Assembly: GCA_017467605.1 (NCBI GenBank)
Contig: JAFUSQ010000027.1
Location: 1 to 33,570, forward strand
Reading direction: 5' to 3'
Origin: a bacterium
GTDB taxonomy: Bacteria > Cyanobacteriota > Vampirovibrionia > Gastranaerophilales > Gastranaerophilaceae
Length of the DNA stretch: 33,570 bases
Shown piece after piece: positions 1-33,570 of the stretch (within the stretch, counting starts at the first letter, position 1; each line of letters starts with the position of its first letter). The position numbers and the translations under genes were made by a program. The notes beneath the pieces were generated by a model that saw nothing but the letters and a program-made list of their open reading frames with translations, was not told the origin of the DNA and did not search any database.

Positions 1-252
1 CTCACCCATTCCCTCACCCGCCCTCTGGGCACCCTCTCCCACTCAATTGATGTTGTGGGAGAGGGAAAGTTACAAATTTTAATTTCCGGAGCCTCTCCCA
101 CAAGGGGCGAGGGTGTAAAATCTTCCTCGCTCGCAATGACAGTTACGATTTATTAATTTGTGCTTTAGCACCGTATTGGACTTAACGGTCTTAACTGTCT
201 TATCGGTCTTTGAACAATATGAGATTCTTCGGGCTTCGCCCTCTGAATGACA
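1..252. repeat. Gene-free repeat region
   Basis: No supported gene here. Positions 32-42 and 55-65 form an 11-bp perfect inverted repeat (CCCTCTCCCAC / GTGGGAGAGGG). Positions 98-115 (CCACAAGGGGCGAGGGTG) recur in reverse complement at about 32911-32928, inside the prepilin at the right end. Positions 138-160 carry a CTCGCAATGACAG tail shared with the repeats at 17730-19036. Positions 223-252 carry a GATTCTTCG...CTCTGAATGACA unit also seen at 19097-19121 and, diverged, at 33008-33034. These look like dispersed, non-coding palindromic elements. Confidence 0.7.
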
Positions 253-1914
253 TTATTTTAAATTTTTCTCTCCACAGGATAGATAACAAGTTAATTTATC
301 AAAAACATCTGACCAATAATTATTTTCTTCTGCTTGAAGCGGAATTACTGATTTATACCACCCGACATTATCCCCTTCAAGTTTGAACCATCTGAAATTC
401 GGATATTTATTAAACAAACCGTAAGTTTTAATACCCATTGTCCCTGCAAGATTTAATATTACATTATCCGTTGATATAACCATATCCATATTTTTTAGAG
501 CACAAGCCGTATCTGTAAAACTTTTGAAAGTCTCTCCCAAATATATAACCCTTTTGTCATTTTCTTTTTCCAATGAAAATGAATAAAATTGGACATTTTC
601 TATGTTAAAAATTTGTGAAAACTTTCCAAAATCAATATCTCTGCCGTTATAATTCGCTTCTTTATTCCCGTGATAAGAAATCCCAATTTTTAACTTGCCA
701 TCAGATTGAATATATTTTTCTGCGTATTGAGACACAAACTTGTCAGGCACAGTCAAATAGCCTTCAGTATATGGAATTGTATTAATATCTACCCCAAAAA
801 CAAGAGGAGTATCCATCAATGCCATATGAACATCATATTCAACATTTTCAAAATTTTTCTCTGATATAATTTCAATATTCTTAAAAATTTCAGAAAATTT
901 AAGTAATTCAACAAGATTATCCTGCACAACAAAAATGACTTTTTTTGCTAATTTTGTCAAAAATGGCACAAACCTGCAATACATAAAAGTATCCCCAAAA
1001 CCCTGTTCGTAATAAACAAGAAGCGTTTTTTGAGATATATCACTCGCTAAATCCCATTTGTGCTGAATATCTGATTCTAAAGGATATTTTAAATTTGTAT
1101 CATCAATATTAAATCTATGGGTAAAATATTTATGTCCGTTTTTAAAATCCCCGCAGCTTATTAAAAAACCGCCATAATTGTAATAATCAATATCAGTAGG
1201 ATTTGCAGCCAAAAGCTCTCTATAAAATTTGTCGGTTTTTTGCCTATTCCCTAACTTTTCATAACCAAAAGCAAGACTATGCAAAACCAATCTGTCTTTT
1301 GGCTTTAATTTATATGCCTTTTCAAAGTAATAAATTTGATCTTTCAGACTGAAATCTCCAAAAGCTTTTGCATATAAACTGCCCAAAATTGTATATATAA
1401 CAGATTTTGTCTCATCAATTTTTAGGTAGGCTTCATAATATTTAATCGCCATTTTATAATCATTGACAAATAAATTATAAAAATTTCCTAACGTAAGATA
1501 TTTCAAAGGAAGATTTGTTTCGTGTTTTTCGTACAATCTGATAAAATCTATCCCTAGGTCATTATTCCCCAATTTTGTAAAAATTTCAGCAGCTATGGAA
1601 TAGTCGCTTGCAATAAGCTTCGATTTAACAATCAGAAAACGACTCAAAAAAAGTGCATCAACCAATTCATTTTTGGAAAATTTCTCTTTTATAAAGTTAC
1701 GCATAGCTGAAAAAAGTTCATTTTTCATACCTTCAGGTGCGTTCTGTTTCATTGAAACAAACTTTTTATAAATATTAAAAACTTCCGATACAATTTGATT
1801 TTGATTTTGCAAAATGAAAGAATCTAACTTTCCCAACAAATCATCAGAAATATCATTAATTTCTAAAGAATTAGTATCAAAAAGCAGCAAGCTCTCAATA
1901 TCTTCAACAACCAT
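253..1914 (-). CDS. TPR protein with C-terminal GT-B/heptosyltransferase-like domain
   Basis: About 553 residues. I start at the ATG at 1914 (MVVEDIESL); a TTG at 1932 in the same frame would add six residues and falls inside a palindrome. The N-terminal and middle parts are helical, with tetratricopeptide-like helices (for example LGSLYAKAFGDFSLKDQIYY and the FEKAYKLKPKD...LHSLAFGYEKLGN stretch). From about residue 295 comes LLVYYEQGFGDTFMYCRFVP, the hallmark of TPR proteins fused to an ADP-heptose:LPS heptosyltransferase-like (GT9-type) domain, then a late ISTDNVILNLAGTMGIKTYG segment like the sugar-nucleotide side of that fold. The likely role is glycan or surface-protein glycosylation; the donor and acceptor are unknown. 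It is transcribed away from the gene at 2057. Confidence 0.75.
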   Translation of the reverse strand: MVVEDIESLLLFDTNSLEINDISDDLLGKLDSFILQNQNQIVSEVFNIYKKFVSMKQNAPEGMKNELFSAMRNFIKEKFSKNELVDALFLSRFLIVKSKLIASDYSIAAEIFTKLGNNDLGIDFIRLYEKHETNLPLKYLTLGNFYNLFVNDYKMAIKYYEAYLKIDETKSVIYTILGSLYAKAFGDFSLKDQIYYFEKAYKLKPKDRLVLHSLAFGYEKLGNRQKTDKFYRELLAANPTDIDYYNYGGFLISCGDFKNGHKYFTHRFNIDDTNLKYPLESDIQHKWDLASDISQKTLLVYYEQGFGDTFMYCRFVPFLTKLAKKVIFVVQDNLVELLKFSEIFKNIEIISEKNFENVEYDVHMALMDTPLVFGVDINTIPYTEGYLTVPDKFVSQYAEKYIQSDGKLKIGISYHGNKEANYNGRDIDFGKFSQIFNIENVQFYSFSLEKENDKRVIYLGETFKSFTDTACALKNMDMVISTDNVILNLAGTMGIKTYGLFNKYPNFRWFKLEGDNVGWYKSVIPLQAEENNYWSDVFDKLTCYLSCGEKNLK

Positions 1915-1930
1915 AAATATATGATACCAC

Positions 1931-1954
1931 AATTATTACAATATTGTAATAATT
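1931..1954. promoter_or_regulatory. 24-bp perfect palindrome in a divergent intergenic region
   Basis: The sequence reads AATTATTACAAT followed directly by its exact reverse complement ATTGTAATAATT. It sits 16 bp upstream of the ATG at 1914 and about 100 bp upstream of the divergent gene at 2057. The position and perfect dyad suggest an operator for a dimeric repressor. It lacks the GC-rich stem expected of a terminator. Confidence 0.5.
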
Positions 1955-2056
1955 ATACTAATCAAGTAGCAAAATTAATTTTTTACGAGTATTATAAGTA
2001 GCTATAAAATACATGCCTGTATTGTACCAAATTAACCAATCTGAAAGGATATTTTT

Positions 2057-2545
2057 ATGAACGTACCTGCTATTTCTATGGCACAGTCTCCTCAAGAACC
2101 GATAAATGTCGTACCAAAAGGAGACAGATTATATGAATTATACTCCTCAATGTCTGATGGCTCCACAACTTTGTATAAGCATAGAGATAATAAAAGAGTA
2201 ATTAATGTATATAAAGCCCCAAAAGGCTCTTTTATGACAAAAGAAACCAAAACTCTTAATGAACCGCTCTTGAATTTTACCCAATATGTAAGAAATATAG
2301 GAACAAAAGAAAATCCTATTTTGGCTACATATGGTTTGGCTCTTGATGCCCCGCACGGCAGTTTTGAAATTCGTTTTAAACAAATTGGTGACAGTATGCA
2401 AGGAATTATGCTAACCCTGTTAAGGAGAGTGGGTTTTGATACTTCTCATCACGCATATAGAAACCTTATGGAATTGCGAAACGATAAAAAATATTTCTTA
2501 CCTGTTCTTCAAAGTATGATTGGAAAAGGTAAACATATTTTATAG
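2057..2545 (+). CDS. Hypothetical protein
   Basis: 162 residues, ATG start with GAAAGGA ahead of it at a good distance. No signal peptide or membrane segment is visible and I recognise no family. The middle (YGLALDAPHGSFEIRFKQIG) looks like beta strands, and the C-terminus is basic and helical. It lies between a divergent TPR/glycosyltransferase-like gene and a ferritin-like gene on the same strand, 82 bp ahead of the latter's ATG. Codon use and composition match its neighbours, so I take it as a real gene of unknown function. Confidence 0.65.
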   Translation: MNVPAISMAQSPQEPINVVPKGDRLYELYSSMSDGSTTLYKHRDNKRVINVYKAPKGSFMTKETKTLNEPLLNFTQYVRNIGTKENPILATYGLALDAPHGSFEIRFKQIGDSMQGIMLTLLRRVGFDTSHHAYRNLMELRNDKKYFLPVLQSMIGKGKHIL

Positions 2546-2594
2546 AAACAGATATTGCTGCATAAGCTAATGTATTTTCTGTCAGTATAGTGTA

Positions 2595-2619
2595 CTTTCA
2601 ATATTGATAATATTGAAAG
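2595..2619. promoter_or_regulatory. 11-bp inverted repeat overlapping the ferritin-like gene's ribosome binding site
   Basis: CTTTCAATATT, a GAT spacer, then AATATTGAAAG: a perfect 11-bp dyad. The right arm overlaps the GAAAGGAG ribosome binding site (2615-2622) of the gene starting at 2628. It could act as DNA, since the AT-rich odd-centred dyad is loosely like Fur/PerR-family boxes, or as an RNA hairpin masking the ribosome binding site. The sequence alone does not decide. Confidence 0.5.
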
Positions 2620-2627
2620 GAGTAATT

Positions 2628-2927
2628 ATGACAGAATTTTCCACCCCGTTCGGCGTAAAGAAAAGCGACAGAAAATTAACAAAAGAAGAATTGATAAGAG
2701 CAATAAGATTAAGTATTGCTGATGAATACGAAGCAATTCAAGTTTATGAAGAAATTGCAGAATCAACAGAACACGAAAAAGCAAAAAAAATTCTCCTTGA
2801 TATAGTAGAAGAAGAAAAAATACACGTCGGAGAATTTATGTATCTGCTGAAAACACTTATTCCTGAAGAAGAAACATTCTACAATGAAGGTTATAAAGAA
2901 GCAAAAGAAATTATTGAGGAAAAATAA
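2628..2927 (+). CDS. Ferritin-like/rubrerythrin-type diiron protein (encapsulin-cargo FLP type)
   Basis: 99 residues from the ATG at 2628, which has GAAAGGAG seven bases upstream. It is a two-helix ferritin-like chain: KEELIRAIRLSIADEYEAIQ supplies a helix-1 carboxylate (E33), and ILLDIVEEEKIHVGEF supplies an ExxH pair (E63, H66), the usual diiron ligands. The layout and the ending (PEEETFYNEGYKEAKEI) resemble the short ferritin-like proteins linked to encapsulins in other bacteria and archaea, which store or oxidise iron as multimers. No encapsulin gene is in this window, and the C-terminus shows no obvious encapsulin-targeting extension. A palindrome overlaps its ribosome binding site and a terminator follows. 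Confidence 0.85.
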   Translation: MTEFSTPFGVKKSDRKLTKEELIRAIRLSIADEYEAIQVYEEIAESTEHEKAKKILLDIVEEEKIHVGEFMYLLKTLIPEEETFYNEGYKEAKEIIEEK

Positions 2928-2961
2928 AATTCAAACTGCGAAAATAGAAAAATTTAAATTC

Positions 2962-2983
2962 ACCTCCCGCTGGGAGGTTTTTT
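2962..2983 (+). terminator. Rho-independent terminator
   Basis: ACCTCCC, a GCT loop, then GGGAGGT running into a T tract. It lies 35 bases after the ferritin-like gene's stop. Confidence 0.85.
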
Positions 2984-3032
2984 AATAGCAAAAAATAATT
3001 TTACGAGTTTTAGTATACAAAAAGGCTGAATT

Positions 3033-3395
3033 TTGGATATAAATAACAACAGATATACATATTCCCCGATAAAATTTGGGACAAGACTCAATACTGCAAG
3101 TGTACTTGAATCAACAAGTATAAAAATTTTTCACAATGACGGCATCGCAGGCTTTAAAGAAGTTTATGACGCGTTCAACGATAAGCCTATGCGAGGGATA
3201 GGAAATAAAGGATATAAATATTATGTAGAAATAATCGGAGCAAAAATTATGGAAAAATACCCCGAAATTGCAAAGGCAACAGAAGAACTCAAAGAAATTT
3301 ATAAAAATAATCCTTATCTTAAAAAACAAGAAATTGCTAAAAAAATTCAACCGATTATAGACAGATTTGGAGAAACTATTGATATTGTACTATAA
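3033..3395 (+). CDS. Small hypothetical protein
   Basis: 120 residues. The best start is the TTG at 3033, with only a weak AAGG-like site upstream; no ATG occurs before the conserved-looking part. The N-terminus YTYSPIKFGTRL carries a short hydrophobic-FG motif that also appears near the N-terminus of the membrane protein encoded at 24871-25665. The rest is lysine-rich and helical (EKYPEIAKATEELKEIYKNN). No signal peptide, membrane segment or recognised domain. Its stop overlaps the end of the convergent TonB-C-like gene by six bases. Confidence 0.55.
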   Translation: MDINNNRYTYSPIKFGTRLNTASVLESTSIKIFHNDGIAGFKEVYDAFNDKPMRGIGNKGYKYYVEIIGAKIMEKYPEIAKATEELKEIYKNNPYLKKQEIAKKIQPIIDRFGETIDIVL

Positions 3396-4196
3396 TTTTA
3401 TTTTCACCTGTTCTATTTCGTTAAAATCTTTAGGTTTTGAATAGTGAGAAGACTCATTTGATAACATCATAACTGCAGTAACTTTTGCAGTTTTTCGCTT
3501 ACTATTCTGAGGGAAAACCGTTATTGGTTTGTATTGATAACTCTTTATAAGATTTGCAACCTTTTGTTTATCTTCATTTGACAAAAATACGGATTTAACA
3601 ACAATATTACTGATTCTGCCCTCATCATCAACTATAAAAGAATAATAAAACCATGAACCGTCAGCATAATTATCCAACTCCTTAATAAGCATACTGTCAT
3701 CAAGGATTTTATTTACAAAATTACTTTTCCAAGTACTCCAATCAATATTTTTATAAGCATATTCCGGAGGAATCTGCCTTACAGGTCTCGGTTCATAAGA
3801 CTGATTTTGCAAATTTTTAGCATTATTAAGCGCAATATCAAGCTCTGTATCATCTAAATTTTTATGCTGAATTTTTCCGGTATTTGAATAATTCGTATCC
3901 TGAGCGTAATAGTCATTATTTTGATTTGAAAAACTGTTATTTTGGTTAGATATTTGTGTATTATCTTCAAAAGAAATCTTTTTGTCGTGTGATTTGACAC
4001 TTTTATTTGTAATTTTTGACTCCCCAAAATTTATTTTTGTTGTTGAATCATTTACTATTTCGTTACCTTCATTATTTATTTCAAAATTTTGGTTAGTAAA
4101 TTTTACGCGTCGATTTTGTGACGTATCAACAGAAATAACAAAAGCCGTTACAAAAACAAATATAAATATACAAATTATCCAGCCGATTTTATTCAT
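3390..4196 (-). CDS. TonB C-terminal-like protein with N-terminal membrane anchor
   Basis: 268 residues. Residues 4-23 form a membrane anchor, followed by a long Asn/Gln/Ser-rich low-complexity linker (about 25-140). A folded C-terminal region follows (WSTWKSNF..., then GSWFYYSFIVDDEGRISNI, VKSV and LIKSYQYKPI). This pattern of an anchored N-terminus, a flexible periplasm-spanning linker and a C-terminal domain with a [YF]xFxVDxxGxIxxxxV strand matches TonB_C2-type proteins. It lacks the proline/lysine-rich linker of classical TonB. It is the last gene of the three-gene minus-strand operon, nine bases after the membrane protein gene. It probably bridges inner and outer layers of the envelope; the partner is unknown. 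Confidence 0.6.
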   Translation of the reverse strand: MNKIGWIICIFIFVFVTAFVISVDTSQNRRVKFTNQNFEINNEGNEIVNDSTTKINFGESKITNKSVKSHDKKISFEDNTQISNQNNSFSNQNNDYYAQDTNYSNTGKIQHKNLDDTELDIALNNAKNLQNQSYEPRPVRQIPPEYAYKNIDWSTWKSNFVNKILDDSMLIKELDNYADGSWFYYSFIVDDEGRISNIVVKSVFLSNEDKQKVANLIKSYQYKPITVFPQNSKRKTAKVTAVMMLSNESSHYSKPKDFNEIEQVKIKL

Positions 4197-4205
4197 ATAT
4201 ATATT

Positions 4206-5771
4206 TTAATCCAAAGTCGACAATAATTCACTATAATTATTAATTTTAAACATTGTAGCACTTAACATATGAGTTTCTGCAATAAGCAAAGCTGTCGGAA
4301 CAAGTGCTGTCACAATACTCAAAAACATTCCCTGAATATCTCCACCGATTTCGGTTATGAAATAAGAAACGTTCATTGTAAATTCAATAAGAATAATAAA
4401 ACAAGCAATAAACATAACCACACGTTTTTCTCGTTCCAAACTTCTCATAGAATCTAAGCCCAAAACAGTTACCCCATGACTGTTATAGTCATGAAATCCA
4501 TCAAATTTTATTATCTCAGATCCCTTAATCTGCTTCCCAATTGTAAATGCCCTTACAAAAGAGAAAAATGCAAATATGATTAAAAACGTTGCCAAAACCA
4601 AAAATATCGGGCTAAATCTTAATCCTGAAATTCTAACCCAGTTTGCCGCTTCAGGAAAACAACTTGCTAAAGTATTAGAAACCCCGTAAGCCAAAAACGG
4701 AGAAGTCAATATTCCTACAAAAGTTTCTAAAACCATCTTTAATTGATTATTTACAAGATTACTTTTAACTGTATTTATCTTGTTAGGAGTCAATTGATTA
4801 ACATAACCGGAGATGAATTTTCTGTAATTTTTCATTACAGATTCAAAATCTTCCCTAAATTCGCAATTGGTAAGCTGCTGTTTGTAATTTTTAGCTTGAT
4901 ATTTAAAGTAACCGCTTCCGACAGTCACAATCGCCAAAGCCCCAACAAACAACAACGAAATAAACAAAGATGCTCCCAAAAATCCCGGAATAGATTTGTA
5001 ATAGAACAAATTCATTACATAAACTATAAACAAGAAAAATGAGGCAATTCCTATAATGAATTTTTGAGCGATATCCGAATCCCCAAATTTTTTGTGATTT
5101 TTAAAGTCTAAAAGTGAGTATACTCCTTGTTTTAAAATCAAACAAATAGCAATAACAATTGCCGTAATACAAACTAAAAACCCGAAATTAGTTGTTAAAT
5201 TTAAAACAGAGGAAGAATTATCTATCTTAAATCCTAACAAAAAATTTGTTATACCAAAAGAACATACAACCGATAAAATTCCCATAGCAGAATTCAAGAA
5301 AAAACCGGTTATTCCTACAGATTGAATATTATTTTTTAATTCTAAAATGTTATATCCGATTTCTTTGATAATAGCAACCCTTTGCTGTTCAATATCCAAA
5401 TCTTTTTTCGGTTCAACTGCAACTGCACTTATTGGAGTTTTCTGTACATGTACAGAAGCGGAGCCGGGTGCGGAAGCGCCCAGCTCCGCTTCTATTGCTC
5501 CGATAAGTTTTGGAGAAGAAATAGTAAAATTAGGGGTAACTAATATTTTAGAAAAAACTTTATTATTACAAAGAATATCTCTGCTTTGAGAAATATTCAT
5601 CAAAACATAATTATTATATTTTGGCGCATAAACTAACTTTAAGACTTCATTATCAGAAAACTCAGGAATAATAAAATCACAAATCGGACTATTACCAATG
5701 ATAATAGTTGTTAAATCTTCAAAATCTTTTATATTGTCACCATACTTAAGAGTAACTTTCATACAAAGCAT
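4206..5771 (-). CDS. Polytopic membrane protein with FHA-like N-terminal domain
   Basis: 521 residues from the ATG at 5771, which directly follows the upstream gene's TAG, with GGAAGG in that gene's last codons as ribosome binding site. A second in-frame ATG lies at 5762. Residues 5-90 look like a degenerate FHA or YscD-cytoplasmic-type beta sandwich (TIIIGNSPICDFIIPEFSDN, then SQSRDILCNNKVFSK), without the canonical phosphothreonine-binding Arg and Ser/His pattern. After a short helical linker I count about eight hydrophobic segments (roughly 155-180, 192-218, 234-258, 261-289, 345-370, 385-410, 455-475, 488-512). I do not recognise the membrane part. Translational coupling to the VWA gene suggests the two products act together. 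Confidence 0.6.
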   Translation of the reverse strand: MLCMKVTLKYGDNIKDFEDLTTIIIGNSPICDFIIPEFSDNEVLKLVYAPKYNNYVLMNISQSRDILCNNKVFSKILVTPNFTISSPKLIGAIEAELGASAPGSASVHVQKTPISAVAVEPKKDLDIEQQRVAIIKEIGYNILELKNNIQSVGITGFFLNSAMGILSVVCSFGITNFLLGFKIDNSSSVLNLTTNFGFLVCITAIVIAICLILKQGVYSLLDFKNHKKFGDSDIAQKFIIGIASFFLFIVYVMNLFYYKSIPGFLGASLFISLLFVGALAIVTVGSGYFKYQAKNYKQQLTNCEFREDFESVMKNYRKFISGYVNQLTPNKINTVKSNLVNNQLKMVLETFVGILTSPFLAYGVSNTLASCFPEAANWVRISGLRFSPIFLVLATFLIIFAFFSFVRAFTIGKQIKGSEIIKFDGFHDYNSHGVTVLGLDSMRSLEREKRVVMFIACFIILIEFTMNVSYFITEIGGDIQGMFLSIVTALVPTALLIAETHMLSATMFKINNYSELLSTLD

Positions 5772-6437
5772 CTACCTTCCAATAGCATTTAAAAAGCGTC
5801 TTAAAGACTTGCTTGATGTTGTTTCACTGCCAATAATAAGATTATTTTCCCCTAAAACCGGAGATAATTTTTCTTTAACCAAATCTAATTTATCAGGAGC
5901 TGCAAAAAGGAACATCATAACAAAGTTATCAGCTTGATTTTTTACATCAGAGACATCACTTGGCAAGGTATCCCAATTGATTTGCTTGTTAACGTCCCCT
6001 TCATTTTCCAAATCGCCAATGACAACAACTGCAGGCACATAGCCATCTTTTTGCATATTCAAAGCATGATTAAACGCTTTTTTTAGAGATAATCCGTAAG
6101 CCGTTCCATATTCTTTGGCATCATATTGGGTAAATTTTTCCATAGACTTACGAACTTCTGCGCTTGATTGAGGCGAACCTTCATATATAAGATAAGAATC
6201 TTCGGAAACTCTTAAGATTTTAATATGATCTTCAGGATCCAACATTGAACATAACTGCCTGATAAGCATTTTTTGAGCCGGTAAATCTTTTTGATTTGAA
6301 GCTGAGGAATCAACAACAAAAATAACGGCAGCTTTATGGAAGTCATCAACTTTAAGCTTAGACAATCCAAAAACACCCAGACATAATATTCCAAAAAATA
6401 AAGCTGCAAACAATATAACTTTAAACGTATTATTCAT
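5772..6437 (-). CDS. Membrane-anchored VWA-domain protein
   Basis: 221 residues. An N-terminal membrane segment (about 6-25) is followed by a von Willebrand factor A domain. AVIFVVDSSASNQ gives the DxSxS metal-site motif (D43, S45, S47), YGTAYGLSL gives the MIDAS Thr (T112), and VVVIGDLENEGD gives the distal Asp (D142), so the metal site appears complete. VWA domains usually mediate metal-dependent protein-protein contacts. It is the first gene of an operon with the FHA-like membrane protein and the TonB-C-like protein. No strong ribosome binding site precedes its ATG. Confidence 0.7.
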   Translation of the reverse strand: MNNTFKVILFAALFFGILCLGVFGLSKLKVDDFHKAAVIFVVDSSASNQKDLPAQKMLIRQLCSMLDPEDHIKILRVSEDSYLIYEGSPQSSAEVRKSMEKFTQYDAKEYGTAYGLSLKKAFNHALNMQKDGYVPAVVVIGDLENEGDVNKQINWDTLPSDVSDVKNQADNFVMMFLFAAPDKLDLVKEKLSPVLGENNLIIGSETTSSKSLRRFLNAIGR

Positions 6438-6515
6438 AATAAGAGGATAACATAAAAAATCGAATTTGAAAATACTTTAAATGAATGGCTAAGTCATATA
6501 AGAAAAAATAAAATA

Positions 6516-6543
6516 TTGACAATAAAAATTCAGCACATAGAAT
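6516..6543 (+). promoter_or_regulatory. Sigma-70-type promoter for the tRNA
   Basis: TTGACA at 6516-6521, a 16-base spacer, TAGAAT at 6538-6543. The predicted start lies about 15 bases before the mature tRNA end at 6565. Confidence 0.6.
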
Positions 6544-6564
6544 AATATATGTGGCGGCACATAA

Positions 6565-6637
6565 TGGGGCGTCGCAAATTGGAAAGGCAGCTGGATTAGG
6601 TCCAGCCATCTCGGAGGTTCGAATCCTTCCGCCCCAG
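6565..6637 (+). tRNA. tRNA with UAG anticodon on a tRNA-Gln-like body
   Basis: The acceptor stem TGGGGCG/CGCCCCA pairs over all 7 bp, including the U1-A72 pair and G73 typical of tRNA-Gln. The T arm is GGAGG-TTCGAAT-CCTTC. The anticodon arm GCTGG-ATTAGGT-CCAGC gives anticodon UAG with U33 and G37, which reads the leucine codon CUA. There is no long variable arm as a leucine tRNA should have; instead a 6-nt variable loop (CATCTC). The D stem has an A12-G23 mismatch. No CCA is encoded. Automated tools could call this Leu, Gln or undetermined. It may be functional or a decaying copy. Confidence 0.75.
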
Positions 6638-6728
6638 ATAAAAAAAGAATCCTCTTTTGAGGGTTCTTTTTTTATTTGTTAGAGAAGTTTTTGAACAAAT
6701 TGTTCGAATCACGCGAGCGAGCAGAGGG
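6622..6728. repeat. 107-bp direct repeat, copy 1 (tRNA 3' end plus terminator and flank)
   Basis: Starts inside the T arm of the tRNA and runs through the terminator to CGAGCGAGCAGAGGG. It matches 7020-7126 with two differences by eye. A 17-base piece of it (CTTCCGCCCCAGATAAA) also occurs at 6805-6821. Confidence 0.85.
6640..6673 (+). terminator. tRNA terminator
   Basis: AGAATCCTC, TTTT loop, GAGGGTTCT, flanked by A and T tracts, immediately after the tRNA. An identical copy occurs at about 7038-7071. Confidence 0.85.
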
Positions 6729-6834
6729 CGAAGCATATTTTGCCGGTGGTTAAAACCACTAAGGCAAAATGCGTAGTCCCGTTTAATGCGAGCGAAGCAA
6801 GAGACTTCCGCCCCAGATAAATATTAGCAATAAG

Positions 6835-6860
6835 AAATACCACCTTGTGTGGTATTTTTT
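6835..6860 (+). terminator. Hairpin terminator
   Basis: AAATACCAC, CTTGT loop, GTGGTATTT then a T run. It follows the short copy of the tRNA 3' end (6805-6821) although no intact tRNA precedes it. Confidence 0.7.
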
Positions 6861-7019
6861 ATTGGCTCTCAATTTTTATTGCGGAAGATGAGAACCTGCC
6901 AAGCGTAAAGCTTGGCTTGGTTCGAGCGGGAGTGAGCCAAGTGCGAAGGCTTGGCTGCTTATAAATTTAAATTTATAAAGCAGACAACCGTAGACACGTT
7001 TACGGCGAACGACCAAGAC

Positions 7020-7126
7020 AATCCTTCCGCCCCAGATAAAAAAAGAATCCTCTTTTGAGGGTTCTTTTTTTATTTGTTAGAGAAGGTTTTGAACAAATTG
7101 TTCGAATCGCGCGAGCGAGCAGAGGG
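7020..7126. repeat. 107-bp direct repeat, copy 2 (tRNA 3' end plus terminator and flank)
   Basis: Near-identical to 6622-6728 (single differences near 7086 and 7109), but there is no tRNA 5' part upstream. It includes a second copy of the tRNA terminator. Confidence 0.85.
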
Positions 7127-7131
7127 TAAAG

Positions 7132-7236
7132 TCTATTTTGCATATGGCATTAAAAACCGCTTGAATTCTGGAAATATTTGAAAAGCCCCTTTTCAGGGGC
7201 TTGGTTATAGTTGGGTTTCACCCAACCTACAGGCTT
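7132..7236. repeat. 105-bp direct repeat, left copy, flanking the toxin-antitoxin module
   Basis: Matches 7964-8068 with about seven differences. It contains the terminator stem AAGCCCCT-TTTC-AGGGGCTT and the palindrome GTTGGGTTTCACCCAAC. The offset between copies is 832 bp. Confidence 0.85.
7181..7202 (-). terminator. Terminator of the toxin-antitoxin operon
   Basis: 8-bp stem (7183-7190 with 7195-7202) followed by TTTT on the minus strand. It is supplied by the left 105-bp repeat, 66 bases past the antitoxin stop. Confidence 0.7.
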
Positions 7237-7268
7237 ATCTGAATATTTATTGTTAAATAACATTTATA

Positions 7269-7556
7269 TTATGCGACTTTGAGATTATAACCTAACGTTT
7301 TCAAAATCTTTGCAAGGGTGTCAACACGTGGAACACGTTTGCCTGCAAAAATGTCATATAGCATTGCTCTGTCAATTCCTGCTTTTTCACAGAAACCTGA
7401 AATACTGTCACGTGATTTTATAACCATTTCTAACGAACGGAAAAATGCATTGAAATCTCCGTCATTAACATATTGTTCTAATGAATCATTCATATATTCT
7501 TTTTGAAATTCTTCATCCTTTAGTTGTTCTAATACAAAATCATTAAAATCTGTCAT
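7269..7556 (-). CDS. higA: HigA-type antitoxin (XRE-like HTH)
   Basis: 95 residues from the ATG at 7556 (MTDFNDF), which has AAGGA eight bases upstream. The ATG at 7565 lies within the ribosome binding region and is less likely. The N-terminal half is helical; the C-terminal half is a helix-turn-helix (ISGFCEKAGIDRAMLYDIFA, then GKRVPRVDTLAKILKTLGY), as in antitoxins paired with Gp49-like HigB toxins. The gene starts within the end of the original toxin frame, so the order is toxin first, as in higBA. It probably binds the palindrome at 7877-7902 and represses its own operon. Confidence 0.8.
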   Translation of the reverse strand: MTDFNDFVLEQLKDEEFQKEYMNDSLEQYVNDGDFNAFFRSLEMVIKSRDSISGFCEKAGIDRAMLYDIFAGKRVPRVDTLAKILKTLGYNLKVA

Positions 7557-7872
7557 TTTTATCATCCTTTATATTTTTTAAGTAAGTCTTTGCCAGTTCT
7601 ATATCTTTTGATTGTTTTGATTTATCACCTGCATTTAGCAATAAAACCAATACATCATTTTAAATTGTGTAATAAATTCTATAACCTTTGCCTAACGTAA
7701 ATCGCAATTCATAAAGATTTGGTTCAATTTGTTTGAAGTCTCCAAAATTGTCATCATAAATTCGTTCAATTCTTCGGATAATTTTTACCCTCAAAGATTT
7801 GTCTAAATCAAATAACCAATCTTTAACAGGTTCTTTTCCGTTTGGTAATTTATAGAATTTTATTTCTTTCAT
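7543..7872 (-). pseudogene. higB: HigB/Gp49-like toxin interrupted by one in-frame stop
   Basis: The first 70 codons read as a RelE-superfamily Gp49-like toxin (KEPVKDWLFDLD, then YELRFTLGKGYRIYYTI) and stop at a TAA at 7660-7662. The same frame then continues for 38 sense codons with the expected C-terminus (NDVLVLLLNAGDKSKQSKDI, then ELAKTYLKNIK) and ends at 7543, overlapping the antitoxin start. The whole frame is 109 codons, the usual length for the family. The TAA replaces what was probably CAA or AAA. So a single substitution truncates the toxin, removing the C-terminal strand and helix that normally carry active-site residues. Alternatives are readthrough or a sequencing error. Confidence 0.8.
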
Positions 7873-7876
7873 AATT

Positions 7877-7907
7877 ATATTGTAGTGTTTTCACTACAAT
7901 ATGTCAA
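7877..7907 (-). promoter_or_regulatory. Toxin-antitoxin promoter and palindromic operator
   Basis: On the minus strand TTGACA (7907-7902), a 17-base spacer, TACAAT (7883-7878). The spacer and -10 box are covered by an 11-bp perfect inverted repeat, ATATTGTAGTG-TTTT-CACTACAATAT (7877-7902). The -10 box ends six bases before the toxin ATG at 7872, so the mRNA is predicted to be leaderless. No ribosome binding site is visible. Confidence 0.7.
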
Positions 7908-7963
7908 GTGGTTAAATGATTAAACACTCTGTTTAAAATCCTCAAACCGCCTGTTATTTTAGA

Positions 7964-8068
7964 TCTATTTTGCATATGGCATTAAAAACCGATTGAATTC
8001 TAAAAATATTTGAAAAGCCCCTTTTCAGGGGCTTTGCTATCGTTGGGTTTCACCCAACCTACAGACTT
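7964..8068. repeat. 105-bp direct repeat, right copy
   Basis: Partner of 7132-7236. On the minus strand its hairpin (8015-8034) can terminate the gene at 8113-8601. A further, diverged hairpin GTTGAGGTTCACTCAAC follows at 8075-8091. Confidence 0.85.
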
Positions 8069-8112
8069 TGTTATCGTTGAGGTTCACTCAACCTAAATTC
8101 TGCTTCAAATAA

Positions 8113-8601
8113 TTACATTTTAATATTAAAATGTACAGGTTCCATTGGTGCTCCACCTGTTGTCAAATCGGTTATGACATCATTATTATCTGTACGTTTT
8201 CTTGCCAAATTTGATTGACCTGTTAAAATTATGGTGTCTTGGTTTTGCGGGTCTCCCTGTACATCTAAACCATGAACATATGAATCACTAACTATATATG
8301 TATCTGATTTTTGAGTTCCCTTAATTTCCCTCAAATTACAGTTATCAATGATTACTTTACCGTCTTTTTTAAAGATTGATGCTTGTTTATTTGGATCATT
8401 TTTCAAGTTTAATACATCACTATCGTTATAAGTAAATGTTCCGAATGATGTTTGAACTGTGTACTCAAATAAAGGTTTGCCATTTACTTTAGATGAAGTC
8501 TTTCTGGCAGTTTTGCTAAGTACGTCTTCTTCGTTAAATTTAATTCCTCCAATATCAGTTGCCTTTCCTCCAAGATTTGAAATGTTCATGTTTCCACTCA
8601 T
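8113..8601 (-). CDS. Hypothetical protein, possible beta-helix
   Basis: 162 residues, with a strong AAAGGAGG ribosome binding site ahead of the ATG at 8601. No signal peptide or membrane segment. The middle has short strand-turn repeats (GKVIIDNCNLREIKG, TYIVSDSYVHGLDVQG, DTIILTGQSNLARK), a spacing that suggests a beta-helix or beta-roll surface. I recognise no family. It lies directly right of the toxin-antitoxin cassette and is divergent from an XRE regulator. The 105-bp repeat supplies its probable terminator. Confidence 0.6.
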   Translation of the reverse strand: MSGNMNISNLGGKATDIGGIKFNEEDVLSKTARKTSSKVNGKPLFEYTVQTSFGTFTYNDSDVLNLKNDPNKQASIFKKDGKVIIDNCNLREIKGTQKSDTYIVSDSYVHGLDVQGDPQNQDTIILTGQSNLARKRTDNNDVITDLTTGGAPMEPVHFNIKM

Positions 8602-8832
8602 GTTTTGCCTCCTTTATCTCTTAATTTGTACCTCTGTGATATGAATTTAAGCTTCACGTATCACTTACATATCTATAAAAAATTACCATTCAGAGAAATT
8701 GCTAAAATTTTACTATTTTAAATTCTAATTTTCTATAATTCAATATTAACAATATGTTCTAGCTTTACAAAACGTAATATATAATACTTTTAAATAGTAA
8801 AATTTATAAACTAAGAATTTAGAATTGTACTT
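8602..8832. promoter_or_regulatory. Divergent promoter region with long spaced inverted repeat
   Basis: The 18-base arms at 8705-8722 (AAATTTTACTATTTTAAA) and 8788-8805 are reverse complements with about one mismatch, about 65 bases apart. A TATAAT lies at 8780-8785 on the plus strand without a good -35. Paired distant operators around a divergent promoter would suit autoregulation by the XRE protein encoded at 8833. Confidence 0.45.
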
Positions 8833-9159
8833 ATGGGTATAAAAAAAGAAATTGGGAAACGAATAAAAAGCATACGAATTTCAAAAGGCTACACACAGGA
8901 AAAACTATCTGAGATGGCAGATATTTCTCAACGTGCATTAAGCAAAATAGAAATCGGGGAAAACTTTATAACGGCAGAAACACTTGATAATCTTTTAAAT
9001 GCCCTTGAAATAGATGCAGAAGATTTGTTTGCAGCAAATAAATTTAAAGAACCCCAAGAATTATTAAAAATGATAAATCAAAATATTTCAGAAATAGGAA
9101 ATAACTCTGAAAAACTTGAAATAATATATAATCTGACTAAAAGTTTAAAACGTAAATAA
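8833..9159 (+). CDS. XRE-family transcriptional regulator
   Basis: 108 residues. A classic Cro/C1 helix-turn-helix occupies about residues 6-62 (IGKRIKSIRISKGYTQEKLS, then ISQRALSKIEIGENFITAET). A helical tail follows (LEIIYNLTKSLKRK). The same design, including a tail with KMKIYFSVIKSL, is seen in the protein encoded at 32410-32739, so the two are probably paralogues. It is divergent from the hypothetical gene at 8113 and 66 bases ahead of the kinase-like gene at 9226. The ribosome binding site is weak. Confidence 0.8.
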   Translation: MGIKKEIGKRIKSIRISKGYTQEKLSEMADISQRALSKIEIGENFITAETLDNLLNALEIDAEDLFAANKFKEPQELLKMINQNISEIGNNSEKLEIIYNLTKSLKRK

Positions 9160-9225
9160 TTTTAAAAATTCTTAACTATTTCAAATATTTACGCAATTTT
9201 ATAGATTTATTATCATTAAATCAGT

Positions 9226-9819
9226 ATGGAAAATTGCGATATCCCATTTTTTAATATTGATAAAACCGGCAATACCGTTGAATACAAACGGCCTATAAGA
9301 CTTGATCAAGCAATTTTGGAACGGGTCTATTCTCAACGACAAAATAATAATTGCAACGGAATAAGCTTTGATACATTTTTTAAAAATGTAATTAAAGATA
9401 AAAACGTTGCATCAATAATGGTTAAAAAATATCTTGGAAACGGTGTTGCTGCAATTGTTTTTGAAACTGCTAACGGAGATATTTTAAAACTAACGAAAGG
9501 AAACCATTTCCCGCAAGGCAGACCTCATGAAAACTTTGATGTTCCGATTTTCAGACAGGGAAATATTGGAAAAATATTCTACTATTTAGAAGAAAAACTA
9601 ATGCAGCATGACTTAAATTATGGTTTTGTAAAACAAATAAAAGATATGATTAGAAAATGCGGATACAAACCTTCAGATTTAGGAGACTTTGACATACATC
9701 AAATCGGTTTATCTAAAGATGGGAAGCTATATCTTATAGATCCTGAATGCGCAAAATATAAAACAATTTTTCATGCACTATGGGCACAAATAAAAAGAAT
9801 TGGAACTAAAATTCGCTAA
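9226..9819 (+). CDS. Small kinase-like (phosphotransferase-fold) protein
   Basis: 197 residues. YLGNGVAAIVFETANGDILKLT (about 69-90) resembles a glycine-rich loop followed by the ATP-binding Lys (K88). FDIHQIGLSKDGKLYLIDPE (about 155-174) resembles the DxH...N catalytic loop and the DFG-equivalent Asp (D172-P173) of kinase-like proteins. The spacing between DIH and QIG is shorter than usual and Gln stands where Asn is expected, so activity is uncertain. The substrate is unknown. No clear ribosome binding site. It follows the XRE gene and is convergent with infB, 16 bases apart. Confidence 0.5.
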   Translation: MENCDIPFFNIDKTGNTVEYKRPIRLDQAILERVYSQRQNNNCNGISFDTFFKNVIKDKNVASIMVKKYLGNGVAAIVFETANGDILKLTKGNHFPQGRPHENFDVPIFRQGNIGKIFYYLEEKLMQHDLNYGFVKQIKDMIRKCGYKPSDLGDFDIHQIGLSKDGKLYLIDPECAKYKTIFHALWAQIKRIGTKIR

Positions 9820-9835
9820 TAAGTAATTTTACCAA

Positions 9836-12373
9836 TTAAAGTGATTTTCTTTCAACTTCTTCTGTGGTTGAAACTTCGATAATATCACCTATTTCAATAT
9901 CATTAAACTTGCCGAAAGAAATACCGCATTCGAAACCTTGTGCAACTTCTTTAACATCATCTTTAAAGCGTTTTAATTGGTCAATTTCGCCGCGATAGAT
10001 TTCAACTCCGTCTCTGTAAATTACTGCATCTTTAGAGCGGACAATTTTACCTTCTGTTACATAACAGCCTGCAATTTTAGCAGTTTTACCAATTGTAAAT
10101 ACTTGACGAACTTCAGCTTTACCAAGTGCAACTTCTTTAATTTCAGGTTCAAGAAGAGATAGAAGTGTTTTTTCAATATCTTCAAGCAATTGATAAATAA
10201 TATCATATTTTTTGATTGTAACCCCTTCTCTTTCAGCTGATGCAAGAGCATTAGCATCTTCTTTAACCGTAAACCCAAGAATTAAAGCATTAGATGCAGA
10301 CGCTAACATAACATCGGCTTCTGAGATATTACCAACACCAACGTGAATGATTTTTGTTGTAATTTCCTTGGATTCAACTTGAGCAATTGCTTGTGCTACA
10401 GCTTCCGCGGCTCCGTTAGTGTTAGCTTTTATAATCAAATTCAATTGAGGGATAGCATCATCACCTGCAACTGCTTCTTTCCTTATATGAGCAGGAAGCA
10501 TAGCTTCAAGACGTTTGTCACGTTCTTTTTCTTTTCTGTCAGCAATAATTGCTTTCATTTCCTTTTCATTTTGAACGACTTCAAAATAATCACCGGCTTG
10601 AGGAACTTCGGATAAACCAAGAATTTCTACAGGAGTAGAAGGTTCTGCCTTTTGAATTCTTTCACCACTATCTGATAATAAAGCACGAACTCTGCCGCAA
10701 GCTGTTCCGACAACAACACAGTTTCCTGCACGAAGTGTACCGTTTTGAACAAGTAACGTTGCAACAGGACCTTTACCTTTATCAAGATTAGCTTCAATAA
10801 CAACACCTGAAGCTTCAGCTTTAGGATTTGCTTTTAAATCTTGAACATCAGCAACTAACAAAATGTATTCCAAGAGTTCATCAATACCTGTACCTTGAAG
10901 TGCCGATACTTTAACTGTAATGGTGTCTCCGCCCCAATCTTCAGGAACTAAACCATGTTCTGTCAATTGCTGCAAAACTTTATCAGGATTTGCTCCGGGT
11001 TTGTCAATTTTATTAACAGCAACAATAATAGGAATATCCGCAGCTTTTGCGTGGTTAATAGCTTCAATTGTTTGAGGCATAATTCCGTCATCTGCTGCAA
11101 CTACCAGAATTGCGATATCTGTAGCTTTAGCACCACGCGCTCTCATTTCAGTGAAAGCTTCGTGACCCGGAGTATCTAAGAATACGATTTTTTTATCGTT
11201 ATTATCACCGACAAAAACGGTGTAAGCACCAATTGATTGAGTAATTCCGCCGACTTCGGTTGCAACAATCTTATGTTTAGAAGCTCTGATACTATCTAAC
11301 AAAGTTGTTTTACCATGGTCAACGTGACCCATAATACTAATTACAGGTGCACGGCGTTTTAATAATTTTTTGTCAACCTCAGTTAAAGCTTTGGCCTTTT
11401 CCTCTTTTTCAAGTTCTTTCTCAATATAAGCATCTAAATCTTCTTCAAGAACTTCAAGTTCATATTCGGCACAAACTTTCTTGATAACATCAACATCAAT
11501 AAGCTGGTTAACTGTGGCCATAACACCATTCAACATTAAGAATTTAACGATTTCGGCAGGAGTTTTTTTAATTTTATCTGACAATTCTGAAATCGTCATA
11601 GCTTGATTAACAACAATTTGTTTAACTTCTTCAACTGATTCTGATTTTTGAGTTCTTTTTTTATGATGTTGAGCAGCCGCCTTTTCAAGAGAAATTCTTT
11701 CCTGTTCTTCTTGTTTATTATATTCTTTATCCTTCTTTTTACCATCGGTTCTTCGGCGAGAATTAGCCCCACCCGGTCTGTTATCATAAATTTCTTGCGG
11801 AATTATACGACGTTGGAGCGGCTTTTTGCCTGCAAAATCTTTATTTTCTCCATTTGGAGATGCCGGTTTATCACCTTTTGCAAACCTTCTATCACCTGTC
11901 GGCCGTTCCCCTCTGGGTGGAAATCTTCTATCATCATTTCTGCCAAAAGGACGTCTTGCCGGTCTGTCAGATGTTCCATTATCTGCGGGAACAGGTCTTT
12001 TTGGTGCACGTCTGACGATTTCCAAACGACTAACAGGTTTTACGACTTCAACTCTTGGTCTTTCAACTCTTTCAACTTTAACTGTTTTTTGAGGTTCAGG
12101 TTGTTTTTCTTCTTCTTTTACTTTTGTTTCTTCAACTACCGGAGCAGGTTCCGGAGCTTTTGCTTTTTTAACAACAAAAGCTTTCGGCTTAGATGCTTTT
12201 TTTATTCCGCCGTTTGCAATAAAATCTTTTAATCTGCTTATTTGATCAACTGTAACCGTACTTGAATGAGTTTTTCCGGTAATACCTATCTGTGCGAACT
12301 TTTCAACAACTTCCTTGCTTGCAAGTCCAAGTTCTTTTGCTAATTCACTTATTCTAATTGTTTCGTAACTCAT
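9836..12373 (-). CDS. infB: Translation initiation factor IF-2
   Basis: 845 residues. Two IF2_N modules (residues 5-52; then about 255-315, beginning QAMTISELSDKIKKTPAEIV) flank a Lys/Pro/Arg-rich linker. The G domain has GHVDHGKT (G1), GGITQSIGAY (G2), LDTPGHEAF (G3) and NKIDKPGAN (G4), followed by the beta-barrel and fMet-tRNA-binding C-domains. It positions initiator tRNA on the 30S subunit and promotes subunit joining. The start overlaps the end of ylxR by 20 bases, in the order prfA-ylxR-infB. Long antisense frames inside it are composition shadows. Confidence 0.98.
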   Translation of the reverse strand: MSYETIRISELAKELGLASKEVVEKFAQIGITGKTHSSTVTVDQISRLKDFIANGGIKKASKPKAFVVKKAKAPEPAPVVEETKVKEEEKQPEPQKTVKVERVERPRVEVVKPVSRLEIVRRAPKRPVPADNGTSDRPARRPFGRNDDRRFPPRGERPTGDRRFAKGDKPASPNGENKDFAGKKPLQRRIIPQEIYDNRPGGANSRRRTDGKKKDKEYNKQEEQERISLEKAAAQHHKKRTQKSESVEEVKQIVVNQAMTISELSDKIKKTPAEIVKFLMLNGVMATVNQLIDVDVIKKVCAEYELEVLEEDLDAYIEKELEKEEKAKALTEVDKKLLKRRAPVISIMGHVDHGKTTLLDSIRASKHKIVATEVGGITQSIGAYTVFVGDNNDKKIVFLDTPGHEAFTEMRARGAKATDIAILVVAADDGIMPQTIEAINHAKAADIPIIVAVNKIDKPGANPDKVLQQLTEHGLVPEDWGGDTITVKVSALQGTGIDELLEYILLVADVQDLKANPKAEASGVVIEANLDKGKGPVATLLVQNGTLRAGNCVVVGTACGRVRALLSDSGERIQKAEPSTPVEILGLSEVPQAGDYFEVVQNEKEMKAIIADRKEKERDKRLEAMLPAHIRKEAVAGDDAIPQLNLIIKANTNGAAEAVAQAIAQVESKEITTKIIHVGVGNISEADVMLASASNALILGFTVKEDANALASAEREGVTIKKYDIIYQLLEDIEKTLLSLLEPEIKEVALGKAEVRQVFTIGKTAKIAGCYVTEGKIVRSKDAVIYRDGVEIYRGEIDQLKRFKDDVKEVAQGFECGISFGKFNDIEIGDIIEVSTTEEVERKSL

Positions 12374-12608
12374 TCAGTAATTGTCCTTTCAATTCTTCGC
12401 TCACAGGAGCTTTAAGATGTTTGCTTAACTTATTTTTCTTAAAAGCAGATTCTATACAAGATTTATTATAGCAAAGATATACAGATCTGCCAAATGTTAA
12501 GGAATCGGGGTTTATAACAACTGTTCCGTTTGTGCTGTCTGCGGTAATTTTAATTAAATCCTGCCTGTCTTTAACCTGCCAACAACTAACACAACGCCTT
12601 TCAGTCAC
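12354..12608 (-). CDS. ylxR: YlxR/RnpM family RNA-binding protein
   Basis: 84 residues with a GTG start at 12608. It shows the family core RRCVSCWQVKDRQDLIKI, a GRSVYLCYNKSCIESAFKKN segment, and a basic C-terminus. YlxR proteins almost always sit just before infB, as here; in other bacteria the family (RnpM) binds RNA and modulates RNase P. It lies nine bases after prfA and overlaps infB, so the three genes are probably one transcript. Confidence 0.9.
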   Translation of the reverse strand: MTERRCVSCWQVKDRQDLIKITADSTNGTVVINPDSLTFGRSVYLCYNKSCIESAFKKNKLSKHLKAPVSEELKGQLLNELRNN

Positions 12609-12617
12609 TTAATACCT

Positions 12618-13700
12618 CTATTCTACCTGTGCTAACTTTTCCAATTTCAATTTTTGGTCATATTCAACAAGCAAATCAATTAATTCATCTAATTCACCGT
12701 CGATTACTGTCCAAACATTCAAATTGTGATTTAATCTGTGGTCTGTTAAACGACCTTGGGGGAAATTATAGGTCCTGATACGTTCTGAGCGGTCGCCCGA
12801 ACCGACTTGGGAACGTCTCAAATCTGTAATTTCCTTCATTTGTTTTTGAACTTCCATATCATAAAGTTTTGCCTTCAAGATTTGTAAAGCTCGTTCTTTA
12901 TTTTGAAGTTGAGAGCGTTCTTCAGTACAGAAAATCATAATTCCTGTAGGTTTATGGAATACTCTGGCAGCAGTTTCAACTTTGTTAACGTTTTGACCGC
13001 CGGCACCACCGGAACGCGCAGTAGTAATTTCTACATCATTCATATTCAAATCAACTTCAACATCATCAACTTCCGGCATAACTGCTACTGTAGCAGTCGA
13101 AGTATGAACTCTGCCTTGCGATTCTGTCGCCGGAACTCTCTGAACTCTGTGTACACCTGATTCATATTTCAATCGGGAATATATACTATCTCCTTTCATT
13201 GAAATAATAACTTCGGAAACCCCGCCTGCTTCACAGTCTGTTTTACTTAAAACTTGAGTCTGCCAGCCCATTTTATCGGCATAACGCAAATACATACGCA
13301 TTAAATCACCCGCGAAAATATTGGCTTCGTCTCCTCCTGCTCCTCCACGAATTTCAAGCATAATGTCTTTATCGTCCATAGGGTCGCGAGGCAGAAGCAA
13401 TACTTTCATTCTTTCTTCAAAAACCGGGAGTTTTGCTTCATTTGCTTCCATTTCAGCTTTCAAAAATGCTCTCATTTCTTCATCTTTTTCTTCATGAAGC
13501 ATTTCTTTAGCATCTTCAATAGCTTCGGTTGTTTTTTTCCATTCGTAATACAAATTAACCGTTTCTTCCATTGATTTTCGCTGTTTAGAAAGGTCTCTAA
13601 AGCGGTTATAATCTTGTATTATATCGGGATCAGACAAAGTTTCGCCTAATTCTTTATATTTCTGTTCTATTTGTAAAATTTTATCTAACATATCTTTCAT
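12618..13700 (-). CDS. prfA: Peptide chain release factor 1
   Basis: 360 residues, the standard length. It has the PAT stop-codon recognition tripeptide (P190-A191-T192, in [14 protein letters not shown]) that marks RF1 over RF2, and the GGQ catalytic motif at 234-236. It releases peptides at UAA and UAG. UAG is used as a stop in this window (for example at the ends of the genes at 3390 and 5772), consistent with a standard code. Its placement ahead of ylxR-infB is not the usual nusA-linked arrangement. Confidence 0.97.
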
Positions 13701-13819
13701 ACCCGCATAATATCAAGAACATGATTTTTTTACAAATCACACCTTAATTTAGCGTTGACATTTCCAAAAAATCAATTAAAAGATTGATGTAAACCTTGCA
13801 TTTATATAATAAGGTAGTT

Positions 13820-13864
13820 ATGGGGAATATTAACTTAATATTCTCGGGGATAATCAAGGGATAG
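13820..13864 (+). CDS. Possible 14-codon leader peptide
   Basis: ATG after AAGG with five bases spacing, encoding MGNINLIFSGIIKG, stopping five bases before the ATG of the SPOA gene. It contains a 9-bp inverted repeat, GAATATTAA-C-TTAATATTC (13825-13843). It may be chance, but the spacing would allow translational coupling. Confidence 0.3.
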   Translation: MGNINLIFSGIIKG

Positions 13865-13869
13865 TAGTT

Positions 13870-15078
13870 ATGGAAGACAGATTGCAAAATTCAATATCCA
13901 CAGACCAATTGTTTAAAGAATACAATTGGTTTAATGCTACTTTTCCTAAAGTCATTCAAGAATCTTTTAATGAATTTTTCAATCCCAATTTCAGACTTGA
14001 ATTAATGGGAATAAGTAAAAATATAAACTGTCTTATCACAACTGAATCTTGTTTTGTCACTAAAATAAGAATAAACACCGAATATGATATGTTTTTTAGA
14101 TTTACTGACAGAGCTATCGATATTATATTGAATAAAATTCTCGGTCAGTCAAAAAACAAATTCAACATAAATAAAATATCCGAACTTGAAGCAAAAATTA
14201 TAACTTCTTTTAACGATTTTATGTTTGAGCACTTAAAACCTTGCCTTAGTGCTCCCCCGCAAAATGAAATTAAAAGAATTAATTTTGATTTAATCCACTT
14301 AACATTTTTGATAAAAGAAACCGAAGAATACAACAAGAAAACGGGTAAAATTGTTGTAACACTTCCTATTGCTCTTTTAAAACCGGAACTTGTAAAATCT
14401 AAAAATGAGAAATTTTCCGAAAATGACTTTCCAACAAGCACAACAATTGCAAAAGCATTAATCGGAAAAACTAAATTTTCACTGCACGATTTAAAAAATC
14501 TTGAAATTGATGATGTTGTTGTTTTTGAAAACAGCAATCTTGAAAATATTACAATAACGGTTAACGGACAAGAATTACCGGTTAAATTAAATCCTAATAT
14601 GGATATACTTATACCGCAAGAAGATGACGGAGGAGAACATATGAGTGAAGCTCATAACTTATGGGACAGTATAGAAGTTGAAATGAATGCAGAATTTGAT
14701 GCAGTCAAATTAAGCCTTGGAGAATTAAAAAATATAGAAGAAGGTTTGGTCGTTGATTTAGCTTCATTATACGAAAATAACGTAACATTAAAGGTTGAAG
14801 GAAAGTCTATTGCAAGCGGAACTCTTGTAATAGTAAACGACAGATACGGAGTAAAAATTAATAACGTAATTGCCGAATCTGACGGAACTGTCAGAACTCC
14901 GGCTCAAAATCAAAACTCCGATAATGAATCCGAAGAATATGAAGAAAATTCTGAAAACAATTCCGAAGAAGATAACGGAGAATATTATGATGAAAATACA
15001 GAATACGCCGAAGGTGCTGAAGGTGGAGAAGAAGAATTCGACTATAGTGATTTTGAATTAGAAGACGAAAATATTTAA
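13870..15078 (+). CDS. SPOA-domain flagellar switch-type protein (FliM/FliN-like)
   Basis: 402 residues. An N-terminal helical domain of about 190 residues is followed by two SPOA (FliMN_C) domains: about 193-250 (GKTKFSLHDLKNLEIDDVVV, then NGQELPVKLNP) and 268-335 (AVKLSLGELKNIEEGLVVDL, then GTLVIVNDRYGVKINNVI). The tail (about 345-402) is extremely acidic. Two tandem SPOA domains in one chain resemble type III SctQ, or a FliM-FliN combination, rather than a standard FliM or FliN. No clear CheY-binding EIDxLL motif is seen at the N-terminus. It begins the fliOPQR cluster and probably forms the cytoplasmic ring of that apparatus. Confidence 0.75.
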   Translation: MEDRLQNSISTDQLFKEYNWFNATFPKVIQESFNEFFNPNFRLELMGISKNINCLITTESCFVTKIRINTEYDMFFRFTDRAIDIILNKILGQSKNKFNINKISELEAKIITSFNDFMFEHLKPCLSAPPQNEIKRINFDLIHLTFLIKETEEYNKKTGKIVVTLPIALLKPELVKSKNEKFSENDFPTSTTIAKALIGKTKFSLHDLKNLEIDDVVVFENSNLENITITVNGQELPVKLNPNMDILIPQEDDGGEHMSEAHNLWDSIEVEMNAEFDAVKLSLGELKNIEEGLVVDLASLYENNVTLKVEGKSIASGTLVIVNDRYGVKINNVIAESDGTVRTPAQNQNSDNESEEYEENSENNSEEDNGEYYDENTEYAEGAEGGEEEFDYSDFELEDENI

Positions 15079-15116
15079 AATTCAACTTTGAAAAATTTTA
15101 AATTAAGGAGAGACTT

Positions 15117-15665
15117 ATGGGAGGATACATAGTAAATTTTACGGTATATACAATGGCTATGACAGGGCTTATATTCTTTGCCGTATTTGTCTATAAAAAA
15201 GTTATGGACGGGACTTTACGCTCAAACAATACTAATTTCCTGTCAATTGAAGAAACAATGAGCTTAAATCCAAGGAAAACTCTCCATGTTGTAAGAGCCG
15301 GAAATGAAAAATTTCTTATCGCATCTGATGTGGATAGAACTACCCTTATTTCTAAACTTGATTGGAACAGAAAAGCTCAAGTGAATGAATTTGATAAATT
15401 TAGAAATATTGAAAGAGAAATTCAACCTGAATTTTCGTCTTATCAAAATCCAAGCGAACCGGAAATTAAGCCGACTCAAACTCAATCCAAAACAGTTCAC
15501 CTTGAACCGGTCAAAATGGATAACAGAGCCGGCGAAGGGCAAATCCAAAGAAAAAATAAAAGGCAAAAACCGGCTCAAAAAACTGTAGTTCTTGATTTTG
15601 AAACTCCCAAAAACCATGGACTTTCAACAATGAGAGAAATGGCAAAGAAAATCAACGAATTATAA
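15117..15665 (+). CDS. fliO: FliO-like flagellar export assembly protein
   Basis: 182 residues with a strong AAGGAGAG site. One N-terminal membrane segment (about 5-27) is followed by the FliO core (LSIEETMSLNPRKTLHVVRA, then GNEKFLIASDVDRTTLISKL) and a basic, low-complexity tail. FliO assists FliP assembly in flagellar systems and is normally absent from injectisomes, so its presence here favours a flagellar origin. It lies between the SPOA gene and fliP. Confidence 0.75.
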   Translation: MGGYIVNFTVYTMAMTGLIFFAVFVYKKVMDGTLRSNNTNFLSIEETMSLNPRKTLHVVRAGNEKFLIASDVDRTTLISKLDWNRKAQVNEFDKFRNIEREIQPEFSSYQNPSEPEIKPTQTQSKTVHLEPVKMDNRAGEGQIQRKNKRQKPAQKTVVLDFETPKNHGLSTMREMAKKINEL

Positions 15666-15674
15666 AATAAAAAG

Positions 15675-15695
15675 ACTCTGAAACAAGTTTAGAGT
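15675..15695. repeat. Short dispersed inverted repeat between fliO and fliP
   Basis: ACTCT, GAAACAAGTTT spacer, AGAGT, then GACAAAG. It resembles the short AATGAC/GTGAC-ended repeats found elsewhere in the window. Confidence 0.35.
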
Positions 15696-15721
15696 GACAA
15701 AGAATAAAAAGGACAAAATAT

Positions 15722-16360
15722 ATGGACGCACTGCAAAATTTAAATCCCGTTTTACAAATGCTTATAGTAATGGCTATGTTTTCACTTTTGCCGTTTATGT
15801 TTTGTTGTATGACAAGTTTTTTAAGATTTGTCGTAGTTTTTGCAATGTTAAAAACCGCAATGGGAACCCAACAAGTTCCTCCCGCAATTGTAATTATAGG
15901 TTTATCCATAATTTTGACATTTTATACAATGGGCTCTACTTTTCAAAAAATGTATGATATGGGTTCTGTTCCATATCAGAAAAATCACGATATGATTGCT
16001 GCAATTCAAGAGGGTTCAAAGCCGCTGAAAGAATTTATGCTCAAACAAACAAGAGAAAGCGATTTGACATTTTTTGTAGAATTAACCCACAAAACAAAAC
16101 CTCAATCACCTGATGATATTTCAATTTGGGAAGTAGCACCGGCATATATTATAAGTGAACTTAAAACGTCATTTGAAATAAGCTTTATTATATTTGTACC
16201 ATTTATCATTTTGGATTTGGTCGTTGCAAATATATTGCTGGCTCTTGGTATGTTTATGTTATCACCAACAATTATTTCAATGCCGTTTAAACTGCTCATA
16301 TTTATTGCGGTTGATGGGTGGGCATTAATAGTACAAGGACTTGTTTCAAGTTATAACTAA
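15722..16360 (+). CDS. fliP: Flagellar/type III export gate protein FliP
   Basis: 212 residues. Four membrane segments with the family signature MTSFLRFVVVFAMLKTAMGT and PPAIVIIGLSIILTF near the start, and VANILLALGMFMLSPTIIS then MPFKLLIF near the end. Flagellar FliP usually carries a cleaved signal peptide; this chain starts directly at the mature-like region, as SctR does. With FliQ and FliR it would form the helical export gate. AAGGAC precedes the ATG. Confidence 0.95.
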   Translation: MDALQNLNPVLQMLIVMAMFSLLPFMFCCMTSFLRFVVVFAMLKTAMGTQQVPPAIVIIGLSIILTFYTMGSTFQKMYDMGSVPYQKNHDMIAAIQEGSKPLKEFMLKQTRESDLTFFVELTHKTKPQSPDDISIWEVAPAYIISELKTSFEISFIIFVPFIILDLVVANILLALGMFMLSPTIISMPFKLLIFIAVDGWALIVQGLVSSYN

Positions 16361-16371
16361 AAGGAAATTAA

Positions 16372-16860
16372 ATGGAAATTTTACTTGAATATTTAGCTAA
16401 AGGTTTTATGATAATGCTTGCAATTTCAATGCCATGCGTACTTGTTGCAGCAGGAATAGGTTTGGTTGTCGGGATTTTGCAGGCTGTAACTCAAGTTCAA
16501 GAACAAACTATCGCAGCAGCTCCTAAGATTTTAGGAGTATTTTTGGTAATTATTATTGGAGGAGTAGGGTTTATAAGACTTTTGACTAATTTATTTCAAG
16601 AAGGTATGGTTCTTGCATTTAACACCGTTCCGCAAAGCGAAAATTTTGTTCTTGATTCAAATTATCATAAATATACAACACCTTTTGAAGGCGAAATGAA
16701 AGATAAATTTAAAAATATTGATAACATAAACGAAATTATGAAAAATCCGGGGAAAGTTCCTTATATTGACAATTACGGTAAAGCAAAATATACTCCTGCA
16801 GCAAAAACGGCAATGCCCAAACCGGATTTGGTTGAAACAAAGAAAATTCTCGGAAGATAA
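16372..16860 (+). CDS. fliQ: Export gate protein FliQ with an unusual C-terminal extension
   Basis: 162 residues, while FliQ is normally about 89. Residues 1-88 are canonical: two membrane helices with MPCVLVAAGIGLVVGILQAV, the TQVQEQTIAAAPKIL loop, and a second helix of GVFLVIIIGG type. Residues 89-162 are a hydrophilic tail without similarity that I recognise. No frameshift or fusion to a neighbouring gene explains it. It lies 11 bases after fliP and 6 before fliR. Confidence 0.92.
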   Translation: MEILLEYLAKGFMIMLAISMPCVLVAAGIGLVVGILQAVTQVQEQTIAAAPKILGVFLVIIIGGVGFIRLLTNLFQEGMVLAFNTVPQSENFVLDSNYHKYTTPFEGEMKDKFKNIDNINEIMKNPGKVPYIDNYGKAKYTPAAKTAMPKPDLVETKKILGR

Positions 16861-16866
16861 AATTAA

Positions 16867-17649
16867 ATGGACACTTTCTATACAGCACTAATACAAATGT
16901 TTCCTAAAATTAACACCTACCTTATGGCAGGTGCATTAGTATTTGCAAGAATGATAGGCTTTTTTAGGTTTTGTCCCATCTTTAACAGAAAAGATATACC
17001 AGCATTAGTAAAAATTCCGTTAGCTCTTATTGTGACTATTTTTATAGTGCCGTTTTTGTCACCGGAAAAATGCTTGACCCACTGTGATTCATTTGCATTG
17101 TCTATATTACTAAACGTTGTAGTAGGGGCAATGATAGGTTATATGGCGCAACTTATAACTATTGCTATTGATTGCGGGGCAGAAATGATAAATATGCAAA
17201 TGGGGCTATCATCAGCAACCGCCCTCGATCCGACTACATCTGCTCAGGTATCCATTCTTACAAAGATGATTTCGCTAATGGGTATTTTAATTTTTATACA
17301 TCTTGGAGGAATTTATTGGCTATTTAAAGCATTGTTGAGAAGCTTTGAAATATTTCCTATGTATAGTTCGCATATCCCGCTTGCACAACTTATTAAAATG
17401 GATTTACTCATCAAAATGTCATCAAACACATTGTATATGGGATTACAAATAGCATCTCCCGTTCTGTTGGCGACCTTGGCGCAAGACATTATCCTTGGGG
17501 TAATTTCAAGAACAGCACCGCAGGTCAATGTATTTCAATTAAGCTTTCTTTTCAAACCTGTTTTAGGAGCGGCGATCATGGTCTGGATTTTGCCGATGTT
17601 AATGAATATTATTGAGGATTATTTCCTGAGCTTCGCAAATATAATATAG
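16867..17649 (+). CDS. fliR: Export gate protein FliR
   Basis: 260 residues of normal length, with multiple membrane helices: ALVFARMIGFFRFCPIFNRK at the start, LSILLNVVVGAMIGYMAQL and the MINMQMGLSSATALDPTTSA segment in the middle, and QVNVFQLSFLFKPVLGAAIM near the end. It completes the FliPQR gate. flhB and flhA, which often follow, are not in this window; the cluster ends in repeats. Confidence 0.95.
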   Translation: MDTFYTALIQMFPKINTYLMAGALVFARMIGFFRFCPIFNRKDIPALVKIPLALIVTIFIVPFLSPEKCLTHCDSFALSILLNVVVGAMIGYMAQLITIAIDCGAEMINMQMGLSSATALDPTTSAQVSILTKMISLMGILIFIHLGGIYWLFKALLRSFEIFPMYSSHIPLAQLIKMDLLIKMSSNTLYMGLQIASPVLLATLAQDIILGVISRTAPQVNVFQLSFLFKPVLGAAIMVWILPMLMNIIEDYFLSFANII

Positions 17650-17729
17650 AAGTGAATTGTGAATTTATTGTTACGGTTATTATTAAAGTGAATAGGTGAT
17701 TAAGTTCTTTACGGTTATTAATCCCCCCA

Positions 17730-17852
17730 TCATTGCGAAGGAGAGTGTAAATGTTATGGCATATTAAATTTGTTTTATTTACCCCCGAAGCAATCCAGCC
17801 AGAATTGCGCAGCTTTTTCCGGATTGCCGCACCCTAACGGGCTCGCAATGAC
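17730..17852. repeat. Palindromic dispersed repeat
   Basis: Begins TCATTGCGAAGGAG and ends GGGCTCGCAATGAC, with inner GAAGCAATCCAGCC and CCGGATTGCCGC also roughly complementary. Same family as 18845-18938 and 18948-19036. The 17650-17874 gap holds no gene. Confidence 0.75.
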
Positions 17853-17874
17853 AGTTACTTCCTAACTTACTTAC

Positions 17875-18732
17875 CTACTTATAATTAATATAAGTTTTCC
17901 AATACGTATCTGAATTTGTTACATCTTTATTCCTAGCATTTTTACCCGGTACAAAGCCATTAATTGGAGCTATATTTTCTATAGGTTCAGTAAACGGACA
18001 AGTATCATACATAGACTTTGGATCATCTTTGTGTGCAGTATAGTATCCGTCTTCATCTACTGTCGGCTGTGTATTACTTAAACTTTTTCTTGTTAATTTG
18101 TCAATATCACAAAGCACCATTTGAGCGGTATAATCAGTCGGGTGAGTTCTGTCATTATAAACCCAGGTCGCTACATATTCAGCAGGCATCGGTAGAAATG
18201 CAAATATATCAATATTTAATCTGTTTGGATTAGCAGTACCATTTATATCAACACAAACAGTCCTTCCTTCAGAATTAAATGACCATAATCTGCCTTTAGA
18301 ATCAAGCCAAACGGAAGTATTATCACATATATTGCCTACTTTTATTCTTTGTCCCGAACCATCAACATTAAAAGCATACGGTCCGGGGCTTGCTCCGGCT
18401 TGAGAGTAATAAGCGGTATATTTATCTTGCAAATCTTGCGGAGAAGAAATATCAAAAAGTTTATTACCGCCATTCAATCTTGAAACAAAATCTTGTGCCC
18501 AGTCTGTAAGTGAAGAATTAAGTGCAAATCTGCCGACATCACCTTTTTCTGTATTTATCATTGCCCCAATTTGAGCAACATCACTATATGTAGAGCGGAA
18601 TTGTTCTTCTAATACCTTAGCTTTGTAGTTATAAGCCAAATTTGGAATAGTCAAAGCTGCAATAGCACCTATCAATCCCAATGTAACCAAAACTTCCGCT
18701 AAAGTAAAACCTAATTTTTTATTATCAAACAC
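17875..18732 (-). CDS. Type IV pilin-like/pseudopilin
   Basis: 285 residues with a GTG start at 18732. A short basic leader, MFDNKKLG, is followed by FTLAEVLVTLGLIGAIAALT, the prepilin peptidase site and hydrophobic N-terminal helix with the conserved Glu5. The globular part has paired cysteines and a WLDSKGRLWSFN...VCVDINGTANPNRLNIDIF segment, similar to the protein at 28779 (MWVLDD...ICIDINGIDKPNRWGYDRF), so the two are homologues. It is probably processed by a prepilin peptidase and assembled in a pilus or type II-like secretion pseudopilus. No other assembly genes are in the window. Confidence 0.85.
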   Translation of the reverse strand: MFDNKKLGFTLAEVLVTLGLIGAIAALTIPNLAYNYKAKVLEEQFRSTYSDVAQIGAMINTEKGDVGRFALNSSLTDWAQDFVSRLNGGNKLFDISSPQDLQDKYTAYYSQAGASPGPYAFNVDGSGQRIKVGNICDNTSVWLDSKGRLWSFNSEGRTVCVDINGTANPNRLNIDIFAFLPMPAEYVATWVYNDRTHPTDYTAQMVLCDIDKLTRKSLSNTQPTVDEDGYYTAHKDDPKSMYDTCPFTEPIENIAPINGFVPGKNARNKDVTNSDTYWKTYINYK

Positions 18733-18844
18733 TATTCAACCAATCCTCATATATTAAATTAAATTACATTATAATTATAACGTAGTTTTCGAACAAAGTC
18801 CATAGGCAAATTCAAATTAATCAGTCCGAAGAATTCCATGTTTT

Positions 18845-18938
18845 GTCATTGCGAGGAGGATGTAAGTCCGACGTCGCAATTCCATTCAAGATTTGCGGGG
18901 GATTACTACGTCCTCACTGCGTTCGGACTCGTAATGAC
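18845..18938. repeat. Palindromic dispersed repeat
   Basis: Starts GTCATTGCGAGGAGGATGT and ends CGGACTCGTAATGAC; inner GTAAGTCCGACG and GTTCGGACTC are complementary. It directly precedes a second element of the same family. The 18733-19205 gap (about 470 bp) contains only such repeats. Confidence 0.75.
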
Positions 18939-18947
18939 ATGTGTCTT

Positions 18948-19036
18948 GTCATTGCGAGCCCGTTTGGGCGCGGCAATCCAGACAAAGTTGTACAATTCTG
19001 ACTGGATTGCTTCGGTCGTTCCTCCCTCGCAATGAC
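18948..19036. repeat. Palindromic dispersed repeat
   Basis: The 11-bp ends GTCATTGCGAG and CTCGCAATGAC are perfect complements, with inner GCAATCCAG and CTGGATTGC also complementary: an 89-bp imperfect palindrome. Confidence 0.8.
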
Positions 19037-19096
19037 GGTTATTATCATCTTGAGCCGGCAGGGTGAAAAATCTCATAGTCGAACGACCTTGGAACA

Positions 19097-19121
19097 GATT
19101 CTTCGCTACGCTCAGAATGAC
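19097..19121. repeat. Short dispersed repeat
   Basis: GATTCTTCGCTACGCTCAGA then ATGAC. Related to 223-252 and to 33008-33034 inside the prepilin leader. Confidence 0.6.
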
Positions 19122-19205
19122 GGGATTAATAAAAGTAAAGAACTTACCAACTTATCTACTTATTCACGTTAATAATGCCTGTAACTTACAAATTGCACTA
19201 CTATA

Positions 19206-20630
19206 CTACTTCAAAACTTCTATACTGTCGTAATCCGTCAAATACGGCAAATGAGCTTCTGTTATCAATTCTCCCGGCAATAAAATAGAAATTCCCGGGG
19301 GACATTCTGCTACAACTTCTCCGGATAAACGTCCGACAGCATCACTTTTAGAAATAATTTCTTTTGGTGAAAAATAAGCTTCTCTTAAACTTTTTTTGAT
19401 AATCGGAGTAAGCATTGGCATATGTTTCTTATTTTCGAGATAATAAATATCCTTGTAATTGTGAGTATCAATTTTATGTAAACATTGCGCCAAATATTCA
19501 AAATCAGAGCGTTTGTTACCGATATTTGAAAGAATTAAAAGGCCTTCATCTGATGCACTTTCAACCTCAATTCCAAAATCAATTTCTAAAATTGATTCAA
19601 GTCTTTTACCTGATAAACCATCAGCCTTTATGAAAATTTTGGTCACATCAGTTTTATAGCCAAAACCTGATTTGAGGTGATGGATAGATTTCATCTTATC
19701 AATCTCGGAACGAAGATATTTTGCATTAGATATCGCTTTAGCAAGTTGTTTTTGTCCGCGTTGACTTTGCAAATTTGCTCTGGCGGCATCAAGACTTCCC
19801 AAAAGCATTAATGACGGGCTTGTTGTATGTAAAAGCATTAAAGCTCTTTCAACATCTTCAACAGATACTTTTGAATTTTCACTTATGTGAAGCATTGAAG
19901 ATTGGCTCATACTTCCACCGGTCTTGTGCAAAGAATGAACAACTATATCTGCTCCTAATTTTAATGAAGTTTCCGGCAATTTTTCATTAAAATTCCACAA
20001 ACAGCCATGAGCTTCATCAACAATCAAAGGAACATCATATTTTTTACAAATATCAGCAATAGCTTTAATATCAGAAACAACACCCTCATATGTCGGATTT
20101 GTTATCCAAACCATAGAAACATCATCATTAGTTTTTAATAAATTTTCGACATCTTTTGCTTCAATATTTCCCCAAATACCCCATTCATTTAGTTTTTCAG
20201 GAATAATCCATAACGGATCTGCCCCTGATATTATCAACCCTGTCAAAACAGAGCGGTGACAATTTCTGTTTACTATAACTTTTTGACCTTTTTTAGTCAA
20301 ACCCATAGCAATTGCAAGATTACCAATAGTTGAACCGTTTAACAAAAAGAAAGTTCTTTTAGCTCCAAAAGCCTGAGCCGCTAATTCTTCAGCTTCTTTA
20401 ATTGGACCTGTTGCAGGTGTCAATGTACCAAGATTATCAAATTCATCTGTGGTATCTACCATTAAAGCCTTACGTCCGACTAAATTGCGAAAATCTATTA
20501 ATGTTCCAAGCCCTTTTGTATGACCGGGAATATGAAATTGATAAGTAGGATTGTTATATGCAGTTTTTAACGCTTCTACAATCGGGGCTTTTATTTTAGT
20601 TTGTTTATTATTTATTGTTTTATTCGGCAT
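19206..20630 (-). CDS. Orn/Lys/Arg-type PLP-dependent decarboxylase
   Basis: 474 residues from the ATG at 20630 (MPNKT); a TTG five codons earlier is less likely. It is a fold-type I PLP enzyme of the short Orn/Lys/Arg decarboxylase family: YQFHIPGHTKGLG near the start, TFFLLNGSTIGNLAIAMG (cofactor phosphate region), DEAHG (D205-H208), and HSLHKTGG with the Schiff-base lysine K236. The C-terminal part retains the ECPPGISILLPGELIT signature. It probably makes a polyamine precursor such as agmatine or cadaverine; the exact substrate cannot be read from the sequence. It is divergent from the porin gene. Confidence 0.9.
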   Translation of the reverse strand: MPNKTINNKQTKIKAPIVEALKTAYNNPTYQFHIPGHTKGLGTLIDFRNLVGRKALMVDTTDEFDNLGTLTPATGPIKEAEELAAQAFGAKRTFFLLNGSTIGNLAIAMGLTKKGQKVIVNRNCHRSVLTGLIISGADPLWIIPEKLNEWGIWGNIEAKDVENLLKTNDDVSMVWITNPTYEGVVSDIKAIADICKKYDVPLIVDEAHGCLWNFNEKLPETSLKLGADIVVHSLHKTGGSMSQSSMLHISENSKVSVEDVERALMLLHTTSPSLMLLGSLDAARANLQSQRGQKQLAKAISNAKYLRSEIDKMKSIHHLKSGFGYKTDVTKIFIKADGLSGKRLESILEIDFGIEVESASDEGLLILSNIGNKRSDFEYLAQCLHKIDTHNYKDIYYLENKKHMPMLTPIIKKSLREAYFSPKEIISKSDAVGRLSGEVVAECPPGISILLPGELITEAHLPYLTDYDSIEVLK

Positions 20631-20690
20631 AGCAACAATATACAATAAAAACTTTCAATTTCCATAAAATTGTGATACAATCTTAACACA

Positions 20691-21971
20691 ATGAAAAAGA
20701 TTGCAAAAATCATCTTGATTTCGACATTATTATTTATCCCGATTACGGTTGCAAAGGCTAATGACGAAATATCTGAAGAACTTCTTGAAACTCATCAGGC
20801 AAATGAGATCTTATTAGATTTGGATCAATCCGAGTCAAATAATGTTCCCATAGCAGATGATGAAGTAAAAAATGATGAAGTAACAGATAATACCGAAGTT
20901 GATTTCGCATTATTTGACAGACTTGATGAAAATAATGAAAAATCTGAAAATATAAAAGAGGATTCTCTTTTTGGAAAAATTTTGCATAGCAAAATAACAA
21001 GAACAGATGTCCCTACATATTTACTGCAAGATGAATTGACATTTAAATTTAAAGAAGGGCCATTTTCAAAAATACAACCATTTTTCACATATAGAGGGGC
21101 AATTAGTTCTTTTTGGAGGGCTGACAATTACACTACAAAATACGAAAATTTTGAAAACCAAGTCGGTATGTACGGTTCATTCAAAAACCCTGATTATAAA
21201 TTTCAATTAACTTTTAACCCTGTCGGAGTTGAAGGAACAAGTTATTTGGAAAGATTTGTAGCTGATGCTTTTTTGGTAAATACTAGTATTCCGCATCATC
21301 AAATTGTTGCAGGGTACTCTCGAGAACAAATCGGGATAGAAGGTGGAAAATCTTCATATATTTTGCCATTTGTGGCAAGATCCCAAATTGCTAGAAACTA
21401 CGGAAACACCCGTTCTTTAGCAGTAAAAGTTATAGGGAATTATCAATACGTTGATTACAATTTATCTGTCGGAAGTTCAGGAAGGTATATTCCTAATGGA
21501 ATGCCCGGTGCTGAATTTAACGGGTGGATAAATTTTAAACCATTCGGCAATAAATCTGAAAAATATGGGAAATTCGTTATTGGCGGAGGTTTTAATGGCG
21601 GACATAACAGAATTGATTATAGCATTTTAAGCGGATATGTTTCATACAATCATAAGAAATTATGGACAAATTTTGAAGCTGCAATTGCTAACGGTTCAAA
21701 CGGTTCAACAGGAGTAAGCGGAAATAAATCTTGCGGTTTGGCATATACTATTGGTTGGAAATTTACTCCTCATATCCAGCTTATTGGCAGAGTGGATCAA
21801 TTTGACCCTAATAGGGATATTTCAGGAGATTTATCAAGAGAATATACTATAGGTTTAAACTGGTTTATAAAAGGTCAGGCATTAAAGGTTGTTTTGAATT
21901 ACGTTTTTTGTGACAAACAAAATGATAAAAACAGTCATAAAATAATTTTGGCAACTCAAATTTTACTATAA
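20691..21971 (+). CDS. Outer-membrane beta-barrel porin-like protein
   Basis: 426 residues. Residues 1-23 form a signal peptide (MKKIAKIILISTLLFIPITV, then AKA-N). An acidic stretch follows (about 24-95), then alternating amphipathic strands typical of a barrel (QPFFTYRGAISSFWRADNYT; YKFQLTFNPVG; NYQYVDYNLSVGSSGRYIP; LWTNFEAAIANGSNG; LAYTIGWKFTPHIQLIGRVD; ALKVVLNYVF). It resembles phosphate-selective (OprO/OprP-like) porins in the RVDQFDPN and final strand regions. This supports a diderm envelope. A possible -10 TACAAT lies 12 bases upstream of the ATG. Confidence 0.75.
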   Translation: MKKIAKIILISTLLFIPITVAKANDEISEELLETHQANEILLDLDQSESNNVPIADDEVKNDEVTDNTEVDFALFDRLDENNEKSENIKEDSLFGKILHSKITRTDVPTYLLQDELTFKFKEGPFSKIQPFFTYRGAISSFWRADNYTTKYENFENQVGMYGSFKNPDYKFQLTFNPVGVEGTSYLERFVADAFLVNTSIPHHQIVAGYSREQIGIEGGKSSYILPFVARSQIARNYGNTRSLAVKVIGNYQYVDYNLSVGSSGRYIPNGMPGAEFNGWINFKPFGNKSEKYGKFVIGGGFNGGHNRIDYSILSGYVSYNHKKLWTNFEAAIANGSNGSTGVSGNKSCGLAYTIGWKFTPHIQLIGRVDQFDPNRDISGDLSREYTIGLNWFIKGQALKVVLNYVFCDKQNDKNSHKIILATQILL

Positions 21972-22042
21972 ATAAATCTTTATATTTTGTTGAAAAACCG
22001 TTTAAGGTTTTGTAAAATGTTTCTAAAAATAAGGGAGTTTTT

Positions 22043-22759
22043 ATGAGTGAAGCTCAAAAACGAATTTTAATCGTTGATGATGATGATGAAATCAGGGAAT
22101 TGCTTGAATTCGATATAGCAAGCAGCGGTTATTTTGTTGACACCGCCAAAGACGGATTGGAAGGTCTGAACAAAGCCCTTAATAACACTTATGACTTAAT
22201 TTTGCTTGATGTAATGATGCCTAAAATGAACGGTTTTGAAGTTTGCAAAAATATTCGTCAGGCAAAACTTTCAATTCCCATTTTAATGCTTACGGCAAAA
22301 GGTACAATTGATGATAAAACAAGCGGATTTGACAACGGTGCTGACGATTATTTGGTTAAACCGTTTGACATTCAAGAAGTTTTGCTAAGAATAAGAGTTC
22401 TTCTGCGTCGTAATAATATTCAGATAGAAGAATCACCTTTATCAAATGAAGTATTGAAGTGTGGTGACATTGAAATTTTCCCGGAATCTTTGGAATGCAT
22501 AATAGTAAATCGCAGAGTAAAACTTACACCGACAGAATTTGAAATTTTATATTGCTTGATGCAGCACTTTAATAATCCTGTCACTTTAGCAACATTATTA
22601 GATGAAGTATGGGGTTATGACAGTAATGAAGATGTAAGAATGCTCAGAGTTCACGTTGGAGGCTTGAGAAATAAAATTGAGCCTAATGCTAAAACTCCTA
22701 AATATCTTCATACTGTTACAAATGTCGGGTATAAATTAACTCCGTTTTCTCAAGAATAG
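22043..22759 (+). CDS. OmpR/PhoB-family response regulator
   Basis: 238 residues. The receiver domain has the acidic pocket D12-D14, phosphoacceptor D56, T84 and K106. The C-terminal winged helix (about 140-235) has LTPTEFEILYCLMQHF and RVHVGGLRNKIEP, as in OmpR/PhoB regulators. AAGGGAG precedes the ATG. The histidine kinase begins five bases downstream, so they are a cognate pair. A weak AAAACC...GGTTTT hairpin (21994-22011) between the porin and this gene may be an attenuating or terminating structure. Confidence 0.95.
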   Translation: MSEAQKRILIVDDDDEIRELLEFDIASSGYFVDTAKDGLEGLNKALNNTYDLILLDVMMPKMNGFEVCKNIRQAKLSIPILMLTAKGTIDDKTSGFDNGADDYLVKPFDIQEVLLRIRVLLRRNNIQIEESPLSNEVLKCGDIEIFPESLECIIVNRRVKLTPTEFEILYCLMQHFNNPVTLATLLDEVWGYDSNEDVRMLRVHVGGLRNKIEPNAKTPKYLHTVTNVGYKLTPFSQE

Positions 22760-22764
22760 TTATT

Positions 22765-24432
22765 ATGAAAAAATACAGTTACGGATTAAAAAAATTAAAA
22801 ATTATAGAGCAAATTGCGATAGTATTTTTTATATCTGTCGTAATACCAATTTCTATCAGTGGATTTATAATTAATAATATAAGCCAGCATACAGTAAGAT
22901 ACCAATTAAGAGAATCTGCAATTCTTATCGCCAATATGATATCTGATGAAATTGATTATTTCCTTAAAACAAATGAAACAACGTTAGCCCAAATAGCAGA
23001 TACACTCGAATATCTTCCGTCAAAATCTTTAAAAAATAAATTTATTAAAGATGTTTCTAAGCGTTATCCAAATTGCGAAGACATTTTGATTATAAATAAC
23101 CAAAAAGAACTTGAAGCCCTTATGGATAAAGCCGGATCAACCGAAAGACTTATTTTATCCACACAAATGAAGGACGGCTCTTTTCTTGTAATAATATTTA
23201 ATGCCAATAATTGGGATAAGCAGTTATTTAAATCTTTGAAAAATGATAACAGACAAATTTATATTCTGGACAAAAACAATCACATGATTTCATCTCATAA
23301 TTTCAGCCCTGACGGACTTAAAGATACTCTTGATCTCCTTCCTAAAGAAAAAATTGAAGAAGCTCCTGTTATCTTCGGAGACGAAAAAAACAGACCAATT
23401 GTATATATATATAGAAAAAATCCTGATCTTACCGTTATTGTAAATACTTCAGAAAAAATAACAAAACAAACTATTTTAGAAAACAGAGTAAGAATTATTT
23501 TATCCGTCCTTATTGCTATTTTAGCAATGATGGTTTTAATAGGTTTTTATATTTATTACTTGTACATAAATATAAGGCAATTATTCAAAGCCGTAATCGC
23601 CCTTTCAAAGGGTAATTACCAAAGGCAAATAAGACTTTTAACAACTTCATTCACGCCATATGAAATTGTATTTTTAGCGAATGAATTTAATAATATGGCA
23701 TCTGAAATTCATAAAAATTATATTGAACTAAAACAGTTGAATGAATTTCGTTCAAATTTACTTGATACCGTAAGCCACGAACTAAGAACCCCTTTGACAA
23801 GTATTCAAGGGTATACATCTCGTTTAATGCGTCAAGATATTGTTATTGATGAAGAAACCAAACAAAAATCTCTAAGAATTATCAAAGAACAATCCGAAAG
23901 ACTAAAACGTTTAATTGATGATCTTCTTACTATCCCTGATATTGAAGGCATGAGACTTAGAACAGTTAATGCTCCAATTTGGCTTAGTGAAGTTTTAGAA
24001 CAATCTGAACTGCTTTTAAGAAAACGTAATGGCCGAGAAATTATTGTAAATATAGATGAAAAATTCCCGCAAATTTTTGCTGATAAAGGCAGACTTGAAC
24101 AAGTTTTTGTCAACTTGTACGAAAATGCAATAAAATACGGATATCCTGAAACCCCTATTATTGTAAATGTAAAACAAAATAAAGATAAAGCTGTAATCGA
24201 AATCAAAAATAAATGTGACAAGATTCCCGAAAAAAAACTTAAAACCCTTTTTGATAAATTTGTACGTCTTGATGATGAAATGACAAGAACAACAAGAGGA
24301 ACTGGATTAGGTCTATTTATTGTTAAAGGACTTGTTGAAGCAATGGAAGGAACTATTGTTTTAAGTTCTGATGATGAATTCGGCTTCTGTGCAACAATAA
24401 CATTGAATATTGTCGAAAATGAGGAATTGTAA
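22765..24432 (+). CDS. Membrane sensor histidine kinase
   Basis: 555 residues. Two membrane helices (about 15-37 and 244-267) enclose a periplasmic sensor of about 200 residues. It is followed by a HAMP linker, a HisKA domain with LLDTVSHELRTPLTS (phosphoacceptor H338), and an HATPase domain with the N-box NLYENAIKYG and G-box TRGTGLGLFIVKGL. The signal is unknown; the adjoining porin upstream hints at envelope or nutrient sensing. Its stop is one base before the tadA start. Confidence 0.95.
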   Translation: MKKYSYGLKKLKIIEQIAIVFFISVVIPISISGFIINNISQHTVRYQLRESAILIANMISDEIDYFLKTNETTLAQIADTLEYLPSKSLKNKFIKDVSKRYPNCEDILIINNQKELEALMDKAGSTERLILSTQMKDGSFLVIIFNANNWDKQLFKSLKNDNRQIYILDKNNHMISSHNFSPDGLKDTLDLLPKEKIEEAPVIFGDEKNRPIVYIYRKNPDLTVIVNTSEKITKQTILENRVRIILSVLIAILAMMVLIGFYIYYLYINIRQLFKAVIALSKGNYQRQIRLLTTSFTPYEIVFLANEFNNMASEIHKNYIELKQLNEFRSNLLDTVSHELRTPLTSIQGYTSRLMRQDIVIDEETKQKSLRIIKEQSERLKRLIDDLLTIPDIEGMRLRTVNAPIWLSEVLEQSELLLRKRNGREIIVNIDEKFPQIFADKGRLEQVFVNLYENAIKYGYPETPIIVNVKQNKDKAVIEIKNKCDKIPEKKLKTLFDKFVRLDDEMTRTTRGTGLGLFIVKGLVEAMEGTIVLSSDDEFGFCATITLNIVENEEL

Positions 24433-24433
24433 T

Positions 24434-24865
24434 ATGAATTTCATGCAATTCGCCATTGAAGAAGCTCTAAAAACTACAAAAGATGTACCTGTTGGAGCAG
24501 TAATTGTAAAAGATGGTAAAATTATAGCCCAAACACACAATACCAGAGAAATTGATAATGATATTACATCTCATGCAGAAATTTTAGCCCTGCGTAAAGC
24601 CGAAAAAGTATTAAATAATTGGAGACTTGATAATTGTGATATATACATAACTCTTGAACCTTGTCCGATGTGCGGTTGGGCGATTCTACAATCAAGAATT
24701 AAAAATGTCTATTTTGGAAGTTATGATACAAATTACGGGAGTTTTTCTTCTAAAATTAATCTAAGAAAACTTTCAAATTTTTCCACAAACATTTACGGAG
24801 GAATTATGGAAGAAGAATGTGATGGAATATTAAAAGACTTCTTTAAAAAGCTAAGAAATACCTGA
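24434..24865 (+). CDS. tadA: tRNA adenosine deaminase (cytidine deaminase fold)
   Basis: 143 residues from the ATG at 24434, with GAGGAA seven bases upstream. Zinc site HAE (H48, E50) and PCPMC (C77, C80), DVPVGAVIVKDGKII near the start, and the WRLDNCDIYITLEPCPMC context of TadA. It deaminates A34 to inosine in tRNA-Arg(ACG). It is slightly short but complete. It probably rides on the two-component transcript, since no promoter is visible. Confidence 0.92.
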   Translation: MNFMQFAIEEALKTTKDVPVGAVIVKDGKIIAQTHNTREIDNDITSHAEILALRKAEKVLNNWRLDNCDIYITLEPCPMCGWAILQSRIKNVYFGSYDTNYGSFSSKINLRKLSNFSTNIYGGIMEEECDGILKDFFKKLRNT

Positions 24866-24870
24866 ATTAT

Positions 24871-25665
24871 TTACCCCTCTTGAGCTATCCCTGTTTCATA
24901 ACCGGGAACAAGCAATGCTAAAGGAATTATTCTGCCTATTTTTGAACCTAATTCAGTTTCTTTGTTCATCATAGAAACAGCCATACACAAATCATCAACG
25001 TGAGGTGCAAAATCTGTTGCTCTTACCCCCCTATTAACTTTTCTATGGTAAAGCTTTTCATTTATCAAATTAGAAACTCTGTTACCTGCAAAAATTCCTG
25101 CACTTAAGAAAGTAATTGTACCAATAGCCCTAGGTAAGTTTTTCAAACAAGCGTTTACAACCTTTAAAACTTTGCCTGTACTTTTAAACTGTGGAATATT
25201 TTTTTCATATTTAGCAATAAATTTGTCATAAGCTTCTGCACCTGCCCATACACAACCGACAGGAACAAGAACATTGCCCAATATTTGATTTAAAACCTCA
25301 CGCTTTTTAGCCTTCAAATTAGCTTTACTATCAACTAATGCACCACCAATAAAGCCTCCCAAGACAGAACCGGAGGCAATAGCAATAATATTGCCGGGTT
25401 TTTCAAGATTAATTACTTTGCCTTTAGGAGCATATTTAAATAATGCCCAATCTTTTATAGGAGTTTTAAATATTTTTACAGGATTTAAAGAAAATCCTTT
25501 ACGCTTTGCCATAACTGCCAAAACAGGTGTCATACCTGCCGCAGCAGATGCCAAAACAATCGCTTTTTGCTTTACTGACATATTGTTTTCAGTACTACTG
25601 CCAAAACCGATATTATATGTATTTTTCTTTATGTATGAGGTATTTGTATCAATTTTGCTTATCAT
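24871..25665 (-). CDS. Hypothetical membrane protein
   Basis: 264 residues from the ATG at 25665 (a GTG at 25668 is adjacent). The N-terminus is polar with YNIGFGSS, a hydrophobic-FG motif like SPIKFG in the protein at 3033. Three or four hydrophobic stretches follow (AIVLASAAAGMTPVLAVMA; IIAIASGSVLGGFIGGALV; ILGNVLVPVGCVWAGAEAY; AIGTITFLSAGIFAGN). I do not recognise a family. It is divergent from the large membrane-associated hypothetical at 25875, with about 210 bases between. Confidence 0.65.
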   Translation of the reverse strand: MISKIDTNTSYIKKNTYNIGFGSSTENNMSVKQKAIVLASAAAGMTPVLAVMAKRKGFSLNPVKIFKTPIKDWALFKYAPKGKVINLEKPGNIIAIASGSVLGGFIGGALVDSKANLKAKKREVLNQILGNVLVPVGCVWAGAEAYDKFIAKYEKNIPQFKSTGKVLKVVNACLKNLPRAIGTITFLSAGIFAGNRVSNLINEKLYHRKVNRGVRATDFAPHVDDLCMAVSMMNKETELGSKIGRIIPLALLVPGYETGIAQEG

Positions 25666-25874
25666 CACAGTTATCCTACATTTTTAAAATACCAAAAACA
25701 AAACAAAAATTTTATTGCTAGTATCGGCTAAAAAATTAATATCTTGTAATATAATCACCAATAATAAGTGTAGCAAGAATACTTTATATGTAACAAAATA
25801 TTAAAATTGAAAAATTATAAAGCAAAAAAACATCTTGACTGTTATTAAATATTTATTGAAACGAAAGAATAGTC

Positions 25875-27434
25875 ATGTCTATAAGAATCCCCACCGCAAA
25901 TATAAATAACGTAATTTCAAGAAACGTTGTAAAACAAATGGCAAGTGACGGTTTTTTGCCTGTTATTGCGCTTGAAGCTTTCGTTGAAGCAGGAAGGACT
26001 TATCAAGCTTATCAAAGAGGTGGATTTGATGAAGCAAGAGAAAGAATAACAGAAGAATTTTCAGGTGCAATATTTTGGTTAGGCGGGGTCACTGCATTAA
26101 ATGCTTTATTTGAAAAATTAGGGCAAAAATTACTAAAATTACCTAACATAAACGTTTCAATAGCAAAAGATGACGTTCATAATCCTCTTGCAAACTTTTT
26201 AGAACACGAAAGAACAAAAGATGGTGCAAAAATTCTTGAAAAAACTATGGCAAGATTTAAATTTGCAAAAGTTATTTCAAGTGTATTGATTGCAAATGCT
26301 TTTATCGGATTTATACTGCCAAAAGTAAATCAGGCAATAACCCGCTCTTATCATAAAAATAAAAAGAATGAAAATGGTGATATTGTTCAACTGACAAATC
26401 CTTCATTTACACAAAAACCATCGCTGGATAATTTTGCTCAACCTAATGATAATAAGAAAGATAAGAAAGATATCTCATTCGGATTAAATTTATTAACACT
26501 GGCAAATAAATTTGAAAGCGACAGAAATTATAAACTTCTTGCAGTTGATGCCGGAACTGCATCAGGACGTGCTTATTCTGCAAGAAATAATGACGAAAGA
26601 GTTGAAATTTTATTTAGAGATTTAAGTTCAATATACTTCTACATGTTCAATATGCAAAATATGAACAACTGGTTGAACAGAATTGAACAAGGTTCACCGA
26701 CAAGAATTGATCCGGTATCCGCAGAATTTGCAACAAAATACATGCAATCATATGTGGAAGATGCAGGTATATCTACTCAAGCCGGCAGTGCAAAATCTGT
26801 TAAAGCAGAACAATTTGAGAAAGATATGTTTGGTAAAAAAGTTGAACTACCATCAAGCTTTGACGGTAAATTCCAAGGTGAAAAAATAAAAATAATTTCA
26901 CTTGAAGATTTCAAAAATATTCTCAGAAACGAAGAACAATATAAAGCACAAATAAAAGAATTGGAAAAAGTGGCAGATGCAATGTCAACTCTCCAACCGC
27001 AAATTAAAGGAGTTTCAATCCTTACTCAGGAACAGGCAAAAGCAGTTCTTTCCGGCGGGCATATAAATAACCCTGAATTCTTAAAAGAATTCTTTAAAAA
27101 CAGATTTGGTAAGAAATTCATGAATCAATATAAATTTGTTGCCCAAAATGAACTTGACAGTTATAAACAAGAACTCGTTGATTATGTAAAATCAATAATT
27201 AAAAAAGCAAAATCAACAACATCAGGCGAAATAACAAGCAAAATGTTGAGAAAAGCTTCAAACCACAATCTAAAGATGAACGCAATTAACTGGGGTGCAG
27301 GATTTATAACATCTGCTATGTTCCTATCTACATTTATACCAAAACTTCAATATCAAATAACAAAATGGCGAACAGGTTCAAACGAATTCCCCGGAACTGC
27401 TCAATTTAGAGAAGAAGAAGGAGTAAAGAAATAA
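25875..27434 (+). CDS. Large hypothetical protein with terminal membrane segments
   Basis: 519 residues. Hydrophobic segments lie near residues 60-80 (SGAIFWLGGVTALNALF), 135-155 (VISSVLIANAFIGFILPKV) and 475-495 (NWGAGFITSAMFLSTFIPKL), with a long soluble middle region. That region includes DISFGLNLLTLANKFESD (again an FG motif) and a helical stretch around 345-420. The N-terminus (SRNVVKQMASDGFLPVIALE) is not a signal peptide. No recognised domain. It is followed by a strong terminator shared with the convergent tpiA gene. It looks lineage-specific. Confidence 0.7.
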   Translation: MSIRIPTANINNVISRNVVKQMASDGFLPVIALEAFVEAGRTYQAYQRGGFDEARERITEEFSGAIFWLGGVTALNALFEKLGQKLLKLPNINVSIAKDDVHNPLANFLEHERTKDGAKILEKTMARFKFAKVISSVLIANAFIGFILPKVNQAITRSYHKNKKNENGDIVQLTNPSFTQKPSLDNFAQPNDNKKDKKDISFGLNLLTLANKFESDRNYKLLAVDAGTASGRAYSARNNDERVEILFRDLSSIYFYMFNMQNMNNWLNRIEQGSPTRIDPVSAEFATKYMQSYVEDAGISTQAGSAKSVKAEQFEKDMFGKKVELPSSFDGKFQGEKIKIISLEDFKNILRNEEQYKAQIKELEKVADAMSTLQPQIKGVSILTQEQAKAVLSGGHINNPEFLKEFFKNRFGKKFMNQYKFVAQNELDSYKQELVDYVKSIIKKAKSTTSGEITSKMLRKASNHNLKMNAINWGAGFITSAMFLSTFIPKLQYQITKWRTGSNEFPGTAQFREEEGVKK

Positions 27435-27485
27435 AGGGGCAAATAGAAAGAATATAATTGAATTACCCAAACTAATAATAGTAAT

Positions 27486-27521
27486 AAAAAAGACCTGAAA
27501 AAAATTTTTTCAGATCTTTTT
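27486..27521. terminator. Bidirectional terminator
   Basis: AAAAAGACCTGAAAAAA and TTTTTTCAGATCTTTTT pair with one mismatch, flanked by A and T tracts. It serves the convergent genes at 25875 and 27549. Confidence 0.8.
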
Positions 27522-27548
27522 CGACTGTCAATCAAATTTTAATACAAA

Positions 27549-28343
27549 TTAAACTGCAACTTTCATTGTTTTTTCAATAATTTCATTAAAGCTGTCAGCT
27601 TTTAAAGAAGCACCGCCGATTAAAGCACCGTCGATATCAGATTTAGACATTTGTTCTTCAATTGTAGAAGGTTTAACTGATCCGCCGTAAAGAATTCTGA
27701 TTGAATCAGCAGCAGCTTGACCTGCAACTTCAGCAACAACGCTTCTAATCATTTTGATAACTCGATTTGCTTCTTCAGCATCACAAGATTTACCTGTGCC
27801 GATTGCCCAGATTGGTTCGTATGCGATAACAGATTTTGCAACATCATCAGAAGATATTCCATCTAACGCAGCACGAATTTGAGATGCAATCCAAGAATCT
27901 GTCACACCTGCTTCTCTTTGTTCTAAAGATTCACCGCAGCAAATAATTGGAGTTAAACCGCCTGCAATAATAGCTTTAGCTTTTTTATTAATCATTTCAT
28001 CAGTTTCAGAAAAGTATTGTCTTCTTTCTGAGTGGCCGATAATAACAAAAGAGCAGCCTGCATCTTTTAACATTTCAACGGAAATCTCACCGGTAAAAGC
28101 ACCTGATGATTCCCAGTGGCAATTTTGACCTGCAACATATAATTTACTTCCGCTGCAGCCGCAATCACAAGGAATTTCAGCAACTTGATTAATTGAAGTA
28201 AATACAGGCGCAATTACAACTGTCGGCAATTGAACTGCTGAAAATTTTGATACAAAAGATTTAATTCCTTCATACAAAGCTTTAGCATCACTTTGACAAA
28301 GATTCATTTTCCAATTTCCTGCAATAATAGGTTTTCTTGACAT
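27549..28343 (-). CDS. tpiA: Triosephosphate isomerase
   Basis: 264 residues from the ATG at 28343, which has AAAGGAGA ahead of it; an upstream in-frame ATG at 28376 lacks this. Catalytic residues K12 (AGNWKMN), H104 (GHSERR) and E176 (AYEPIWAIGTG) are present, with the phosphate-gripping YGGSVKP. It interconverts glyceraldehyde-3-phosphate and dihydroxyacetone phosphate in glycolysis. Residues 59-64 hold an unusual CDCGCS cluster. It stands alone between a terminator and an HTH gene. Confidence 0.97.
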   Translation of the reverse strand: MSRKPIIAGNWKMNLCQSDAKALYEGIKSFVSKFSAVQLPTVVIAPVFTSINQVAEIPCDCGCSGSKLYVAGQNCHWESSGAFTGEISVEMLKDAGCSFVIIGHSERRQYFSETDEMINKKAKAIIAGGLTPIICCGESLEQREAGVTDSWIASQIRAALDGISSDDVAKSVIAYEPIWAIGTGKSCDAEEANRVIKMIRSVVAEVAGQAAADSIRILYGGSVKPSTIEEQMSKSDIDGALIGGASLKADSFNEIIEKTMKVAV

Positions 28344-28408
28344 AATAAATTCTCCTTTATAAGTATTACCTGACACGCATATTCTATATTAAACAAAAAA
28401 CATTATCA

Positions 28409-28425
28409 ATAGTTATAATAACTAT
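28409..28425. promoter_or_regulatory. Short palindrome upstream of tpiA
   Basis: ATAGTTAT-A-ATAACTAT, a perfect 8-bp dyad around one base, 66 bases before the tpiA ATG. Possibly an operator. Confidence 0.35.
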
Positions 28426-28463
28426 AAAAAACAAGACATTATAATCTAAACAAACAGTCTGTT

Positions 28464-28676
28464 CTATACAAATTTACTCTTATACTCAATAGTAAAATCC
28501 AAAATTTTTGCAATAAGTTCAAGCTCCTTAACAGAAAGAGATTCTCTATAAAACTTTCCGTTAAGACTGTCCCGTGTATAAACTTTTCCTGAAATATCAG
28601 ACATTTTGTCTGCAAGCTGAGCCATTGTCATCTGATTTAGGGCAAGCTGAACTTTTACATACCTTTTGATATCCAT
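28464..28676 (-). CDS. Small HTH-type DNA-binding protein
   Basis: 70 residues. The helices (MTMAQLADKMSDISGKVYTR, DSLNGKFYRESLSVKELELI, then AKILDF) look like a compact XRE-like helix-turn-helix, similar to short phage-type or DUF6471-like regulators; I am not sure of the family name. It is divergent from the prepilin at 28779, an arrangement repeated by the XRE gene at 32410 and the prepilin at 32857. Confidence 0.65.
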   Translation of the reverse strand: MDIKRYVKVQLALNQMTMAQLADKMSDISGKVYTRDSLNGKFYRESLSVKELELIAKILDFTIEYKSKFV

Positions 28677-28694
28677 ACAGATATTATATTTTAC

Positions 28695-28723
28695 TTGACA
28701 GTATTAGCGAATTAGTATATTAT
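28695..28723 (+). promoter_or_regulatory. Promoter of the prepilin at 28779
   Basis: TTGACA (28695-28700), 17-base spacer, TATTAT (28718-28723). Downstream lies the palindrome CAACATAATAATGTTG (28736-28751) and two ATTCAACA copies, possible regulator sites. Confidence 0.65.
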
Positions 28724-28778
28724 ATGTGTCATATTCAACATAATAATGTTGCATTCAACACATTGATATGGAGGTCAA

Positions 28779-29519
28779 ATGAAAAATATTAACAATCCTG
28801 CTTTCACACTAGCTGAAACGCTCATAACTATAGGCATAATCGGGGTTGTGGCGGCTTTGACTATTCCGCCGCTAACAACAAACATTACACACAGGAAACT
28901 CAAATCTCAGTTTGAAAAAGCTTATTCTGAGGTTAATCAAGCTGCACGCGCGTTTTATGCCGACACAGATTCCTCAGTTCATGATTATGATGTTAGTATT
29001 TCAAACGCATCTCATAATGAAGAAGTTTTGGAAAAATTTATGTCATATTATAAAAGCCCATCTGTTATACGTGGAGGTGGTATGATGAATTGGGCTGCAG
29101 CAGATAGTAAAAATGGGATAAAAAATTTAAATTTAAACGGAATGGAAACCCCTAAATATCCGTGTGATAGATCTTATGCTATTTCAGATATTATCGGTCG
29201 AATGTGGGTATTAGATGACTCATCATCAGCATATAATTTTGGACCAAAAATCTGTATTGATATAAACGGGATTGACAAGCCAAATCGTTGGGGATATGAC
29301 AGGTTTGTTTTCGTTTTTACCGAAGATAATGCGGTTGTTCCGTATACCGGACAAAAATGGGAATCACTAAATCCTCAACAAGCTGCTTCTAATGCTATTG
29401 CAAGAGGGTGCAGTTATGATTTAGGAGAAGAAAACCCTGCACATACCTGTGCTTATTTTGCGTTAAGAAACACAAGTCCGACCGGTAACGGTGATTATTG
29501 GAATGATTTTTTGAAGTAA
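28779..29519 (+). CDS. Type IV pilin-like/pseudopilin
   Basis: 246 residues with GGAGG well placed. The leader MKNINNPA is followed by FTLAETLITIGIIGVVAALT, the processing site and N-terminal helix. The residue before the cut is Ala rather than the usual Gly, which reduces but does not exclude processing. The globular part contains IGRMWVLDDSSSAYNFGPKI and CIDINGIDKPNRWGYDRFVF, shared with the prepilin at 17875. It has its own sigma-70-type promoter and lies opposite an HTH gene. Confidence 0.85.
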   Translation: MKNINNPAFTLAETLITIGIIGVVAALTIPPLTTNITHRKLKSQFEKAYSEVNQAARAFYADTDSSVHDYDVSISNASHNEEVLEKFMSYYKSPSVIRGGGMMNWAAADSKNGIKNLNLNGMETPKYPCDRSYAISDIIGRMWVLDDSSSAYNFGPKICIDINGIDKPNRWGYDRFVFVFTEDNAVVPYTGQKWESLNPQQAASNAIARGCSYDLGEENPAHTCAYFALRNTSPTGNGDYWNDFLK

Positions 29520-30761
29520 TTAGTATCTAAATCCGTCTGCTTTCATTCGGTCAATAACTTCTTGCAATTTTTCATCGGAACAAACGTAAGATATTCTGAA
29601 ATATCCTTGGCCGTATTTCCCGAATGCATCACCGGGAACTACTACAATACCTGATTTTTCAAGCATATCTTCACAGAATTTGAATGAGGAATTGTAATTT
29701 CTTGGAATCGGAAGCCATAAATAAAAAGTCGTATGAGGAATATCCGCATCATCAATTTCCCAGCCTAATTCTCTCAAACCTTTTATCATAATAGCTTGTT
29801 TTCTTCTATAGCCGGCATTTCGCTCTAAAATATAGTCGTCTCCTTCAGGCGAATTCATAATATATGCACAAGCTTTTTGTAAGGCTTTAAAAATACCATT
29901 ATCAATAGTTGATTTAGCCTTGGCAAATCTGGAAATCACATCAGAATTCCCGCAAATCCAGCCCAGTCTCCAACCGGTTATTGCATAAGGCTTTGAAAGA
30001 CTGAACATTTCAACTGCTATATCTTTCGCACCTTTAAGTTCTAAAACGCTGAAGGGTTTATCTTCTTCGTAAAAATACAAATCACAATATGCCGCATCAG
30101 CAATCAATAAAATATTATGCTTTTTACAAAAATCAACAACCGTTTGAACATATTCTTTTGTCGCTGAAACCCCTAAAGGATTGTTCGGATAATTTATAAT
30201 AACAGCCTTTAATTTTGAAGCATCATACCCATCTTTTATCATTTGATTATATGTTTCTTCCATATTTGGCTGATAATTATTTTCTTTAGTTAAAGGAATT
30301 GAATAAGCTTTTCCGCCTGCGATTTGAATCATTTGCCCATATGACGCATACCCGGGATCCGGAACCATTATTATTTCTTTTTCTTCTTCATTTGATTTCG
30401 GATTAATTAAAAATCTTATCAAATTAGCAAGTCCGTCTTTTGAACCTAAAAGAGAAAAAACCTCTTTGTCAGCATCAACTTTAACTCCAAAGCGAGTCAA
30501 CATTCTTTGAGCAACAGCCTGCCTAAAATAAGCTTCCCCTCTTGTAACAGAATAAGTATGAATATTGTCTTCTGTTAAAAACTCTTTTAGCTTTTCAATT
30601 AAAGCTTGCGGAGGATTGGCAGTCGGAGCACCCATAGAAAGTGATATAGGGGCTCTGTTTTTTTTAGCTAAACTATCTGCCAATTGAGCAGTTTTTTCTT
30701 TAAGCTTTACCATAATATAGGTATCTATAGACATTGCATATTCATTAAATAAGTGTTCCAT
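29520..30761 (-). CDS. Class I/II PLP-dependent aminotransferase, possibly LL-diaminopimelate aminotransferase
   Basis: 413 residues, AAGGGA before the ATG. Fold-type I aminotransferase: SMGAPTANPP substrate region, YPNNPLG (N194), D222/Y225, and SLSKPYAITGWRLGW with the Schiff-base lysine K257. Length and the insertion pattern fit LL-diaminopimelate aminotransferase (DapL), the lysine and peptidoglycan route used by cyanobacteria, plants and chlamydiae. However, the classic DapL N-terminus is not obvious, and an aspartate-type enzyme is possible. Last gene of the mlaE-mlaF-aminotransferase operon, 46 bases after mlaF. Confidence 0.8.
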   Translation of the reverse strand: MEHLFNEYAMSIDTYIMVKLKEKTAQLADSLAKKNRAPISLSMGAPTANPPQALIEKLKEFLTEDNIHTYSVTRGEAYFRQAVAQRMLTRFGVKVDADKEVFSLLGSKDGLANLIRFLINPKSNEEEKEIIMVPDPGYASYGQMIQIAGGKAYSIPLTKENNYQPNMEETYNQMIKDGYDASKLKAVIINYPNNPLGVSATKEYVQTVVDFCKKHNILLIADAAYCDLYFYEEDKPFSVLELKGAKDIAVEMFSLSKPYAITGWRLGWICGNSDVISRFAKAKSTIDNGIFKALQKACAYIMNSPEGDDYILERNAGYRRKQAIMIKGLRELGWEIDDADIPHTTFYLWLPIPRNYNSSFKFCEDMLEKSGIVVVPGDAFGKYGQGYFRISYVCSDEKLQEVIDRMKADGFRY

Positions 30762-30807
30762 GTTTATCCCTTCTATTTTTACTTTCAGCTAATGTTTTAT
30801 ATTTATT

Positions 30808-31527
30808 TTAGGCCTGCATTTGCATAGGACCTTCCAATGAAGCCGTTACAAACTGTTTTGTATAAGGGGTTTCCTGTTTTAATAATTCTTCGGGAGTACC
30901 CTCAAAAACAATCTTGCCGTCATATAACATAATAACTCTATCGGCAGTTCTTGTAATTGTAGACATTTGGTGAGTTACAACAATTGATGCTGCATTGATT
31001 TCATGTTTCAAACTTACAATATAATCTTCAATCAAAGTTGATGACATCGGATCTAAGCCTGCAGTCGGTTCATCATAAAGAATTGTATTTGGATTTGTTA
31101 CAATAGCACGAGCAAAGCTTACACGCTTTTGCATACCACCTGACAATTCTGACGGGAATTTATTTTCTATACCTTTCAAACCGACAAGTTCAAGCTTTTG
31201 AGAAACAATATCCCTTATTTCATTTTCTTTATATTTTTTTCTCAAATCTTTTCTTTCGTGAAGTGCAAATGAAATATTATCAGCAACATTTAGAGAATCA
31301 AAAAGTGCTGAATATTGAAAAACCATCGCAATATCACCATCAGAAGTTATAACCTCTCCGCTATCATAAGGTATTAAACCGCAAATAAGTTTTAAAACCG
31401 TACTTTTACCTGAACCTGAAAACCCGACAATTGCAAGGATTTCACCGTCATTGACTTTGAATGATATATCATTTATAACGGTTTTTTCATCAAATTTTTT
31501 TATTAAATTTTTGACTTCAATACTCAT
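30808..31527 (-). CDS. mlaF: ABC transporter ATPase, MlaF-like
   Basis: 239 residues from the ATG at 31527 with AAGGAT ahead; the upstream 14 codons overlap the permease gene's end and are unlikely. Walker A GFSGSGKS (35-42), signature LSGGMQKR, Walker B TILYDEPTAG, and an H-loop in VVTHQMS. The LSGGMxKRVxxARA pattern is typical of MlaF/Ttg2A. It would power retrograde or anterograde phospholipid traffic with MlaE. The substrate-binding MlaD partner is not in this window. Confidence 0.88.
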   Translation of the reverse strand: MSIEVKNLIKKFDEKTVINDISFKVNDGEILAIVGFSGSGKSTVLKLICGLIPYDSGEVITSDGDIAMVFQYSALFDSLNVADNISFALHERKDLRKKYKENEIRDIVSQKLELVGLKGIENKFPSELSGGMQKRVSFARAIVTNPNTILYDEPTAGLDPMSSTLIEDYIVSLKHEINAASIVVTHQMSTITRTADRVIMLYDGKIVFEGTPEELLKQETPYTKQFVTASLEGPMQMQA

Positions 31528-31546
31528 AATAATATCCTTACACAAA

Positions 31547-32356
31547 TTAAAAGAAAAATAAAACTGCAAATACCATATCTAAAATTACAATTGCAATAAA
31601 AGACCAAACTACAGCCTTATTTGTAGCAAGCCCGACACCTTTAGCTCCTCCTGAAGCAAAATATCCGCAAGTACAGCTGATAAGAGCAATTGTCGCACCA
31701 AAAGTCATAGCTTTTAATAAGCATACACCCAAATCTTTCATATATAAGCCGAGCCATGCCGAGTCAAAATAAGCTCTATAAGGCAAGCCGCCAAACATAT
31801 CCGCCGTAACTGCCCCAAGTATAACCCCGACAACTGATGCCAAAATTACAACAAAAGGCATCATAATTGCACCTGACAACACTCTTGGAACAAAAAGATA
31901 ACTTACAGAATCCACATTTAAAACATCAATTGCATCAACCTGCTCGGTAACTCTCATTGTCGCAAGCTCAGATGCCAGTGAAGAACCAATCATTGATGTA
32001 ATTGCAAACCCTGACATAATTGCACCGACTTCTCTAACTATCAACATAGTCATCAAAAGCCCGACGAAATTGCCTCCTCCTTGTTTGACCATTTCATGAG
32101 CAACCTGAGAAGCAACAATAATAGATGTCATGCCAACAATCGACAATGTTATGGGTAAAGAACTTACTCCAAACCTGTCACATTGGACCAACAATTCCTT
32201 TTTCCTAATTTCGCCTTTGCATATACTTTTGAAAACATGCATACCCATTTGAGCAATTTTACCCAATGTATCAAGAAAATTCGCAAATTCTATAAGAAAA
32301 TGAGAAAATACTTTATACGTAGCCGATTGCTTCAAATATTTACGCAAAGTTATCAT
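31547..32356 (-). CDS. mlaE: MlaE-type phospholipid ABC permease
   Basis: 269 residues with five or six membrane segments and the MlaE/YrbE signature region: VGMTSIIVASQVAHEMVKQG, REVGAIMSGFAITSMIGSSL and ASELATMRVTEQVDAIDVL. It forms the inner-membrane channel of Mla-type transporters maintaining outer-membrane lipid asymmetry, consistent with the porin-bearing envelope. First gene of the operon, 19 bases ahead of mlaF. Confidence 0.9.
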   Translation of the reverse strand: MITLRKYLKQSATYKVFSHFLIEFANFLDTLGKIAQMGMHVFKSICKGEIRKKELLVQCDRFGVSSLPITLSIVGMTSIIVASQVAHEMVKQGGGNFVGLLMTMLIVREVGAIMSGFAITSMIGSSLASELATMRVTEQVDAIDVLNVDSVSYLFVPRVLSGAIMMPFVVILASVVGVILGAVTADMFGGLPYRAYFDSAWLGLYMKDLGVCLLKAMTFGATIALISCTCGYFASGGAKGVGLATNKAVVWSFIAIVILDMVFAVLFFF

Positions 32357-32409
32357 ACGCAGATTATACTAAAAAAATACTAAAATTTCACTATCATGCA
32401 AACGTTTAT

Positions 32410-32739
32410 CTAATTCATACTTTCAGACAAACTTTTTATAACACTAAAGTATATTTTCATTTTTGCTTCGGATTCGCCAGCTAAAATTTCTAAAATCTCC
32501 TTACCGTAAGGTTTGTTTACTATATCTGATTTGGAAAAATAATGTATATCCAATTCAAGAATTTTAGCAATTTTTAAAAAATTTTCTAATTTCGGACTTG
32601 AAATTCCGGATTCAATCCTATAGATTTGCTTTTCATCAATTCCGCTTAACTCTGCAAGTTCAAATTGCGAAAGTTTCTTCTTTTTTCTTGCCAGCCTTAT
32701 TTCATTTCCAATAGATTTTCTATCAAAATTATCGAGCAA
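32410..32739 (-). CDS. XRE-family transcriptional regulator
   Basis: 109 residues with a TTG start at 32739; AAAGG lies eight bases upstream and no ATG fits. Helix-turn-helix at about residues 9-65 (IGNEIRLARKKKKLSQFELA, then IDEKQIYRIESGISSPKLEN), then a tail ending KMKIYFSVIKSLSESMN. Likely paralogue of the regulator at 8833. It is divergent from the repeat-bearing prepilin at 32857, and three TTTTGTCT-type motifs lie between the two start sites. Confidence 0.8.
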   Translation of the reverse strand: MLDNFDRKSIGNEIRLARKKKKLSQFELAELSGIDEKQIYRIESGISSPKLENFLKIAKILELDIHYFSKSDIVNKPYGKEILEILAGESEAKMKIYFSVIKSLSESMN

Positions 32740-32770
32740 TTTTCTAACCTTTTTATTTATTTTAGATTAT

Positions 32771-32837
32771 TTTTGTCTAATTCTACAGTATAATTTTGTC
32801 TTATGCTATTGAAAATCAGACAAAAATATACTATAAT
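32771..32837. promoter_or_regulatory. Divergent promoters with three TTTTGTCT operator-like boxes
   Basis: Plus strand: TTGAAA (32809-32814), 17 bases, TATAAT (32832-32837), driving the prepilin. Minus strand: TTTTCA (32815-32810), 17 bases, TATACT (32792-32787), driving the XRE gene. Boxes TTTTGTCT lie at 32771-32778 and 32794-32801, and inverted (AGACAAAA) at 32818-32825. The second box fills the XRE spacer and the third the prepilin spacer, as expected for a repressor acting on both. Confidence 0.65.
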
Positions 32838-32856
32838 TATTTTAAAGGAGGCAAAA

Positions 32857-33570
32857 ATGAACTTAGTAAAAAATAAAAAATGCAGGGGTAAATGTAGGGG
32901 TAAATATAATACCCTCGCCCCTTGTGGTGACAAAAACATTTTTAATTTGTTAACTTTTCATTGCAAAAGCCTAGCAAAATCATGTCATTCAGAGGTGCAA
33001 ATTTCCGAGATTCCACGCTTTGCTCTGAATGACACGGAAATTTGCACCGTGGAATCTCCTATTGTTCAATCAATGAAAAGTTTACAATGCAATAAGAAAG
33101 CAACTTTCACTCCTCACCGGAGTGGGTATTCTGCTGCAAACTCTGACAAGACTCCACGACTACTGCGCTCCGCGGGGTTTACATTAGCGGAAGTCCTCAT
33201 AACAATCGGAGTAATCGGAGTAGTAGCAGCGATATCTCTGCCTACACTTTTAACTAACGTCCAAGAAAGAGTAAGAAAAGAACAGGTAAGAACCGCTAAG
33301 TATAAATTAACTACTTCAACAAGTAAGATGAATGCAGATGGTCAAATGATACCTTATGAAAATACTCACGAATTTATCAAGGTATTATCAGGACATTATA
33401 AAATAATATCAGAATGTGACAATAATCATTTAGAAAACTGCTGGCCTGCAAAAGTAATAAATATACCAAAACCAGACGGAACATTTGAAACAAAGAACGT
33501 AAGTACAATTAAAACAGGAGCAGATTTACAAGCAATAGCACTTGGAACAAAACAAACAGAAACAAGAGGA
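32857..33570 (+). CDS. Prepilin-like protein with a repeat-filled 107-residue leader (3' end outside window)
   Basis: One open frame from the ATG at 32857 to the window edge (238 codons, no stop). AAAGGAGG at 32844-32851 and a TTGAAA-17-TATAAT promoter support this start. The prepilin site is SAG|FTLAEVLITIGVIGVV, with Gly107 at 33175-33177, followed by a pilin-type globular domain that continues off the edge. The 107-residue leader contrasts with 8 in the two other prepilins here. Its first codons (MNLVKNKK) look like a normal leader. The remainder translates a 12-bp tandem (CRGKCRGK), a dispersed repeat shared with 98-115, and nested inverted repeats (32949-33085). If the peptidase still cuts at Gly107, the mature pilin is unaffected. 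Confidence 0.8.
   Translation, partial: MNLVKNKKCRGKCRGKYNTLAPCGDKNIFNLLTFHCKSLAKSCHSEVQISEIPRFALNDTEICTVESPIVQSMKSLQCNKKATFTPHRSGYSAANSDKTPRLLRSAGFTLAEVLITIGVIGVVAAISLPTLLTNVQERVRKEQVRTAKYKLTTSTSKMNADGQMIPYENTHEFIKVLSGHYKIISECDNNHLENCWPAKVINIPKPDGTFETKNVSTIKTGADLQAIALGTKQTETRG
32949..33085. repeat. Nested inverted repeats inside the prepilin leader
   Basis: The outer 15-base arms (32949-32963 and 33071-33085) are complementary with one mismatch. Inner pairs: TGTCATTCAGAG 32983-32994 with 33023-33034; GGTGCAAATTTCCG 32994-33007 with 33035-33048; GAGATTCCACG 33007-33017 with 33048-33058. All inner pairs are perfect. The last two overlap in order, so not all can form at once. The 33008-33034 part is the dispersed GATTC...CTGAATGACA repeat. 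Confidence 0.8.

Follow-up and report, generated by a model that had tools for sequence, protein, structure and literature searches.

A VWA, pseudo-FHA membrane and TonB/TolA-like protein triad of Gastranaerophilales as a candidate trans-envelope system with an inner-membrane pair unrelated to ExbB and ExbD

Introduction

TonB and TolA systems are described as being driven by motors of the ExbB/TolQ-MotA superfamily. In Escherichia coli, a histidine in the transmembrane (TM) segment of TonB is important for coupling to ExbB and ExbD (ExbBD).

The closest published precedent for the locus described here is the Agl-Glt gliding machinery of Myxococcus. Its GltG protein joins a cytosolic FHA domain to a periplasmic TonB C-terminal motif within a single polypeptide, and it interacts with the TolQR-like motor AglRQS (PMC3169522, PMC5349195). 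GltG shows that the combination of FHA and TonB-C occurs in force-transmitting envelope machines.

We analyzed a stretch of 33,570 nucleotides (the window) from a 2.19-Mb genome bin of the Gastranaerophilales ("Melainabacteria"). A preliminary description had proposed an operon for a VWA protein, an FHA-like polytopic membrane protein and a TonB-C-like protein, a combination it did not recognize. Its novelty is partial. We found no paper combining FHA domain, von Willebrand, TonB and ExbB, nor one combining Melainabacteria, von Willebrand and TonB, but FHA with TonB-C has its precedent in GltG (PMC3169522). The triad resembles Agl-Glt in joining FHA to a periplasmic TonB-C. However, GltG holds both in a single-TM protein, whereas the triad distributes them over two proteins, the one with FHA having eight TM segments. 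Likewise, Agl-Glt works with AglRQS, whereas the triad operon has no AglRQS-like genes and the system is known here from genome bins alone. The protein architecture and the motor differ, and the triad is not a member of the GltG family.

Results

Organization of the triad

The genes lie on the minus strand in the order VWA (6437-5772), FHA-8TM (5771-4206) and TonB-C (4196-3390). They had been described as tightly coupled, and all three open reading frames are indeed present with minimal spacing. Between VWA and FHA-8TM there are 0-9 nt, according to which start codon is used, and between FHA-8TM and TonB-C there are 9 nt. A GGAAGG sequence overlaps the VWA stop codon. Upstream of the triad, a tRNA-Leu is on the opposite strand. 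At the 3' end, a convergent open reading frame shares 6 nt with the triad. No family in Pfam, NCBIfam or PADLOC describes FHA-8TM or the TonB-like protein of the window.

The VWA protein

The VWA gene (5772..6437, minus strand) encodes 221 amino acids. Pfam and the family alignment indicate an N-terminal TM anchor, a periplasmic VWA domain and a conserved C-terminal AIGR. The anchor covers residues 7-24 (6366..6419), according to the mean hydropathy of 47 sequences. The domain (residues 38-142; 6012..6326) matches Pfam VWA_2 (PF13519) with an E-value of 7e-7 and 30.3 bits, over a curated cut-off of 27. The metal site (MIDAS, DxSxS...T...D) consists of D43, S45, S47, T112 and D142. It is complete in 32/32 window-type orthologues and in only 3/15 paralogues; most VWA proteins of the five-gene type (see below) have lost it. 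Since the site is intact in the former and mostly lost in the latter, metal-dependent binding by VWA is probably of particular importance for the triad.

The aspartate typical of the ExbD/TolR membrane segment is not a trait of this family. Only 1% of 113 VWA proteins have an Asp within the TM window. Likewise, the family profile had no detectable similarity to ExbD (hhalign probability 0.6-0.7%), and sequence searches found no relevant solved relatives. By profile, the domain weakly resembles the TssR VWA of T6SS-iii and the sortase-target VWA families, below cut-offs. A type VI link through the weak TssR_VWA and TagQ matches was discarded, both being below cut-offs.

The FHA-8TM protein

The FHA-8TM gene (4206..5771, minus strand) encodes 521 amino acids by the open reading frame call, and the conserved start is probably Met4. 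An AlphaFold2 (AF2) model from a 49-sequence alignment reached a mean pLDDT of 83. Residues 1-101 (5469..5771) form a beta-sandwich in this model, predicted to be cytoplasmic. The first 15 Foldseek matches of the model are FHA domains. The top match is FHA-1 of Rv1747 (Foldseek E 6e-4; VIA-align Z 11.5 over 95 residues, rmsd 2.4). The family consensus (around IGt.pncDf) has neither the GR arginine nor the SxxH that bind phosphothreonine. We call it a pseudo-FHA domain because these residues are missing.

The membrane domain covers residues 121-520 (4212..5411). The model and the hydropathy agree on eight hydrophobic helices, with a predicted N-in, C-in topology. A cytoplasmic helical hairpin (residues about 290-345) carries the motif E304-R306-D308-F309. 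Among 116 FHA-8TM sequences, the residues inside the TM segments that are at least 95% conserved include N366, T367, E463, N467, P492, T493 and E499. E463 and N467 are in TM7, and P492, T493 and E499 in TM8; TM5 contains the near-invariant stretch PFLAYGVSNTLA.

A comparison with ExbB profiles detected no similarity (hhalign probability 0.4%), and no relevant solved relatives were found by sequence. In the structure search with the whole model, FHA matches filled the list. Scattered sub-threshold Pfam matches of the 8-TM part (Tetraspanin, DUF2207_C), in few of the 49 members, were treated as noise.

Two variants of this protein appeared among relatives. Locus L113 (8265-10139) encodes a relative of 624 amino acids, about 90 residues above the usual length. 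Genus g22 (loci L116-L120, e.g. L117:10386-10685, minus strand) has a stand-alone pseudo-FHA copy of 99 amino acids without the membrane part. By eye, it adjoins EmrA/TolC-like efflux genes in L117 and L119.

The TonB-like protein

The third gene (3390..4196, minus strand) encodes 268 amino acids. In the AF2 model, a TM anchor at residues 3-23 (4128..4190; also seen by hydropathy) is followed by about 90 disordered residues and a C-terminal domain. This domain (residues 146-250; 3447..3761) has a pLDDT of about 95. Its top structural matches by Foldseek and VIA are the C-terminal domain of TonB and domain III of TolA. The structural Z values are middling (4-7), on a list whose top is almost wholly TonB/TolA.

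Sequence gives weaker links. The profile matched only TonB in the PDB, at E-values of 0.3-0.85. There was no match to Pfam TonB_C or NCBIfam tonB_Cterm. By hhalign, the probability was 8% to canonical TonB and 43% to the zinc-ribbon TonB-C protein described below (ZnTonB). With profile links this weak, the TonB assignment of the window protein rests on the predicted structure. By its modeled C-terminal fold, after a TM segment and an extended linker, the protein would be of the TonB/TolA type. Its anchor has no histidine.

The domain reading of the preliminary description agrees with these results. It had proposed a membrane-anchored VWA protein with a complete metal site, a protein of approximately eight membrane helices with a degenerate FHA N-terminus, and an anchored protein with a TonB-C-like C-terminus. 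Both the FHA and the TonB-C folds are present in the predictions.

A five-gene version of the operon

Loci that fall outside the window-type clade usually encode, in this order, a glycine-zipper exported protein, VWA, FHA-8TM, TonB-C and a zinc-ribbon-TM-TonB-C protein. The genome of the window also carries this operon (locus L031). The zinc-ribbon protein passes Pfam TonB_2 (PF13103), and its CxxC...CxC ribbon is present in 61/62 sequences. GltJ of the Agl-Glt complex presumably also carries a zinc-ribbon domain; we found no paper on this ribbon. PADLOC had no match for any of five proteins, and a role in anti-phage defence was rejected.

In the tree, the window-type triads group in a single clade with full support, and every other form falls on the opposite side. 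A small number of loci outside this clade are also reduced to VWA, FHA-8TM and TonB-C. Relative to the five-gene operon, the triad is a reduced paralogue at the level of the genus. Several genomes hold the triad alone, so presumably it is able to work without the other two genes.

In locus L035 (G014:C5), the two operons of a single genome are separated by about 2 kb, which suggests a tandem duplication or later clustering. Next to the five-gene operon, and on the other strand, are genes for exported VWA proteins with a DYSGSM motif or similar (L031:5868-6824, L108:13205-14119 and L111:5553-7439).

Comparison with the canonical TonB/ExbBD operon

The same genomes carry an operon for a glycine-zipper protein, TonB, ExbB and two ExbD proteins (L221:3367-7652). 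The genes for the glycine-zipper protein, TonB, ExbB and ExbD are syntenic in 13/13 genomes from eight families, and this arrangement recurs in all families sampled within the Gastranaerophilales. One ExbD was detected in this operon of the class-level outgroup. ExbB is present in 55/59 relatives, including nearly all triad genomes. By score, TolQ and TolR fit the canonical ExbB and ExbD somewhat better, and the locus may therefore be Tol-like.

The glycine-zipper and zinc-ribbon TonB-C proteins of the new operon have homologues in the canonical one. The new glycine-zipper protein matches the canonical one with an hhalign probability of 100% (E 2e-47), and ZnTonB matches canonical TonB with 97% (E 2e-11). 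Like those of the other profile searches, these E-values depend on alignments built in this analysis. The glycine-zipper protein of the canonical operon is similar to ComB10/VirB10 (2e-6). A 205-aa exported protein upstream of the canonical operon in L221 is a distant glycine-zipper paralogue (hhalign 98%).

By gene order, VWA and FHA-8TM seem to stand in the place of ExbB and ExbD, and no MotA/ExbB-type gene is found among the conserved operon genes. At the profile level (hhalign), kinship of VWA and FHA-8TM to ExbD and ExbB was rejected. The five-gene operon thus looks like a TonB/TolA operon with its motor genes exchanged. Nevertheless, a replacement in gene order is no proof of a functional replacement.

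The arms differ as well. All 13 canonical TonB proteins have a histidine in the TM region, against only 30/110 and 6/62 members of the new arm families, within the same wide stretch of sequence. A search for TonB plug-domain receptors (PF07715) returned none in the genome of the window, which is 96.5% complete; the controls were positive. With no plug receptor in the genome, siderophore-type import is an unlikely job for the triad.

Distribution and inheritance as a unit

The FHA-8TM family is present in 38/59 relatives, and both it and the triad occur in essentially every genome of the same genus. In the order Gastranaerophilales, 193/286 genomes have FHA-8TM. All of these matches but two are confined to one family, and a phylum-wide sample had FHA-8TM in no other family. 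The two exceptions are an operon in genome G051 and a match in G056 that is marginal and broken and that a wider profile did not confirm. The G051 operon (G051:C152, L040) comes from a bin, 66% complete, that belongs to a different family. It is the only intact operon found outside the family and perhaps represents transfer or contamination.

Of 86 distinct FHA-8TM loci, 83 have VWA as a direct neighbor, and all 86 have at least one TonB-C protein. The VWA profile matched in 25/25 FHA-8TM-positive genomes, each of a different genus, and in 0/30 negative ones, eight of them from the same family. Matches to the zinc-ribbon TonB-C protein that included the N-terminal ribbon were confined to the positives. 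These co-inheritance counts come from genome bins. The operon genes are gained and lost together and inherited as a unit, in line with the expectation that they are conserved together. Three loci have no adjacent VWA, so VWA is not strictly required; there, exported VWA genes are nearby on the other strand.

Discussion

The triad shares several traits with the TonB-ExbB-ExbD and TolA-TolQ-TolR systems. It has a single-TM arm with a disordered linker and a TonB/TolA-type C-terminal domain. It also has a polytopic partner together with a single-TM periplasmic one, and a paralogous flanking glycine-zipper gene in its five-gene relative. On the other hand, the partners show no profile similarity to ExbB and ExbD, the TM histidine is not kept and plug receptors were not found. 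We propose, with middling confidence, that the triad is a lineage-specific, paralogous trans-envelope system of the TonB/TolA type, with an unrelated, non-ExbBD inner-membrane pair.

In this proposal, FHA-8TM and VWA would form an inner-membrane complex. The complex would anchor and position the TonB-like arm, and perhaps energize it. The disordered linker and the C-terminal domain would cross the periplasm to a putative partner in the outer envelope; in the five-gene version, the VirB10-like glycine-zipper protein is a candidate for it. On the cytoplasmic side, the pseudo-FHA domain would dock a partner independently of phosphothreonine. The MIDAS of VWA might bind, through its metal, a periplasmic protein or a peptidoglycan-associated ligand. 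We infer that the arm extends as far as the outer membrane, as we do any mechanical or sensory role. The earlier proposal, a machine that spans the envelope, docks in the cytoplasm through one of its domains and extends into the periplasm, is supported, having survived the folding, profile and co-occurrence analyses.

Intact ExbBD in the same genomes could power the arms. The TonB-like arms would then be ordinary clients of TolQ/ExbB-TolR/ExbD encoded elsewhere, with FHA-8TM and VWA merely as scaffold or regulators. The wide presence of ExbB and the locus with TonB and two ExbD genes agree with this, but we consider it unlikely: the new arms have not kept the histidine that all canonical TonB proteins examined here share, and the conserved polar membrane residues of FHA-8TM exceed what a scaffold is expected to need. 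These two features are suggestive of independence from ExbBD, and neither proves ion flow. A bolder version would make FHA-8TM and VWA an ion-driven engine for TonB-type arms, non-homologous to ExbB/TolQ/MotA, with E463 and E499 as candidate residues of the ion pathway. We regard it as decidedly improbable.

The same eight TM segments, with their near-invariant polar and proline residues, might instead form a path for a lipid, glycan or peptide, with FHA-8TM as a transporter or export channel. In that case, VWA and TonB-C would link FHA-8TM to the outer membrane or serve as adaptors for the substrate, and the VirB10/ComB10-like exported protein of the five-gene form would fit such a role. This is doubtful, as FHA-8TM matches no transporter family in Pfam or NCBIfam and the conserved operon has no visible gene for a substrate enzyme. 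A static tether or mechanosensor could also link the inner membrane, the peptidoglycan and the outer membrane, and signal inward through the pseudo-FHA domain. The placement of the domains is compatible with it, with FHA on the predicted cytoplasmic face and, on the periplasmic side, TonB-C and the adhesion-type VWA domain. A separate copy of the FHA domain is also present in some g22 genomes. However, such conservation of membrane residues is unexpected in a passive tether, and no kinase or response gene is seen in the conserved operon. We find this explanation very unlikely.

If the motor genes were truly exchanged for unrelated membrane proteins, there would be a second way of driving force across a two-membrane envelope, or else a motor-free use of TonB arms. 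The gut relatives of cyanobacteria would possibly have a different way to drive or organize the link between their membranes. A family-wide, unannotated gene set of a common gut lineage also gains a testable function.

Two other genes of the window deserve mention. Positions 9226-9819 encode a protein without a Pfam match that, by eye only, has the look of a small kinase fold (ILKLTKG ... LYLIDPECA). Positions 7269-7565 encode an HI1420-type addiction-module antidote protein (PF21716, 6e-11).
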